From positions 486,001-550,000 of the forward strand of contig NZ_AP024480.1 in NCBI RefSeq assembly GCF_017347585.1: a stretch of 64,000 nucleotides of DNA, written 5' to 3'. The stretch is from Caldicellulosiruptor diazotrophicus (GTDB lineage Bacteria > Bacillota > Thermoanaerobacteria > Caldicellulosiruptorales > Caldicellulosiruptoraceae). The notes under the pieces were generated by a model. That model had not been told where the DNA came from, searched no databases, and saw only the letters and a program-made list of their open reading frames with translations. How positions within the stretch are numbered: the first letter of the stretch is position 1; the number at the start of each line of letters is the position of its first letter. Of the stretch, positions 1 through 64,000 are shown one piece after another. The translations under genes and the position numbers were made by a program.

Positions 1-2
1 AC

Positions 3-149
3 ACTGTTATAACCCTCACGAATGGCATAAAACTTGTTGTGAAAGAGTCTGTGGATGAGGTCATTGAAAAGGTCATTGAATATAAAAAGAGGATTTTTGA
101 GGGTATTATATTTAATATACAACCTGTGCAAAAGGAGCATGAAGGATGA
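3..149 (+). CDS. flbD: FlbD family flagellar protein, C-terminal part
   Basis: Only the last 48 codons are in the window; the 5' end lies upstream. The reading frame beginning at base 3 gives a beta-hairpin-like stretch (TVITLTNGIKLVVKES) followed by DEVIEKVIEYKKRIF, which is the usual end of the small FlbD protein found in Gram-positive flagellar operons between motor genes and fliL. Its stop overlaps the fliL start as ATGA, so the two are translationally coupled. FlbD of this type is short and of uncertain role in Firmicutes; the name rests on this C-terminal pattern and on position. Confidence 0.72.
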   Translation, partial: TVITLTNGIKLVVKESVDEVIEKVIEYKKRIFEGIIFNIQPVQKEHEG

Positions 150-616
150 AAGGCGAAAAGATAAACTCAATTATTCTCATTTTACTTGTTCTGCTTCTTC
201 TTATGATGGTGGGGATGGGAATAGGATTTTTGACTGTTGTAAAAAATTTATCACCTGCATCATCAGCTACAAAAGTTACTCCAGTTGAGAAAAAACCAGA
301 AAAGCTTTATACATACGATGTAAATGATGGTAAGGCTCTTATGAGTAACTTGCAGGATACTCAAACAAATGCAGGAAGAATTATTAGAATAACAGTTCAG
401 CTTGAGGTGACTGACAAAAAGCTGCCTGAGACTATGAAAGAGAAAAACATAGTAATTGCTGATATAATTGACAGTGTTTTGAGAAGCAAAACGGCAGATG
501 AGCTTTTAAAACCTGAGGGGAAAGAAAAGGTTAGAAAAGAGATTAAAGATAGGTTAAATGAGATATTTGAGAACAAAGTGTACAATGTTAACTTTGGTGA
601 GTTTATAATCCAGTAA
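146..616 (+). CDS. fliL: Flagellar basal body-associated protein FliL
   Basis: 156 residues. A short basic N-terminus is followed by one hydrophobic segment (about residues 7-29) and then an extracytoplasmic domain ending in the FliL-like pattern of an acidic helix and a final strand (VNFGEFIIQ). FliL is an inner-membrane protein that surrounds the stator at the basal body and stabilises torque generation. It overlaps flbD by 4 nt and precedes fliM, the normal position in Firmicutes fla/che operons. The ectodomain is divergent, as is usual for FliL, so assignment rests on topology, length and context together. Confidence 0.88.
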   Translation: MKGEKINSIILILLVLLLLMMVGMGIGFLTVVKNLSPASSATKVTPVEKKPEKLYTYDVNDGKALMSNLQDTQTNAGRIIRITVQLEVTDKKLPETMKEKNIVIADIIDSVLRSKTADELLKPEGKEKVRKEIKDRLNEIFENKVYNVNFGEFIIQ

Positions 617-638
617 ATAAGGTGGTGAAAGTAAGAAT

Positions 639-1628
639 ATGGGCGATATACTGTCTCAGAGCGAAATAGATGAGCTTTTGCGTTCTCTTACATCTGGTGA
701 ACTTTCAATAGAAGAGATTCAAAAACCAAAACAAGAAAAGAACATAAGGGTATATGATTTTAAAAGACCAAGTAAGTTTGCAAAAGACCATTTGAGAACT
801 CTTCAGATGATATTTGAAAATTACGCCCGGATTGTCACCACCTTTTTGTCTGGGTATTTAAGGACAGTTGTTCAGATGGACGTGTTATCGGTTGAACAGC
901 TGACATATTATGAATTTAGCAATTCTCTTTCTAATCCGGTTGTGATGGGCATTGTAAATTTCTCACCATTAAAAGGAAGTATTGTATTTGAGATGGCCCC
1001 AGAGATTGCGTTTGCCATGATAGATAGAGTCCTTGGAGGATTTGGGAAGGGAATAGATAAAGTGAGGACTTTTACCGAGATCGAGCTTGCACTGTTAGAA
1101 AGACTACTTCAGCAACTTATCAATTATTTTCAGGAAGCATGGGAGAATATTGTTGTTCTTCGGCCACGGCTTGAAAAAATAGAAACAAATCCGCAGTTTA
1201 CTCAGATTGTGTCACCTAATGAGACAGTTGCGCTTGTGACCATTGCTATGAAAGTTGGCGAGGCGGAAGGGATGGCAAACATATGCCTTCCGCATATGGT
1301 GATAGAGCCGATAATGCCGAGGCTTTCAACGAAGTTCTGGTTTTCAACATCTGCGAAAGAAACATCAGAGGAGACAAAAGAGTATTTACAGAAAAAAATT
1401 GAAAGAACAAGGGTTACAGTAAAAGCAGTACTTGGCAGAACACAAATTACAGTCAGAGAATTTTTGGATCTTCAGGTGGGTGATGTATTGAGACTTGACA
1501 GAAGAAAAAACCAGGAAATAGAAATTTTTGTTGGGAATAAATTAAAGTTTTATGGTGTTCCAGGACGAAAAGAAGGTAGGATTGCGGTAAAGATTACACG
1601 GGTAGAAGAGGGGGAGGATTTTAGATGA
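639..1628 (+). CDS. fliM: Flagellar motor switch protein FliM
   Basis: 329 residues, full length. The N-terminus carries the CheY-P-binding motif LSQSEIDELL (residues 5-14). A CheC-like middle domain follows (about 45-240) and then a C-terminal SpoA/FliN-like domain (about 250-325, with VKAVLGRTQITVREFLDLQVGD). FliM is the C-ring protein that receives the CheY-P signal and sets rotation direction. A GGTGG ribosome site lies just upstream. The stop overlaps the start of fliY as ATGA, so the two switch proteins are coupled. Confidence 0.97.
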   Translation: MGDILSQSEIDELLRSLTSGELSIEEIQKPKQEKNIRVYDFKRPSKFAKDHLRTLQMIFENYARIVTTFLSGYLRTVVQMDVLSVEQLTYYEFSNSLSNPVVMGIVNFSPLKGSIVFEMAPEIAFAMIDRVLGGFGKGIDKVRTFTEIELALLERLLQQLINYFQEAWENIVVLRPRLEKIETNPQFTQIVSPNETVALVTIAMKVGEAEGMANICLPHMVIEPIMPRLSTKFWFSTSAKETSEETKEYLQKKIERTRVTVKAVLGRTQITVREFLDLQVGDVLRLDRRKNQEIEIFVGNKLKFYGVPGRKEGRIAVKITRVEEGEDFR

Positions 1629-2758
1629 GCGATTTGCTCTCTCAGGACGAAATAGACGCTCTTTTGCGGGGAATGAACCAAGCATCACCATCATCACCTG
1701 CAATATCTGACCAGGACAAAGATGTATTAGGCGAAATTGGAAACATTTCAATGGGTACAGCAGCCACAACGTTGAGCATTTTGCTAAACCAGAAGGTGAA
1801 CATTACAACGCCAGTTGTGAGCATTTTAAAATGGGATGAGCTTCCTAAGGAGTTTCCTGTGCCATATGTGGCAATAAAAGTTGTTTACAAAGAAGGGCTT
1901 GACGGCGTAAATCTTCTCATTCTAAAAAAAGAAGATGTTGAAATTATTGCAGACCTTATGATGGGCGGTACAGGTCAAATTGAGTTTACTGATGAGCTGA
2001 CAGAACTTCAACTTTCAGCAATACAGGAAGCAATGAATCAGATGGTGGGTTCTGCTTCCACATCACTTTCTTCCATGCTAAATTTAAAAATTGACATAAA
2101 TCCGCCCGAAGCTTTTGTGATTGACTTTGCCCAGAATGCCGAGGAGATGATACCTGAGCTAAAAAGAGCTGATGAGATTGTCAAGGTAGCTTTTCGGATG
2201 ACAATAGGAGATTTGATAGATAGCCAGATTATGCAACTGATACCTGTTGATTTTGCAAAACAGCTTGTGGATGCAATGCTCAAAAATGCACTTGGTACAT
2301 CTGTACAGGCAGAGACAACAGTACAAACTCAGCATGAGTCTGGGAAAGAAGAGGTATTAAGACAGCCTTCTTCTCAAACTTCAAAAAGTCAGAGGACAGC
2401 ATCACAACCTTCTTATACACCGACGCCAAAGAAAGAACAGCCGCAACAAGTTTATAATGTTTCGCCTGTGCAATTTGAAAGTTTTGATGAGGAAGAGGAA
2501 AGAAGGTATCCTGAGAACATTGAACTCATTTTGGATGTGCCGCTTGAGATTACTGTCGAGCTTGGAAGGACACAGAAACTTGTAAGAGAGATTTTGGAAT
2601 TTTCAACAGGGTCAATTATTGAACTTGAAAAGCTTGCAGGTGAACCTGTTGACATTCTGGTAAACGGTAAAGTCATAGCAAAAGGTGAGGTTGTAGTAAT
2701 TGATGAGAATTTTGGCGTAAGGATAACTGATATTGTCAATCCCTCAAATAGATTATAA
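1625..2758 (+). CDS. fliY: Flagellar motor switch phosphatase FliY
   Basis: 377 residues. It has an EIDALLRGM motif at the N-terminus (residues 8-16), like FliM, which in FliY binds CheY-P. A CheC-type phosphatase domain follows (about 27-220) with two ExxN signatures (GEIGNISMGTA and QEAMNQMVGSA). Next comes a Gln/Ser/Thr/Pro-rich linker (about 225-290) and a C-terminal FliN/SpoA domain (about 300-372). FliY dephosphorylates CheY-P at the C-ring and replaces FliN in Bacillus- and Clostridium-type motors. It is coupled to fliM by a 4-nt overlap. Confidence 0.96.
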   Translation: MSDLLSQDEIDALLRGMNQASPSSPAISDQDKDVLGEIGNISMGTAATTLSILLNQKVNITTPVVSILKWDELPKEFPVPYVAIKVVYKEGLDGVNLLILKKEDVEIIADLMMGGTGQIEFTDELTELQLSAIQEAMNQMVGSASTSLSSMLNLKIDINPPEAFVIDFAQNAEEMIPELKRADEIVKVAFRMTIGDLIDSQIMQLIPVDFAKQLVDAMLKNALGTSVQAETTVQTQHESGKEEVLRQPSSQTSKSQRTASQPSYTPTPKKEQPQQVYNVSPVQFESFDEEEERRYPENIELILDVPLEITVELGRTQKLVREILEFSTGSIIELEKLAGEPVDILVNGKVIAKGEVVVIDENFGVRITDIVNPSNRL

Positions 2759-2846
2759 AATATAAATAAGTTATTTTTTTCGTGTTCAAAAATTAAACTC
2801 TGAGATTACAATTAAAAAAGAACTACTTTGAAAAGGAGAGAGATTG

Positions 2847-3209
2847 ATGGCAAAAAGAATTTTGATAGTTGATGATGCAGCTTTTATGAGAATGATGTTA
2901 AAAGATATTATCACAAAAAACGGTTACGAGGTTGCAGGAGAGGCAGAAAACGGGGCTAAGGCAGTGGAAATGTATAAGGAATTAAAACCTGACCTTGTCA
3001 TGATGGACATTACAATGCCTGAAATGGATGGTATCCAAGCTGTAAGAGAAATAAAAAAGATAGACCCACAGGCCAAAATAATCATGTGTTCTGCTATGGG
3101 TCAACAGGCAATGGTTATAGAATCCATTCAAGCAGGTGCACGTGATTTTATAGTAAAACCGTTCCAGGCAGAAAGAATTGTTGAAGCAATAAAAAAAGTG
3201 CTTGGATAA
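2847..3209 (+). CDS. cheY: Chemotaxis response regulator CheY
   Basis: 120-residue single receiver domain. The acidic pocket is D9/D10, the phosphoacceptor is D54 (MMDITMPEMDG), the switch Ser is S82 and the conserved Lys is K104 (VKPF). CheA-P phosphorylates it and CheY-P binds FliM/FliY; in Bacillus-type systems this promotes counter-clockwise rotation. I chose the ATG at 2847, eight bases after GGAG, over the in-frame TTG at 2844. The 88-base gap from fliY is the largest in the early operon and shows no clear terminator. Confidence 0.97.
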   Translation: MAKRILIVDDAAFMRMMLKDIITKNGYEVAGEAENGAKAVEMYKELKPDLVMMDITMPEMDGIQAVREIKKIDPQAKIIMCSAMGQQAMVIESIQAGARDFIVKPFQAERIVEAIKKVLG

Positions 3210-3241
3210 AAATAGATTTTTGAGGAGATAAAAATATAAAA

Positions 3242-3637
3242 ATGGATCTTGGATTTAGGGTAGTTTTTGCGCTGATAATTATATGTCTTCTAATGTACAT
3301 TACCTATTATGTGCTTAGGATTATGAACAAAAAGATGCTTGGCAGGAAAGGGGAATACATTAAGATAGTTGACCTACTTCCCCTTTCTCAAGATAGTATG
3401 CTTGTGCTTGTTGAGATTGTTGACAAGGTAATTTTGCTTGGAAAAACACAAAAAAGCATAACATTTTTGAAGGAGTTTAGCAAAGACCAACTGCTCAATT
3501 CAGGTGAGCAACATCAAAGTTTTAAGGAAATAATTGATAACCAGATTAGTTCTTCTTTTGACCTGAAGAACAAGGTACTCAACCTTTACACCCTAATAAA
3601 AGACAGTGAAGGTAAAGAAAATGATGAAAAAAAATAA
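3242..3637 (+). CDS. fliO: Flagellar export protein FliO-like
   Basis: 131 residues. One N-terminal membrane segment (about residues 4-26) is followed by a cytoplasmic domain with the FliO pattern KIVDLLPLSQDSMLVLVEI and then VILLGKTQKSI. FliO is a poorly conserved scaffold that helps assemble the FliP ring of the export gate. It lies between cheY and fliP, exactly as in B. subtilis (fliZ/fliO). Its end overlaps the fliP start region. Confidence 0.88.
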   Translation: MDLGFRVVFALIIICLLMYITYYVLRIMNKKMLGRKGEYIKIVDLLPLSQDSMLVLVEIVDKVILLGKTQKSITFLKEFSKDQLLNSGEQHQSFKEIIDNQISSSFDLKNKVLNLYTLIKDSEGKENDEKK

Positions 3638-4382
3638 ATCTCTTTATATTATATCGACACTACTTTCAATTTTGATAACCATATGCGTAAAAAAAGAAAT
3701 AGCACTTGCAACAGCAAGCCTTAATATAAATCTTGGCAATCCCCAAAATCCAAATGATGTATCGTCTGCCCTGCAACTTATAATATTTCTGACTATCCTA
3801 ACTTTAGCACCGTCTATTTTAATAATGATGACATCATTTACGCGCATACTTATAGTTCTTGGATTTATTCGAAATGCACTCGGTACCCAGCAGATGCCGC
3901 CAAATCAGATTTTGATTGGGCTTGCACTGTTTTTGACTTTTTTTGTGATGGCACCTGTGACAGATAAAATTTATACTCAGGCTTATCTGCCATACATAAA
4001 CGGAAGAATAACGTCCCAGGAAGCTCTGAAAAAGGCAGAGGAGCCTTTAAAAGAGTTTATGTTAAAAAATACACGTAAAAAAGATCTTGACCTTTTTGTA
4101 AAGCTTAGCAATGTAAATCCAAATACAAATGTAAAAGACCTTCCACTAAGAGTTGTTGTTCCTGCTTTCATAATAAGCGAGCTCAAAAGTGCTTTTGAGA
4201 TGGGGTTTTTGATATATGTGCCATTTTTAATAATCGATATGGTTGTTGCAAGTATACTTATGTCAATGGGAATGCTTATGATTCCACCTGTTATGATATC
4301 ACTGCCTTTCAAAATTTTGTTGTTTATTTTGGTTGATGGTTGGAATTTGGTTGTAGAGTCGCTTGTGCGAAGTTTTAAATAA
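3621..4382 (+). CDS. fliP: Flagellar export gate protein FliP
   Basis: 253 residues from the ATG at 3621; an in-frame GTG lies at 3606. FliP is known to carry a cleavable signal peptide, and here a basic start (KKNK), a hydrophobic core and a possible Ala-X-Ala site (about residues 28-32) fit that. The conserved core is present (IRNALGTQQMPPNQILIGLALF), with further membrane segments in the C-terminal half. FliP forms the pentameric core of the type III export channel with FliQ and FliR. The gene overlaps fliO by 17 nt. Confidence 0.95.
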   Translation: MMKKNKSLYIISTLLSILITICVKKEIALATASLNINLGNPQNPNDVSSALQLIIFLTILTLAPSILIMMTSFTRILIVLGFIRNALGTQQMPPNQILIGLALFLTFFVMAPVTDKIYTQAYLPYINGRITSQEALKKAEEPLKEFMLKNTRKKDLDLFVKLSNVNPNTNVKDLPLRVVVPAFIISELKSAFEMGFLIYVPFLIIDMVVASILMSMGMLMIPPVMISLPFKILLFILVDGWNLVVESLVRSFK

Positions 4383-4405
4383 AAGAAAAGTGAGAAGATG
4401 TAAAT

Positions 4406-4675
4406 ATGGATACAACCCTTGTGCTTGAGATTGCAAGACAGGCAATTTTAACAGCATTTTATGTTGCGGGGCCTATTTTGCTTGTATCAATGGTAGTGGG
4501 CATAATTATATCTATTTTGCAGGCAACTACTCAGATAAACGAGCAGACACTTACATTTGTGCCCAAATTGATAGCTATTGCACTATCTCTATTGATTTTC
4601 GGACAGTGGATGCTTGCCAAAGTGATAGAATTTACAAGATATTTGTGGACAAATATTAACCAATTTATAAAGTAA
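4406..4675 (+). CDS. fliQ: Flagellar export gate protein FliQ
   Basis: 89 residues with two membrane helices (about 14-38 and 50-72) and the family motif QATTQINEQTLTFVPK between them. It is the small subunit wrapped around the FliP/FliR core of the flagellar type III export gate. It sits between fliP and fliR with short gaps, the invariant order. Length matches the family. Confidence 0.96.
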   Translation: MDTTLVLEIARQAILTAFYVAGPILLVSMVVGIIISILQATTQINEQTLTFVPKLIAIALSLLIFGQWMLAKVIEFTRYLWTNINQFIK

Positions 4676-4697
4676 CTCTATTTAAGGAAGAACTCTT

Positions 4698-5480
4698 ATG
4701 ACAGATATTATTAACGCTTTTTTAAACGGTTCATATATATTTTTTCTTGTACTTGCAAGAATGAGCGGTCTTTTTATAGCCTCACCAATATTTGGCAGAA
4801 GAAATATACCTGCGTATTTTAAGATTGGTTTTGCATTTTTCTTGAGTTTACTTGTTGTCTCAACTTACAGCTTTTCCTACAATGTACCTTCCAATTTGTT
4901 GGTGTATATCTTTGTAGTGATTAAGGAATTTATTGTTGGACTTTTAATAGGCTATATATCATATATGATATTTTCAGCTATACTTTTGGCAGGTCAAATT
5001 ATTGACAATGCAATAGGTTTTGGTATGGCAAACGTCATTGATCCTATGAATGAGATTCAGGTACCTCTTTTAGGGAACTTTTTATATCTTTATATGCTTG
5101 TTGTTTTTTTTGGAACAGATGCTCATCATCTGCTTATAAGAGCTTTAATATATAGCTACAAGCTTGTACCTATCGGATATGAAGGTTTTAAAAGAGAATT
5201 TACTTGGAGTTTTTTTAGGTTTTTTTCAGAGCTTTTTTTAATAGGAGTTGAGATAAGCCTGCCAATTTTAATGAGTATGCTCATTGTAGATATAATTTTA
5301 GCTGTACTGTCACGAGCAGTTCCACAGATGAATGTGTTCATGGTAGGACTTCCTATAAAGATTGCAATTGGTTTTTTGGTGCTTGTTATAGTTCTTCCTT
5401 TCATGAACAAGATGATATTTGTGTTAATTGACAAAATAGCTGTATATACTTTTGAAACATTGAGAGGGAGCATCAGGTGA
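4698..5480 (+). CDS. fliR: Flagellar export gate protein FliR
   Basis: 260 residues and strongly hydrophobic, with about six membrane segments. It shows FliR features such as RMSGLFIASPIFGRRNIPAY near the N-terminus, AGQIIDNAIGFGMANVIDP in the middle and RAVPQMNVFMVGLPIKI near the C-terminus. FliR caps the FliP5-FliQ4-FliR1 gate. The stop overlaps the flhB start (GTGA), so translation is coupled. Confidence 0.96.
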   Translation: MTDIINAFLNGSYIFFLVLARMSGLFIASPIFGRRNIPAYFKIGFAFFLSLLVVSTYSFSYNVPSNLLVYIFVVIKEFIVGLLIGYISYMIFSAILLAGQIIDNAIGFGMANVIDPMNEIQVPLLGNFLYLYMLVVFFGTDAHHLLIRALIYSYKLVPIGYEGFKREFTWSFFRFFSELFLIGVEISLPILMSMLIVDIILAVLSRAVPQMNVFMVGLPIKIAIGFLVLVIVLPFMNKMIFVLIDKIAVYTFETLRGSIR

Positions 5481-6577
5481 AATTAAAATTTGATATCCAG
5501 TTATTTTCTGAAGCAAGTACTAAAACTGAAAAAGCAACACCTCGAAAACGCCAAGAAGCAAGAAAGCGTGGAATGGTAGCAAAAAGCAGAGAAGTTACCT
5601 CTGCTTTTGCTTTATTGATAAGTATTCTTTTTCTAAAATTTGGTTATTCTTCAATAACTAAGCCATTGCAACAAGGGAGTAAATATTTTTTTAGTAATTT
5701 GAATTATAGTTTAGAAGATATAAGCGATGCAACCAATCTTTTAAGTGTTATTATTACAACTTCTTTGAAAATAATTCTTCCATTTTGCGTTACAATTATG
5801 TTTGTAGCAGCAATTGTAGAATGGGCACAAAGTAGTTTTCTTATTACAGGACAGTCGCTTAAAATGAGTTTTCAAAAGATTAATCCCATTGAAGGATTTA
5901 AGAGAATATTTTCAATTAATTCGGTGGTTGAACTTATCAAGTCTGTACTAAAAGTTCTGATTATAGGATACACGGGATACAGTTATACGCAAACATTTGC
6001 TAAAAAGCTTTTGGAAATGTATGAAATGAATATACTTACAATTGTCAAGTTTTCCTTTGACTCTGTTATTAATTTAATTTTATGGATGGCAGTAATGTTT
6101 TTTGGAATAGCAGTGATAGATTTCATTTTTCAGCGCCAGCAGTATGAAAAAAAGCTAATGATGACAAAGGAAGAAATAAAAGAAGAGTTCAAACAAACAG
6201 AAGGCAATCCACAGATAAAGTCCAAGATAAGAGAAAGACAGAGAAGAATTTCTCTTCAAAGAATGTTTCAGCAACTTCCCAAGGCAGACGTTGTTATAAC
6301 CAATCCAACACATTATGCGGTTGCTCTTTTGTATGAACCTGAAAAGTTTGATGCACCAAGAGTGATTGCAAAGGGTAAAGATTACATAGCCCAAAAGATA
6401 AAACAGGAGGCAATAAAATACGGTATTGAAATTATTGAAAATAAAGAGCTTGCAAGGGATCTTTACAATATGTGTGAGATTGGCGATTTCATTCCGCCGG
6501 ACCTTTACCATGCAGTTGCAGAAGTTTTAGCATATGTATATAGTCTTAAAAATTATCAGAAGGTGAATATAAGATGA
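5477..6577 (+). CDS. flhB: Flagellar export switch protein FlhB
   Basis: 366 residues, starting at a GTG that overlaps the fliR stop. The N-terminus has a basic KTEKATPRKRQEARKRG segment. Four membrane segments follow (within about 40-215), then a cytoplasmic domain with the autocleavage motif NPTH at residues 276-279. Cleavage between Asn and Pro switches export from rod/hook to filament substrates. The length fits Firmicutes FlhB. The stop overlaps the flhA start as ATGA. Confidence 0.97.
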   Translation: MKLKFDIQLFSEASTKTEKATPRKRQEARKRGMVAKSREVTSAFALLISILFLKFGYSSITKPLQQGSKYFFSNLNYSLEDISDATNLLSVIITTSLKIILPFCVTIMFVAAIVEWAQSSFLITGQSLKMSFQKINPIEGFKRIFSINSVVELIKSVLKVLIIGYTGYSYTQTFAKKLLEMYEMNILTIVKFSFDSVINLILWMAVMFFGIAVIDFIFQRQQYEKKLMMTKEEIKEEFKQTEGNPQIKSKIRERQRRISLQRMFQQLPKADVVITNPTHYAVALLYEPEKFDAPRVIAKGKDYIAQKIKQEAIKYGIEIIENKELARDLYNMCEIGDFIPPDLYHAVAEVLAYVYSLKNYQKVNIR

Positions 6578-8610
6578 ATTTTAAAGGTGCAACTTTTTCT
6601 GTATTTGCAATAGTAATAGTATTATCGATGATACTTCCCATACCACCTAACCTGCTTGACGTTTTAATTGCTATCAACCTTTCAGTTGCACTTGTTATAT
6701 TCTTAAACAGCATAAACATAAAAGAAGCTTTAGATTTTTCAGTGTTTCCATCACTTCTTCTGTTTACAACATTGCTCAGGCTTGCTTTAAATATCTCCAC
6801 TACAAGACAGATATTAACTGGGCAAGGTGAAAATGTTAGGATAGTGTATACTTTTGGGAATTTTGTAATAGGCAGCAACATTGTTGTTGGTGTTATAATA
6901 TTCTTTATTATAATCATCATCCAGTTTATAGTAATAACCAGAGGTGCTGAGAGGGTATCAGAAGTTGCTGCCAGATTTACGCTTGACGCGATGCCGGGCA
7001 AACAAATGGCTGTGGATGCTGACCTTAATGCGGGAATAATAACTGAACAGGAAGCACGTGAGAGGAGAAAAAAGATTCAAAAAGAGGCAGACTTTTATGG
7101 TGCAATGGATGGTGCGAGCAAGTTTGTCAAAGGTGATGCTATTGCGGCTATCTTGATTACGTTTATCAATGCACTTGGTGGACTGATAATTGGTGTTGCT
7201 ATGAGAGGAGAAGATGTTACCGAGGCTATACAAAAGTATCTTCTTTTATCTGTGGGAGATGGTATTGCAGCTCAAATACCCGCACTTCTTATTTCAACTG
7301 CTACAGGAATTGTTGTGACAAAAGCAGCAGATGAGAGCAAGCTTTCGGAAAGTCTTATAAAACAATTGTTTGAATTTCATCCAAGAGTCCTCTATACTGT
7401 GGGAGGTATTTTAGCAGTACTCGCTTTAATTCCCACAATGCCAAAACTTTCGCTATTTTTCTTATCTGGGGCTATGTTTACAATGGGGTTTAGGATGAAT
7501 AGTAGTCTAAAAAAGATAGAGAGTATTGAAGAAAAACAGGTTGAACAGAAAGAGGTTGAAGAACTAAAGAAACCTGAAAATGTTGTAAATCTTTTGTATG
7601 TCGATCCTATTGAAGTTGAGTTTGGGTATGGAATAATTCCGCTTGCTGACAAAGACCAGGGCGGGGACCTTTTAGAAAGGGTTGTTATGATAAGAAGGCA
7701 GCTTGCGCTTGAACTTGGAATTATTGTTCCTACAATCAGGCTCAGAGACAACATGGCACTCAAGCCTTATGAGTACAGAATAAACATAAAAGGTGTTGAG
7801 GTAGCTAAAGCAGAGCTTATGAGCGACAGCCTTCTTGCTATTAATCCTGGTTTTGTCACAGAACAGATAGAAGGTATACCAACAAAGGAGCCTGCGTTTG
7901 GGCTTGATGCAATCTGGATTTCATCTTCAATGAAAGAAAGAGCAGAAATGGCAGGGTATACTGTAGTTGACCTTCCGTCAGTCATAGCAACTCACCTTAC
8001 AGAAATAATAAGACGCCATGCTCATGAGCTTTTGACACGACAGGATGTACAGAAGTTGATTGACAATGTGAAGGAAATAAATCCTGTTGTAGTGGACGAA
8101 CTCATTCCAAAACTTATGACAGTTGGAGAAGTTCAAAAGGTTTTGGCAAACCTGTTGAAAGAACGGATTTCAATAAGGGATATGGTTACGATATTAGAGA
8201 CGCTTGCTGACTGGGCACATACAACAAAAGACACAGATGTTTTAACAGAATATGTACGTCAGGCAATGGCAAGGTATATCACTAAAAAGTATGTATCTGG
8301 TAATGTACTCGAAGCAATTACTCTTTCCCCTGATGTTGAAGAGATAATAATGAATTCTATTCAGAAAACTGAACAGGGAAGTTTTTTAAACATTCCGCCT
8401 GATTATGTTCAAAAACTTATAAACAATCTCAGCAATATTTTAGAAAAGTTAGTAAGCATGTCGGCACAACCAATTGTTATTTGTTCGCCGATAGTTAGGA
8501 TATATTTCAGGAGGCTTATAGAGAATATCTTTCCTGATGTTGTAGTACTTTCATATAATGAAATTTTACCAAGTGTGCAAATTAGAACAGTTGGGATGGT
8601 GGAAGTTTAA
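6574..8610 (+). CDS. flhA: Flagellar export protein FlhA
   Basis: 678 residues, full length. About eight membrane segments lie in the first 310 residues, with the FHIPEP family signature in the cytoplasmic loop (RFTLDAMPGKQMAVDADLNAG, about 138-158). The C-terminal cytoplasmic domain (about 330-678) forms the nonameric ring that docks chaperone-substrate complexes. It is coupled to flhB by a 4-nt overlap and is followed two bases later by flhF. Confidence 0.98.
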   Translation: MNFKGATFSVFAIVIVLSMILPIPPNLLDVLIAINLSVALVIFLNSINIKEALDFSVFPSLLLFTTLLRLALNISTTRQILTGQGENVRIVYTFGNFVIGSNIVVGVIIFFIIIIIQFIVITRGAERVSEVAARFTLDAMPGKQMAVDADLNAGIITEQEARERRKKIQKEADFYGAMDGASKFVKGDAIAAILITFINALGGLIIGVAMRGEDVTEAIQKYLLLSVGDGIAAQIPALLISTATGIVVTKAADESKLSESLIKQLFEFHPRVLYTVGGILAVLALIPTMPKLSLFFLSGAMFTMGFRMNSSLKKIESIEEKQVEQKEVEELKKPENVVNLLYVDPIEVEFGYGIIPLADKDQGGDLLERVVMIRRQLALELGIIVPTIRLRDNMALKPYEYRINIKGVEVAKAELMSDSLLAINPGFVTEQIEGIPTKEPAFGLDAIWISSSMKERAEMAGYTVVDLPSVIATHLTEIIRRHAHELLTRQDVQKLIDNVKEINPVVVDELIPKLMTVGEVQKVLANLLKERISIRDMVTILETLADWAHTTKDTDVLTEYVRQAMARYITKKYVSGNVLEAITLSPDVEEIIMNSIQKTEQGSFLNIPPDYVQKLINNLSNILEKLVSMSAQPIVICSPIVRIYFRRLIENIFPDVVVLSYNEILPSVQIRTVGMVEV

Positions 8611-8612
8611 AG

Positions 8613-9731
8613 ATGAGAATCAAGAGGTATTTGGCACATGATATGCAGGAAGCATTAATGAGAATAAAAGCAGATTTAGGTAAGGATGCTGTTATACTTT
8701 CAACTAAAAAGGTGAAACAAAAAGGTTTATTTGGTTTTTTCAAAAAGCCACTAATAGAAGTTACAGCTGCGTGTGAGGATGAGAAAATAACAAAGAAAGA
8801 AGAAGATTCTATAAAACAGGAAAGCTTAGCTTTGAGCCTTCAGATAACCCAGATAAAAGAACTTGAAAGAAAGATTGACTCTCTCGAAAAAGCTTTAAAA
8901 GAGGTTATAAAGAAAGAGCAAGAAGAAGGTATTACTCAAACAAAAGAACTTAGTAAGAAAAATTTTATTGATATTATGAGAGAAAATTTAATAAAAAATG
9001 GCGTTGAAAATGAAATTATAGATGTGCTGTTGTCAAACCTAAGCGGAGAAGCTTCTATAAACAGTGTTGTAAACAATATATACAAGGAAATAAAGAATAT
9101 GTTAGGAGCAGCAGCACCGCTCTCGTTTAATTCTAAAATTCCTAAAATTATGTTTTTTGTAGGACCAACAGGTGTTGGCAAGACAACCACAATTGCCAAG
9201 ATTGCTGCTAAGCTTATGTTTGAGGATGGGAAAAAGGTAGGATTTATTACAGCGGATACATACAGAATAGCTGCAGTTGAACAGCTTAAAACTTATGCCG
9301 AGATTATGAATATCAAAACGAAGGTGTGGTATGAGGTTGATGAGTATGATAGGATAATTGAAAATTTTTCTGACTCAGATGTAGTTCTTGTTGACACTGC
9401 AGGAAGAAGTCACAAGAATCATGAACATATGAATGAACTAAAAGCGTTTGTTGCCAAGGCAAACCCAGATGAAGTGTTTTTACTTCTAAGTGCAACAACC
9501 CAACCTGCGGTGTTCAAAGAGGTGGTGAATACTTATTCATTTTTAAATGATTATAAAGTTATCATAACCAAGGTAGATGAAGTATCAACTTATGGGAATA
9601 TATTAAATATCCGATACTTTACACAAAAGCCAATTGCGTATATAACGACTGGTCAAAATGTACCTGATGATATTGAACAGTTTAACCCTGAACAATTTGC
9701 AAAACTTATCATAGGGAGTAAGGTTTTATGA
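8613..9731 (+). CDS. flhF: Flagellar SRP-like GTPase FlhF
   Basis: 372 residues. The N-terminal region (about 1-140) is basic then coiled-coil-like, with the FlhF-type start MRIKRYLAHDMQEAL. The NG GTPase domain carries the P-loop GPTGVGKTTT (about 184-193), ADTYRIAAVEQL and the DTAGR motif (about 260-264). FlhF sets flagellar number and position with FlhG. Its stop overlaps the flhG start (ATGA). Confidence 0.96.
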   Translation: MRIKRYLAHDMQEALMRIKADLGKDAVILSTKKVKQKGLFGFFKKPLIEVTAACEDEKITKKEEDSIKQESLALSLQITQIKELERKIDSLEKALKEVIKKEQEEGITQTKELSKKNFIDIMRENLIKNGVENEIIDVLLSNLSGEASINSVVNNIYKEIKNMLGAAAPLSFNSKIPKIMFFVGPTGVGKTTTIAKIAAKLMFEDGKKVGFITADTYRIAAVEQLKTYAEIMNIKTKVWYEVDEYDRIIENFSDSDVVLVDTAGRSHKNHEHMNELKAFVAKANPDEVFLLLSATTQPAVFKEVVNTYSFLNDYKVIITKVDEVSTYGNILNIRYFTQKPIAYITTGQNVPDDIEQFNPEQFAKLIIGSKVL

Positions 9732-10624
9732 GAGACCAGGCACAAGGACTAAGAAATCTTGTCAGAAAAGTTGAAATTAGTGCAAATATTTCTGCCTATC
9801 AGGGTACACAATCAAAGGTTGTGACTATTACAAGTGGTAAAGGCGGTGTTGGCAAGACAAATCTTACTGTTAACATGGCAATTGCTTTGAAAAAGATGGG
9901 TAAAAGAGTACTTATAATTGATGCTGACTTGGGACTTTCAAATGTTGAAGTTTTGCTTGGAACGTCGCCAAAATACAATGTAAAAGATGTTTTGGAGGGT
10001 AAAAAAGATATTTTTTCAATTGTTGAAGAGGGGCCGCTGGGTATCAACTTTATATCAGGCGGTTCGGGGATAGTTGATCTTGCAAATTTAGATGAGGAAA
10101 GGTTATTGAGGTTAATTGAATGTGCCCAGTTGATAAATAAATCCTTTGACGTAGTTCTTATAGATACAGGTGCAGGGATTTCACGAAATGTTATGGAGTT
10201 TGTTATGATATCAGATGAAGTAATAGTAATTACAACTCCAGAACCTACCTCTATCACAGATGCTTATGCTATAATAAAGGCAATTATAGCAAGAGATTTT
10301 AATCATAAAATAAACCTTTTAGTAAACCGGGTAAATGGGGTAAAGGAAGCAGAAGAGATTTTTTTCAGGCTAAATAGTGTGATTAAAAGGTTTTTGCAAA
10401 GAGAAGTAGAATATATAGGGTATATAGAAGAAAATAGTATTGTTTCAAAATCAGTTATCAAACAGGTACCATTTATGATATCATATGAAAAGAGCAACAT
10501 TTCACGACAGGTTGAAAATGTGGCAAGAAAGATTTTAATGTCATCTGAAAGTATTGATGAAAAAAACAGGGGTGGTTTTTCACGGTTTATTGAATCAATT
10601 ATCAAAAGACTTCGTGAACAATAA
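9728..10624 (+). CDS. flhG: MinD-like ATPase FlhG (YlxH)
   Basis: 298 residues. A deviant Walker A motif SGKGGVGKTNL (about 36-46), an IDADLGLSN switch and a LIDTGAG motif identify the MinD/ParA family. The N-terminal DQAQGLRNLV helix is the FlhG element that stimulates the FlhF GTPase. It is coupled to flhF. FlhG controls flagellar number and C-ring assembly. The C-terminus contains a stretch likely to act as a membrane-targeting helix (SRFIESIIKRL). Confidence 0.95.
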   Translation: MRDQAQGLRNLVRKVEISANISAYQGTQSKVVTITSGKGGVGKTNLTVNMAIALKKMGKRVLIIDADLGLSNVEVLLGTSPKYNVKDVLEGKKDIFSIVEEGPLGINFISGGSGIVDLANLDEERLLRLIECAQLINKSFDVVLIDTGAGISRNVMEFVMISDEVIVITTPEPTSITDAYAIIKAIIARDFNHKINLLVNRVNGVKEAEEIFFRLNSVIKRFLQREVEYIGYIEENSIVSKSVIKQVPFMISYEKSNISRQVENVARKILMSSESIDEKNRGGFSRFIESIIKRLREQ

Positions 10625-10639
10625 AAGAGGGGGCTTTTT

Positions 10640-11341
10640 ATGCAAAAGATTTTCAAAGTAGGTGATAAGATTGAAATTGTCAGAATAGATAGACGCACAT
10701 GGGAAGAAAAGGATGTGCAGTATATTTCCAAAATTGCCGATATAAAAGATGACTGTTTTTATATTTTAACACCCATAAAAGAAGGAGTTTATGTGACATT
10801 TTACATTGATGAAATTTTGAGGGTGTATAAAGTTTCAAGCGATGGTGTTTGGATGTTTGACGGCGTTGTTGAGGAGAGGTTTAAAGAACCAGAATACATG
10901 GTAAAAGTCAAACAGATATCAGATGTTAGAAAAATCCAGAGAAGAATGTTTTTCAGACTTCCAGTAAATTTGGATATATTTGTTAAACTTTTAAGTCATG
11001 ATCAAATATCAAAGGAAAATAAACAAGAAGATTGGGCAGAAGAAGAGTTTTCAGAAGGAAAGATTGTAAAAGCACTTACAAAGGATATTAGCGGTGGAGG
11101 TGTATGTTTTATAGCTCAAGAAGAATTTGAAATAGGTGATATTATTTTAACCAAGATACCAATTGAACAAGAAGAACTTATCTTGAAAGCACAGATTCTT
11201 AGAAAAGAAAGGGTGCAACACCCGATGTACAGATTTATGTATGGTTGTAAATTTATTGAGGCAAGACAAAATGAAATAGACAAAATAGTCAGGTTTATTT
11301 TTGCTCAGCAACAGAAGATGAGACAAAAAGGGCTGTTATGA
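10640..11341 (+). CDS. PilZ-domain flagellar brake protein (YcgR/YpfA-like)
   Basis: 233 residues. The N-terminal half (about 5-95) fits the YcgR N-terminal beta domain. The C-terminal half is a PilZ domain with the c-di-GMP-binding arginines in RRMFFR (101-106) and the DISGGG motif (149-154). Proteins of this type bind c-di-GMP and slow the motor or block the stator. It stands between flhG and cheA, where B. subtilis has cheB, so motility here is probably under c-di-GMP control. Ligand binding is inferred from the motifs. Confidence 0.9.
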   Translation: MQKIFKVGDKIEIVRIDRRTWEEKDVQYISKIADIKDDCFYILTPIKEGVYVTFYIDEILRVYKVSSDGVWMFDGVVEERFKEPEYMVKVKQISDVRKIQRRMFFRLPVNLDIFVKLLSHDQISKENKQEDWAEEEFSEGKIVKALTKDISGGGVCFIAQEEFEIGDIILTKIPIEQEELILKAQILRKERVQHPMYRFMYGCKFIEARQNEIDKIVRFIFAQQQKMRQKGLL

Positions 11342-11395
11342 TAATAATTATTTTCAAAAAAGCCTTTCGTGCAAAAGAAGGAGAGTGATGAAAAG

Positions 11396-13396
11396 ATGGA
11401 TATGTCTCAGTATCTTGGAATGTTCATAGAAGAAGCGAGAGATCACATTCAAAGCCTTAACGACAATATGCTAAAACTTGAAGAAAACCCTGAGGATTTG
11501 CAGCTTATAAATGAGATTTTCAGATCAGCCCATACTTTAAAGGGTATGGCTGGAACAATGGGTTTTACCAACATGCAAAAACTTACACATGCAATGGAAA
11601 ATGTTCTTGCTGCTGCACGCGATGGCAAGTTAAAAGTAAATTCTAATATTATGGATATTCTTTTTAAAACAGTTGATGCGCTTGAAGCATACTTAGATGT
11701 TATAGTTGCAACAGGCACAGAAGGAAAAGAAGCAAATTTGCATCTTGTCAACGCTTTGAATGCTATTTTAGGGAAACCTGCCGAAAGCGTAACAGTTTCT
11801 TCCACCTCAAAGCCAATTAAAAAATATGAGTATGACGAATTTGTTGTAAGAGCAATAGAACGTGCGTGGAGTCAAGGGTTTAACGTTTACAAATTTGATG
11901 TTGAGCTTGACCAGAACTGTCTTTTAAAATCTGCTCGTGCATACCTTGTTTTCAGGGCAGTTGAGGAATTTGGTGAGATTATTCATTCAAAACCCTCTGT
12001 TCAGGATATTGAGGATGAAAAGTTTGATTTTGAGTTTTCTATTACTGTTATAAGCAAACAACCGATTGAAAAAATAAGAGAAAGAATTCTATCAATTTCA
12101 GAGATAAGAGAAGTAAAAGGGCTTGAGATAAAGTCTGGCGAGGTTAGCAGTGCAGAAGAAAAAGAAGAAATTGAAGAGGTGCAACAAGAGACTCCTGTCC
12201 AAGAAACTGTAAAGGTTGTACGGCAACAAAAACAAGAAACTGTGCAGAAAACAAGCAAAACAGTTAGAGTTGATATTGAAAGATTGGATGTTCTAATGAA
12301 CTTGGTAAGCGAGCTTATTATAATCAAAAGCCGTATAGAAGGACTTGCCAAAAAATATAATGATAGGCAGTACGAAGAATCTATTGAGTACTTGGAGAGA
12401 ATAACAACAAGTTTGCATGACGCTGTTATGAAGGTACGAATGGTACCAGTAGAGAGGGTATTTTCACGTTTTCCCAGGATGATGAGGGATTTGGCAAGAG
12501 AACTTGGAAAGGAATTTGAACTTGTAATGTCTGGTGAAGATACAGAGGTTGATAGGACTATTGTGGATGAACTTGGTGACCCGCTCATTCATCTTCTGAG
12601 AAATGCTGCTGACCATGGGATAGAGGACCCTGATGAAAGGGTCAAAACTGGTAAATCAAGGAGCGGAGTTATTAAACTTTCGGCTTATCATGATGGAAAC
12701 AATGTTGTTATTGAAGTAGAGGATGATGGTAAAGGAATTGATTTGGAAAAGGTAAAGCAAAAAGCGATAGAAAAGGGACTTTTGAAAGAAGACCAGATAG
12801 AATTGTCAGACCAGGAAATAATAGATTTTTTGTTCATGCCGAGCTTTTCAACAAAAGACAAGGTTACAAATCTTTCTGGACGTGGGGTTGGACTTGATGT
12901 TGTAAAGACCAAAATTGAACAGCTTGGTGGAATGGTTGAGGTAAAGACACAGAAAGGAAAAGGAACAAAGTTTATTATAAGACTTCCGTTGACTCTTGCT
13001 ATCATTCAGGCATTGCTTGTTACTGTACATGATGAGATATATGCAATTCCTGTTGCATCAATCAGAGAGATTGTGGATGTTGCAAAAGAGGATATAAAGA
13101 TTGTTCAAAAGGGAAAAGAGATAATCATGCTGAGAAATCAGGTGATTCCAATAAAGCATTTACATTCCATTGTGGGGTTAGAGCCAGTTCTTGACAAGAA
13201 GAAATTTACTGTTGTAATAGTAAGACGTGGTGAAAAGCTGACAGGAATCATTGTTGACAGGCTTTTAGGGCAGCAGGATATTGTTATAAAATCTCTTGGA
13301 AAGTATTTAGAGGGAATTAGGCTCATATCTGGTGCAACAATACTTGGCGATGGGTCTGTTGCTATGATACTTGATCCGAACATGTTAACAGTGTAA
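11396..13396 (+). CDS. cheA: Chemotaxis histidine kinase CheA
   Basis: 666 residues from the ATG at 11396; a GTG at 11369 is in frame but overlaps the ribosome-binding region. Domains in order: P1 Hpt with phosphoryl His46 (FRSAHTLKG); P2-like CheY-binding region (about 150-240); acidic/Gln linker; P3 dimerisation (about 280-345); P4 HATPase with HLLRNAADHGIE, DDGKGID and GRGVGLDVV; P5 CheW-like C-terminus. It autophosphorylates with receptor input and passes phosphate to CheY. Confidence 0.97.
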   Translation: MDMSQYLGMFIEEARDHIQSLNDNMLKLEENPEDLQLINEIFRSAHTLKGMAGTMGFTNMQKLTHAMENVLAAARDGKLKVNSNIMDILFKTVDALEAYLDVIVATGTEGKEANLHLVNALNAILGKPAESVTVSSTSKPIKKYEYDEFVVRAIERAWSQGFNVYKFDVELDQNCLLKSARAYLVFRAVEEFGEIIHSKPSVQDIEDEKFDFEFSITVISKQPIEKIRERILSISEIREVKGLEIKSGEVSSAEEKEEIEEVQQETPVQETVKVVRQQKQETVQKTSKTVRVDIERLDVLMNLVSELIIIKSRIEGLAKKYNDRQYEESIEYLERITTSLHDAVMKVRMVPVERVFSRFPRMMRDLARELGKEFELVMSGEDTEVDRTIVDELGDPLIHLLRNAADHGIEDPDERVKTGKSRSGVIKLSAYHDGNNVVIEVEDDGKGIDLEKVKQKAIEKGLLKEDQIELSDQEIIDFLFMPSFSTKDKVTNLSGRGVGLDVVKTKIEQLGGMVEVKTQKGKGTKFIIRLPLTLAIIQALLVTVHDEIYAIPVASIREIVDVAKEDIKIVQKGKEIIMLRNQVIPIKHLHSIVGLEPVLDKKKFTVVIVRRGEKLTGIIVDRLLGQQDIVIKSLGKYLEGIRLISGATILGDGSVAMILDPNMLTV

Positions 13397-13424
13397 GAAA
13401 AAAGTATAGAGGTGAAAAGAGAAG

Positions 13425-13847
13425 ATGGAACAATATTTAGTTTTCAGGCTTGCAAATGAACATTATGGGTTGAGTGTGAACAATATAGAAAACATAGAAA
13501 AGATTATGCCGATAACTAGAGTACCTCATACAAAGGAGTATGTGAAAGGAGTTATAAATCTTCGTGGTGAGATTGTACCAGTTATAGACCTTCGTGAAAA
13601 GATTGATGTTGAGAAAGAGGCGTTTAGTGAGGAGACAAGAATTTTGATTGTTAACTGGAAAGGCGAGTTCAAAGTAGGACTTATAATTGACGAGGTTTTA
13701 GATGTGGTATATCTTACCAAAGAAGATTTTGATCAGGCAACAAGAGACAGGAACGAGTTTAAGTTTTCTATTGCAAAGTATAACGGCTTGCTCATAAACA
13801 TCATCAACCTTGAAGATGTGCTTTTTGAAAAAGCCGAGGAGGTTTAA
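13425..13847 (+). CDS. cheW: Chemotaxis coupling protein CheW
   Basis: 140 residues, a single CheW domain with YGLSVNNIENIEKI near the start, the GVINLRGEIVPVIDLR core (about 42-57) and GLIIDEVLDVV. It links chemoreceptors to CheA. It follows cheA after 28 bases and precedes cheC. A second cheW lies at 51465 in another operon. Confidence 0.96.
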   Translation: MEQYLVFRLANEHYGLSVNNIENIEKIMPITRVPHTKEYVKGVINLRGEIVPVIDLREKIDVEKEAFSEETRILIVNWKGEFKVGLIIDEVLDVVYLTKEDFDQATRDRNEFKFSIAKYNGLLINIINLEDVLFEKAEEV

Positions 13848-13852
13848 TTTTT

Positions 13853-14470
13853 ATGAATTTGTCAAACAGCGAAATAAACGAAATGTATTTAGATGTATTA
13901 AAAGAACTTGGGAACATAGGAACAGGTAATGCAGTGTCAGCTCTTGCCATGATGATAGGTAGAAAAATAAACATGAAGGTTCCTGTTGTAAAGATGGTAA
14001 AACTCCAAGAAGTTCCAGAAATTCTTGGCGGAGCAGAGATACCCGTAGTTGGAATATTATTGAACGTGGAAGGCGACATAGAAGGATTTATAATGTTTGT
14101 GATGTCTCAAGCATCAGCTCACCTTCTTGTTAACATGTTAATGGGTACAACTTTAAATGGATACAATGAATTTACTGACATAGAAAAGTCTGCTTTGATG
14201 GAGATCGGAAACATTTTAGCTGGGGCATATTTAACAGCACTATCAACTCTTACAGGTTTTAAGATGATTCAGTCTGTTCCCCAGCTTGCTGAGGATATGG
14301 CAGGTGCAATTTTAAGCTTTCCTGCTATTCAGTTTGGCGAGACAGGGGACACTGCTCTTTATATCGAAACAGAGATTTTTGAAGAAAGCAGTAGGATTGT
14401 TGCTGATTTTTTCCTTATACCAACAATAGAGTCATATAAAAAAATGTTAAAGGCACTGGGAGTAGCATAA
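13853..14470 (+). CDS. cheC: CheY-P phosphatase CheC
   Basis: 205 residues. Both CheC active-site signatures are present: E18/N21 in LKELGNIGTGNAVSAL and E117/N120 in LMEIGNILAGAYLTAL. CheC hydrolyses CheY-P and binds CheD, forming the CheC-CheD-CheY-P adaptation loop known from B. subtilis. cheD follows after 3 bases, supporting joint function. Confidence 0.96.
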   Translation: MNLSNSEINEMYLDVLKELGNIGTGNAVSALAMMIGRKINMKVPVVKMVKLQEVPEILGGAEIPVVGILLNVEGDIEGFIMFVMSQASAHLLVNMLMGTTLNGYNEFTDIEKSALMEIGNILAGAYLTALSTLTGFKMIQSVPQLAEDMAGAILSFPAIQFGETGDTALYIETEIFEESSRIVADFFLIPTIESYKKMLKALGVA

Positions 14471-14473
14471 AAG

Positions 14474-14956
14474 ATGATGGAGATTATAAAAGTAGGCATG
14501 GCAGATTTAAATGTTACTGGTTATCCAAATGCGCTTACCACACTTGGACTTGGTTCTTGCGTTGGGGTGTGTATATACGACACAAAGACAAAGATAATAG
14601 GAATGATACATATTATGCTTCCTTACAGCTGGGGTGTAAAAAATAATACTAATCCTGCGAAGTTTGCGGATACAGGTATACCCCTACTCATAGAGAAAAT
14701 GGAAGAGCTTGGTGCTACGAAAAAAAATATGGTTTCCAAACTTGCAGGTGGAGCTCAGATGTTTGAAGTAACACGTTCTGAGTTTATGAACATTGGAAAA
14801 AGAAACGTAGATGCTGCCAAAAAAGTTTTATATGAACAAAATATACCTATTGTAGCAGAAGATACTGGAGGAAATTATGGTAGAACTATTATATTTTACT
14901 CTGAAGATGGTAGGCTTGAAATAAAAACAATTGGCAAGGGGACAAAAACAATTTAA
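14474..14956 (+). CDS. cheD: Chemoreceptor glutamine deamidase CheD
   Basis: 160 residues. The catalytic Cys29 lies in LGLGSCVGVCIYD and the catalytic His46 in IGMIHIMLP. CheD deamidates receptor glutamines and is sequestered by CheC. Start is ATG 14474, with a second ATG next to it at 14477. It lies directly after cheC and before a small membrane gene and sigD. Confidence 0.96.
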   Translation: MMEIIKVGMADLNVTGYPNALTTLGLGSCVGVCIYDTKTKIIGMIHIMLPYSWGVKNNTNPAKFADTGIPLLIEKMEELGATKKNMVSKLAGGAQMFEVTRSEFMNIGKRNVDAAKKVLYEQNIPIVAEDTGGNYGRTIIFYSEDGRLEIKTIGKGTKTI

Positions 14957-14973
14957 AGGAGAAGACTTGAAAG

Positions 14974-15165
14974 TTGAAAGGGGAGCAATTATTACCTGAG
15001 ATTTTAGCGCTTGTAGGTGGGAGTATAGTTCTTGTTACATGTCTTTTTACAAAAAAATCCGGAGATTATACATTTTTTGCAACTGCTTTAGTGTCGATTA
15101 TAGGTTATGTGTTTGGAAGTATAATAATGAGTTTATTGAATGACAACAAGGACCATAATCCTTGA
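14974..15165 (+). CDS. Small two-helix membrane protein between cheD and sigD
   Basis: 63 residues from a TTG start about 12 bases after AAAGGAG. Two hydrophobic segments (about 8-26 and 32-54) are joined by a polar turn (TKKSGDYT), and the end is charged (NDNKDHNP). I do not recognise a family. Its tight position between cheD and sigD suggests a real gene co-transcribed with motility genes. It could be a small regulator or a structural membrane peptide; the sequence does not say which. Confidence 0.6.
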   Translation: MKGEQLLPEILALVGGSIVLVTCLFTKKSGDYTFFATALVSIIGYVFGSIIMSLLNDNKDHNP

Positions 15166-15188
15166 GTAGTTGAGAGGTACGAATAGGT

Positions 15189-15929
15189 ATGGATGATGCA
15201 TTTTTGTGGGAGAAGTTTACAAAGACAAAAGACCCTAAGATAAAAGAACAGCTTATAATAAAATATATGCCACTTGTAAAGCTTGTAGCTGGCAGGATGG
15301 CCATTTATTTTGGTGGCAATGTTGAATATGACGATTTGGTAAGTTATGGTTCGATTGGTCTTCTTGATGCAATAGAGAAGTTTGATAGTCAAAAAGGAGT
15401 CAAATTTGAGACATACGCTTATACAAGAATAAAAGGAGCAATAATTGACTGTGTTAGAAGTCAAGACTTTTTGCCCAGAAGCATTCGACAGAAAGCAAAA
15501 GAGATAGAAAGAGCGTACATTGAGATAGAAAAAGAAGGTAAAACACCGACAGTTCAGGAAGTTGCCAAGAGAATTGGGATTTCGATTGATGAACTTCAGA
15601 AACTGCAAGAAAAGATATCCAGTGGTATGATTATTTCACTGGAAAGTTTCTTGGAACAGAACTATGAAAGCAAAATTGGCGGACTTGAAGATTTTGTGTC
15701 TCAGCCGGAACATTTTATAGAGAATGAAGAGCTCAGAGAAGTCTTGAGACAACAGATAGATAGTCTTATGGAGAATGAAAGGATGGTGATAGTGCTTTAT
15801 TACTATGAAGATCTTAGCATAAAAGAGATAGCAAAAATCCTGGGTGTATCTGAGTCACGTGTTAGTCAGCTTCACACACGAGCACTTTTAAAACTCAGAA
15901 GTGCGTTACAAAAGTATTTGGAAAAGTAG
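15189..15929 (+). CDS. sigD: Flagellar sigma factor SigD (FliA/WhiG family, sigma-28)
   Basis: 246 residues. Sigma region 2 contains YDDLVSYGSIGLLDAIEKFD and FETYAYTRIKGAIID; region 3 is about 90-150; region 4 ends with the helix-turn-helix LSIKEIAKILGVSESRVSQLHTRAL. It directs RNA polymerase to late flagellar and chemotaxis promoters once hook assembly is complete. Placement inside the long operon, near its end, matches B. subtilis. No anti-sigma FlgM gene is in this window. Confidence 0.97.
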   Translation: MDDAFLWEKFTKTKDPKIKEQLIIKYMPLVKLVAGRMAIYFGGNVEYDDLVSYGSIGLLDAIEKFDSQKGVKFETYAYTRIKGAIIDCVRSQDFLPRSIRQKAKEIERAYIEIEKEGKTPTVQEVAKRIGISIDELQKLQEKISSGMIISLESFLEQNYESKIGGLEDFVSQPEHFIENEELREVLRQQIDSLMENERMVIVLYYYEDLSIKEIAKILGVSESRVSQLHTRALLKLRSALQKYLEK

Positions 15930-15963
15930 TATTTATTTTTTGCGGGGAAAGGGGTACATTAAA

Positions 15964-17349
15964 ATGTCAAATGAACAAAAGGTTGATATAAAGGTTATGG
16001 TGACATCTGATAGATTAAAAGCAAGTATAGTGCTTATACAGAATCAAAATGGTATAGATTTGACATATGAAAATGTGATGAATAAATTGAGAGAAAATAA
16101 AATTACATTTGGGATAGATGAAGAAGCCATAAAGAAGATTATTGAAAATCCTATTTTTGGGACACCTGTTGTGGTAGCTCAAGGAAAGCCGCCTGGTAAA
16201 CCTGTGGATGGCAAGCTTATATACCACTTTGATGTCAAACGTGAGATAAGACCCAAAGAACTTCCTGATGGAAGAGTAGATTACAAGGACTTAGGAATTG
16301 TCCAGAATGTGCGAAAAGATGATGTTCTTGTCACGATGATAGATCCAATTGATGGAGAAAATGGTATGGATGTTTTTGGAGGGGTGATAAGAGGGCAAAA
16401 AGGTAGGAAGTTAAATCTCCCAAGGGGGAAAAATACATACATAGATTCTGACGGTCATACATTAAAAGCTGCGTGCGATGGTCAGGTGTGCATAATTGAT
16501 GGAAAGGTTACAGTATTAAATACATTGGAGATTAACTCTGATATAGACAATTCAACGGGTAACATAAACTTTGTTGGTAATATTCACATAAAAGGAAGTG
16601 TGCTTTCTGGGTTTAAGGTTGTTGCTGAGGGGAATATAGAGGTAGATGGTATTGTCGAGGCAGCTGAAATTGAGGCAAAAGGAAATGTAGTACTGCACAA
16701 AGGAATAACAGGTATGGGTAAGGGCAGAGTTATTGCCGGCAAGAGTGTTTTTGCAAAGTTTATTGAGAATGCTACTGTTGTTGCTGGAGAAGATGTTCAG
16801 GCAGAAGCAATTGTTCATAGTGACATAAAGTGCGGTAATAAACTTGTACTTGTTGGCAGGAAAGCTTCTATTGTTGGTGGGTCTTGTAAGGTTGGTAAAG
16901 AGGTTGAAGCAAAAGTGATAGGTTCGTATCTTTCTACTGTTACTGAAATAGAAGTTGGGGTTGATCCTATTATGTTGGAAAGGTACAGAGAGATAAAAAA
17001 AGAGATGTCAGAGTTAAGAGAAAACATAAAAAAATGTGATCAAGGAATTGAGGTTCTGAAAAAGATAGAAGCAGCAGGTCTTTTAACAGATGAGAAAAGA
17101 GAGATGCTTCAAAAATTTACAAGGTCAAAGATAACAGCATCAGAAAGATTAAAAACATTGCAGAGTGAATTTGAAGAAATTGAAAAGCGACTTGAGGAGA
17201 GAAACGAAGGGATTGTTAAGGTTCAGGATACAGTATATCCAGGGGTTAAGATAACAATAGGGAATGTATGTAAACTTATAAAAGAACCAGTAAAATATTG
17301 TAAGATTTATAGAGAGGATGCAGATATAAAGATAGCACCATATGCTTAA
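15964..17349 (+). CDS. FapA/DUF342 family polymer-binding protein
   Basis: 461 residues from ATG 15964, preceded by GGGGAAAGGGGT; a longer in-frame ATG at 15901 overlaps sigD and is less likely. The DUF342 beta-solenoid (about 70-340) has repeated Gly/Val-rich turns (for example GNIHIKGSVLSGFKVVAEGNIEVDG). It is followed by a predicted coiled coil (about 340-415, MLERYREIKKEMSELRENI). Proteins of this family occur in many Clostridia flagellar operons. The biochemical role is unclear. Confidence 0.85.
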   Translation: MSNEQKVDIKVMVTSDRLKASIVLIQNQNGIDLTYENVMNKLRENKITFGIDEEAIKKIIENPIFGTPVVVAQGKPPGKPVDGKLIYHFDVKREIRPKELPDGRVDYKDLGIVQNVRKDDVLVTMIDPIDGENGMDVFGGVIRGQKGRKLNLPRGKNTYIDSDGHTLKAACDGQVCIIDGKVTVLNTLEINSDIDNSTGNINFVGNIHIKGSVLSGFKVVAEGNIEVDGIVEAAEIEAKGNVVLHKGITGMGKGRVIAGKSVFAKFIENATVVAGEDVQAEAIVHSDIKCGNKLVLVGRKASIVGGSCKVGKEVEAKVIGSYLSTVTEIEVGVDPIMLERYREIKKEMSELRENIKKCDQGIEVLKKIEAAGLLTDEKREMLQKFTRSKITASERLKTLQSEFEEIEKRLEERNEGIVKVQDTVYPGVKITIGNVCKLIKEPVKYCKIYREDADIKIAPYA

Positions 17350-17398
17350 AGATAACTATATTTAGAATTTCCTTGGAAATAAAAGGAGATGAAAGAAA

Positions 17399-17662
17399 AT
17401 GAATATAAGACCAATTGATGTAAAGATTTTGTACCCAAAATCGACAGAGGTGTCACAGGTTGTGCTTAGTGAGCAACAGAAAGAGAATATGTTAAAACAC
17501 ATAAATAGCCAGAAAAACCAGTCAAAGGTATATGAAGATTTGAGAAGGGTTAGAGAAAAGGAGAATGTATCTGAAATTAGGTTTACACAAAAACAAGAAA
17601 AAGAAAAACAGGAATCTAAGAAATCCAAAAAGCAACAGAAGGGATTTGATATTAGAATATAA
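17399..17662 (+). CDS. Small charged protein of the flagellar operon
   Basis: 87 residues, starting at ATG 17399 after AAAGGAGATGAAAGAA. The N-terminus MNIRPIDVKILYPKSTEVS is followed by a long Lys/Glu/Gln-rich helix (about 22-80) ending GFDIRI. There is no membrane segment. Similar short proteins of unknown role often sit in this place in clostridial flagellar operons. It may be an adaptor or RNA- or protein-binding helix; nothing in the sequence decides. Confidence 0.6.
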   Translation: MNIRPIDVKILYPKSTEVSQVVLSEQQKENMLKHINSQKNQSKVYEDLRRVREKENVSEIRFTQKQEKEKQESKKSKKQQKGFDIRI

Positions 17663-17693
17663 AGTTTTGTGTTAAGGAGAAGATAAGAAGAAA

Positions 17694-18224
17694 ATGGATG
17701 CCTATGTAATATTATTTATATTTTTTGGGTTAATTGTAGTATTGTGGTCGCTGAGGTTGTTAAAAAAGGATATAGAAAGAGGAGAGAAGATTTTACATGA
17801 ATCAGAAAAGGCTCAAAAAACTCTTTCACAGCTTTTGAATGAAGCCATTGAGACTATTGAAGAATTAGATAATTTTGGTGAATATATTATTGAAAGAATA
17901 GAAAACAAGGTAAGATGGGCCAAAGGTGAGATCTTAGACATTGAAAAAGTGCCAATCAAAGGTAATACTGAGCATCTAAACACTGAAAAAAAAGTTGAAA
18001 AAACGAACGAAACAAAAACTTATGCACAAAAAGAAGATTTTATTGAACATGTAAATGATATGCGAAAAAATGAGAGCAAAAAACAGTCAAAAGAAGAGCT
18101 TTACAGAAAAGCAGTTGATCTTTACAAACAGGGGTATACAGTAGATGAGATTGCATCGATCTTAAATATTGGCAAGGGTGAAGCAAAACTTGCTATAAGA
18201 ATAGTTGGGAGGGAGAGAAGCTGA
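17694..18224 (+). CDS. Membrane-anchored coiled-coil protein, SwrB-like (DUF6115-type)
   Basis: 176 residues. One N-terminal membrane segment (about 3-21) is followed by a coiled coil (about 22-75), a variable charged linker, and a C-terminal helix-turn-helix-like module (about 138-172, YKQGYTVDEIASILNIGKGEAKL). The architecture and its place in the sigD-distal end of the operon recall B. subtilis SwrB (YlxL), encoded just after sigD, which activates flagellar export. Homology to SwrB is inferred from architecture and synteny, not from strong identity. Confidence 0.65.
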   Translation: MDAYVILFIFFGLIVVLWSLRLLKKDIERGEKILHESEKAQKTLSQLLNEAIETIEELDNFGEYIIERIENKVRWAKGEILDIEKVPIKGNTEHLNTEKKVEKTNETKTYAQKEDFIEHVNDMRKNESKKQSKEELYRKAVDLYKQGYTVDEIASILNIGKGEAKLAIRIVGRERS

Positions 18225-18238
18225 GGTGGTACAAGTTT

Positions 18239-18541
18239 TTGTTGCTGGGGATAGGAATTGGATGGATACTTGGTGTTTGTGCAATGTATTTTATCACTAT
18301 TTCGAACGCTAAAGAAGTTTTACCAAATCTTAATAGTACGGTGGACATTTATATTGACAATATTGAAAACATTGCAGATGTTCTTTACCGAAATGGAGTT
18401 ATTCAGGACAAAGAGTCGTTTGAAAGGTTTTTAAAAAGCAAAAATCTAAATTCTAACTTATTGGTGGGGCGAAGGATACAATTTTTGAGAGCAATGACAT
18501 ATGAAGAGATTTTTGAAGCAGTATATAATAGTCATAAGTAA
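18239..18541 (+). CDS. Membrane protein with a lone MltG/YceG-type N-terminal module
   Basis: 100 residues from TTG 18239, which has a GAGGTGG site nine bases upstream. A CTG at 18221 would overlap the previous stop as CTGA and give the N-terminus LRWYKF, also plausible. One membrane helix is followed by IADVLYRNGVIQDKESFERFL and a C-terminal MTYEEIFEAV. These resemble the LysM-like region ahead of the catalytic domain in MltG endolytic transglycosylases. No catalytic domain follows, so an enzyme role is unlikely. Confidence 0.6.
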   Translation: MLLGIGIGWILGVCAMYFITISNAKEVLPNLNSTVDIYIDNIENIADVLYRNGVIQDKESFERFLKSKNLNSNLLVGRRIQFLRAMTYEEIFEAVYNSHK

Positions 18542-18559
18542 AGCAAGCGGGGTTAGAAG

Positions 18560-19411
18560 ATGATAGAAGCAATTAATAAAATCCTGCCTGTAATAGTAAA
18601 GACGCTTGAGAGAGTTCATGATAATAGCTGGAAAATGGATTATAATATTCATGACAGTTATGAACTTATATTCATAAAGAAAGGAAACATTGATTTTTGG
18701 GTAGAGGAAGAAAAAATTGATCTAAAAGCTGGTGACCTTTTGATAATAAAACCCTTTACAAAGCATAAGTTTGAGGTTACAGGTTCGAGCAAGGCTGAAT
18801 TTATTGTAATAGGATTTTATTTAAATCCAGATAGCAAAGCAAAGGTAAATGATCTTAAAGAAATTTATGGCTTTTTAAAAGTTTTAGAAAACATAGCAAA
18901 TAAATTTTACTTTTTTCATGTTCGAAAAAGAAGCAATATTTTCTTTTGTTTAGAATCTATTCTTCATGAGGCAAAAGAAAACAAAAATAGTATTCTTCTT
19001 TATATAAAATGTTTAGAGCTTTTCGTATATATAACACGGGAAGTTGATAGTCTTGAAATGATAAAAAATTACGACTATTCAATGATTGTAAAACATATTA
19101 AAGAATATATTGACAAAAACTACATGGAAGATATAAAAATGGGTGATGTTGCAAAGCGGTTTTTCGTGTCTGAAAGTAGTCTTTCAAGGATATTTAAAAA
19201 CCATTTTGGGGTTTTACCAAAAGAATATTTACTTTCAAAGAGAATAGAAAAGGCAAAAGAGTATCTTACAATTTCAAATCTAAAGATTAGCAATATTGCA
19301 ATGATGTGTGGATTTTCTTCACTTCAGAGGTTTAATGACATTTTCAAAAAGTATACAGGTCTGAGTCCTACCCAGTATCGAAAACAAATTTTACAAGATT
19401 TAAGTGAATAG
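18560..19411 (+). CDS. AraC-family transcriptional regulator
   Basis: 283 residues. The N-terminal half (about 15-110) is a cupin-type sensor (SYELIFIKKGNIDFWVEE, then LKAGDLLIIKPFTKHKFEV). The C-terminal 100 residues form two helix-turn-helices typical of AraC (MGDVAKRFFVSESSLSRIFKNHFG and ISNIAMMCGFSSLQRFNDIFKKYTG). Such proteins usually control sugar-utilisation genes. It follows the flagellar operon after 18 bases without a terminator, so it may be co-transcribed with it. Its target is unknown. Confidence 0.92.
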   Translation: MIEAINKILPVIVKTLERVHDNSWKMDYNIHDSYELIFIKKGNIDFWVEEEKIDLKAGDLLIIKPFTKHKFEVTGSSKAEFIVIGFYLNPDSKAKVNDLKEIYGFLKVLENIANKFYFFHVRKRSNIFFCLESILHEAKENKNSILLYIKCLELFVYITREVDSLEMIKNYDYSMIVKHIKEYIDKNYMEDIKMGDVAKRFFVSESSLSRIFKNHFGVLPKEYLLSKRIEKAKEYLTISNLKISNIAMMCGFSSLQRFNDIFKKYTGLSPTQYRKQILQDLSE

Positions 19412-19531
19412 CGTAATGTAAAAATTAAAGCAGTGAAGAGAAAATGAGAGTCTGAAGAAGATATTTTTATATTTTCCCTTTAAATTCGACGAAAATTGAA
19501 TATAGCGTGCTTTTTTTGGGCAAAATTAAAC

Positions 19532-19561
19532 TTGATTAGAAAAGGAAGAATATACTATAGT
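19532..19561 (+). promoter_or_regulatory. Predicted sigma-A promoter of groESL
   Basis: A -35 TTGATT (19532-19537) and -10 TATAGT (19556-19561) are separated by 18 bases. Transcription would start near 19568, within or just ahead of the CIRCE operator. No other promoter of similar quality is evident in the 215-base gap after the AraC gene. Confidence 0.6.
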
Positions 19562-19572
19562 ATTTATTGTGA

Positions 19573-19599
19573 TTAGCACTCATTCAAAGTGAGTGCTAA
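19573..19599 (+). promoter_or_regulatory. CIRCE operator (HrcA binding site)
   Basis: TTAGCACTC (19573-19581), a nine-base spacer and GAGTGCTAA (19591-19599) make a perfect CIRCE inverted repeat. HrcA binds this element and represses groESL until heat stress occupies GroEL. It lies 28 bases before the groES start and overlaps the expected 5' end of the transcript. Confidence 0.97.
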
Positions 19600-19626
19600 C
19601 AAACTTGAAAAAGGAGGGGAAGTTTA

Positions 19627-19914
19627 ATGAAGATAAGACCAATTGGTGATAGGATTCTAATCAAATTCAAGGAGAGAGAAGAGGTAACAAAGAGCGGTAT
19701 TGTTCTTCCAGATACTGTAAAGGAAAAACCACAGATTGCTGAGGTAATCGAGGTTGGTCCAGGTGGAATTGTTGATGGTGAAAAGGTTGAAATGGTTGTG
19801 AAAAAAGGTGATAAGGTAATTGTAAGCAAATATGCAGGTACAGAAATCAAAATTGATGGTGAAGAATATACAATAATCAGACAAGATGATGTCTTAGCAA
19901 TAATTGAAGATTAA
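19627..19914 (+). CDS. groES: Co-chaperonin GroES (Cpn10)
   Basis: 95 residues, the usual length. It has the start IRPIGDRILIKF, the mobile-loop region (about 17-33, EEVTKSGIVLPDTV) and the later GDKVIVSKYAGTEIKIDGEEY motif. It caps the GroEL ring. A strong AAGGAGGGG site precedes the ATG. It is controlled by the CIRCE element upstream and co-transcribed with groEL. Confidence 0.98.
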   Translation: MKIRPIGDRILIKFKEREEVTKSGIVLPDTVKEKPQIAEVIEVGPGGIVDGEKVEMVVKKGDKVIVSKYAGTEIKIDGEEYTIIRQDDVLAIIED

Positions 19915-19919
19915 TTTGA

Positions 19920-21563
<1,644 letters not shown>

Positions 21564-21570
21564 TTTCAAA

Positions 21571-21609
21571 AATAAAGGCTGCCATGATTGGCAGCCTTTA
21601 TTTTTTTTT
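21571..21609 (+). terminator. Rho-independent terminator of groESL
   Basis: The stem AAAGGCTGCCA (21574-21584) pairs with TGGCAGCCTTT (21589-21599) around a TGAT loop and can extend by three A-T pairs. A run of T follows to 21609. Confidence 0.93.
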
Positions 21610-21617
21610 GATATAAT
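21609..21617 (+). promoter_or_regulatory. Possible extended -10 promoter for the HAD-DUF362-cheX operon
   Basis: TGATATAAT (21609-21617) is an extended -10 sequence right at the end of the groESL terminator T-tract. No good -35 is present at the expected spacing, since the terminator stem occupies it. The next gene starts 52 bases downstream. Confidence 0.4.
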
Positions 21618-21668
21618 AAATTGTAACAAATTATTTTTAAAATTTATTAATATAGGTGAAGGTAAAAG

Positions 21669-22508
21669 ATGTACAAACTTATTGCAATTGACCTTGACAT
21701 GACACTTTTAGACAGAAACAAAAATATCTCTTACAGGAACAAAAAAGCTATTGAGCTTGCAAAGAAAAAAGGTGTGAAGATTGTTCTGTGCTCAGGAAGA
21801 ATCCTCAAAGGCGTGATGTATTTTGCAAAGGTTTTAGGACTTTATGACCAGGTTATTGTTGCCTGCAACGGTGCAATTGTGCGAGACCTCAAGAAAAATA
21901 AAGATATCTACTATATAGGTCTTGAGAATGAAAAGAGTCTGGAAATTGCCAGAATTTGCAAAGAAAATGACATCTATTATCATTACTATTTCCAGGACAC
22001 AATGATAGCAAGAAGGCTTGATTATTCATCTAAATTTTATTACGAAAAGAATAAGGAACTTCCTGAAGAAGAGAGAATTAATATCATAATTGACGATTCT
22101 GAAAATACCCTTAAAGCCTGCGCTGATTTAATCACCAAATTTGTTATTATTGACGCTGATTTGAAAAAAGTAGACTATGTAAGGAAAATAATAGAGAGAG
22201 AAATTTCAGGTATTGAAACCACAAAATCAGACATTAACATTTTAGAAGTTATGAAAGAAGGAGTTAACAAGAAGAGTGCACTTGAATTTGTCTGTTCTTA
22301 TTTAGGAATAGCACCAGAGGAAGTGATGGCAATAGGTGATAATGAAAATGACCTTGAGATGATTGAATTTGCCGGGCTTGGTATTGCAATGGAGAATGCT
22401 ATTGAAGAACTTAAAGAAATAGCTGATTATGTGACGAACTCTTACGATGATGATGGGGTGGCAAGAGCAATAGAAAAGTTTGTTTTGGGGGAAACAATTA
22501 ATGTGTAA
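21669..22508 (+). CDS. Cof-type HAD-superfamily phosphatase
   Basis: 279 residues. HAD motif I is DLDMTLLD (about 8-15), motif II is VLCSGR, the Lys is K-containing (VNKKSALEFV) and motif III is AIGDNENDLEMIEFAG. The cap between motifs II and III is of the Cof type. Such enzymes dephosphorylate sugar phosphates, FMN or similar small molecules. The usual Gly after the second Asp of motif I is Met here. A paralogue lies at 35431. It overlaps the next gene by 8 bases. Confidence 0.9.
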   Translation: MYKLIAIDLDMTLLDRNKNISYRNKKAIELAKKKGVKIVLCSGRILKGVMYFAKVLGLYDQVIVACNGAIVRDLKKNKDIYYIGLENEKSLEIARICKENDIYYHYYFQDTMIARRLDYSSKFYYEKNKELPEEERINIIIDDSENTLKACADLITKFVIIDADLKKVDYVRKIIEREISGIETTKSDINILEVMKEGVNKKSALEFVCSYLGIAPEEVMAIGDNENDLEMIEFAGLGIAMENAIEELKEIADYVTNSYDDDGVARAIEKFVLGETINV

Positions 22509-23628
22509 GGTTGCGATTGTAAAGTGTGATACATATAACCTTCAGAATGTGAAAGATGCAATTTTAAAGGGTATAAACCTAATAGGTTGTGAAATTCCAA
22601 AAAAAGATTGCGTACTTGTAAAACCGAATCTTCTCATGAAAAAAAGCCCTGAAGATGCTGTTACCACCCATCCTACTGTTGTTCAGGCAACAGTAGAAAT
22701 TATTAAAGAGAAAGTAGCAAAGGTTATAATAGCCGACAGTCCAGGTGGTCCGTACACCAAAAAGAGGCTTGAAAATATATACCAGGCTGCAGGAATTAAA
22801 GTACTTGAAAATCTTGAAAATGTTTATTTAAACTATGATACGTCTTATAGAGACCTTAATGTCGAAAGGTCAACTTTTAAAAAACTTTCATTGATATCCC
22901 CATACTTTGAAAGCCAGGGAATCATAAATCTTCCAAAACTTAAAACCCATCAGATGGCAGTCTTCACAGGTGCTGTTAAGAATTTGTTTGGGCTTGTCCC
23001 AGGTGGACAGAAAGCTGAGATGCATTTTAGGTTCCAGGATGTTAGAAGATTTATGGAGATGCTAATTGAAATCTTCATAGTAGCAAAGCCAATGTTAAAT
23101 ATTATGGACGGTATTGTTGCAATGGAAGGAGAAGGACCGTCGGCAGGAAAACCTAAAAAGCTTGGAATTTTGCTAATATCCGAGGATGCAATTGCTTTGG
23201 ATTATGTGGCTTGTAAGATTATTGGGCTTGACATAAAAGATGTTCCTCTTTTGGAGGTGGCAAAGGAGAAAGGACTTTTAAATCCTGATGAGGTTGAGAT
23301 TGTTGGTGAGATGATTGAAGATGTTGCACCATCGAGTTTTGAACTCGTCTTAAGACCCGAGATTTCTTTTGTGAAAGGAAGGCTTCCACAGTTTTTGTCA
23401 AGGTTTTTGGATAGTTTTCTCTCACCTAGACCAGTTTTCGACAGAAATATTTGTATAGGTTGTGCAGAGTGTTTCAACGCTTGTCCAGCTCAGGCTATTG
23501 AGATGAAGAGCAGAAAAGCGTACCTCGATTTGAAAAAATGTATAAAATGCTATTGCTGTCACGAACTTTGTCCTGCAAAGGCAATAAAAATCAAAAGATC
23601 ATTCCTATTTGAAAAGATACTAAAATGA
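22501..23628 (+). CDS. DUF362 protein with C-terminal 2[4Fe-4S] ferredoxin domain
   Basis: 375 residues from ATG 22501, overlapping the HAD stop. The DUF362 domain (about 1-300) shows VLVKPNLLMKKSPEDAVTTHP, DSPGGPYTKKRLENIY and LPKLKTHQMAVFTGAVKNLFG. The C-terminus has two ferredoxin clusters, CIGCAECFNACPAQAIEM and CIKCYCCHELCPAKAI. DUF362-ferredoxin proteins are common in anaerobes and probably take part in redox or metal-centre chemistry, but no reaction is established for this one. A shorter relative is at 45693. Confidence 0.88.
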   Translation: MCKVAIVKCDTYNLQNVKDAILKGINLIGCEIPKKDCVLVKPNLLMKKSPEDAVTTHPTVVQATVEIIKEKVAKVIIADSPGGPYTKKRLENIYQAAGIKVLENLENVYLNYDTSYRDLNVERSTFKKLSLISPYFESQGIINLPKLKTHQMAVFTGAVKNLFGLVPGGQKAEMHFRFQDVRRFMEMLIEIFIVAKPMLNIMDGIVAMEGEGPSAGKPKKLGILLISEDAIALDYVACKIIGLDIKDVPLLEVAKEKGLLNPDEVEIVGEMIEDVAPSSFELVLRPEISFVKGRLPQFLSRFLDSFLSPRPVFDRNICIGCAECFNACPAQAIEMKSRKAYLDLKKCIKCYCCHELCPAKAIKIKRSFLFEKILK

Positions 23629-23631
23629 AGA

Positions 23632-23689
23632 AAGGAGGAAAGTCTTGTATTCTGCCAAGTAAAATGGCAGGGTAACAAGGCAATTTTGG
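23632..23689 (+). promoter_or_regulatory. cheX leader: strong SD, five-codon mini-ORF and hairpin
   Basis: A near-perfect AAAGGAGG (23631-23638) stands six bases before TTG 23645, which opens a five-codon frame ending at TAA 23660-23662, in phase with cheX. The same bases form a hairpin: CTTGT (23644-23648) with ACAAG (23675-23679), and CTGCCA (23652-23657) with TGGCAG (23665-23670), joined by A-U and G-U pairs and one bulged A. The 3' arm covers much of the weak cheX ribosome site. A translation-dependent switch is possible. Confidence 0.45.
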
Positions 23690-24166
23690 ATGGCAAATGT
23701 AAATGTTGAATACATCAATCCATTTATACAAGCGAGCCAGCAAGTACTAAGACAGGTTGCAAACATTGACTTTAAGCTTGGGAAAGTATACATTAAAGAA
23801 CCAACATATAAAGTTGACCAAGTTGTTGTTATAATTGGAATGACAGGGAATATAAAAGGACAAGTAAACTTTTGCATGTCAATTGAAACAGCTAAAAATA
23901 TTGCATCAATGATGATGGGAGGATATCCTGTATCAGAATTTGATGAGCTTGCCAAAAGTGCGATTGGTGAGATGGCAAATATGATTATGGGTAATAGTTC
24001 AACACTTTTTTCACAAAAAGGATTGAAGGTTGAGATAACACCCCCTTCAATTTTAATAGGTGAGAACATGACGCTCAGCACATCTAAAATGATAAACATA
24101 TGTGTTCCGCTTTTACTTGACAACGGGGATAAAATTGATTTGGATGTTGCGTTCATGGAAAACTAA
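23690..24166 (+). CDS. cheX: CheY-P phosphatase CheX
   Basis: 158 residues. The CheX fold is marked by the single active-site motif with E94 and N97 (SAIGEMANMIMGNSS) and a beta-rich end (INICVPLLLDNGDKIDLDVAF). It removes phosphate from CheY-P, a third such enzyme here besides CheC and FliY. It sits in an operon with metabolic genes, away from the fla/che cluster. The ATG at 23690 has only a weak AAGG nearby, partly inside the leader hairpin. Confidence 0.9.
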   Translation: MANVNVEYINPFIQASQQVLRQVANIDFKLGKVYIKEPTYKVDQVVVIIGMTGNIKGQVNFCMSIETAKNIASMMMGGYPVSEFDELAKSAIGEMANMIMGNSSTLFSQKGLKVEITPPSILIGENMTLSTSKMINICVPLLLDNGDKIDLDVAFMEN

Positions 24167-24196
24167 ATGACGAAAGGGGGAGTGTTGTTCTATATT

Positions 24197-24661
24197 ATGC
24201 CAATAAACATTGTGTTACATGAACCTGAAATTCCATACAATACAGGAAACATTGCAAGAACGTGTGCATGTACAGGAAGCAAGCTCCATCTTATAGAGCC
24301 TCTTGGTTTTTCATTGGAAGATAAGTACTTGAAAAGAGCAGGTCTTGACTACTGGCAGTATTTGGATGTAAAGATATACAAGGATTTGAATGACTTTTTT
24401 GAAAAAAACAGAGGAGCAACCATTTTCTATTTTTCTACCAAAGGCAAACAATATTATACCCAGGCGCTATATGAAGACAATTGCTATCTTATGTTTGGCA
24501 AAGAAACAGCTGGTCTTCCTCAGTGGCTGATTGAACAGAACATACATAGGACTTACAGAATACCTATGATAAGCGATGTGAGGTCTTTAAATCTTTCAAA
24601 TTCGGTTGCTATTGTTTTATATGAAGCTCTCAGACAGCTTGGCTTTCCTAATCTTGTCTAG
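24197..24661 (+). CDS. trmL: tRNA (cytidine/uridine-2'-O)-methyltransferase TrmL
   Basis: 154 residues from ATG 24197, where family members begin (MPINIVLHEPEIPYNTGN); in-frame starts at ATG 24167 and TTG 24185 are possible and the latter has the better-spaced GGGGGAG. SPOUT-class motifs are present: NTGNIARTCACTG, MFGKETAGLP and IPMISDVRSLNLSNSVAI, which make the knot that binds SAM. It methylates the ribose of the wobble base 34 in leucine tRNAs. Confidence 0.93.
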   Translation: MPINIVLHEPEIPYNTGNIARTCACTGSKLHLIEPLGFSLEDKYLKRAGLDYWQYLDVKIYKDLNDFFEKNRGATIFYFSTKGKQYYTQALYEDNCYLMFGKETAGLPQWLIEQNIHRTYRIPMISDVRSLNLSNSVAIVLYEALRQLGFPNLV

Positions 24662-24688
24662 TCCATAGAGATAAAAGGGGGATTTTAA

Positions 24689-25531
24689 ATGGGTGTTACT
24701 ATAGTTACAGATTCGACGTGTGATTTGAGCCCTCAGATGCTAAATGAATTTGGTATCAAAATGGTACCATTAAAGGTTTTTTTTGAAGACGAAGTTTATA
24801 AAGACTGGGTAGAAATTACACCTGAAACGTTTTACAAAAAATTAACATCATCAACAGTTCTTCCAAGAACATCTCAACCAAGCCCGGAAGAGTTTTTGGA
24901 TATATTTAAACAAGAGATTGAAAATGGTAATGAGATTGTATCAATTCATCTTTCATCAAAACTATCAGGGACTTATAATTCTGCATGTTTGGCTAGAGAC
25001 ATGTTAGATTCTCAAAAGGTTTTTGTTATTGATGGTAAAAGCGCATCGATAGGTACTGGAGTTTTAGCTATTTTAGCTAAAAGGTTAGCAGATGAAGGTA
25101 TGCCAGCAAAAGATATAGCTTCATTTATAATACAAAAAACAAATACTATAAGACATATTTTTGCGGTTGAAACCTTAGAATATCTCAAAAAAGGCGGAAG
25201 AATATCACCTGCAAAGGCAACTATCGGTAATATTTTAAACATAAAACCTATTCTTCATATAGTTGACGGAGTGGTTGAGCCACTTGATAAAGTAAGGGGC
25301 ATGAAAAGAGCTTTGCCAAGAATAATTGAAGAGGTAAATAAAAAAGGATTGGACCTTAAAAATCAGGTTTGTGGTTTTTGTTATGCAGGTGATTTAAGTG
25401 AAGTTGAGGAACTTATAAATACAATAAAACAGGAAATTTCGCCTGGCGAGCTTATCGTAACTCAAATAGGTAGCGTAATAGGCACATATGTTGGACCTGG
25501 GACGTTTGCTTTTATTTTCTTTGAGGAATAA
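24689..25531 (+). CDS. DegV family fatty-acid-binding protein
   Basis: 280 residues. It begins VTIVTDSTCDLSPQM and has the lipid-headgroup motif SIHLSSKLSGTYNSA (about 88-102) and LEYLKKGGRI. DegV/FakB proteins bind fatty acids and present them to the FakA kinase. FakA is not in this window, so whether this is a true FakB cannot be said. It is the last gene of the operon that starts with the HAD gene, and a hairpin follows. Confidence 0.93.
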   Translation: MGVTIVTDSTCDLSPQMLNEFGIKMVPLKVFFEDEVYKDWVEITPETFYKKLTSSTVLPRTSQPSPEEFLDIFKQEIENGNEIVSIHLSSKLSGTYNSACLARDMLDSQKVFVIDGKSASIGTGVLAILAKRLADEGMPAKDIASFIIQKTNTIRHIFAVETLEYLKKGGRISPAKATIGNILNIKPILHIVDGVVEPLDKVRGMKRALPRIIEEVNKKGLDLKNQVCGFCYAGDLSEVEELINTIKQEISPGELIVTQIGSVIGTYVGPGTFAFIFFEE

Positions 25532-25557
25532 TAGAATTTAAGATTTTTAAGCTTTTC

Positions 25558-25590
25558 AGCTACAGGGTAGCCTGTAGCTTATTGTATTTT
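25558..25590 (+). terminator. Probable terminator after the DegV gene
   Basis: AGCTACAGG (25558-25566) pairs with CCTGTAGCT (25571-25579) around GTAG, followed by a broken T-rich tract (TATTGTATTTTTAT). Confidence 0.7.
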
Positions 25591-25617
25591 TATATAAAGA
25601 AGAGGTGGAGGACAAAA

Positions 25618-27459
25618 GTGGTTGTAAAAGACAAGGTATTTAAACTGCTCTATGATGTCGAAAAACCGGGAAGATATATCGGCAACGAAATAAACATGAT
25701 AAAAAAAGACCCTAAAAAGGTGGATGTTAGATTTGCATTTTGCTTTCCGGACGTATATGAAATAGGCATGTCTAACTTGGGACTTAAGATTTTGTATCAT
25801 CTTTTGAATGAAAGAGAAGATGTATACTGCGAAAGGGCTTTTATGCCATGGATTGATATGCAAAAGAGGATGAAAAAAGAGGGAATAAAACTATTCTCAC
25901 TTGAAACTTTTACTGAACTTGATAGATTTGATATATTAGGATTTTCTCTTTCATATGAGATGAGCTATACAAATGTTTTGAAGATGCTTGAACTTTGTGG
26001 TCTTCCTCTTGAAAGTCAAAAAAGAGAAAAGGGAATGCCAATTGTGATTGCGGGTGGTCCATGTACGTACAATCCAGAACCTTTGTGGGAATTTGTTGAT
26101 GTGTTTGTTATTGGTGAGGGTGAAGAAGTCATTTTGGAGATTATTGATCTTTTTAAAAGATATAAATTTTCAAACATGACAAAAAAAGAATTTTTATTTG
26201 AATGTGCATCTATTGAGGGCTGTTATGTTCCTTCGCTTTACAATGTTGAATATAACAAAGATGGTATTATAAAATCTATAACACCTGTATCTGAAAATGT
26301 GCCCAAGAAAGTAAGAAAAAGAATTGTAAAAGATTTAGATACAAGCTATTTTCCAACAAAAATGATAACTCCTCTTATAGAAGTTGTTCATGATAGAATA
26401 ACTCTGGAAATTTTTAGAGGGTGTGCGAGAGGGTGTAGGTTTTGCCAGGCAGGTGTAATATACAGACCTGTTAGATTCAGAAAAGCAGAAAAGATTTTAC
26501 AGTATGCAAAAGAACTTGTTGAAAATTGCGGATGCAATGAGATAACTCTTGTATCCCTTAGCACAAGTGATTATCCGGATATAGATAAGCTTGCAAGAGA
26601 AATTTTGAAATTTGCAGAAGAGAAAAAAGTAAACATTTCTCTGCCATCTTTAAGGCTTGATTCTACCTCTTTGGACCTTTTGAAAGAAGTTGAAAAAGTT
26701 AGAAAGCCTACACTAACTTTTGCGCCCGAGGCAGGAACACAGAGACTAAGGGATATTATAAACAAGAATATAAAAGATGAAGATATATACTCTACAGTCA
26801 AGCTTGCGTTTGAAAGAGGGTTTCAGAATATAAAACTTTATTTCATGCTTGGTCTTCCACTTGAAGAAGATAAAGATGTTCTTGGGATATATACAATAGC
26901 AAAGAATATAAGGGAAATTTACAAGGAACTTGGGTTTAAAAAGAAGGTTAGAATAACAGTATCCACATCCTTTTTTGTACCAAAACCACACACGCCCTTT
27001 CAGTGGGAAGCACAAGATAGTATTGAAAACATGCAAAGAAAGATGAAACTTTTAAAAGAAAACCTCAAAAGGGTAAAGGATGTTGAGTATAGCTGGCATG
27101 ATTTTTATCTTAGTAAACTTGAAGCGGTACTTTCACGAGGAGACAGAAGACTTTCAAGGGTGATTAAAGGAGCAGTTGCTCTTGGTTGCCAGTTTGACGA
27201 CTGGGGTGAGTTTTTTGATTTTTCAAAGTGGGAAAAGGCATTTGTGGGAGAAAATATCGACTGGAAGTTTTACTCTGACCGGAAAAGAGACTTTGATGAG
27301 GTTTTGCCATGGGACATTATCGACACAGGTGTGACCAAGGAGTTTTTAAAGAAAGAGTGTCTTTTGGCATATGAAGCAAAAACCACAAGTTCGTGTTTTG
27401 AAAGATGCATGGGTTGTGGTGTAGCTTCTTTTCGAGGGGGAATTTGTGTTGGCAAATAG
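25618..27459 (+). CDS. B12-binding-like radical SAM protein (TIGR03960 type)
   Basis: 613 residues from GTG 25618, six bases after GGTGGAGG; the in-frame ATG at 25582 falls in the upstream terminator tail and is unlikely. The N-terminal region (about 1-200) is cobalamin-binding-like (PDVYEIGMSNLGLKILYHLL, then VIAGGPCTYNPEPL). The radical SAM domain carries CARGCRFCQAG, the CxxxCxxC [4Fe-4S] motif. A Cys cluster (CFERCMGCGVAS) lies at the C-terminus. It overlaps the DUF2344 gene, with which it is nearly always paired. Substrate is unknown. Confidence 0.9.
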   Translation: MVVKDKVFKLLYDVEKPGRYIGNEINMIKKDPKKVDVRFAFCFPDVYEIGMSNLGLKILYHLLNEREDVYCERAFMPWIDMQKRMKKEGIKLFSLETFTELDRFDILGFSLSYEMSYTNVLKMLELCGLPLESQKREKGMPIVIAGGPCTYNPEPLWEFVDVFVIGEGEEVILEIIDLFKRYKFSNMTKKEFLFECASIEGCYVPSLYNVEYNKDGIIKSITPVSENVPKKVRKRIVKDLDTSYFPTKMITPLIEVVHDRITLEIFRGCARGCRFCQAGVIYRPVRFRKAEKILQYAKELVENCGCNEITLVSLSTSDYPDIDKLAREILKFAEEKKVNISLPSLRLDSTSLDLLKEVEKVRKPTLTFAPEAGTQRLRDIINKNIKDEDIYSTVKLAFERGFQNIKLYFMLGLPLEEDKDVLGIYTIAKNIREIYKELGFKKKVRITVSTSFFVPKPHTPFQWEAQDSIENMQRKMKLLKENLKRVKDVEYSWHDFYLSKLEAVLSRGDRRLSRVIKGAVALGCQFDDWGEFFDFSKWEKAFVGENIDWKFYSDRKRDFDEVLPWDIIDTGVTKEFLKKECLLAYEAKTTSSCFERCMGCGVASFRGGICVGK

Positions 27460-28081
27460 ATACAGGTTTTATTTCTCACGAGATTTACCAGCAGCGTTTA
27501 TATCCCATCTTGACATGACAAGGTTATTTGAAAGGTTATTTAGAAGGCTAAATATAAAACTTAAGTTTACACAGGGATTCAACCCACACCCAAAAATAGT
27601 TTTTATTCTTCCAATGCCAGTTGGGCTTTGTTCAAAAGAAGAGATATTTGAAGTTGAATGTGAGCAGGAACTTGAGAACAGTATCATTGATAGTTTCAAT
27701 AAAGTGTTGCCAGAAGGATTAAAAATGTTGAAAGTTGAGCTGGCTACTGATAAAATACAAGTAAGTGATATGTATTATCAATGTTTTGTTGAAGTTGAGG
27801 AAGAATTTTGTAAGTACTTTGAGGAGTTTATGAAAAAAAATCCTGCTGTAAAGAAAGAAAAAGAAGGCAAAGTAACAATAAAAAAGATTTTCGATTTTCT
27901 TTTGAACTATGAGTGTGAAAGAGAAGATAAAACTGTAAAAATAAGCTTTCATATAAACGTTTTGAATGGAAGCTATATAAAACCAGAAGATATATTAAGA
28001 GAATTTTTGCAAGAGTATAATATTGAGTGTAGAATAGTTAAGGTTGAAAGGGTAAAAGTTAACTATAAAAGGGTGATATAA
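27446..28081 (+). CDS. DUF2344/TIGR03936 protein, partner of the radical SAM gene
   Basis: 211 residues from GTG 27446, behind GAGGGGG. It opens with RYRFYFSRDLPAAFISHLDMTRLFERLFRR, the typical family start, and has the GFNPHPKIVF motif. It overlaps the radical SAM gene by 14 bases; in some bacteria the two are fused. Its own stop overlaps the RNase G start (TAATG). A role in RNA or ribosome biology is suggested by the neighbours RNase G and EF-P, but the function is not known. Confidence 0.88.
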   Translation: MLANRYRFYFSRDLPAAFISHLDMTRLFERLFRRLNIKLKFTQGFNPHPKIVFILPMPVGLCSKEEIFEVECEQELENSIIDSFNKVLPEGLKMLKVELATDKIQVSDMYYQCFVEVEEEFCKYFEEFMKKNPAVKKEKEGKVTIKKIFDFLLNYECEREDKTVKISFHINVLNGSYIKPEDILREFLQEYNIECRIVKVERVKVNYKRVI

Positions 28082-29796
28082 TGCAAAGTGAAATTATAGT
28101 TGATGTAAGTTTTAACCAAACAAGGGTAGCTGTTTTAGAGGATAAAGAGCTTGTCGAGATTTATATTGAAAGGGAGGACAGTCAAAGTATAATAGGGAAT
28201 ATTTACAAAGGGGTAGTTGAAAACATTCTGCCTGGTATGGATGCAGCTTTTGTCAATATTGGTCAGGAGAAAAATGCTTTTTTGTATCTTGGTGATGTGA
28301 ACAGACTTGAATTTGGGGATACTGATGAGTATTACGAAATAAAAACAAATCCGCTGGCTTTGAGGTGTGGTCAAGAGATAGTTGTACAGGTAATAAAAGA
28401 GGGCTATGACCAGAAAGGGCCAAGGGTCACTACAAACATAACGTTGCCGGGAAGATACTTGGTTCTTTTGCCATGTACAGAATATGTTGGTGTTTCAAAA
28501 AGGATTGAGAGTGAAGAAGAAAGGCAGAGGCTCAAAGAGATAGCCTGCAAGATAAAACCAGAGGGAATGGGTTTGATTGTCAGAACTGCAGCTGAAGGTA
28601 AGAGTGAAGAGGTTTTGAAGAGTGAACTTGAGTTTTTAAAGAATATGTGGAAAAAAATAAAACAAAAAAGCTGTCAGAGTGCTCCTGTTCTTCTTTACAA
28701 AGATTATGACCTTGTATTCAAAGCTGTAAGAGACATGTTTACCAACCAGGTTGACAGGTTTGTTATAAACGATAGGAAAAAATATAACAAGATTATAGAA
28801 TTTTTGTCCTCTTATGCACCGAGTTTGAAAAATAAAGTTGAGTATTTTAACCTTGCGACTAATATATTTGAATATTTTCAGATAGAACAAAAACTTATAA
28901 AGGCATTATCGAAAAAAGTGTGGTTAAAAAGTGGTGGTTATATAGTAATAGATGAGACAGAGGCATTGACTGTGATTGACGTCAACACAGGAAAGTATGT
29001 TGGCAAGAATGATGTTGCAGAAACAATCTTAAAGACAAATCTTGAAGCTGCACAGGAGATTGCAAGGCAACTAAGGCTCAGAGATATTGGTGGAATAATC
29101 ATAATTGACTTTATTGATATGAAAAATCCAGATCATCAGAAGATAGTTTTAGATGCTTTAAAAGAGGCCCTAAAAAAAGACAAGACAAAAACTGTTGTTG
29201 TTGACATAACGCCTCTTGGGCTTGTTGAGATGACAAGAAAGAAGGTAAGGCAACGACTTTCATGCGTTATGCAATCAAACTGTCCTTACTGTGAGGGTAC
29301 TGGTAAGATTTTGTCTCCTGAGAGTGTCGCATTTAAAGCATTGAAAGAGATTGAGTGGTATTGCAAAAACAAAGTAGAAGACAAATTCTTTGTTGAGATT
29401 AACACAAAAGTATGTGAGATTTTAAGAAAGGGTGAAATTGACAGAATAGAAGAGCTTGAGAAAAAATACAAAAAGAAAATTTATGTCAAAGCTTCTTCAA
29501 ATATTCACATTAATAAGTTTACTATATGTCCTGTGAAGGATGAAGATCATTACATGGCGTTGTGTGGCTGGCTTTGTGAAGGAGATGAGGTTTTAGCATT
29601 TGTTGAGGAAGAAGACAGATTCAATTCCAAAAATGCAATTGGGTATGTAAATCAGAATAGAATAGAGCTTGATGATGCGGCAGACCTTGTTGGCAAGTAT
29701 ATATATGCAAAGGTTGAAAAGGTCTATGGCACACTTTCAAAAGGAAAGATTTTAGATGTATATGAGGTGGATAGCGAGGATGTAAAGGAATTTTAA
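28081..29796 (+). CDS. rng: Ribonuclease E/G family protein (RNase G)
   Basis: 571 residues. An N-terminal S1 domain (about 38-125, GNIYKGVVENILPGMDAAFVNIG) is followed by the RNase H-like/5' sensor region. The catalytic Asp pair lies around GGYIVIDETEALTVIDVNTGKY and GGIIIIDFIDM. The Zn-link CPYCEGTG (about 401-408) holds the dimer. It is an endonuclease for rRNA maturation and mRNA decay. There is no long RNase E-type scaffold tail. It is coupled by a one-base overlap to the DUF2344 gene. Confidence 0.95.
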   Translation: MQSEIIVDVSFNQTRVAVLEDKELVEIYIEREDSQSIIGNIYKGVVENILPGMDAAFVNIGQEKNAFLYLGDVNRLEFGDTDEYYEIKTNPLALRCGQEIVVQVIKEGYDQKGPRVTTNITLPGRYLVLLPCTEYVGVSKRIESEEERQRLKEIACKIKPEGMGLIVRTAAEGKSEEVLKSELEFLKNMWKKIKQKSCQSAPVLLYKDYDLVFKAVRDMFTNQVDRFVINDRKKYNKIIEFLSSYAPSLKNKVEYFNLATNIFEYFQIEQKLIKALSKKVWLKSGGYIVIDETEALTVIDVNTGKYVGKNDVAETILKTNLEAAQEIARQLRLRDIGGIIIIDFIDMKNPDHQKIVLDALKEALKKDKTKTVVVDITPLGLVEMTRKKVRQRLSCVMQSNCPYCEGTGKILSPESVAFKALKEIEWYCKNKVEDKFFVEINTKVCEILRKGEIDRIEELEKKYKKKIYVKASSNIHINKFTICPVKDEDHYMALCGWLCEGDEVLAFVEEEDRFNSKNAIGYVNQNRIELDDAADLVGKYIYAKVEKVYGTLSKGKILDVYEVDSEDVKEF

Positions 29797-29801
29797 TTTG
29801 G

Positions 29802-29831
29802 TTGAAAAAAATATGTTGTTTTTGATAAAAT
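29802..29831 (+). promoter_or_regulatory. Predicted promoter of efp
   Basis: A -35 TTGAAA (29802-29807) and an extended -10 TGATAAAAT (TAAAAT at 29826-29831) are separated by 18 bases, in the 68-base gap before efp. Confidence 0.6.
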
Positions 29832-29864
29832 AGAAGAGCAAAATTTTTAATCGGAGGGAAGCTG

Positions 29865-30422
29865 ATGGTTGAGGCAGGCGATTTTCGAAGAGGATTAACA
29901 ATAGAGTACGATGGTCAGATATTTCAAGTGATTGAGTTTTTGCATGTAAAACCTGGTAAAGGTGCAGCTTTTGTTCGAACAAAGCTTAAAAATATAAAGA
30001 CAGGTGCTGTGATTGAAAAGACATTCAGACCAGACGAGAGAATGCCTCTTGCTCACATCGAGAGAAGAGAGATGCAGTATCTTTACAACGACGGTGAACT
30101 TTACTATTTCATGGATACACAGACATATGAGCAGATTGCCCTAGGTCATGATATGGTTGGTGATGCACTCAAGTTTGTCAAAGAGAACATGACTGTGACT
30201 GTTCTTTCGCACAATGGGGTTGTATTTGGTGTCGAGCCACCAAGATTTGTTGAACTTGAGGTAATAGACACAGAACCTGGCTTTAAAGGTGATACTCAAA
30301 CAGGTGCAACCAAGCCTGCAAAGGTTGAAACAGGTGCTGTAATTCAGGTTCCGCTTTTCATCAATGTCGGCGATAAAATTAAGATTGACACGTCAACAGA
30401 AGAGTATCTATCACGAGTGTAA
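29865..30422 (+). CDS. efp: Translation elongation factor P
   Basis: 185 residues, the usual length. The N-terminal KOW-like domain carries the loop [17 protein letters not shown], in which the Lys of PGKGAA (about residue 32) is the tip that enters the ribosome. Two OB-like domains follow, ending in the conserved [20 protein letters not shown] relieves stalling at polyproline. A strong CGGAGGG site precedes the ATG. Confidence 0.98.
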
Positions 30423-30525
30423 TTAATTTGATATTTTTCAATTATATGCTGTGTGTATAAACTATTTTTTATGGGTAAATATTATGTATAGACAAGGTTA
30501 TTCTGTATTTTAGGAGGATACTTTA

Positions 30526-30996
30526 ATGGAAAATTTGTATGAAAAAGTTGCATATTTGAGAGGACTTGCAGAGGGTTTGGGCATAAATGAGGATTCAAAA
30601 GAAGGCAAGCTTCTTCTGAGCATCATTGATGTGCTTGACGAATTTGCAGATGCAATAAACGAGCTTGATGTAAAGCAGGCAGAGCTGGAAGATGTTGTAG
30701 ACTCAATAGATGAGGATTTAGAAAAGTTAGAAGATGAAGTGTATGAAAACTATGACGAGGATTATGATGACTACTATGATGAGGAAGAAGACGAGGACTT
30801 GGTAGAAGTGACTTGTCCAAACTGCAAGGTTACCTTTTATTTAGAAGAAGATGAGTACTTAAACGAGGACGAGATTGAATGTCCTAACTGCAATGAAATA
30901 ATATATCTTGACGAACTTGAAGAAGAGCTTGACGATGAAGAAGACGATGATGAATATGAAGATGAAGAGGACGATGAGAACAAAAAAAATAAATAA
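30526..30996 (+). CDS. Highly acidic protein with C4 zinc ribbon (CD1247-like N-terminus)
   Basis: 156 residues. The N-terminal helix bundle (about 1-65, MENLYEKVAYLRGLAEGLGI) is like the CD1247 N-terminal domain found in many Clostridia. A coiled, Asp/Glu/Tyr-rich stretch follows (about 66-92), then a zinc ribbon with two Cys pairs (VTCPNCKVTF and IECPNCNEII), then an almost purely Asp/Glu tail to about 150. Function is not known. The acidic tail could mimic nucleic acid or hold a basic partner. It ends in a terminator. Confidence 0.85.
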   Translation: MENLYEKVAYLRGLAEGLGINEDSKEGKLLLSIIDVLDEFADAINELDVKQAELEDVVDSIDEDLEKLEDEVYENYDEDYDDYYDEEEDEDLVEVTCPNCKVTFYLEEDEYLNEDEIECPNCNEIIYLDELEEELDDEEDDDEYEDEEDDENKKNK

Positions 30997-31018
30997 AGAT
31001 TCTGCAAAAGAAGGTTTT

Positions 31019-31046
31019 AGCCGGTGCTTCTTGCCGGCTTTTTGTT
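31019..31046 (+). terminator. Terminator after the acidic zinc-ribbon gene
   Basis: AGCCGG (31019-31024) pairs with CCGGCT (31034-31039), with T-rich sequence from 31039. Confidence 0.8.
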
Positions 31047-31144
31047 TATATTACCAATTTTTTGTTGCAAGAAGTTGTTTTAAATATACAAAAACATCTA
31101 ATTATTATATGTCTAAAATGTATAATAATAAGATTGTCAAATTA

Positions 31145-31173
31145 TTGACATTGTACGTCGCATTAGATATAAT
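31145..31173 (+). promoter_or_regulatory. Consensus sigma-A promoter of the aminotransferase-serA operon
   Basis: TTGACA (31145-31150), 17 bases, then TATAAT (31168-31173): a full match to the vegetative consensus. The first gene starts 46 bases downstream. Confidence 0.85.
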
Positions 31174-31218
31174 CAACTTAAAACAAATTGAGTTTGTTGA
31201 AAGGGGTAGAGTTTAAAT

Positions 31219-32388
31219 ATGAGGAAACCAAAGCTTTTGATGACGCCTGGGCCAACTCCGCTACCACCTGAGGTTATTTCTGCCATGTCACAACAGATTA
31301 TTCACCATCGCACAAAAGAGTTTGGAGAAATCTTTTCAAGAGTGAATGAAAACTTAAAAAAAGTGTTTCAGACAAAAAACAATGTTTTAACATTTGCAGC
31401 GTCAGGAACTGGTGCAATGGAGGCAAGCGCTGTCAATTTCTTTTCTGAAGGTGACACTGTTTTAGTTGTTTCAGTAGGGGTCTTTGGGGATAGGTTTATA
31501 AATATATGCAAGACGTTTGGTCTTAATGTAATTGAAAAGAAATATCCTTATGGTGATGTTGCGAATATTGACGAAGTAATTGAAATAATTGAGTCTAACA
31601 AAGACATAAAAGGTGTGTTTATTACACACAATGAGACATCAACAGGTGTTACAAATCCTATTGAAAAGCTTGCAAGGTATATCAAAAATACAGACAAGAT
31701 TTTAATTGTGGACGCTGTAAGTTCACTTGGTGCAATTGATTTAAAGACTGATGAGTGGGGTGTTGATGTAGTTGTTACAGGATCTCAGAAAGCTTTGATG
31801 TCCCCACCGGGTCTTGCCTTTGTCTCAGTGTCAGAAAAAGCTTGGGAGTTTTACAAAACGTCAAAACTTAGAAAGTTTTATTGGGATTTTAAAAAGTATC
31901 AAGACAATCTTTTAAAGGAAAGTCAGGATACTCCATTCACTCCAGCTGTGACATTAATCAGAGCTGTTGATGCGGGGCTAAGACTAATTTTAGATTATGG
32001 ACTTGAAAACAATTTTAAACGTCACACACGCCTTGCACGTCTTACTCAGCTTGCTGCTGAAAAGCTTAATTTAGAGCTTCTCCCAAAGAAAGAATACTCA
32101 TCTGCGGTAATTACTGCAATAAAGTCACCGGAAGGTGTGGATATAGAAAAGGTAAGGAAGATAATGAATCAGAAATATGATATAATGGTAACAGGAGGGC
32201 AGGCAACACTTAAAGGAAAGATTATAAGAATAGGTCATATGGGATATGTTGACGAATTTGATCTTTTGAAAACCATAGAATGCTTTGAGCTTGCGCTTTT
32301 AGAAGTAGGGTACAAAAACTTTGAAGTTGGTGATGCAACAAAAGCTATGCTTCAGGAAATTGCTAAGGAGGTAAGTGAGAGTAAATGA
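31219..32388 (+). CDS. Class V aminotransferase (serine-pyruvate / alanine-glyoxylate type)
   Basis: 389 residues. It begins with the family pattern PKLLMTPGPTPLPPEVI. The PLP Lys is K191 in TGSQKALMSPPG, preceded by IVDAVSSLGAIDLKTDEWGVDV. The stop overlaps the serA start (ATGA), so it probably works in serine metabolism. It may replace SerC as the phosphoserine aminotransferase, or transaminate serine or glyoxylate. The sequence alone does not decide between them. Confidence 0.9.
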   Translation: MRKPKLLMTPGPTPLPPEVISAMSQQIIHHRTKEFGEIFSRVNENLKKVFQTKNNVLTFAASGTGAMEASAVNFFSEGDTVLVVSVGVFGDRFINICKTFGLNVIEKKYPYGDVANIDEVIEIIESNKDIKGVFITHNETSTGVTNPIEKLARYIKNTDKILIVDAVSSLGAIDLKTDEWGVDVVVTGSQKALMSPPGLAFVSVSEKAWEFYKTSKLRKFYWDFKKYQDNLLKESQDTPFTPAVTLIRAVDAGLRLILDYGLENNFKRHTRLARLTQLAAEKLNLELLPKKEYSSAVITAIKSPEGVDIEKVRKIMNQKYDIMVTGGQATLKGKIIRIGHMGYVDEFDLLKTIECFELALLEVGYKNFEVGDATKAMLQEIAKEVSESK

Positions 32389-33980
32389 AGGTTTTGGTGA
32401 CTGAGAGGATTGCAAAAGAAGGCATAGATATTCTGAAAAATGAAGGAATTGAGGTTGATGAAAGGCTTGGGCTTTCGCATGAAGAGATTTGCAATATAAT
32501 TGGTGAATATGATGCTTTGATTGTCAGAAGTGCAACAAAAGTGAACGAAGAGATGATAAAGTGTGGTAAGAACTTAAAAGTGATTGCAAGAGCTGGTGTT
32601 GGTATTGACAATGTTGATGTAGAAAGCGCGACAAAACAGGGTATAATTGTTGTCAATGCTCCGGATGGCAATATTATGGCAGCTGCTGAGCTCACAATTG
32701 GTCTTATATTTAGCATATTTAGGTACATCCCACAGGCGTACATGTCTTGTAAACAGGGCGATTTTAGAAGAAATAAATTCAAAGGTGTTGAGCTTTACGA
32801 AAAAACAGCAGGAATTATTGGTTTTGGAAAGATTGGAGCACTTGTTGCAGAACGACTCAAAGCTTGCGGAATGAGGGTCATTGCATTTGACCCATATGTT
32901 TCTGATGAAAAGTTCAAAAAATACGGTGTTGAAAAGGTTGACTTTGACACATTACTTAGAGAATCTGACCTTATTACTATCCACACGCCAAAGACAAAAG
33001 AGACGTATAATCTCATTTCAGAAAAAGAGTTCAAAAAGATGAAAAAAGGTGTCAGGATAGTAAACTGTGCGCGTGGCGGTGTTATAAACGAAAAAGATCT
33101 TTACAATGCTATAAAAGAAGGCATAGTCGCAGCAGCAGCACTTGATGTTCTTGAAAAAGAACCAAACTTTGAGGTTGAAAAACAGGACTTCTACAACCCA
33201 CTTTTAGAGCTTGACAATGTGGTAATAACACCTCATCTTGGAGCATCGACACAGGAAGCTCAGGTAAATGTTGCTGTGTCTGTTGCCAAAGAGGTTGCAG
33301 CGGTGCTCAAAGGCGGTATTGCTAAAAATGCTGTCAATCTTCCGGCGTTTGAAAAGGAAAAGCTTGAAGAAGTTATGCCATATTTAGAGCTTGCTGAAGC
33401 AATGGGAAAGATTTTTATTCAGGCAGAAAGAGCTTTTGCCAATAAAATTGAAATTGTCTACAGCGGACAGATAGATGAGAAAGCAATAACTTGGCTTACA
33501 CGTGCACTTTTAAAAGGCTATCTTGAATTTTCGGTACAGGATACTGTCAACTATGTAAATTCCCAGCTATTAGCAAAGGAACAGGGAATTGAGGTAGTTG
33601 AAAGTAAAACAGAAGAAGCAGGTAAATTTAAAAATATGATAACTGCAAGGTTTACTACAAATGAGAAGGTATTAGAACTTTCTGGAACGGTGTATAACAA
33701 TGAAGGAAGAATAATTGATTTCTTTGGTTATAAAGTAGATTTCAAACCAGAAAAGTATATGCTTCTTATCCAGAACATAGATAAGCCTGGTATGATAGGC
33801 AGAATTGGTACCATAGTGGGTGAATATGGAATCAATATCGCTACAATGCAGGTGTCCAGGAACAAAAAGGGCGAGAAAGCTGTTATGGTATGCGAGATAG
33901 ACGGTGATCTACCTGATGAGGCTGTAGAAAAGTTAAAAAATACTGATGGAATTTTGAGAGTGACAATGGCAAAACTTTAA
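32385..33980 (+). CDS. serA: D-3-phosphoglycerate dehydrogenase SerA (long form with ACT domain)
   Basis: 531 residues. The substrate and NAD domains cover about 1-315, with the Rossmann motif GFGKIGALVAERL and the catalytic His in ITPHLGASTQEA. An intervening domain (about 320-450) and an ACT domain (about 455-531, MLLIQNIDKPGMIGRIGTIV) complete the long form. It makes 3-phosphohydroxypyruvate, the first step of serine synthesis; the ACT domain usually senses serine. It is coupled to the aminotransferase upstream. Confidence 0.96.
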   Translation: MKVLVTERIAKEGIDILKNEGIEVDERLGLSHEEICNIIGEYDALIVRSATKVNEEMIKCGKNLKVIARAGVGIDNVDVESATKQGIIVVNAPDGNIMAAAELTIGLIFSIFRYIPQAYMSCKQGDFRRNKFKGVELYEKTAGIIGFGKIGALVAERLKACGMRVIAFDPYVSDEKFKKYGVEKVDFDTLLRESDLITIHTPKTKETYNLISEKEFKKMKKGVRIVNCARGGVINEKDLYNAIKEGIVAAAALDVLEKEPNFEVEKQDFYNPLLELDNVVITPHLGASTQEAQVNVAVSVAKEVAAVLKGGIAKNAVNLPAFEKEKLEEVMPYLELAEAMGKIFIQAERAFANKIEIVYSGQIDEKAITWLTRALLKGYLEFSVQDTVNYVNSQLLAKEQGIEVVESKTEEAGKFKNMITARFTTNEKVLELSGTVYNNEGRIIDFFGYKVDFKPEKYMLLIQNIDKPGMIGRIGTIVGEYGINIATMQVSRNKKGEKAVMVCEIDGDLPDEAVEKLKNTDGILRVTMAKL

Positions 33981-34033
33981 AACAGTTTTGGATAAAAATA
34001 GTAAATATAAAGTAGAAAGGGTTATGGTGTAGT

Positions 34034-35308
34034 ATGGCTAACATCAAAGGGTTTAGAGGTTTGAGATATTCGCCTGAAATTGAACTTGACAAGTGCATAT
34101 GTCCTCCTTACGATATTATTTCTGAAGAGGAAAGAGAAGAACTTTATAGAAAGAGCGAATACAATATAATACGAGTTGAGTTTGGGAAAGAGTTTGAGAA
34201 TGATAACCAGGAGAATAACAAGTTTACTCGTGCAAAAGAATACTTAGATAACTGGATAAAGCAAGGAATTTTGAAATTTGACTCAAAAGATTGCATTTAT
34301 GTTCTTGAACAGGAATTTGAAGTGGATGGGAAGAAGCATGTTCGCACAGGGCTAATTGTTGCTCTTGAGCTTGTTGAATTTGAAAAAGGTATAGTTATAC
34401 CTCATGAATTTACGCTTTCAAAACCGAAACAAGAAAGACTTGAGCTTATGCGAAAGACACATGCTAATATAAGCAGTATATTTGGACTTTATGAGGATAA
34501 GACAAAAGAAATTAAAGAAATTTTAGATACAATAAAATCGAAAAAAGAAGATGTTTCTTATAAGGGCATTGGTACATTTGAGAGAATGTGGGTTGTATCT
34601 GACAGTGATATAATTGAGAAATTGAGACAGCTTTTTTATGATAAGAAGATATTTATTGCAGATGGTCACCACAGGTATGAAACAGCACTTGAATATAAGA
34701 AAGAGATGGAACAGAAAGAAGGCAAACGAGATAATGCAGATTATAACTATATAATGATTACACTAACAAGTTTAGAAGACCCAGGAATAATTATTTTGCC
34801 TACACATAGAATTGTTCTTTCATCGGATGTTGAAGAAGATATATTTATGGAAAAGTTAAAAGCAGATTTTGAAATTGAACAAGGGGATTACAAAAACTTA
34901 AAAGAGAAATTAGAAGCAAAGAAAAAATATGCATTTTTAGTTTACACATATAATCATAATTTCTATCTAATTACATTAAAAGAACCTGAAGATTCCTTAA
35001 AAGAGATTGAAGGAAGTAAAGCTTATAAAAATCTTGATGTTGTGATATTACAAAAACTTGTTTTTAATAAAGTTCTTGAAATTACAGATGAAGATATTCT
35101 ATACCAGAGAAACATAAAGTATACCAAGTCTATTGAAGAGTTAATAGAAACAGTAAACAAGGGTGCAAAATATGGATTTATTTTAAATCCAACGCTTGTT
35201 GAGGAATTAAAAGATGTATCTTTAAGCGGCGAAAAGATGCCTCAAAAATCCACATACTTTTATCCGAAGCTTATGACAGGAAATGTAATATATGTTCATT
35301 TAAAGTAA
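34034..35308 (+). CDS. DUF1015 family protein
   Basis: 424 residues. The family start KGFRGLRYSPEIELDKCICPPYDII and the central FIADGHHRYETALEY (about 210-224) are clear. These proteins often lie next to serA, as here, and have been linked with serine metabolism or phosphoprotein processing, but no activity is settled. It lies 53 bases after serA with no terminator between, so it is probably co-transcribed. A long hairpin follows. Confidence 0.88.
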   Translation: MANIKGFRGLRYSPEIELDKCICPPYDIISEEEREELYRKSEYNIIRVEFGKEFENDNQENNKFTRAKEYLDNWIKQGILKFDSKDCIYVLEQEFEVDGKKHVRTGLIVALELVEFEKGIVIPHEFTLSKPKQERLELMRKTHANISSIFGLYEDKTKEIKEILDTIKSKKEDVSYKGIGTFERMWVVSDSDIIEKLRQLFYDKKIFIADGHHRYETALEYKKEMEQKEGKRDNADYNYIMITLTSLEDPGIIILPTHRIVLSSDVEEDIFMEKLKADFEIEQGDYKNLKEKLEAKKKYAFLVYTYNHNFYLITLKEPEDSLKEIEGSKAYKNLDVVILQKLVFNKVLEITDEDILYQRNIKYTKSIEELIETVNKGAKYGFILNPTLVEELKDVSLSGEKMPQKSTYFYPKLMTGNVIYVHLK

Positions 35309-35330
35309 AAAGGTTTTTATAAACTAAAAA

Positions 35331-35391
35331 GGTTTGGATATTGATATCGTGAACGATGTTGTTCATGTTTTCAATATCCAAACCGTTTTTT
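35331..35391 (+). terminator. Long hairpin terminator after the DUF1015 gene
   Basis: GGTTTGGATATTGA (35331-35344) pairs perfectly with TCAATATCCAAACC (35371-35384), with an inner stem (GTGAAC with GTTCAT) in the loop and a T-run from 35386. Confidence 0.88.
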
Positions 35392-35430
35392 GTATTTTGA
35401 CATAAATGAAAGAAAGGAGAAACAAAAAAG

Positions 35431-36231
35431 ATGATCAAACTTGTTGCAACAGATATAGATGATACGTTACTATCAAAGGAGTTAACAATAACTGAAAAAA
35501 ATTTAAAAGCTATTGAATTTTTAAAGAAAAACAATATTATTTTGATATTAGCTTCAGGAAGGCCTTATCCTTCTGTTAAAAAAGTGGCGTATGAACTTGA
35601 GAATTTTTACCCAATGATAACATACCAGGGCGCACTTGTTTATGACCCCAAAACTGATCAAAAACTTTATGGTTGTGAGATTAGCCCAGATAGTGCAAAA
35701 GAACTTGTAAGGCTTGCAAAAGATGTAGATATTCACATTCACATTTACATTGACAATATATGGTATGTTGAAGCTATGAACGAAAAGACAGAGTATTACA
35801 AAAATCTTACAAAACTTGAGCCACATATAGTTGAAAATTTACTTGAAGTTATCGAAAGACCTGTTACAAAAGTTTTGTTTTTTGATGAACATGAAAGATT
35901 GAAAGCGTTAAAAGAAAGTCTTCCAGAGGATTTTACCAAAAAATTTAACATAATGTTTTCAAAACCCTTCTTCTTGGAATTTACAGATATAAATGTTTCA
36001 AAGGGAAATGCACTTAAGTTTTTGATCGAGTACTATGGTTTGAAAAGAGAAGAGGTTATGGCAATTGGTGATGGTGACAATGACATTTCAATGATTGAAT
36101 ATGCAGGGATAGGGGTTGCTGTTGAAAATGCAGTTGAAGAGTTAAAAGAGGCTGCTGACTTTGTTGTTGCAAAAAGTGATGATAGCGGTTTTGCACAGGC
36201 TATAGAAAAAGTATTCAACGTTCATTTTTAA
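35431..36231 (+). CDS. Cof-type HAD-superfamily phosphatase (second copy)
   Basis: 266 residues. Motif I is DIDDTLLS (about 7-14), motif II is ILASGRPYPSV, the conserved Lys region is VSKGNALKFLIEYYGL and motif III is AIGDGDNDISMIEYAG. It is a paralogue of the gene at 21669 with the same domain order. Probable sugar-phosphate or flavin phosphatase; substrate unknown. It is preceded by GAAAGGAGA and flanked by terminators and a new promoter, so it may be monocistronic. Confidence 0.9.
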   Translation: MIKLVATDIDDTLLSKELTITEKNLKAIEFLKKNNIILILASGRPYPSVKKVAYELENFYPMITYQGALVYDPKTDQKLYGCEISPDSAKELVRLAKDVDIHIHIYIDNIWYVEAMNEKTEYYKNLTKLEPHIVENLLEVIERPVTKVLFFDEHERLKALKESLPEDFTKKFNIMFSKPFFLEFTDINVSKGNALKFLIEYYGLKREEVMAIGDGDNDISMIEYAGIGVAVENAVEELKEAADFVVAKSDDSGFAQAIEKVFNVHF

Positions 36232-36339
36232 ATTTTCAATCATATAATAGGATAAGAAAGAGAAAAACAAAGATTTTGATAAGAAAACGAGAGCTAATTT
36301 AAAAATTTAAAGGAAAATGATATTTTTTAAAAAAATATA

Positions 36340-36367
36340 TTGACTTTTGAAAAAATTTTGCTAAAAT
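36340..36367 (+). promoter_or_regulatory. Predicted promoter of speD
   Basis: TTGACT (36340-36345), 16 bases, then TAAAAT (36362-36367). speD starts 49 bases downstream. Confidence 0.65.
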
Positions 36368-36415
36368 AAATTCTGTTACTTGAAAAGAGTAAATTCCAAG
36401 AAGGAGGTAGAGAAG

Positions 36416-36790
36416 ATGCACGCATTGGGCAGGCACATAATAGCAGAGCTTTACGGGTGTGACAAGGAAGTGCTCAACAACCGCGAGCTGATTGAGAAGA
36501 TAATGGTAGAATCAGCGCTCAAAGCAGGTGCAGAGGTAAGAGAGGTAGCATTCCACAAGTTTTCACCACAGGGTGTAAGTGGGGTTGTTGTAATATCTGA
36601 GTCACACCTGACAATTCACACATGGCCAGAGCTTGGCTATGCAGCAGTTGATGTATTTACATGCGGCGAGAGAGTCGACCCGTGGCAAGCTTGCAACTAC
36701 ATCACAGAGATGCTCAAAGCAAGCCACATGACAACTACAGAGGTAAAAAGAGGTTTGTTCGAACAACCTGTCAAGGTAGCAAACCTGTAA
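36416..36790 (+). CDS. speD: S-adenosylmethionine decarboxylase proenzyme SpeD
   Basis: 124 residues from ATG 36416, after the strong AAGGAGGT (36401-36408); an upstream in-frame start at 36380 would place the ribosome site inside the gene. Self-cleavage occurs before Ser63 ([15 protein letters not shown]), leaving a pyruvoyl group; His68 and Cys83 (VFTCGER) are the known processing/catalytic partners. It supplies decarboxylated SAM for spermidine synthesis. speE is not in this window. Confidence 0.97.
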
Positions 36791-37203
36791 TAATACCTCC
36801 TTTTTGTTGATGGCATAAATAGGTTTTTGTTAAAGTTTTGAAGGGATGTGGAACTGGGAACTCTATAAAGGAGGATTATAACTTTTTTAAATTGTTAGTT
36901 TTTAAGGTTTTTGATGTATGAAAGAATACAAAAAGGGAAAAATATTTAACTGAAAGACCCCCTTTACTTAATAAAATATTTTGGTGCACAGATAAGACTT
37001 TCTGTGCACCAATTTTTTTGTATTCAAACATCTTTAAGCCTTGCTCAGAATACCAAAATACAGGTCAAAAGTTTTGTATCCGAATGACATATCCAGTCAA
37101 GAATAAGTTTTTCTATATATGTTTTACCCTATTATTTCTTCACTTCTGAATATTAAATGTTCTATAATAATATTATACTCAAAGGAAAGGGGACGATTAG
37201 TTT
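36791..37203 (+). other. 413-base gap: speD 3' region with late terminator
   Basis: No convincing gene lies here. TACCTCCTT (36794-36802) is complementary to the speD ribosome site. An unused AAAGGAGG stands at 36867-36874. A strong terminator lies about 190 bases after the speD stop, so the transcript has a long 3' UTR or a separate small RNA ends there. AT-rich sequence before the sugar kinase has TATAAT-like words (37163-37168) without a clear -35. Confidence 0.5.
36981..37019 (+). terminator. Strong terminator downstream of speD
   Basis: TTGGTGCACAGA (36981-36992) pairs perfectly with TCTGTGCACCAA (37001-37012), loop of eight, followed by seven T. Confidence 0.93.
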
Positions 37204-38127
37204 TTGAAAGTTGTCTGCTACGGAGAGGTTTTAATAGATTTTTTGAATGTAAAAGATAACCTATTTGAAGCAAACCCGGGCGGTGCACCGGCAAATGTGG
37301 CAGCAGCAGTTGCAAAGTTTGGAGGAAAATCGTATTTAATCTCACAGGTTGGGAATGACATGTTTGGCAAAATGATTATAGATAGCCTTTCTGCCTGTGG
37401 TGTTGATATTTCAAATGTTAAAATGACAGATGAATATTTCACAACACTTGCGTTTGTAAAGCTAAATAGCAAAGGTGAAAGGTCTTTTTCGTTCTCAAGA
37501 AAATATGGTGCAGATGTTTACCTAAAAGTGGAAGATATTGATATGAATATCGTAAAGTCAGCTGATATATTTCACTTTGGCTCACTTTCAATGACATATG
37601 AACAAAACAAAAGAACCACCTTAGAGCTTTTAAGGATTGCAAGACAAAGTGGCAGCACAATCTCATATGACCCAAACTACAGAAGTAGCCTGTGGGAAAG
37701 CCAAAAAAAGGCTTTAGAGACCATGATTGAACCTGTTGAAAATGGGTTTGTGGATATTCTGAAAATGTCCGAGGAAGAGGTTTTGTTATATGAAAAGGGT
37801 GTAAATTACTTTTATAACCGAATAAAAGACAAGGTAAAGATTTTCCTTGTGACATTTGGCGAAAAGGGTAGCATGGTTTTCTTTAAAGGAAAGTCATATT
37901 TTGTTGATACAATAAAGGTTGATGTTGTTGACACAACTGGATGTGGAGACTGTTTTGTCGGCATGTTTTTGCATGAAATCTTAAAATCTTTGCCAGTTGA
38001 AAATCTATCAGAAGATGAAATTGTAAATATTGTAAAAAAAGCAAACATAGCAGGTGCTCTGTGTGCAACCAAAAAAGGTGCTATTCCTGCAATTCCTGAG
38101 TACAGTGAAGTTTTAGAAAGGCTTTGA
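37204..38127 (+). CDS. PfkB-family carbohydrate kinase (fructokinase-like)
   Basis: 307 residues from TTG 37204 behind GGAAAGGGGACG. The PfkB N-terminal motif GGAPANVAAAVAKFGG (about 22-37) and the C-terminal signature DTTGCGDCFVG (about 243-253, catalytic Asp249) are clear. In the second motif Cys takes the place of the usual Ala. Length and the N-terminal GEVLIDF suggest fructokinase or a related sugar kinase. Substrate specificity is inferred only. Confidence 0.88.
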   Translation: MKVVCYGEVLIDFLNVKDNLFEANPGGAPANVAAAVAKFGGKSYLISQVGNDMFGKMIIDSLSACGVDISNVKMTDEYFTTLAFVKLNSKGERSFSFSRKYGADVYLKVEDIDMNIVKSADIFHFGSLSMTYEQNKRTTLELLRIARQSGSTISYDPNYRSSLWESQKKALETMIEPVENGFVDILKMSEEEVLLYEKGVNYFYNRIKDKVKIFLVTFGEKGSMVFFKGKSYFVDTIKVDVVDTTGCGDCFVGMFLHEILKSLPVENLSEDEIVNIVKKANIAGALCATKKGAIPAIPEYSEVLERL

Positions 38128-38170
38128 AATTCAAAAATCTTTATCATAAAACTTTTGGAGGAAAAGAGAC

Positions 38171-38440
38171 ATGAGAGCAATAATAACAGTTGTTGGTAAA
38201 GATAAAGTTGGCATAATTGCAGCAATCTCGAGCTTACTTGCCCAGAACAATGTAAATATTCTTGATATAAGCCAGACAATTATGCAGGGATTTTTTACTA
38301 TGATAATGCTTGTTGACCTAAAAGAGTGCAAATTGAAGTTTTCTGAGCTGAAAGAACTTCTCATGAAAAAAGGGCAGGAAATAGGCGTTGATGTAAATAT
38401 GCAGCACGAAGACCTTTTCAATAGCATAAACAGGATATAG
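38171..38440 (+). CDS. ACT domain protein (GcvR-like), partner of UPF0210
   Basis: 89 residues, a single ACT domain with RAIITVVGKDKVGIIAAISS and LDISQTIMQGFFTMIMLVD. It lies 31 bases before the UPF0210 gene, a pairing seen widely in Firmicutes and archaea. ACT domains bind amino acids, so it probably senses one and regulates its partner. A TTTTGGAGG site precedes the start. Confidence 0.92.
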   Translation: MRAIITVVGKDKVGIIAAISSLLAQNNVNILDISQTIMQGFFTMIMLVDLKECKLKFSELKELLMKKGQEIGVDVNMQHEDLFNSINRI

Positions 38441-38471
38441 TAATTTTTGTTTTTGAGGAGATGAAAGCAGA

Positions 38472-39830
38472 ATGTTCACATCACAGGAGATAATTGAAAC
38501 TATTAATATGGTAAAGCAAAGCAACTTGGATATTCGAACAATCACAGTTGGGATAAGTCTTTTTGATTGTTGCTCAGACATTCCACAGAGGTTTATTGAT
38601 AACATGAGAAAAAAGATTATAAAATATGCGGGAAATCTCAGAAATGTGGCAAATGAGATTGAGGATATGTTTGGACTTCCAATTGTCAACAGAAGGGTAG
38701 CTCTTACACCTATTTCTCTTTTGACCTTTTCTTATTCATATGAAGATCTGATAAAGGTAGCAGTAGCCATTGATGAGATTGCCAAAGAGCTTGAGGTTGA
38801 TCTGATAGGTGGTTACTCTGCGGCTGTTCACAAAAGCTATGATGAAAATACTAAAAAATTCATATCTTCTATTCCAGATGCATTGGCATCAACAGAAAGG
38901 CTTTGTTCTTCGGTTGACGTTGGCACAACAAGGTCGGGTATTAACCTTGATGTGATTGCCTATCTTGGGTTTATAATAAAAGATATTGCACAAAAAACAA
39001 AGGATAAAGACAGTTTCGGATGTGCAAGGTTTGTTGTATTTGCAAACGCACCAGATGATAATCCATTTATGGCAGGTGCGTTTCATGGGACAGGCGAGGG
39101 AGATTGTTGCATAAATGTGGGAATTTCAGGCCCTGGTGTTGTGAAAAGAGCATTGGAAGAGAAGAAAGATGCTTCAATTGATGAGATTTATGAGACAATA
39201 AAAAAGATGGCATTTAAAATAACAAGGGCTGGTCAGCTTGTTATGCAGTATGCAAGCAAAAAGCTCCAAATTCCAGCCGGGATTGTAGATTTGTCGCTTG
39301 CACCAACACCGAAAGTTGGTGATAGCATTGCAGAGATACTTGAAGAGATGGGACTTGAAAAGGTTGGCGGATATGGCACAACATTTGCTTTAGCGCTTTT
39401 GAATGATGCTGTAAAAAAGGGCGGAGCGATGGCTGCAACATTTACAGGTGGACTTTCTGGAGCATTTATACCTGTATCAGAAGACTCTGGAATGGTAAGG
39501 GCTGTTGAGGCAGGAGCACTATCGATAGAAAAACTTGAGGCAATGACAAGTGTATGTTCTGTCGGTCTTGATATGATAGTTGTGCCAGGCGATGTAGAAG
39601 CTGAAGTTATCTCTGCTATAATTGCAGATGAGATTGCGATTGGCGTTTACAACAACAAAACAACAGCTGTGCGCGTGATTCCTGCATATGGCAAAAAAGA
39701 AGGGGATGAGGTCAACTTTGGTGGGCTTTTAGGAAGATCAAAGGTGATGAGTATCAACAGAAGTTCACCAAAAAGGTTGATTGAACGTGGAGGAAGAGTT
39801 CCACCACCTATAATTTCGCTGAGAAATTAA
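38472..39830 (+). CDS. UPF0210/DUF711 (PFL-like) family protein
   Basis: 452 residues, full length. Characteristic segments include [15 protein letters not shown] near the N-terminus, [20 protein letters not shown] in the middle, and [26 protein letters not shown] at the end (given as [15 protein letters not shown] in short). The fold resembles pyruvate formate-lyase but no glycyl-radical motif is evident and its function is unknown. It is paired with the ACT protein just upstream. Confidence 0.92.
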
Positions 39831-39855
39831 AACTTTTTAAAAGGAGGTTCAAGAA

Positions 39856-40692
39856 ATGCTTTTTTCAAAGATGCACGGGCTTGGAAATGACTTTATTGTA
39901 ATAGATGCAAGAGGCAAAGAGGATATAGATTATAACTTGCTTGCAAAGAGGATGTGCCATCGACACATTGGAGTTGGAGCAGACGGTCTGCTGCTTGTAT
40001 TAAATTCAGATATTGCTGACATCAGGATGAGAATTATCAACTCTGACGGCTCTGAAGCTGAGATGTGCGGAAATGGAATCAGGTGTTTTGCAAAATATGT
40101 ATATGAAAGAGGAATTGTGAAAGCCACTAAATTCAAAGTTGAAACGTTGGCAGGCATAATTGAGCCAGAGCTTTTTGTAAACGAATATGGACTTGTTGAT
40201 AAAGTTAAAGTGAATATGGGAAAGCCCAGCTTTAAAAGAAAAGATATACCAATGCAAGGCGACCCAGAAAGTGATGCCATAAATACATCTATTGTAGTTG
40301 ATGGCAATGAATACAGAATTACATCTCTTTTGATGGGTGTTCCGCACACTATTTTGTTTGTTGATGATGTTGAAAAAGTGGACATTTATACGTTAGGACC
40401 AAAAATAGAAAAGCATGAGGCTTTTCCAAGAAAGACAAATGTCAACTTTGTTCAGGTGATTGACAAGAATAATATAAAGGTAAGAACCTGGGAAAGAGGT
40501 GCAGGGGCTACATTTGCATGTGGCACGGGTTCTTGTGCTTCTGTGATAGCAGCAAACTTAAATGGACTTACAGAAAGAAAAGCAAATGTCCACCTTTATT
40601 TTGGAATTCTTGAAATAGAGTGGCAAGAAGACGGTATAGTTTTTATGACAGGACCTGCCGAGGAGGTTTTTGTTGGGGAGTATTTGGATTAA
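39856..40692 (+). CDS. dapF: Diaminopimelate epimerase DapF
   Basis: 278 residues. Both catalytic cysteines are present: C71 in EMCGNGIRCFAKY and C222 in FACGTGSCAS. It interconverts LL- and meso-diaminopimelate for lysine and peptidoglycan synthesis. It follows UPF0210 after 25 bases behind AAAAGGAGG. No other dap or lys gene is in the window. Confidence 0.97.
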   Translation: MLFSKMHGLGNDFIVIDARGKEDIDYNLLAKRMCHRHIGVGADGLLLVLNSDIADIRMRIINSDGSEAEMCGNGIRCFAKYVYERGIVKATKFKVETLAGIIEPELFVNEYGLVDKVKVNMGKPSFKRKDIPMQGDPESDAINTSIVVDGNEYRITSLLMGVPHTILFVDDVEKVDIYTLGPKIEKHEAFPRKTNVNFVQVIDKNNIKVRTWERGAGATFACGTGSCASVIAANLNGLTERKANVHLYFGILEIEWQEDGIVFMTGPAEEVFVGEYLD

Positions 40693-40707
40693 AGATTATC
40701 ATTTTAA

Positions 40708-40735
40708 TTGAATTTTTCTTATCTTGTGATATAAT
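40708..40735 (+). promoter_or_regulatory. Predicted extended -10 promoter before the 54-residue gene
   Basis: TTGAAT (40708-40713), 16 bases, then TATAAT (40730-40735), preceded by TGA to give the extended form TGATATAAT. It starts only 16 bases after the dapF stop. Confidence 0.7.
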
Positions 40736-40778
40736 TTTAGTATGGTTTTTATGGCTTTTTGCAGGGAAGGTGAATGCA

Positions 40779-40943
40779 TTGAAAGTCTTCTATGTTAAGA
40801 TTGAATACAAAGATGGAAGAAAAGTTGAAGATATCTTTCTCACAAACGCTAAAGCAAAAGAGATGTGTGATTTACTTTTAGGTGAGGACAAAGAAGGTCA
40901 AATTAAGCTTGTTGAGACAAAGTGCAGGGAAGTTGACCTGTAA
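40779..40943 (+). CDS. Small soluble protein upstream of secG
   Basis: 54 residues from TTG 40779 with AAGG eight bases upstream. A longer open frame reaches back to 40620, but it would run through the dapF end and across the promoter, so the short form is preferred. It reads KVFYVKIEYKDGRKVEDIFLTNAKAKEMCDLL, a beta-hairpin plus helix. I do not recognise a family. It may be co-transcribed with secG, 44 bases downstream. Confidence 0.6.
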   Translation: MKVFYVKIEYKDGRKVEDIFLTNAKAKEMCDLLLGEDKEGQIKLVETKCREVDL

Positions 40944-40987
40944 TTTGTGCAAGTCAATACTAAATTTTTAGGAGGTTTTAAACCACA

Positions 40988-41224
40988 ATGGCAAAGATAA
41001 TTCTAACTGTTTTGGAGCTTCTTTTAGCAATTGCACTTATAATTGTTGTGCTTTTGCAGTCAGGCAAGAGTGCAGGGCTTTCTGGGTCAATTGCAGGTGG
41101 TGCTGAGACATTTTTTGGAAAGTACAAGGGAAGAACTCTTGATGCTATGCTTGGAAGATACACATGGATAGTTGCAGCAGCTTTCTTTGTGGTATCAATA
41201 GTTTTATTCTTTGTAATAAAGTAA
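40988..41224 (+). CDS. secG: Protein translocase subunit SecG
   Basis: 78 residues with two membrane helices (about 5-23 and 55-76). It has the family pattern [30 protein letters not shown]. It is the small, accessory subunit of the SecYEG channel. It lies before rnr, as in many Firmicutes, though an HD gene is inserted here. A hairpin terminator follows. Confidence 0.96.
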
Positions 41225-41258
41225 AACCTGAGGTTGAATGTCAACCTTGGGTTTTTAT
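41224..41258 (+). terminator. Terminator after secG
   Basis: AAACCTGAGGTTGA (41224-41237) pairs with TCAACCTTGGGTTT (41241-41254) through 14 pairs including two G-U, followed by T. Confidence 0.85.
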
Positions 41259-41322
41259 TTTAACCATGAATGTTCACAAGATCTTAAAAAACGCTTAGTA
41301 CAAAAGGAGGAAGGTTTTAAGA

Positions 41323-41880
41323 ATGAGCATTACACGTGAAGTTGCACTTGAGGAGCTCAAAAAGAGAATAAAGACACAGAATCTTTTCAAACACTGTTTG
41401 GCTTGCGAGGCTATCATGCGCGAGCTTGCATGTTATTTTGAACAGGATATGGACAAGTGGGGGATTTGCGGGCTTGTCCATGATATAGATTATGAGGAAA
41501 CAAAAAATGACCCAAGTACACATAGCTTGGTTGGCGCAAAAATTTTGGAGGATTTGGGGTTTGACAAGGACATTGTGTATGCTGTGAAGGTTCACAACGA
41601 CGCGCATGGTCTTCCAAGACTTTCACTTTTGGATAAAGCTCTTTACTGTGTTGATCCAACTTCAGGTTTTATTGTAGCAGGCGCGCTGATTCTACCATCA
41701 AAAAAACTATCTGATGTTACTGTTTCGTTTTTGATGAACAGATTCAATGAAAAAAGCTTTGCAAAAGGTGCAAACAGAGATCAGATGAGAGCATGTTCTG
41801 AGCTTGGACTTGATCTTGAAGAATTTTTAAGAATAGCCCTTAAAGCTATGCAAAGAATATCTAATGAACTTGGTTTGTAA
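41323..41880 (+). CDS. HD-domain hydrolase
   Basis: 185 residues. The metal-binding HD pattern is spread over KHCLACEAI, GLVHDIDYEE (His-Asp) and VKVHNDAHG. Proteins of this small type are annotated as HDIG/HDOD-like phosphohydrolases acting on nucleotides, but no substrate is known for this one. It has a strong AAAGGAGGAAGG site. It stands between secG and rnr and may be transcribed with rnr. Confidence 0.85.
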   Translation: MSITREVALEELKKRIKTQNLFKHCLACEAIMRELACYFEQDMDKWGICGLVHDIDYEETKNDPSTHSLVGAKILEDLGFDKDIVYAVKVHNDAHGLPRLSLLDKALYCVDPTSGFIVAGALILPSKKLSDVTVSFLMNRFNEKSFAKGANRDQMRACSELGLDLEEFLRIALKAMQRISNELGL

Positions 41881-41906
41881 ATTAAAAAAAAGGATGTGAT
41901 AGTCCT

Positions 41907-44057
41907 GTGAAAAAAATTAAATTTGAAGAGAAAAAGCAGGAGGTTTTAAATCTTTTTCAGGAAGAAAGTTATCATCCTATGACCTTTTCAGAGATCTTTG
42001 ATATTTTGAACTGGCAGGAAAAAGATGAGAAGTTATTAAAAAAGATTCTTGATGAACTTGAGCAGGAAGGAAAGATTGTAAGAACAAAACGTGGCAGGTT
42101 TGGTCTTGCCGAAGAGATGAATTTGTTTGCAGGAGTGCTTGAGGTAAACCCACGTGGTTATGGTTTTTTGATTCCTGACAATCCAAGTGTTCCTGACATT
42201 TATATCTCACCAGAAAACATGAATGGTGCTATGCATGGCGACAGAGTGCTTGTCAAGGCACTTTCTGCTGTTCCTGTTGAAGGTAAAAGAATTGAAGGAT
42301 ATGTTGAAAGAATTTTAAAAAGAGGTATTACAAAAGTTGTTGGAAGATATGAAGATAGTAAGAACTTTGGGTTTGTTATTCCAGATGACCAGAGAATAAT
42401 ATATGATATCTATATTCCAAAAAGCGGTAAGAATAAGGCAAAGACAGGGCAGAAAGTAGTTGTTGAAATTACAAGATATCCTGAAAAAAGAAGAAACCCT
42501 GAAGGGAAAATTGTTGAGATTTTGGGGTATGAAAATGCCAAAGGTGTTGACATTCTCTCAATAATCAAGAAATATGAACTTGATGAGGAATTTCCAAAAG
42601 AGGTACTAAAAGAAGTTGAGAATATTCCAGATGAAGTGACAGAAGAGGATTTAGAAGGAAGAGTTGACCTGCGCGACTTAACAATCTTTACAATCGATGG
42701 TGAAGATGCAAAAGACTTTGACGATGCAGTATCTATCCAAAAACTTCCAAATGGGAACTATCTTTTAGGTGTTCACATTGCAGATGTTAGCCACTATGTA
42801 AAGCCAAACACACATCTTGACAAAGAAGCTTACAGGCGCGGAACGTCTGTATATCTTGTTGACAGAGTCATCCCAATGCTTCCGTTTAAACTTTCAAATG
42901 GTATTTGTTCACTTAACCCCAACGTTGACAGGTTGACATTTTCTGTTATGATGGAGATTGACAAGTATGGAAATGTTGTGAAACATAACATCTTTGAAAG
43001 TGTTATAAGAAGTAAAGAAAGAATGACGTATACAAATGTTACAAAGATTCTCAAAGAAGAGGACAAAGATCTTTTGAAAAGGTATGAACATATAAGAGAA
43101 GATTTAGAGCTTATGCGCGAGCTTGCGCTTATCCTGCGAGAAAAGAGAATGAAAAGAGGGGCTTTGGATTTTGATTTTGACGAGACAAAAGTCATACTTG
43201 ATAAAAACGGCAAACCCATAGACGTTATCCGATATGAGCTTACAATCTCTAATAAAATAATTGAAGAGTTTATGCTAATTTGCAACGAGACAGTTGCAAA
43301 TCATTTCTACTGGCTAAATGTTCCGTTTTTGTACAGGGTTCATGAAGAGCCTCATATAGAAAAGATTTATCAGTTTGCTGAGTTTATATACAACATGGGG
43401 TATATTTTAAAAGGTATTTCGAACAAGGTACATCCCAAAGCTTTGCAGGCAGTTTTAGAACAAAGCCGTGGCACGCCAGAAGAAAGGGTTATTCATACGC
43501 TGTGTTTGAGGTCTCTCAAAAAAGCAAGGTACTGTGAAGAAAACCTTGGTCACTTTGGTCTTTCGACAGAATACTATTGTCACTTTACCTCTCCAATAAG
43601 AAGATATCCTGATCTTGTGATACACAGGATTATGAAGGATGTTTTAAAAGGTAGAATGACAGAGAAAAAAATTCAGAGGCTCAAACTTAAAATGCCAGAG
43701 ATTGCAAAGTGGACATCACAGAGAGAAAGAGTTGCAGAAGAAGCAGAACGTGAAACGGTTGACCTCAAGAAGGTTGAATTTATGCAAGACAAGATTGGTC
43801 AGGTCTTTGAAGGAATTATTTCGAATGTAACACCATTTGGATTTTTTGTGGAGCTTGAAAATACAATAGAAGGCTTAGTAAGAGTCAGCTCTTTAGAGGA
43901 TGATTATTATGTCTTTAATGAAAAGACTTATCAGCTGATAGGCGAAAAGTCGAAAAAGGTTTACAAGATAGGTGACAGGGTAAAAGTAATGCTCATTGAT
44001 GCTAATGTGCCGCTAAGACAAATAGAGTTTGCTGTTGTGGAAAAACTCAAAATGTAG
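41907..44057 (+). CDS. rnr: Ribonuclease R
   Basis: 716 residues from GTG 41907. Order: N-terminal winged-helix (about 1-70), cold-shock domains (about 75-220), RNB catalytic domain with IDGEDAKDFDDAVSI (about 265-280), and C-terminal S1 domain (about 630-712, GQVFEGIISNVTPFGFFVELE). It is a processive 3'-5' exoribonuclease that can degrade structured RNA and, with SmpB-tmRNA, faulty mRNA. smpB is not in the window. Confidence 0.97.
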   Translation: MKKIKFEEKKQEVLNLFQEESYHPMTFSEIFDILNWQEKDEKLLKKILDELEQEGKIVRTKRGRFGLAEEMNLFAGVLEVNPRGYGFLIPDNPSVPDIYISPENMNGAMHGDRVLVKALSAVPVEGKRIEGYVERILKRGITKVVGRYEDSKNFGFVIPDDQRIIYDIYIPKSGKNKAKTGQKVVVEITRYPEKRRNPEGKIVEILGYENAKGVDILSIIKKYELDEEFPKEVLKEVENIPDEVTEEDLEGRVDLRDLTIFTIDGEDAKDFDDAVSIQKLPNGNYLLGVHIADVSHYVKPNTHLDKEAYRRGTSVYLVDRVIPMLPFKLSNGICSLNPNVDRLTFSVMMEIDKYGNVVKHNIFESVIRSKERMTYTNVTKILKEEDKDLLKRYEHIREDLELMRELALILREKRMKRGALDFDFDETKVILDKNGKPIDVIRYELTISNKIIEEFMLICNETVANHFYWLNVPFLYRVHEEPHIEKIYQFAEFIYNMGYILKGISNKVHPKALQAVLEQSRGTPEERVIHTLCLRSLKKARYCEENLGHFGLSTEYYCHFTSPIRRYPDLVIHRIMKDVLKGRMTEKKIQRLKLKMPEIAKWTSQRERVAEEAERETVDLKKVEFMQDKIGQVFEGIISNVTPFGFFVELENTIEGLVRVSSLEDDYYVFNEKTYQLIGEKSKKVYKIGDRVKVMLIDANVPLRQIEFAVVEKLKM

Positions 44058-44073
44058 AAAAAGGGTGATAAGT

Positions 44074-45678
44074 ATGCACATAGCACTTTATAGAAAATAC
44101 AGACCAAAAGTGTTTGAAGATGTTGTTGCCCAGGAGCATATAACCAAAACGTTAAAAAACCAGATAAAACAAGATAGAATAGCACACGCATACATCTTTT
44201 GCGGCCCGAGAGGTACTGGCAAAACAACAACCGCAAAGATAATGTCAAGAGCTGTGAACTGCTTGAACCCCAAGGATGGGAATCCATGCAACGAATGTGA
44301 GGTATGCAGAAGCATCTTAGACGAAAAGACACTTGATGTTTTAGAAATTGACGCTGCATCAAATACAAGTGTCAACGACGTGAGGCAAATCAGGGACGAG
44401 GTCAGATACCCACCTTCTATGTGCAAAAAGAAGGTGTATATAATAGACGAGGTACACATGCTTTCAACAGGGGCTTTCAACGCGCTTTTAAAAACCCTTG
44501 AAGAGCCCCCCTCCCATGCACTTTTTATTCTGGCAACCACAGATATCCAGAAAGTGCCTGCAACTATTCTATCAAGGTGTCAGAGATTTGATTTTAAAAG
44601 GATTTCTGTGAAAGACATTTATGAAAGACTCAAAAAGATTGTTCAGATGGAAAATATTTTGATTGACGATAATGCCCTCTATTTGATTTCACAAAAGGCA
44701 GAAGGAGCTCTGAGGGATGCTTTGACCATATTAGAAAGATGCATAAATACATCTGATGAACACATAACATACAAGTTTGTTGCAAACCTTTTGGGTGTTA
44801 CATCAACCGAGATTGTGAAAGAATTTATTGCTGCCATTGTAGAAAATGATTCAAACAAAGGATTAAAAGTTGTAAATAAGCTTTGGGATGAAGGAATGGA
44901 TGTCAATACCTTTTTAGAAGAGTCTGTGAAACTTTTAAGAAGTGCATTGATTTTGCGACTTGGCGCAAAAGATGTCTTAGTTGATATGCTTGAGAGTGAT
45001 AAAGATTTTGTTATAAATATATCAAACCTTGTTGACTCAAACAGACTTGTTTCAATAATAAAAATGCTAATTGACACCGCTAACCAGATACGCTGGACAA
45101 GGTTTCCAAAGATTTTGCTTGAGATAAATACAATAAAACTTTGCGACAGCCAGTTTGACACCTCATTTGAAACGCTCATTGAGAGAGTGCGAAAACTTGA
45201 GACAAAACTTTCCCGGTTTTCTGAAAATCCCAAGGCTTTTGAAGCCATGAAACTTGACAAGGCTCAATCTACAAAACAAGAGCAAAAGACCCCGCATATA
45301 GCTGACAAAAGCGCAGAAGGTGTGGATAGCAATACATCTTTTTCATTATCTGAGATTTTGAACAGGTGGCAGGAAATAAAAGAAGCTATCAAGGAGGAAA
45401 AGCCGGGACTTTCGCATGTTCTTCAAAATGCCAGCTTGAGGATAGAAAATGGTGTAAAGGTGTGTTTTAAACAAGAAGATAGTGTGTTTGCAGATGTTTT
45501 GATTAGAAACATGGAGTATTTTAAGTCAGTTCTAAAGAGAATTGTGGGGTATGAAGGCGAAGTTTCTGTTGATGTGGAAAAACAAGAGCCTTTTAAAGAA
45601 GATGCTATGTCTGATCAGGATGTTATAAACAAGCTCAAAGGTTTCTTTCCTGACACAGAAATTACAATAAAAGAATGA
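44074..45678 (+). CDS. dnaX: DNA polymerase III subunits gamma/tau DnaX
   Basis: 534 residues from ATG 44074. Walker A is GPRGTGKT (44-51); the zinc module has C63, C72, C75 and C78; DEVHML is Walker B and LSRCQRFDF holds the sensor Arg. The C-terminal tau-like region (about 370-534) is shorter and variable. It loads the sliding clamp and ties the replisome together. The usual partners ybaB and recR do not follow; a DUF362 gene overlaps its stop instead. Confidence 0.96.
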   Translation: MHIALYRKYRPKVFEDVVAQEHITKTLKNQIKQDRIAHAYIFCGPRGTGKTTTAKIMSRAVNCLNPKDGNPCNECEVCRSILDEKTLDVLEIDAASNTSVNDVRQIRDEVRYPPSMCKKKVYIIDEVHMLSTGAFNALLKTLEEPPSHALFILATTDIQKVPATILSRCQRFDFKRISVKDIYERLKKIVQMENILIDDNALYLISQKAEGALRDALTILERCINTSDEHITYKFVANLLGVTSTEIVKEFIAAIVENDSNKGLKVVNKLWDEGMDVNTFLEESVKLLRSALILRLGAKDVLVDMLESDKDFVINISNLVDSNRLVSIIKMLIDTANQIRWTRFPKILLEINTIKLCDSQFDTSFETLIERVRKLETKLSRFSENPKAFEAMKLDKAQSTKQEQKTPHIADKSAEGVDSNTSFSLSEILNRWQEIKEAIKEEKPGLSHVLQNASLRIENGVKVCFKQEDSVFADVLIRNMEYFKSVLKRIVGYEGEVSVDVEKQEPFKEDAMSDQDVINKLKGFFPDTEITIKE

Positions 45679-45692
45679 AAGGAAGAATGAAC

Positions 45693-46775
45693 ATGAACAA
45701 CAATATTTACATTATCTACGGTAAAGATGCTAAATCTATGACAAAACAGCTTCTTGAATATGCTGATGTAAAAAGATATATCCCTATGAAGAGCAAAATT
45801 GCTATAAAACCCAATTTGGTTGTTGCAAAGCCGTACACCTCAGGTGCTACAACCAATCCGCATATTGTTGAAGGAATTGTAGAGTATTTAAAAGAAAATG
45901 GATTTGACGAAATTACAATTATGGAAGGCGCATGGCTTGGCGCTTCCACAAAAAGGGCGTTTGAAGTTTGTGGGTATACTGAGATTGCAAAAAGATACGG
46001 TGTAAAGCTTATTGACACAAAAGAAGATAGGCCTTTGAAGATAAATGTTGATGGGTTTGAGCTGAACATTTGTAGCCAGGTTTATAGCTATGACTTTTTA
46101 ATAAACGTTCCACTTTTGAAAGGTCACTGCCAGACACAACTTACCTGTGCTTTGAAAAATCTCAAAGGGCTTATTCCAGACAGTGAAAAGAGAAGGTTTC
46201 ATACACTTGGTCTTCACAAACCAATTGCGTATTTAAACAAAGCAATAAAGACACATCTTATAATAGTAGACAGTATTATGCCAGACCCTGACTTTGAAGA
46301 GGGAGGAAATCCTGTTGAGAAGGATTTTATAGCCCTTGGTTTTGACCCGGTATTGATAGACAGTTTTGCTGCCGAGCATTTGGGATATGACCCCTATGAG
46401 ATTGAATACATAAGATTGGCAGAAAAATTGGGTGTTGGGAAAACAGGTGAGTATAATCTCATAGAAATAAATCCTGAGAAAAAACCAACTGGAATTTCAA
46501 AAAGATCTTCAATTGTTTCAAGATATGCAAAATATATTGAAGAAAGAGATGCATGTTCGGTATGTTATGCAAACCTTATAAGTGCTCTTATGAGATTAGA
46601 CGAGCAAGGGTTTTTAAAAAAACTTTCAAAAAAGCTCTATATTGGACAAGGCTATAAAGGAAAAGCTATGGATGGAATAGGAATTGGAAGCTGCACAAAA
46701 GCTTTTGATGTGTGCAAACAGGGGTGTCCCCCAAAGTCAAACGAGATTGTTGAGTTTTTAAAACAGAATTTATAG
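45693..46775 (+). CDS. DUF362 protein without ferredoxin clusters
   Basis: 360 residues from ATG 45693, eight bases after GGAAGA; ATGs at 45675 and 45687 are in frame and the first overlaps the dnaX stop. The DUF362 core reads IAIKPNLVVAKPYTSGATTNPH and VPLLKGHCQTQLTCALKNLKG. Instead of the ferredoxin domain of its relative at 22501, the C-terminus has scattered cysteines (ACSVCYANL, IGSCTKAFDVCKQGCPP). It could bind one cluster or a metal. Function unknown. Confidence 0.85.
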   Translation: MNNNIYIIYGKDAKSMTKQLLEYADVKRYIPMKSKIAIKPNLVVAKPYTSGATTNPHIVEGIVEYLKENGFDEITIMEGAWLGASTKRAFEVCGYTEIAKRYGVKLIDTKEDRPLKINVDGFELNICSQVYSYDFLINVPLLKGHCQTQLTCALKNLKGLIPDSEKRRFHTLGLHKPIAYLNKAIKTHLIIVDSIMPDPDFEEGGNPVEKDFIALGFDPVLIDSFAAEHLGYDPYEIEYIRLAEKLGVGKTGEYNLIEINPEKKPTGISKRSSIVSRYAKYIEERDACSVCYANLISALMRLDEQGFLKKLSKKLYIGQGYKGKAMDGIGIGSCTKAFDVCKQGCPPKSNEIVEFLKQNL

Positions 46776-46790
46776 AAAACATTTATCCTC

Positions 46791-46832
46791 AAGGGCACAT
46801 GCATGTAAAAGAAGATGTGTGTGCCTTTTTTG
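46791..46832 (+). terminator. Terminator after the dnaX-DUF362 operon
   Basis: AAGGGCACATGCAT (46791-46804) pairs with ATGTGTGTGCCTTT (46815-46828), including G-U pairs, followed by a T-run. Confidence 0.83.
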
Positions 46833-46887
46833 TTTGCTTAAAAGCAAAAAGTAACTTTTCAACAACCAAAGAAACTTGGGAAATAAC

Positions 46888-46978
46888 ATATCCACAGAGT
46901 TATCCACATTATCCACAACTCATTTTTAAACAGAACGAATATTTGCTTATTGTGAATTGTGGATAATTCTGTGGAAAA
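46888..46978. promoter_or_regulatory. Cluster of five DnaA boxes
   Basis: Three 9-mers point right: ATATCCACA (46888-46896), TTATCCACA (46900-46908) and TTATCCACA (46909-46917). Two point left: TGTGGATAA (46958-46966) and TGTGGAAAA (46970-46978). Three of the five match the DnaA-box consensus exactly and the others differ by one base. The two groups face each other across about 40 AT-rich bases. The cluster lies between a terminator and the hpf gene. Confidence 0.75.
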
Positions 46979-47006
46979 AATTTTTGTGTAAATAAGTCGA
47001 AATTGG

Positions 47007-47015
47007 TGGTATATA
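47007..47015 (+). promoter_or_regulatory. Possible extended -10 element of hpf
   Basis: TGGTATATA (47007-47015) fits an extended -10, overlapping another candidate TATAAT (47016-47021). No good -35 is seen. It is 29 bases after the last DnaA box, so DnaA could affect initiation. Confidence 0.4.
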
Positions 47016-47059
47016 TATAATATCAAAACAAAACCTTCTACATAGAAAGGATGGTCAAT

Positions 47060-47608
47060 ATGATGAACTTTATTATCAGTGGTAAAAACATCGAAGTAAC
47101 TGATGCCCTAAAAGAGAGGATTGAAAAAAAACTTTCAAAACTTGAAAGGTATATAAAGCTTAACACAGATGTTCATGTAACTTTGAGTGTTGAAAAAATT
47201 TCACACATAATTGAAGTAACAATACCATTCCATGGAATGATTTTGAGAGCTGAAGAGAGAAGCAACGATATGTACAGTGCCATAGATTTGGTTGTTGATA
47301 CCTTGGAAAGACAAATTAGAAAGTTCAAGACAAAAATAGCTAAAAGGGCGAAAGACGCAGAGTCTTTGCGATATATAACGTTTGAATTAGAAGAGCCAGA
47401 AAAAGAGGTTCAAGAAGAAAATAGTGAGTTTAGAATTGCTAAAACAAAGAAGTTCCCTATAAAGCCAATGAGTGTTGAAGAGGCAATTTTGCAGATGAAT
47501 TTGCTTGGTCACAGCTTCTTTGTATTCTTAAATCAGGACACAGATAAAGTTAATGTAGTGTATAAAAGAAACGACGGTGCGTATGGTTTAATTGAACCTG
47601 AGTATTAA
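47060..47608 (+). CDS. hpf: Ribosome hibernation promoting factor, long form (HPF)
   Basis: 182 residues from ATG 47060, with AAAGGATGG upstream; ATG 47051 lies inside that site. The N-terminal domain (about 1-100, FIISGKNIEVTDALKERIEKKL) binds the decoding centre. The C-terminal dimerisation domain (about 125-180) carries KKFPIKPMSVEEAILQMNLLGHSFFVF. Long HPF joins two 70S ribosomes into 100S in stationary phase. It is followed by a terminator and secA, a common neighbour. Confidence 0.96.
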   Translation: MMNFIISGKNIEVTDALKERIEKKLSKLERYIKLNTDVHVTLSVEKISHIIEVTIPFHGMILRAEERSNDMYSAIDLVVDTLERQIRKFKTKIAKRAKDAESLRYITFELEEPEKEVQEENSEFRIAKTKKFPIKPMSVEEAILQMNLLGHSFFVFLNQDTDKVNVVYKRNDGAYGLIEPEY

Positions 47609-47648
47609 AAGTTTTTAACAAAAGAAAAAATTAAGATCATTACTGCCC

Positions 47649-47685
47649 CCGCTCAAAGACTGTTTGTCTTTGAGCGGATTTTTGT
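47649..47685 (+). terminator. Terminator after hpf
   Basis: CCGCTCAAAGAC (47649-47660) pairs perfectly with GTCTTTGAGCGG (47666-47677), loop TGTTT, followed by ATTTTTG. Confidence 0.93.
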
Positions 47686-47714
47686 TTGAATATAGACTTA
47701 AGAAGTGATAAAAT
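47686..47714 (+). promoter_or_regulatory. Predicted promoter of secA
   Basis: TTGAAT (47686-47691), 17 bases, then TAAAAT (47709-47714), preceded by TGA as an extended -10. secA starts 50 bases downstream. Confidence 0.68.
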
Positions 47715-47763
47715 AATTATTTGAACTGTCCAAAAAATTTTTGAAAAAATCGAGGGTGGAAAC

Positions 47764-50310
47764 ATGTTAAAGATTATTGAAAAGCTAATCGGAAGCTACA
47801 GCGAAAGAGAGATTAAAAAAATCTTGCCAATAGTTGACAAGATAGAATCACTTGCCCCGGAATATGAGAAGTTAACAGATGCAGAGCTAAGGCAAAAGAC
47901 AGATATATTCAAACAAAGGCTAAAAAATGGCGAAACTTTGGACGATATCCTGCCAGAAGCGTTTGCAGCTGTGAGAGAAGCTGCTTGGCGGACTTTAAAG
48001 ATGCGCCATTTTAGAGTACAGCTCATAGGCGGTATAGTTTTGCACCAGGGTAGGATTGCAGAGATGAAAACTGGTGAAGGTAAAACCCTTGTGGCAACTC
48101 TACCTGCGTACTTGAACGCTTTAGAAGGTAAGGGTGTTCATATAGTAACTGTCAATGACTACTTGGCAAAAAGAGACGCTGAGTGGATGGGACCTATTTA
48201 TAACTCTTTGGGACTTTCTGTTGGGGTTATTGTACATGGTCTTAATCATGAAGAGAGGAAAAAAGCGTACAACTGTGATATTACCTATGGGACAAACAAT
48301 GAATTTGGTTTTGATTATTTGCGAGACAACATGGCAATTTACAAAGAAGAGCTTGTGCAAAGAGAGCTAAACTATGCAATAATAGATGAGGTTGACTCAA
48401 TCTTGATTGATGAGGCAAGAACGCCTCTTATAATCTCAGGTCCTGCTGAAAAGTCAACAGACCTTTACAAAAGAGCAGACAGTTTTGTAAGAAGACTAAA
48501 GCCTTTTTATTATAACAGTGATGACGACAAACAAATGCCTGATACAACCGGCTATGACTATATAGTAAACGAAAAAAGACATACAGTTTCGCTTACAGAA
48601 GAGGGGATAAAAAAAGCTGAGAAATATTTTGGTGTTACAAATTTAGCTGACCCGGAAAATGCAACTCTTCACCATCACATTATCCAGGCACTGAAAGCTC
48701 ATGCTCTTATGAAAAGAGATAGGGACTATGTTGTAAAAGATGGGCAGGTAATAATTGTTGATGAGTTTACAGGTAGACTTATGTACGGACGAAGATTTTC
48801 TGAAGGACTTCACCAGGCAATAGAGGCAAAAGAGGGTGTGAGGATAGAAAGAGAAAGCAAAACTTTGGCAACAATAACTTTTCAGAACTATTTCAGGCTG
48901 TACAAAAAACTTGCTGGTATGACAGGTACTGCAAAAACTGAAGAGCAGGAATTCAGAGAAATCTACAAGCTTGATGTTATAGAAATTCCAACTCATAAAC
49001 CAATGATACGAATTGACCATCCAGACAAGGTTTACAAGACAGAAAAGGCAAAGTTTGAGGCAATTGTTCAGGAGATTGTTGAGACTCATAAAAAAGGTCA
49101 GCCTGTTTTGGTTGGTACAGTGTCAATTGAGAAGTCTGAGATGCTGAGCGAGATGCTAAAAAAACATGGTATAAAACATGAGGTTTTAAACGCAAAACAT
49201 CATGAAAAAGAAGCAATGATAATTGCAAAGGCTGGTCAAAAAGGTGCTGTTACAATTGCAACCAACATGGCAGGCCGCGGAACAGATATTGTTTTAGGCG
49301 AAGGTGTTGCTGAGCTTGGGGGCCTCAAAGTAATTGGCACAGAGAGGCATGAAAGCAGGCGAATAGACAACCAGCTTCGCGGAAGATCAGGTCGTCAGGG
49401 TGACCCTGGCGAGTCAAGATTTTATGTGTCGCTTGAAGATGATCTAATGAGGCTTTTCGGGTCTGAGAGGATTAAAAATCTTGTTGAGTCGCTGGGACTT
49501 CCTGATGACCAGCCGATTGAACATAAGCTCTTGTCTGATGCCATTGAAAAGGCACAAAAAAGGGTTGAAGCGCGAAACTTTGAGATACGAAAACACCTTT
49601 TGCAGTTTGACGATGTTTTGAACAAGCAAAGAGAGATAATATACTCCCAGCGACGCAAAGTTTTAGAAGGTGAGAACTTAAGAGACTCTATCTTGGGCAT
49701 GATAGATGAGCTTGTGGATTACAAGATAAAGGTATACACAGGTGAAAGTCCTCATCCTGAAGACTGGGATATAAAAGGTCTTTTGCAGGATTTGAAGTTT
49801 ATATTCTTGGACAGTGAGCTTTCTGAGCAGGATGCAAAAAATATGACAAAACAGGAGCTAAAAGAAAAGCTCATCTCAATTGCAAAAGAAAAATATGAGA
49901 AGAAAGAACAAGAAGTTGGCGAGCTTATGCGCGAGCTTGAAAGGGTTGTGCTTTTGCGAGTTGTTGACATGCACTGGATGGAGCATATAGATGCTGTCGA
50001 GCAGCTGAGAGAAGGTATATCTCTTCGTGCAATCGGGCAAAAAGATCCAATTGTTGAGTTCAGGTTCGAAGCGTTTGAGATGTTTGATGAAATGATAAAG
50101 AGAATCCAAGAGGACACAATAAAAATCATACTTCATGCAAATGTTGAAAATATGCCTCAAAGAGAAAGAGTTGCAAAAGAGATGTATGAAAACGCACCAT
50201 CAGACACACCTGTAAGAAAACCTGTTGTGAACACACAGAAGGTTGGAAGAAACGATCCATGTCCTTGCGGCAGTGGTAAAAAATATAAAAAATGCTGTGG
50301 TGCAGTTTGA
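47764..50310 (+). CDS. secA: Preprotein translocase ATPase SecA
   Basis: 848 residues, full length. Walker A is [13 protein letters not shown] (about 101-113) and the DEAD-like motif is [15 protein letters not shown]. The second ATPase domain has [13 protein letters not shown] and [13 protein letters not shown]. The helical scaffold is about 610-790, and the C-terminal zinc motif is [15 protein letters not shown] (about 830-845), which binds SecB or ribosomes. It drives secretion through SecYEG. It has its own promoter and precedes prfB, a typical order. Confidence 0.98.
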
Positions 50311-50348
50311 TTTTTTAAAATCATAATTAGAAGGAGTGGTTTTAAAAT

Positions 50349-51468
50349 ATGCTTATGCTTGAAGAAATCTTGCAGAGGCTTGAGAAGGCAGAAGAAGACC
50401 TCAAGGAAATGAGGGTTTCTCTTTGACATCGACAGGCTGGAAAGTGAACTGAAATCGTTGGAGAGTGAGACTTCGAGTCCTGATTTTTGGCAGGATTTAG
50501 AAAACTCTCAAAAAGTTTTACAGAAAATAAAGAGGCTAAAGGACAAGATAGAAAGGTTCCAAAGACTGTATTCTCAATGGGATGATTTGAAAGTATTAAC
50601 AGAACTCAGTATAGAAGAAGGCAATCACGAGATGGCAGAAGAGCTTGAAAAAGAGCTTTTGGACCTTGAAAGGAAAATAGAGGATTTCAAGATAGAGGTC
50701 CTTTTAAACGGTCCCTATGACAAAAACAATGCAATACTCTCAATTCATGCGGGTGCAGGCGGAACAGAAGCTCAGGACTGGGCAGAGATGTTACTTAGGA
50801 TGTATACGCGCTGGGCTGCAAAAAAAGGTTACAAAGTTGAAACTTTGGACATTCTTCCTGGTGAAGAGGCGGGTATAAAAAATGTTACAGTTCGCATAGT
50901 TGGTGAGAATGCTTATGGGTATCTGAAAGCTGAAAAAGGAGTTCACAGGCTTGTGAGAATTTCACCTTTTGATGCAGCAGGAAGAAGACATACTTCCTTT
51001 GCAGCGGTTGAGGTTCTGCCTGAGGTTGAAGATGACACGGACATTGAGATAAAGGAAGAAGACCTTGAGATAGACACATACAGAGCATCTGGGGCAGGTG
51101 GTCAACATGTTAACAAGACAGAGTCTGCTGTTAGAATAAAGCATATTCCAACAGGTATTGTTGTGACATGCCAGAATGAGAGGTCCCAGCACAAGAACAG
51201 AGAAATTGCACTTAAAATCTTAAAAGCAAAACTGTTAGAGCTCAAAGAAAAGGAAAGAAGAGAGAAGATTCAAAAGCTTAAAGGTGAGCAGACAGAGATT
51301 GGCTGGGGAAATCAAATTAGGTCTTACGTATTTTGCCCATATACTTTGGTAAAAGACCACAGGACAGAGACAGAAGTAGGAAATGTTGAGGCAGTAATGG
51401 ACGGTGAGATAGATGTCTTCATAAATGCATACCTGAAGAAATTTAGAAACGAGGAGGAAGTTGCATGA
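50349..51468 (+). CDS. prfB: Peptide chain release factor 2 (RF2), with programmed +1 frameshift
   Basis: The gene starts at ATG 50349 and reads 25 codons to an in-frame TGA at 50424-50426. A +1 shift at CTT TGA C (50421-50427), skipping the T at 50424, continues as Asp for a total of 372 residues. A GAGGG (50411-50415) lies five bases upstream of CTT, like the stimulatory Shine-Dalgarno of other prfB genes. The codon-recognition loop has SPF and the GGQ catalytic loop is residues 250-252. RF2 ends translation at UGA and UAA, so low RF2 favours the shift. Confidence 0.95.
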
Positions 51469-51920
51469 AACAGTATGTCATTTTCAATGTGGGTGATTAC
51501 AGCTTTGGTGTTGACATACTTGAGATTGTTGAGATTATAAAGCCAAATAAGATTGTAAAGGTACCAAGTATGCCCCAGTATGTTGAAGGAATAATTGATG
51601 TGAGAGGCACATCTGTCCCAGTTTATAACCTTGCAAAACGGCTCGAGATTGAGTCAAATGCAGAAGCACAGAAAATAATCATTGTAGAGCTTTCCAAATT
51701 CCAGCTTGGATTTTTGGTTGATGATGTCTCTGAGATACTCAAAATTGAAGATGAGAAGATTGAAAAGGCAAGTGAGAGCATCAGGGGAATCAAACGAAAA
51801 TTCATTGATTCGATTGCGCGTGTCAACGACGATATGATTATTATTCTTGACCTTAAAAATGTTCTTACAATTGAAGAAGAGGATCAAATATCTGAAATGC
51901 TAACAGAGAAAAATCAATAA
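51465..51920 (+). CDS. Second CheW-like coupling protein
   Basis: 151 residues, one CheW domain with YSFGVDILEIVEIIKPNKI, the GIIDVRGTSVPVYNLAKRL core and GFLVDDVSEIL. Its ATG overlaps the prfB stop (ATGA). It is not the cheA-linked cheW (13425) and is more divergent from it, with a longer acidic C-terminus. It may couple a separate set of receptors. Function as CheW is inferred from domain sequence. Confidence 0.9.
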   Translation: MKQYVIFNVGDYSFGVDILEIVEIIKPNKIVKVPSMPQYVEGIIDVRGTSVPVYNLAKRLEIESNAEAQKIIIVELSKFQLGFLVDDVSEILKIEDEKIEKASESIRGIKRKFIDSIARVNDDMIIILDLKNVLTIEEEDQISEMLTEKNQ

Positions 51921-51934
51921 GATTTTTGAATATT

Positions 51935-51978
51935 AGGGGCTTTTTTTAAAAGAAACTTTCCTGTAAGGCCCCTTTTTG
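51935..51978 (+). terminator. Terminator after prfB-cheW
   Basis: AGGGGC (51935-51940) pairs with GCCCCT (51968-51973), extended inwards by AT pairs, with a T-run after. Confidence 0.85.
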
Positions 51979-52024
51979 TTTGCAAAAAACATGATATTTT
52001 TTATCAGAATAAAAAAATAAATTA

Positions 52025-52053
52025 TTGAAAACTGTATACAGGTATACTAAAAT
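52025..52053 (+). promoter_or_regulatory. Predicted promoter of leuCDB with GTATAC repeat in the spacer
   Basis: TTGAAA (52025-52030), 17 bases, then TAAAAT (52048-52053). The spacer has two GTATAC palindromes (52034-52039 and 52042-52047), eight bases apart, a possible operator. Confidence 0.55.
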
Positions 52054-52088
52054 AAATCACAAAATAAGTTCAGGGGTGAAATTTAAAT

Positions 52089-53378
52089 ATGTCAAAACCA
52101 ATGACAATGTCTCAAAAGATTTTGGCGCACCATGCAGGAAAAGAATATGTTGAGCCAGGAGACTTGATTTTTGCAAATGTTGAGCTTGTTTTGGGGAATG
52201 ACGTTACAACACCTGTTGCAATAAAGGAGTTTGAAAAGATAGGGATTGACAGGGTTTTTGACAAAGATAAAATTGCGATAGTTCCCGACCATTTTACTCC
52301 AAACAAAGACATAAAGTCTGCTCAGCAGTGCAAGATGGTTCGCGAGTTTGCTAAAAAGTATGAAATTACAAATTATTTTGAAGTTGGCGAGATGGGTATT
52401 GAACATGCACTCTTGCCAGAAAAAGGACTTGTTGTGCCGGGTGATTTGGTAATTGGTGCAGACTCTCATACATGCACATATGGGGCATTGGGTGCTTTTT
52501 CAACAGGAATTGGTTCTACTGACATGGCATGTGCAATGGCAACAGGAAAGTGCTGGTTCAAAGTACCAGAGGCTATCAAGTTTGTGCTCTACGGCAAAAA
52601 AACTGGCTGGACATCTGGGAAGGATATTATCCTTCACATTATTGGTATGATAGGTGTTGATGGTGCACTTTACAAGTCAATGGAATATACGGGAGAGGGT
52701 TTAAAATCACTTTCAATGGATGACAGGTTCACCATCGCTAACATGGCAATTGAAGCAGGTGCGAAAAATGGCATATTTGAGGTTGATGAGAAAACAATAG
52801 AGTATGTAAAGCATCACTCAACAAAACCATACAAAATTTTTAAGGCAGATGAAGATGCAGAGTACTCTGAGGTTTATGAGATTGATATTTCCAAGATTAA
52901 GCCTACGGTTGCGTTTCCACACCTTCCAGAGAACACAAAAACAATAGATGAGATAACAGAAAAGATTTATATTGACCAGGTTGTGATTGGCTCTTGTACA
53001 AATGGCAGAATTGAAGACTTGAGGATTGCAGCAAAGATCTTAAAAGGAAGAAAGGTTAAAAAAGGGCTCAGATGTATTATATTCCCTGCAACACAGAATA
53101 TATACAAGCAGGCATTAAAAGAGGGACTCATTGAAATATTCATTGACGCTGGATGTGTTGTTTCAACACCCACTTGCGGTCCATGTCTTGGCGGACACAT
53201 GGGGATTTTGGCAGATGGTGAGAGGGCTTTGGCAACAACAAATAGGAACTTTGTTGGCAGAATGGGTCATCCAAGCAGTGAAGTTTATCTTTCATCCCCA
53301 GCAATTGCAGCAGCATCAGCAGTTTTAGGCTATATCGGATCACCTGAAGAGCTTGGAATGAAAGGAGATGAAGAATAG
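52089..53378 (+). CDS. leuC: 3-isopropylmalate dehydratase large subunit LeuC
   Basis: 429 residues. Aconitase-family Fe-S motifs include [31 protein letters not shown] and [17 protein letters not shown], which provide the three cysteines for [4Fe-4S]. The short form is the archaeal/Clostridia type, which needs a separate small subunit. It isomerises 2- and 3-isopropylmalate in leucine synthesis. leuD begins directly after its stop; leuA is not in the window. Confidence 0.96.
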
Positions 53379-53879
53379 ATGATTTTCAAAGGTAAAGCTC
53401 ACAAGTATTATGATAACATAGACACAGACGTTATTATTCCTGCAAGATATCTTAACACATCTGACCCCAACGAGCTTGCAAAGCATTGTTTAGAGGATTT
53501 GGATAAGGAGTTTATGAACAAGGTTCAAAAAGGTGACATTTTGGTTGCAGGGAAAAACTTTGGCTGTGGCTCTTCAAGGGAACATGCACCAATTGCAATA
53601 AAGGCATGTGGAGTTTCTTGTGTTGTTGCAAAGTCATTTGCAAGGATTTTCTATCGAAATGCAATAAATATTGGTCTTCCAATTGTTGAGTGTGAAGAGG
53701 CAGTAGATGGTATAGAAGCTGGAGATGAGGTGGAAGTTGACCTTGTAAATGGAATAATTAAAAATCTAACAAAAGGTAAAGAGTTTAAAGCAAAACCCTT
53801 TCCTGAGTTTATGCAAAACATAATGAAAGCAGGCGGACTTATAGAGTTTGTAAAAGGAGAGTTGAAAAAAGATGCATAG
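53379..53879 (+). CDS. leuD: 3-isopropylmalate dehydratase small subunit LeuD
   Basis: 166 residues, short-form LeuD. It has [19 protein letters not shown] at the N-terminus and [21 protein letters not shown] (shortened: [12 protein letters not shown]) in the middle. It pairs with LeuC to form the active dehydratase. The ATG starts immediately after the leuC stop. It overlaps leuB by 8 bases. Confidence 0.96.
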
Positions 53880-54939
53880 GATAGCTGTAATTCCTGGTGA
53901 TGGAATAGGTCCTGAAGTAATTGAACAAGCGCTAATTGTTCTTGATAAGATATCTTCTAAGTTTGGAGTTAAATTTGAATATATCTTCATTGACGCTGGC
54001 GGATGTGCAATCGACAAGTATGGTGTGCCAATTAGAGAGGAAGATTTAGAACTTGTTAAAAAATGTGAAGCAACTCTTTTGGGTGCTGTTGGTGGACCAA
54101 AATGGGATGATCTTCCCGGAAATTTGAGACCTGAACAAGCTCTTTTGAAGCTCAGAGGAGGACTAAAAGTTTATGCAAATTTAAGACCTGCAGTGCTCTA
54201 TGATGAATTAAAAGATTCTTCGCCTTTGAAAAAAGAGATTGTATCAAAGGGTATAGATATCTTGGTTGTAAGAGAACTAATTGGTGGTATGTATTTTGGA
54301 CCTAAGGGGAGAGAAATAAGAAATGGTGAAGAAGTTGCATATGACACTGAAATTTATTCAGTAAGTGAAATAGAAAGAATTGCAAAGGTTGCGTTTGAAG
54401 CCGCCAGAAAGAGAAAGAAAAAAGTAACCTCTGTTGACAAGGCAAACATATTAGAATCTTCAAGGCTCTGGAGAGAAACTGTTGAAGAGGTTGCAAAAGA
54501 TTATCCGGATGTGGAGCTTTCTCACATGTATGTTGACAATGCGTCAATGCAGCTTGTAAAAGACCCATCACAGTTTGATGTTATACTTACTTCCAACATG
54601 TTCGGTGACATTTTGTCTGATGAGGCTTCAATGATTGTAGGCTCGATTGGAATGCTTGCCTCAGCCTCACTTGGCGAAGGCAGGGTAGGCCTTTACGAGC
54701 CAATTCACGGAACTGCCCCAGACATTGCAGGACAAGATTTGGCAAACCCAATTGCAACAATTTTGTCTGCTGCGATGATGCTGCGTTACAGCTTTGACAT
54801 GGAAGATGCTGCAAAGGCTATAGAAAATGCTGTAAAGATTGCTCTCAAAGAAGGGTATAGAACAAGAGATATCTACACAGAAAATTGTAAGCTTGTTGGA
54901 ACAAAGCAGATGGGAAAAATCATTTGTGAAAATATCTAA
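53872..54939 (+). CDS. leuB: 3-isopropylmalate dehydrogenase LeuB
   Basis: 355 residues. It starts [20 protein letters not shown] and has the metal/substrate segments [26 protein letters not shown] and the NAD segment [14 protein letters not shown]. It oxidises and decarboxylates 3-isopropylmalate to 2-oxoisocaproate. A terminator overlaps its stop, so leuCDB is a three-gene operon without leuA. Confidence 0.97.
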
Positions 54940-54969
54940 AAGCTGCAGAAGATTTTCTGCAGCTTTTTT
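54938..54969 (+). terminator. Terminator after leuB
   Basis: AAAAGCTGCAGAA (54938-54950) pairs perfectly with TTCTGCAGCTTTT (54955-54967), loop GATT, with T following. The stem begins in the leuB stop codon. Confidence 0.93.
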
Positions 54970-54972
54970 GTG

Positions 54973-55001
54973 TTTAAATTCTTTTTAAAGTAAGGTAAAA
55001 T
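54973..55001 (+). promoter_or_regulatory. Weak candidate promoter of the aldo/keto reductase gene
   Basis: TTTAAA (54973-54978), 17 bases, then TAAAAT (54996-55001), between the leu terminator and the gene. Confidence 0.4.
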
Positions 55002-55052
55002 ATAAACATAAAGCATTTTTTAAATAAACCATACACTGGAGGGGTTTTTGAA

Positions 55053-56183
55053 ATGAAGTACAGACCCTTTGGGAAAACAGGCTTTATGGTGTCTGCTCTT
55101 GGATTTGGTGCAATGAGGTTTCCAATCTTGGATGGTGACTATTCGAAGATTGACGAAGAAAAAGCAATTGAAATGCTGCATTTTGCAATCGACAATGGAA
55201 TCAATTACATTGACACAGCGTATGTATATCATGGTGGTAACAGTGAGGTTTTGGTTGGCAAAGCTTTGAAAGGGGGATATAGAGAAAAGGTTAAGGTTGC
55301 AACAAAACTTCCTGTCTGGCAGGTAAATAATTTTGATGATGCTGATAGGATTTTGGATGAGCAACTAAAAAGACTTGATACAAGCTATATTGACTTTTAT
55401 CTTTTGCATGCTCTCAACAAAAACCACTGGAAGAAGCTAAAAGAGATGAACATCTTTAAGTGGATTGAAAAAGTGCTTCTTGAGGGTAAGATAAAATATA
55501 TTGGGTTTTCGTTCCATGACGATGTAGCTACATTCAAAGAGATTGTTGACAGCTACTCCTGGACGTTCTGCCAGATACAGTACAATATCCTCAACCGAAA
55601 CTATCAGGCAGGGGAAGAGGGGCTCAAATACGCAGCCGCAAAAGGAATGGCAGTTGTTATCATGGAGCCACTTTTGGGGGGAAGGCTTGCAAAAGAGCCG
55701 CCTCAAGAGATAAGACAGCTTTGGGAAAAAGCACCTATCAAAAGAACACCTGTTGAGTGGGCACTTTCATGGCTCTGGAACCAGAAAGAAGTGTCGATTG
55801 TCTTAAGTGGTATGAGTACACTAGAGCAGGTAAAAGAAAATATTGAATATGCAAGTAAATATGAAGTGGGAAGTTTAACTGACGAGGAACTTGAGCTTGT
55901 TGAAAGGGTTGCGCAAAAGTATAATGAATTGAGAAAAGTCAACTGTACAGAGTGCAAATACTGTATGCCATGTCCACAGGGCATTGATATTCCGTGGAAT
56001 TTTAGCATTTACAATCAAGCAAGCATGTATAACATGTATCAGGAGATGAAAAATGATTATGCAAAAAAAGAAAAAGAGAGAGCAGAAAATTGTGTTGAGT
56101 GTGGTGTTTGCGAGACAAAATGTCCACAAAATCTGCCAATTAGAAGACTTTTGAAAGAGGTTGCAGCCTATTTTTCGAAATAA
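55053..56183 (+). CDS. Aldo/keto reductase with C-terminal 2[4Fe-4S] domain
   Basis: 376 residues. The AKR barrel (about 1-270) shows MKYRPFGKTGFMVSALGFGAM in short form (FGKTGFMVSALGFG), the catalytic Tyr in YIDTAYVYHGG, Lys in VKVATKLP and His in FYLLHALN. The C-terminus has ferredoxin motifs CTECKYCMPCP and CVECGVCETKCP. It probably reduces carbonyls using NAD(P)H or an Fe-S electron chain. Substrate unknown. Such AKR-ferredoxin fusions are common in anaerobic Clostridia. Confidence 0.92.
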   Translation: MKYRPFGKTGFMVSALGFGAMRFPILDGDYSKIDEEKAIEMLHFAIDNGINYIDTAYVYHGGNSEVLVGKALKGGYREKVKVATKLPVWQVNNFDDADRILDEQLKRLDTSYIDFYLLHALNKNHWKKLKEMNIFKWIEKVLLEGKIKYIGFSFHDDVATFKEIVDSYSWTFCQIQYNILNRNYQAGEEGLKYAAAKGMAVVIMEPLLGGRLAKEPPQEIRQLWEKAPIKRTPVEWALSWLWNQKEVSIVLSGMSTLEQVKENIEYASKYEVGSLTDEELELVERVAQKYNELRKVNCTECKYCMPCPQGIDIPWNFSIYNQASMYNMYQEMKNDYAKKEKERAENCVECGVCETKCPQNLPIRRLLKEVAAYFSK

Positions 56184-56193
56184 AAATAGGTTA

Positions 56194-56223
56194 TTTACTT
56201 TAAAGCGCATTTTATGATAAAAT
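56194..56223 (+). promoter_or_regulatory. Predicted promoter of the rpsF operon
   Basis: TTTACT (56194-56199), 18 bases, then TAAAAT (56218-56223) with the extended TGA. Transcription would start near 56230, leaving a leader of about 83 bases. Confidence 0.6.
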
Positions 56224-56235
56224 ACTGCATGTTGT

Positions 56236-56283
56236 GGGAAGAAAAATTGATCTTCCCTTGCTCCCAAAAAGAGCTTTGGGGGC
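56236..56283 (+). promoter_or_regulatory. rpsF leader with two hairpins, possible ribosomal-protein autoregulation
   Basis: Hairpin 1: GGGAAGA (56236-56242) with TCTTCCC (56251-56257). Hairpin 2: GCTCCCAAA (56260-56268) with TTTGGGGGC (56275-56283), one G-U. They lie between the promoter and the rpsF ribosome site. There is no long T-run, so attenuation by termination is unlikely. In several bacteria an S6-S18 complex binds the rpsF leader. I cannot confirm that this leader is of that class. Confidence 0.5.
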
Positions 56284-56312
56284 CTTTAAGTCTAAAAGGG
56301 AGGTGAAAGCTT

Positions 56313-56603
56313 GTGGTTGAGAGAAAGTATGAAACAGTATTTATTATAAGCCCCGCACTTGACGATGAGGCAAGGGCAAACCTCATCGAAAAGTTCAAAA
56401 ACCTTATCTCAAGCAATGGACAGCTTTTAAATGTTGAAGAGTGGGGAAAAAGAAGGCTTGCATACAAGATAGACAAGCATGCAGAAGGATACTATGTTCT
56501 AATGCAATTTACAAGCAAGCCTGAGTTCCCACGCGAGCTTGAGAGGGTTTACAGAATTACAGACGGGGTTATTAGGTTCTTGATTGTAAAGCTTGAAAAA
56601 TAA
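56313..56603 (+). CDS. rpsF: 30S ribosomal protein S6
   Basis: 96 residues from GTG 56313, behind AAGGGAGGTG. It has the S6 pattern RKYETVFIISPALDDEAR and NVEEWGKRRLAYKIDKHAEGYY. It binds the central domain of 16S rRNA with S18. It leads the rpsF-ssb-rpsR operon, standard in Firmicutes. Confidence 0.98.
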   Translation: MVERKYETVFIISPALDDEARANLIEKFKNLISSNGQLLNVEEWGKRRLAYKIDKHAEGYYVLMQFTSKPEFPRELERVYRITDGVIRFLIVKLEK

Positions 56604-56618
56604 GAGGGGGCGGCTTTT

Positions 56619-57104
56619 TTGAATAAGGTTATTTTGATGGGTCGCTTAACGCGCGACCCTGAGTTTAGGCTTACTGCCAACAATACCCCCGTTGCAAACT
56701 TCACGCTTGCTGTCAACAGACGTTTTAAACGCGAAAATGACCAGGATGCCGATTTTATCCCGATTGTTGCGTGGAGCAGGCTTGCCGAGTTTTCAAAAAA
56801 CTATCTCAAAAAAGGAAGGCAAGTTGTGGTAATAGGAAGGCTTCAGCTTCGCACGTGGGATGATGAGGCAAATAGGCGTCACTACATCACCGAGGTTGTG
56901 GCCGAAGAGATTTACTTTGCAGAACCAAAACCTAAGGATGTGCCGGTTGACAGCGAAACAGAGGTGAAAGAAGACATTATTTTGCCTGACTTAGATGATG
57001 AGACAATTGAAAGCGAACTTGAGAACTTTTTCGAAGAGGATGTAAAAATTCCATCAAAAAATAATGATGTTGATGAGGGTATAGAAGACGACCTGCCATT
57101 TTAG
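56619..57104 (+). CDS. ssb: Single-stranded DNA-binding protein SSB
   Basis: 161 residues from TTG 56619, behind AGAGGGGG. The OB-fold (about 1-105) starts MNKVILMGRLTRDPEFR and has AWSRLAEFSKNYLKKGRQV. An acidic linker follows, and the tail ends in DDLPF, the short peptide that recruits partner proteins. It coats single-stranded DNA. It lies 15 bases after rpsF. Confidence 0.98.
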   Translation: MNKVILMGRLTRDPEFRLTANNTPVANFTLAVNRRFKRENDQDADFIPIVAWSRLAEFSKNYLKKGRQVVVIGRLQLRTWDDEANRRHYITEVVAEEIYFAEPKPKDVPVDSETEVKEDIILPDLDDETIESELENFFEEDVKIPSKNNDVDEGIEDDLPF

Positions 57105-57141
57105 ATAAAGTGGAAATTTAAGTAAAAAGGAGGGAAAAGGT

Positions 57142-57420
57142 TTGAACAACAATCAAAATCAGCAGCAAGCTCAAGCTACTCAAACAATGGAAAGAGTTAG
57201 CTCAAGACAGAAAAAGAAAAAGAGAGTATGTTCATTCTGTGTTGAGAGAATATATGAGATAGATTACAAAGATGTAAACAGGCTCAAGAAATTCCTCACA
57301 GAAAGAGGCAAAATAATGCCAAGAAGAACAACTGGCAACTGTGCAAGACATCAAAGACAGCTAACACGAGCTATCAAGCGCACAAGAATCTTAGCACTTC
57401 TTCCGTTTATAGTTGAATAA
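57142..57420 (+). CDS. rpsR: 30S ribosomal protein S18
   Basis: 92 residues from TTG 57142, after AAAGGAGGG. The N-terminus has a Gln/Asn-rich extension (about 1-20), then [22 protein letters not shown] and [24 protein letters not shown] in parts typical of S18. The C-x-x-C and Cys residues suggest a zinc-binding (C+) form. It ends the operon before a strong terminator. Confidence 0.97.
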
Positions 57421-57447
57421 GATCCTTTTATAAAAAGAATATAAATA

Positions 57448-57488
57448 AACCTCCTTCTATAGTGATAAAATAGAAGGAGGTTTTATTT
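57448..57488 (+). terminator. Terminator after rpsR
   Basis: AACCTCCTTCTA (57448-57459) pairs perfectly with TAGAAGGAGGTT (57471-57482), loop of eleven, followed by TTATTTTT. Confidence 0.92.
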
Positions 57489-57512
57489 TTGTGTGGTTTT
57501 ATTTAATATTTA

Positions 57513-57541
57513 TTGATATTTGAAATGTTTTTGTGTAAAAT
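57513..57541 (+). promoter_or_regulatory. Predicted promoter of the glycosidase gene
   Basis: TTGATA (57513-57518), 17 bases, then TAAAAT (57536-57541). The gene begins 54 bases downstream. No catabolite-repression site (cre) was recognised near it. Confidence 0.62.
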
Positions 57542-57595
57542 TTTTATTAAATAAAGCCAAAATCAATCTAATAAATGTGAAAGGGGAAGCATACA

Positions 57596-60130
57596 ATGAA
57601 TGAGAGTATAAAATTGAGTTCTCTTTTTGATGAAATCAATAACCCTCCAGCTACTGCCAGTATTATTCATTGGTGGATTTTTTCTGATGAGATGAACGAG
57701 AACAGAATAAATGCTGAGCTTGATTATATTTCAAATCTTGGCTTTAAGCAAGTATTAATTGCAGCAGGACACAATGTTTCGCCTAAATATTTGACACATG
57801 GTTGGTTTGAAATGGTAAAATTTGCAGTTGTCCAAGCTAAAAAAAGAGGAGTTAAAGTGTGGATTGCCGATGAAGGGACATATCCAAGTGGCTTTGCTGG
57901 CGAAACTTTTAATAAGAAGTATCCTCACAAAAGGATGAAGGCTATTATTGTTGAGAAGGAGTTTATTATTGAGGGTAATTTATGTGAAGTTGAACCTCAC
58001 TCTGGTACAATTGGGATTTTGGCCAAAGACATGAACCAAAATAAATACTTTGCTTTTGAAAAGTTTGAATTTAGTGCTGGATTTTTATACTTGCCCTATC
58101 ATTCGACCTGGCAAATAAAAGTAATATCTTCAGCTTACAGGACATCTCCAACAAGGTATGTTCACCATCCAACAGGTGCTAAAGATACTACATATTCGCT
58201 TTGTGATTATCTTGACTATGAAGCTGTCAACCTATTCATAAGTGAGGTATATGAAAGATACAAAGCTTATATAGGAGAAGAATTTGGAAAGACAATAATT
58301 GGATTTTTTGCTGACGAACCTGATTACTCAATTTCTGGAATACCATATACGGACAATATATTTAATATATTTTACAATGAAAAAGGATACGATGTCAAAA
58401 AGTACATACCGTATTTCTTTAAAGAGCAATTAGATGAAGAAATAAAAAGAGTAAAAGCAGATTACTGGGATGTATGGAGCAATATTTTTACAAATACTTT
58501 CTTTAAGCAGATCTACAAATGGTGTGAAGCAAATGGCCTCAAATTTGTAGTACATCTAAATCATGAAGATAAGATAGAACACCTTACCAAATCTGAAGGA
58601 CAGTTCTTTTCGCATATGAAGTATGTTCATATTCCAGCAATTGATGTAATTTGGAGACAAATCTGGTATGACAAAAAAGCAATATTCCCTAAATACGCTT
58701 CTTCTGTTTCTCATATTAAAAATGTTGCTCAGACCTTTTCAGAGAGTTTTGCAGTATATGGACAAGGTATATCTGTTGAACAAATCAAATGGGTGGTTGA
58801 TTACCAGTTTGCAATGGACATAAATCTATTTTTGACCTCAATCTTCAAGTATCTTTATGACCATCCACAAAATTATTTCTTTCCAGAGGTAATTAAGTAT
58901 ATTAATACCATTTCATATCTTCTCTATGTAAGCACCCCTTGTACAAAGGCTCTGGTTTACTTTCCTACACCGGATCTGTGGGCAGGTGAAAATATGTCTG
59001 CTTCAAAAGCAATGGAAATTGGCAATGCACTTTTAGAGAACCAGATTGATTTTGATTTTTTTGACCATTCTCTTTTAGAATATCTGGAAATTAAAAACCA
59101 TAGAATATACGCTAACAATAGAAAAGAATACGACATTGTTATTCTTCCGCCTATAAAGTATTTGCCACAAGATCTGTTCAGATTTTTAAAGCTTTTCTCA
59201 AGTAAAGGAGGGAAGATTATTTTCTTCGAAAACTCTCCTTTGTTTGTTTATAACAAAACATTTACATCGTTTTTCCACTTTGTAGATAGAGAAATGGGTG
59301 TGATTGTTGACAGTATCGAGCAGCTATCAAAGATGGTTGAAAAAGATATCACTGTTGTAGACAGCAGGGACGTTAGAGTTCTTCATAAAAGAATAGAAGG
59401 CAATCATCTGATTTTTCTCTTCAACGATTCATCTACTTCATTTTTGGGTAAGATAATATTGGAATTTTACAAGAAAAATGTATATATATGGGATCAAATG
59501 CGAAATAAATTTTTGATGGCCTCAAATATTAGAAGTAATGGTAATAATATACAATTAGATCTCTACATGCATCCATATCAGACTTTGGTTTTAATAGCAA
59601 GTGATGAGTATGTAGATGGAATTCAAAAAACAGATCTGCTTGGAAGTTTACCGCGGACAGTCTTGGAATTAAACGATAACTGGGAAATTCATTTTGATAA
59701 AGATTTTGTTTTGTTTTCAGATTTAAAAGATTGGCAAAGCTTGGGCTTTGGTGACTATTCTGGCAGTGTAGTTTATAGAAAAATATTTTCGTTTTTTCAT
59801 GATGACTTTATTAAAAATAAACATCTTTTCCTCTACTGCCCCAATGTAAAGTACTCTGCAAAGGTTTGGTTAAATAAAAGATATCTTGGTGTAAGAGCTT
59901 TTTCGCCTTTTATGTGGGATATAACAGAGGCATTGAAAATTGGTGAGAATGAACTTGTGATTGAAGTTCAAAACACCCCTGCAGCAGCTCTACTTGGAAC
60001 ACAAGAACAATTGGAAAAATTAAGAAAAGAGGCAGAGAAGAACTTTTATCTTTCCATTTCTCTGAAATTTGACCTGGAAATGGTCCAATCAGGATTGTTG
60101 CCTCCTGTTACTATTGTCTCTTTCGAATAA
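57596..60130 (+). CDS. GH106-like glycoside hydrolase (possible alpha-L-rhamnosidase)
   Basis: 844 residues without a signal peptide, so probably cytoplasmic. The N-terminal barrel shows IIHWWIFSDEMNENRINAEL and VWIADEGTYPSGFAG (about 97-111), a pattern like the GH106 family, plus FFADEPDYSI (about 240). The C-terminus (about 690-830) is a beta-sandwich, galactose-binding-like (WEIHFDKDF, LNKRYLGVRAFSPFMWDIT). GH106 members remove rhamnose from pectin fragments. The match is distant, and it is shorter than many GH106 enzymes, so the substrate is uncertain. Its neighbours are sugar importer genes. Confidence 0.7.
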   Translation: MNESIKLSSLFDEINNPPATASIIHWWIFSDEMNENRINAELDYISNLGFKQVLIAAGHNVSPKYLTHGWFEMVKFAVVQAKKRGVKVWIADEGTYPSGFAGETFNKKYPHKRMKAIIVEKEFIIEGNLCEVEPHSGTIGILAKDMNQNKYFAFEKFEFSAGFLYLPYHSTWQIKVISSAYRTSPTRYVHHPTGAKDTTYSLCDYLDYEAVNLFISEVYERYKAYIGEEFGKTIIGFFADEPDYSISGIPYTDNIFNIFYNEKGYDVKKYIPYFFKEQLDEEIKRVKADYWDVWSNIFTNTFFKQIYKWCEANGLKFVVHLNHEDKIEHLTKSEGQFFSHMKYVHIPAIDVIWRQIWYDKKAIFPKYASSVSHIKNVAQTFSESFAVYGQGISVEQIKWVVDYQFAMDINLFLTSIFKYLYDHPQNYFFPEVIKYINTISYLLYVSTPCTKALVYFPTPDLWAGENMSASKAMEIGNALLENQIDFDFFDHSLLEYLEIKNHRIYANNRKEYDIVILPPIKYLPQDLFRFLKLFSSKGGKIIFFENSPLFVYNKTFTSFFHFVDREMGVIVDSIEQLSKMVEKDITVVDSRDVRVLHKRIEGNHLIFLFNDSSTSFLGKIILEFYKKNVYIWDQMRNKFLMASNIRSNGNNIQLDLYMHPYQTLVLIASDEYVDGIQKTDLLGSLPRTVLELNDNWEIHFDKDFVLFSDLKDWQSLGFGDYSGSVVYRKIFSFFHDDFIKNKHLFLYCPNVKYSAKVWLNKRYLGVRAFSPFMWDITEALKIGENELVIEVQNTPAAALLGTQEQLEKLRKEAEKNFYLSISLKFDLEMVQSGLLPPVTIVSFE

Positions 60131-60429
60131 ATATTTTAAAGCTCAATTTTTTGCGCAAATCATTCTTTTTGGGAGAGAGGTGACTGCCTTTGGTTTTGTA
60201 AGTCTTTCCTTGTAGCAATATTTAGCTCGCTTTAAAAGTAGAAAAATCTTTGTAGATGTTCAAAAATAAAATAAAAAAATAGGTATTGACACAACAAAAA
60301 CAAAGTATTAAAATAAAATTAAACCAAAAACAAAATTCAAATCTCAATATTAATACCGACAAAAATAATGGAAGTTTGATGAAAAACAATATTATCAATG
60401 GACCAAAAAAGAAGGGAGAGAATGATTTA
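60131..60429 (+). other. 299-base gap between the glycosidase and permease genes
   Basis: No clear terminator follows the glycosidase, so some read-through is possible. A GGGAGAGAGGTG word at 60171-60182 looks like a ribosome site but leads only to very short frames. A good promoter lies at 60286-60314. The remaining bases are A-rich, and I see no repeats or structured RNA. Confidence 0.5.
60286..60314 (+). promoter_or_regulatory. Predicted promoter of the ABC transporter genes
   Basis: TTGACA (60286-60291), 17 bases, then TAAAAT (60309-60314). Transcription would start near 60321, which rules out the long TTG start at 60286 for the first permease. Confidence 0.75.
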
Positions 60430-61344
60430 ATGACAGCTACCACTTCTATATGGAAAAGACTGAAAAAAGACAAATGGCTGTATATCTTGGCTCTACCGGG
60501 TATTTTGTACTTTATCATTTTTAGGTACATTCCGATGTTTGGTATAGTAGTTGCCTTTCAAGATTTTAATCCGTTTTTAGGGTTCTGGAAAAGTCCGTGG
60601 GTAGGTTTTGAGCATTTTAAAACACTTTTCACTGACCCTGATTTTCCGATGCTGTTTAGAAATACACTATTAATTTCATTTTACAATATACTTTTCTATT
60701 TCCCTGTACCAATTATTTTGGCGTTACTTATCAACGAGGTGCGAAATCAGGTTTATAAGAGAATTGTTCAGACATGTGTTTATGTTCCTCACTTTGTATC
60801 AATGGTGGTCATAGCAAGTATTACATACGTGCTTCTCTCAAGTGAGACAGGGGTTATAAACAATATTCTGTATAGCTTAACGGGCAAAAAAATTGAATTT
60901 TTGACAGATCCAAGATGGTTCAGAGCCCTTATAATAATTCAGAGTATATGGAAAGAAGCAGGATGGGGAACAATAATCTTTTTGGCAGCACTCTCAAATG
61001 TTGACCCAACATTATATGAGGCTGCTATTGTGGATGGAGCAACAAGGTGGCAGCAGACGTGGCATATCACAATACCCTCAATTATGAGTACGGTAATCAT
61101 ACTTTTCATTTTGCGATTGGGACATCTTCTTGATACTGGCTTTGAACAGATATTTTTGATGAAAAATCCTATTAACAGGTCGGTAGCAGAAGTGTTTGAC
61201 ACATATGTTTATCAAGTAGGTGTTACCCAAGGAGCGTACAGTTACAGTACAGCGGTTGGTCTTTTTAAGTCTGTTGTTGGACTGATTTTGATTCAGGTTT
61301 CTAACTATCTGTCTAAGAAATTTACTGAAACTTCATTGTTTTAA
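60430..61344 (+). CDS. ABC sugar transporter permease, LplB-like
   Basis: 304 residues from ATG 60430, about 11 bases after GGGAGAG; ATG 60379 is an alternative. Six membrane segments and the inner-membrane loop YEAAIVDGATRWQQTWHITIPS (shortened: EAAIVDGATRWQQTWHITIP), which contacts the ATPase, are clear. LplB-type permeases import oligosaccharides with a partner permease and binding protein. No ATPase gene is in this window; Clostridia commonly share an MsmK-like ATPase encoded elsewhere. Confidence 0.93.
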   Translation: MTATTSIWKRLKKDKWLYILALPGILYFIIFRYIPMFGIVVAFQDFNPFLGFWKSPWVGFEHFKTLFTDPDFPMLFRNTLLISFYNILFYFPVPIILALLINEVRNQVYKRIVQTCVYVPHFVSMVVIASITYVLLSSETGVINNILYSLTGKKIEFLTDPRWFRALIIIQSIWKEAGWGTIIFLAALSNVDPTLYEAAIVDGATRWQQTWHITIPSIMSTVIILFILRLGHLLDTGFEQIFLMKNPINRSVAEVFDTYVYQVGVTQGAYSYSTAVGLFKSVVGLILIQVSNYLSKKFTETSLF

Positions 61345-61376
61345 TCTTTATTTCGGTAAATTGAGAGGTGACAAAA

Positions 61377-62255
61377 ATGAAACAAAATAAGACAGTAGCA
61401 AGTACTATTTTTGATGTTTTTAATCATGTATTTCTTGGAATATGGGCAATAATAACCGTTTTACCATTTTTATATGTGTTGGCTGCATCTTTTGCGCCAG
61501 ATTCGGAAATAAAAACAAGGACCTTCTTTATAATTCCTCATAATCCTACTCTTCTCACCTATAAATTTATTTTTGCTTCAAACTATTTTCTTCGTAGTAT
61601 GTTCAACAGTGTGATTATCACAGTAGGAGGTACCTTGGTAAATCTGTTTTTCACATTTACAATGGCATATGCTCTTTCAAAAAAGCATTTTATAGGCAGA
61701 AGCATTGTATTAAATGGCGTAATATTTACAATGCTTTTTGGTGGAGGAATGATTCCTACATATTTGTTGGTAAAAAGTCTGGGCCTCTTAAATTCTTATT
61801 GGGCACTGTGGTTGCCAGGAGCTATTAGCCCCTTTAACTTCTTCGTTGTAAAAAACTTTTTCCAGGAAATGCCACAAGATTTAGAAGATGCTGCTAGAAT
61901 TGACGGTTGTACAGAAGCTCAAGTTTTGTGGAAGATAATACTTCCTCTTTCAAAACCTATTATTGCGACATTTGCTTTGTTCTATGGAGTAGGGCATTGG
62001 AATTCATGGTTTGGAGCACTTTTGTATATAAATGATGCTGAGAAGTGGCCTGTACAGCTAATTTTAAGGCAAATAGTAATGTTGTCAACCACACTTGCTT
62101 CTGATCTAACACAATTTGATCCCAATTTCCAACCCCCACAGGAGTCGCTGAAAATGGCAATAATTGTTGTGGCTACTTTGCCAATAATGCTTTTATATCC
62201 ATGGCTTCAGAAGTACTTCATAAAAGGTATGTTTATTGGTTCATTGAAGGAGTGA
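61377..62255 (+). CDS. ABC sugar transporter permease, LplC-like
   Basis: 292 residues from ATG 61377, after GAGAGGTGACAAAA; the GTG at 61368 overlaps that site. Six membrane segments and the ATPase-contact loop LEDAARIDGCTEAQVLWKII are present, typical of LplC/AraQ-type permeases. It pairs with the LplB-like protein 32 bases upstream. The C-terminus ends in the usual YFIKGMFIGSLKE. Confidence 0.94.
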   Translation: MKQNKTVASTIFDVFNHVFLGIWAIITVLPFLYVLAASFAPDSEIKTRTFFIIPHNPTLLTYKFIFASNYFLRSMFNSVIITVGGTLVNLFFTFTMAYALSKKHFIGRSIVLNGVIFTMLFGGGMIPTYLLVKSLGLLNSYWALWLPGAISPFNFFVVKNFFQEMPQDLEDAARIDGCTEAQVLWKIILPLSKPIIATFALFYGVGHWNSWFGALLYINDAEKWPVQLILRQIVMLSTTLASDLTQFDPNFQPPQESLKMAIIVVATLPIMLLYPWLQKYFIKGMFIGSLKE

Positions 62256-62271
62256 TGTGAAGATGTAAAAT
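62244..62271 (+). promoter_or_regulatory. Possible internal promoter of the binding protein gene
   Basis: TTGAAG (62244-62249), 16 bases, then TAAAAT (62266-62271), straddling the end of the LplC-like gene. It could raise expression of the binding protein above that of the permeases. Confidence 0.35.
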
Positions 62272-62346
62272 GTGTTATAAAAAAAGGATATATTCAAACT
62301 CCAAAAAATTTATTTTCAAAAACAAAAAGCGGGAGGGAGTTAATTT

Positions 62347-63912
62347 ATGAGTAAAGTTAAGAAGATTTTGAGGTTATTTGTAGTTAGCATCTGTATTGTA
62401 GGTTTATTGTTAACATCAATTGGAGTATTGGGTGCATCAAAATCAAAGTATTCGTTTAAACTCACGATCATGGCTCAGTATTTTGGGACAGAACCTGCGC
62501 CTTCAAACAGTCCAGTTATTTTAAAAGCAGAGCAGTACTTAAAAACTGACCTGGAGTTTACATGGGTACCTGCTGATGGTTACAATGACAAATTAAACAT
62601 TATGTTAGCAAGTGGAAATCTTCCAATGGTGGTTTATGTTGGAGGTAAGACTGCATCTATAATTGGTGCTTGCAAAGCAGGAGCATTCTGGGAACTTGGG
62701 CCGTATATAAAGCAATATAAGAATTTGAAAACAATTCCAGATATAGTTCTTTGGAACTCATCAATTGATGGTAAAATATATGGTATACCGCGATCAAGAA
62801 CTTTAGGAAGAAATGGAATTGTATATAGAAAAGATTGGGCTAAAAATGTTGGGATTACTAAACTTGAAACTATTGATGATTTGTACAACATGTTAAAGAA
62901 GTTTACTTACAATGATCCAGATAAAAATGGAAAAAATGACACATATGGAATGATTGTTTGCAACTACAATGGACCATTCTATATTACTCTCACATGGTTT
63001 GGTGGTCCGAATGGATGGGGGTTGAACAAAAACGGACAGTTAGTTCCGTCTTTCTTAACAAATGCATATCTTGAAAATTTAAAATTCTGGCGAAAGATGT
63101 ATCAGGAAAAGCTGTTTAACCATGACTTCCCAAGTGTTCCAGGTGCAAGATGGGAAGATTATTACTCACAGGGTAAAGGTGGAGTAAAAATTGACGTTAT
63201 AGACTCTGCAAACAGAATTTACAATGGCCTCAAGAACAACGGTATCATTCCAAAAGATGCAAAAGATACGGATATAATGGACATTGTTGTGTCTGTCAAA
63301 GGTAAATACGGCCTAAGAAATATGCCGACTTCTGGTTACTCAGGATATTTAATGGTTTCAAAGACAAGTGTAAAAGATATGAATACATTCAAGAAAGTAA
63401 TGTCGATATTAGATAAATTTGGTGACAGAACAATACAGGACTTGTTTGGTTATGGACTGCCAAACAGACACTATAAGCTTGTAGATGGTAAAATAGATCC
63501 TATTCCTAACTTGCCAGCAGATTTGTCAAGAGAAATAAGCGGGCTTAATCAGGTTCTACATTTTTATCCTGCAAATGGTGGAACACCAAGATATATGACT
63601 CCACTTTTGCAACTACAGGCAGATATGCAGGCTTTAAATGAAAAGCTCAATATTCTTGTTCCAAACCCAGCAGAAGCGTTGATAGGTATGTCAGATACCT
63701 ATATCAAACGCGGTGTCACACTTGATAATATGATTGAGGATGCACGTGTTAAGTATATTACTGGTCAGCTCAATGACCAGGGCTTCAAGAAAGTTCTTGA
63801 CAACTGGAGAAAGCAGGGTGGAGACCAGATTATAAAAGAAGTAAATGCACTGTATCGTAAGTACAAAAAGAATATTCCATATAAAGAGGACTTGTATAAG
63901 ATTCTCAATTAA
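62347..63912 (+). CDS. ABC transporter sugar-binding protein, no lipobox
   Basis: 521 residues. The N-terminus is a basic, hydrophobic signal peptide (about 1-30, KVKKILRLF then VGLLLTSIGVLGA) with a possible cleavage after Gly-Ala. No lipobox Cys follows; the only nearby Cys is inside the hydrophobic core. The mature part has the LplA/YtcQ-type fold: ADGYNDKLNIMLASGNLPMVVY and DLYNMLKKFTYNDPDKNGKND. It is expected to bind an oligosaccharide for the two permeases upstream. A GGGAGGGAG site precedes the start. Confidence 0.88.
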   Translation: MSKVKKILRLFVVSICIVGLLLTSIGVLGASKSKYSFKLTIMAQYFGTEPAPSNSPVILKAEQYLKTDLEFTWVPADGYNDKLNIMLASGNLPMVVYVGGKTASIIGACKAGAFWELGPYIKQYKNLKTIPDIVLWNSSIDGKIYGIPRSRTLGRNGIVYRKDWAKNVGITKLETIDDLYNMLKKFTYNDPDKNGKNDTYGMIVCNYNGPFYITLTWFGGPNGWGLNKNGQLVPSFLTNAYLENLKFWRKMYQEKLFNHDFPSVPGARWEDYYSQGKGGVKIDVIDSANRIYNGLKNNGIIPKDAKDTDIMDIVVSVKGKYGLRNMPTSGYSGYLMVSKTSVKDMNTFKKVMSILDKFGDRTIQDLFGYGLPNRHYKLVDGKIDPIPNLPADLSREISGLNQVLHFYPANGGTPRYMTPLLQLQADMQALNEKLNILVPNPAEALIGMSDTYIKRGVTLDNMIEDARVKYITGQLNDQGFKKVLDNWRKQGGDQIIKEVNALYRKYKKNIPYKEDLYKILN

Positions 63913-63934
63913 ATACTTAGTAAAAAAAATATTT

Positions 63935-63979
63935 AATCTCGTGCGAAATATTTCTGATATTTCGCACGAGATTTTTTTT
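63935..63979 (+). terminator. Terminator after the binding protein gene
   Basis: AATCTCGTGCGAAATAT (63935-63951) pairs perfectly with ATATTTCGCACGAGATT (63957-63973), loop TTCTG, with eight T. Upstream A-runs could let it act in both directions. Confidence 0.95.
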
Positions 63980-64000
63980 AAAACACTTATTGAATTTGGA

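Follow-up and report, generated by a model that had tools for sequence, protein, structure and literature searches.

A dense group of DnaA boxes upstream of hpf, the gene for the ribosome hibernation-promoting factor, and far from dnaA raises the question of whether DnaA would act there on the gene itself or would be held there in the service of replication. In the Bacillota, clusters of DnaA boxes outside oriC have been studied mainly in Bacillus subtilis, and their role is debated. A small DNA element that can be deleted makes the choice between titration and remodelling of DnaA directly testable in this phylum. Its presence at hpf also suggests that the control of replication may be tied to ribosome hibernation, an idea open to experiment. 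The array described here lies in a window of 64,000 nucleotides (the whole stretch of DNA analysed, C1:486001-550000) from a genome of 2.6 Mb in three contigs, probably Caldicellulosiruptor-like to judge by its genes; positions are those of the window unless a contig is named.

The box cluster and the hpf gene

The original prediction of five boxes was confirmed at every coordinate and on each strand, three of them being perfect and two carrying one mismatch. Box 1 (ATATCCACA, 46888..46896, plus strand, one mismatch) is followed 12 bp on by box 2 (TTATCCACA, 46900..46908, plus strand, perfect), which is abutted by box 3 (again TTATCCACA, 46909..46917, plus strand, perfect). Facing these are box 4 (TTATCCACA, 46958..46966, minus strand, perfect) and box 5 (TTTTCCACA, 46970..46978, minus strand, one mismatch). 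The inventory had nevertheless missed a sixth, weaker rightward box, box 0 (TTTTCAACA, 46856..46864, plus strand, two mismatches), situated 32 bp ahead of box 1. The core of the array consists of the four rightward boxes 0-1-2-3, at a spacing of about 32-12-9 bp.

Five boxes with at most one mismatch within 91 bp exceed the maximum of two reached in 200 dinucleotide-preserving shuffles of the window. Perfect TTATCCACA boxes number 41 in the whole genome, against 42 for the reversed control pattern, and the unusual feature is therefore their clustering and not their total. Groups of at least three perfect boxes are found on both flanks of dnaA and upstream of hpf, with no others in the genome, and the hpf-upstream group is the tightest (three in 67 bp). 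The proposal that it might be the densest cluster outside oriC was thus borne out in a genome-wide ranking that rests on perfect boxes, where it is the sole group of three or more. The region is, then, a DnaA-box cluster outside oriC at which DnaA binding is predicted, and the DnaA encoded by this genome is a canonical family member (TIGR00362; DHTTV motif).

On the plus strand at 47051..47608 lies hpf (NCBIfam TIGR00741, E 2.7e-28, above the cut-off), its annotated start 72 bp beyond the end of box 5. An AAAGGA motif immediately before 47051, together with the start in G012, a genome of the sister genus, makes an ATG at 47060 or 47063 the probable real start. A putative hpf promoter region on the plus strand, TTTTGTGTAA ... 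GGTATATATATAATATC (46982..47025), begins right after box 5. A scan for the sigma-70 consensus gave no match on the plus strand of 46982-47025; the stretch (GTGTAA ... TGGTAT, with GGGTAT in G012) bears a faint resemblance to promoters of the sigma-B type, and hpf of B. subtilis is stress-controlled.

Conservation and recurrence of the array

Comparison of hpf upstream regions among relatives, which the original prediction had put forward as a check, found the boxes conserved. Each of the 12 genomes in the genus has the array upstream of hpf, at -163 to -73, with unchanged spacing. Box 0 is kept in 12/12, box 1 in 12/12 (as ATATCCACA or CTATCCACA) and box 5 in 12/12 (as TTTTCCACA or TTATCCACA), and box 2 is perfect in 11 of the 12; box 4 is less conserved, appearing as TTATCCACA, CTATCCACA or TTATTCACA, or being lost where box 5 is perfect. 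Mean identity within the genus is 0.95 in the box columns versus 0.875. When a box mask was slid along the genus alignment, the true position ranked 7th of 94 (with the mask's box 0 one base off), a rank no higher because the promoter-like region is conserved too; the within-genus alignment is for this reason weak evidence, and the register kept across the phylum strong evidence.

The single genome available for the sister genus, G012, has the ribosome-binding and promoter-like region of hpf, including GGTATATATATAATA of the promoter-like stretch, without boxes there. It carries two copies of the element elsewhere (L109 and L118, at G012:C13:8617 and 10896), 2.3 kb apart, which share a 78 bp block that is 92% identical and includes the weak box. 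Within this block is the CTTTGGGAAATAA spacer, which is also present at hpf in the window's genus. The element is thus separable from hpf, and seems to have been moved or copied into a gene cluster of G012. Each copy lies ahead of a gene on the plus strand, and the proteins encoded in this cluster resemble glycoside hydrolases.

A search of 398 genomes of the phylum with the 12-9 triple, allowing up to two mismatches and using the reversed pattern as control, found the triple in 189 genomes; the control gave zero matches. The register of boxes 2 and 3 is retained across the phylum. From the copies listed, 110 were taken with their neighbourhoods and the flanking genes were identified by tblastn; families are unevenly sampled among the listed matches, and related genomes among them are not independent. 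Of the 110 copies examined, 47 lie on the upstream side of hpf (41 with hpf downstream and co-oriented, six with comFC or a transporter on the hpf side), an association that is not due to chance. Another 45 are of a second type, at the 3' end of tsaD (gcp): in 40 of them tsaD is transcribed in the direction of the array, and the other five stand beside ABC-F or lgt, the usual neighbours of tsaD. The remainder comprise one copy at dnaA and 17 elsewhere. By hand tally, the hpf and tsaD classes each span about 20 families, with about 19 genomes holding both. That the register stays fixed at both gene positions in many Clostridia and Bacilli points to strong selection.

The hpf copies show a common profile, with a box at -30 to -32 followed by boxes at 0, 12 and 21. 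The first of these recurs in other families and is present in 22 of 46 hpf-side arrays, where about 0.5 boxes would be expected over the whole stretch from -60 to -20. Facing boxes downstream of hpf-side arrays, as in the window, are enriched tenfold (13 observed versus 1.3 expected). The distance to hpf is 155-930 bp across the phylum, or 2.6-3.4 kb with amino-acid-transporter genes in between. In genus g5, of another family in the same class, a triple of the form TTATTCACA-3-TTATCCACA-TTATCCACA lies 0.13-2.8 kb upstream of hpf, in most genomes with an amino-acid ABC transporter between the two. In another collection, seven of 75 hpf loci have a cluster of at least three boxes, all seven at -130 to -385 of hpf, and the flanks of those 75 loci hold no such cluster elsewhere; one of the seven, L006, is probably not independent of G019, which has the same layout. 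Near hpf in the genomes of genus g4 and in G031 there is no three-box cluster at one mismatch or fewer, and several g4 genomes carry an array somewhere at two mismatches.

Wherever hpf is within reach of an hpf-side copy, the array is directed towards that gene and is placed where an upstream promoter could be, and the tsaD-type copies point against tsaD transcription. Eight of 44 tsaD-type copies sit between the ends of converging genes, a place in which a promoter would not be expected, and these count in favour of replication control. The array lies 0.07-0.28 of the chromosome away from oriC in most of the complete genomes checked, and 0.39 and 0.50 away in two, the latter belonging to the same genus as the window; a test across complete genomes therefore gave no constant distance from oriC.

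Proposed replication control and the alternatives

We regard replication control, by means of DnaA held away from oriC, as the probable main role of the cluster. We propose that DnaA would assemble cooperatively on boxes 0-1-2-3, which are arranged head to tail, and form a short directional oligomer there; the gcp site of B. subtilis suggests, by analogy, that the ATP form would be preferred. The facing boxes 4 and 5 would add further DnaA sites. By keeping DnaA off oriC, the cluster could prevent premature initiation, and it would do so from a position that is ancient, as is its counterpart: the two are the upstream side of hpf and the 3' end of tsaD. This reading is favoured because the array is found equally at tsaD, sometimes between converging genes, because its distance from hpf varies, and because G012 shows that the two can be separated. 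A DnaA sink, one of the readings offered in the original prediction, fits best among them. Several observations count against replication control: the hpf-side copies point to hpf and are placed compatibly with a promoter, the distance to oriC is not fixed, and about half of the phylum genomes are without an array at up to two mismatches. Furthermore, one review (of PMC5295017 and PMC13220808) considers the B. subtilis clusters to be without significant weight in the control of initiation.

The chief competitor is the view that DnaA mainly regulates transcription from this site, either of hpf or of an amino-acid-transporter-hpf operon, so that hibernation would follow replication status or DnaA-ATP. 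We judge this rather unlikely as the principal role. It would explain why, in the window's genus, the last box ends so close to the annotated start and abuts a conserved promoter-like region, and why hpf-side arrays are upstream of hpf and co-directional with it; DnaA is, moreover, a known transcription factor, for example at sda in B. subtilis (PMC4447404). The promoter-type placement is fixed and proximal within the genus, but across the phylum the gap between array and hpf ranges between 155 bp and 3.35 kb, with transporter genes in it. The array occurs about as often beside tsaD, where it runs opposite to the transcription of that gene and is flanked in some genomes by converging genes, and G012 retains the promoter-like region of hpf without the array. 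The B. subtilis binding study (PMC4447404) makes no mention of hpf (yvyD) in its text, which also sets the present locus apart from the B. subtilis clusters. The original prediction is partly supported: the association of the cluster with hpf is non-random, but regulation of hpf as its purpose is less supported. DnaA may possibly control hpf locally. Such an effect and replication control are not exclusive, and DnaA bound here could do both.

A more elaborate proposal treats the array as the equivalent of datA or DARS, with a fixed oligomer geometry that alters the nucleotide state of DnaA instead of merely holding the protein; we think this improbable. In its favour, the strict register of about 32-12-9, kept over roughly 20 families each at hpf and at tsaD, exceeds what simple titration would need, and most hpf-side copies in complete genomes lie origin-proximal. 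On the other hand, reviews (PMC5295017, PMC13220808) report no known regulator of DnaA-ATP/ADP in B. subtilis, nor datA- or DARS-like control, and cooperative high-affinity binding could by itself yield a fixed register. Its broadest form, in which the array at hpf and tsaD would be a phylum-wide DnaA-remodelling element of the Bacillota, a counterpart of datA and DARS whose hpf copy also links DnaA state to ribosome hibernation, is doubtful to a similar degree. Far less credible than either is a second or cryptic replication origin, even though the boxes are dense, adjoin AT-rich DNA and resemble origin arrays. As originally predicted, dnaA is absent from the window, which starts at C1:486001; the gene lies at C1:1-1365, at the start of the contig, and is followed by dnaN. 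The pair, with box clusters of its own on both sides of dnaA, sits 533 kb away, GC skew keeps its positive sign from end to end of the window and does not switch at 46.9 kb, and just one of the 110 arrays is located at dnaA. Neither an adjoining dnaA/dnaN nor a GC-skew switch, the marks of oriC, is found at the hpf-upstream cluster, and the early judgement that oriC was unlikely could be upheld; an origin was rejected on the location of dnaA-dnaN, the GC skew and the box clusters at dnaA.

It is just as hard to believe that the cluster is a chance accumulation of AT-rich words or a transcribed RNA hairpin formed by boxes 3 and 4. The genome is indeed AT-rich, and these two boxes constitute an inverted repeat that can pair (TTATCCACAA / TTGTGGATAA), but Rfam returned only sub-threshold, implausible matches, and chance was rejected because shuffles reach at most two boxes per 91 bp and the register is kept phylum-wide with zero control matches. 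An RNA element, or a promoter for raiA-motif RNA, was also rejected, since a scan of 20 loci turned up raiA RNA in only one, and the region in the window had none.

A titration-like role for such clusters has a precedent. The gcp-ydiF locus of B. subtilis is a known strong DnaA site (PMC4447404), and deletion of six non-oriC clusters in that species leads to early initiation (Okumura et al. 2012, as recounted in PMC5295017 and PMC13220808). Like the gcp (tsaD)-ydiF cluster, the array in the window comprises multiple intergenic DnaA boxes far from oriC, and like the six clusters it has its boxes away from oriC. The tsaD-side copies carry the same 12-9 triple as the hpf-side copies and match gcp-ydiF in position; in some genomes they lie, as gcp-ydiF does, between converging tsaD and ABC-F genes. 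The window cluster differs in being at hpf and not tsaD, and in that DnaA binding to it is predicted. The hpf-upstream cluster is most likely of the same replication-controlling type, at a second ancient position. It shares with datA, DARS1 and DARS2 of Escherichia coli the character of a non-coding DnaA-box locus outside oriC; datA and DARS act with IHF/Fis and change the nucleotide state of DnaA. The DnaA-activated sda promoter of B. subtilis is a further parallel, as it too has DnaA boxes ahead of a gene, but at hpf the distance from array to gene varies and regulation is putative. A literature search, with most subscription papers outside its reach, found no paper describing a DnaA-box cluster at hpf, which is weak evidence of novelty.

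Neighbouring genes

The array is preceded by rnr, dnaX and a DUF362-like gene and followed by hpf, secA and prfB, every one of them on the plus strand; the assignments of rnr and of the DUF362-like gene are presumptive. Proximity to dnaX had been suspected to be fortuitous, and this fits, since among the loci checked dnaX stands beside the array in the window's own genus only. At loci L194-L201, L213, L219, L220, L119 and L134, co-directional amino-acid ABC transporter genes lie between the array and hpf, which suggests that several families have a transporter-hpf operon. At one of these loci a raiA-motif RNA (Rfam RF03072; L199:5152-5391, minus strand) shares the interval with the DnaA array upstream of the transporter-hpf genes. 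In family f7, a variant triple (TTATCCACA-3-TTATCCACA-CTATGCACA) recurs at L230, L233 and L234 between argininosuccinate-lyase-like and nicotinate-phosphoribosyltransferase-like genes, an intergenic site that is possibly a third recurrent position of the array. Within the window, the prfB frame (window:50458-51468) begins to match its family model at about position 28 and not before, which is what the usual programmed frameshift of RF2 would produce if it supplies the start.
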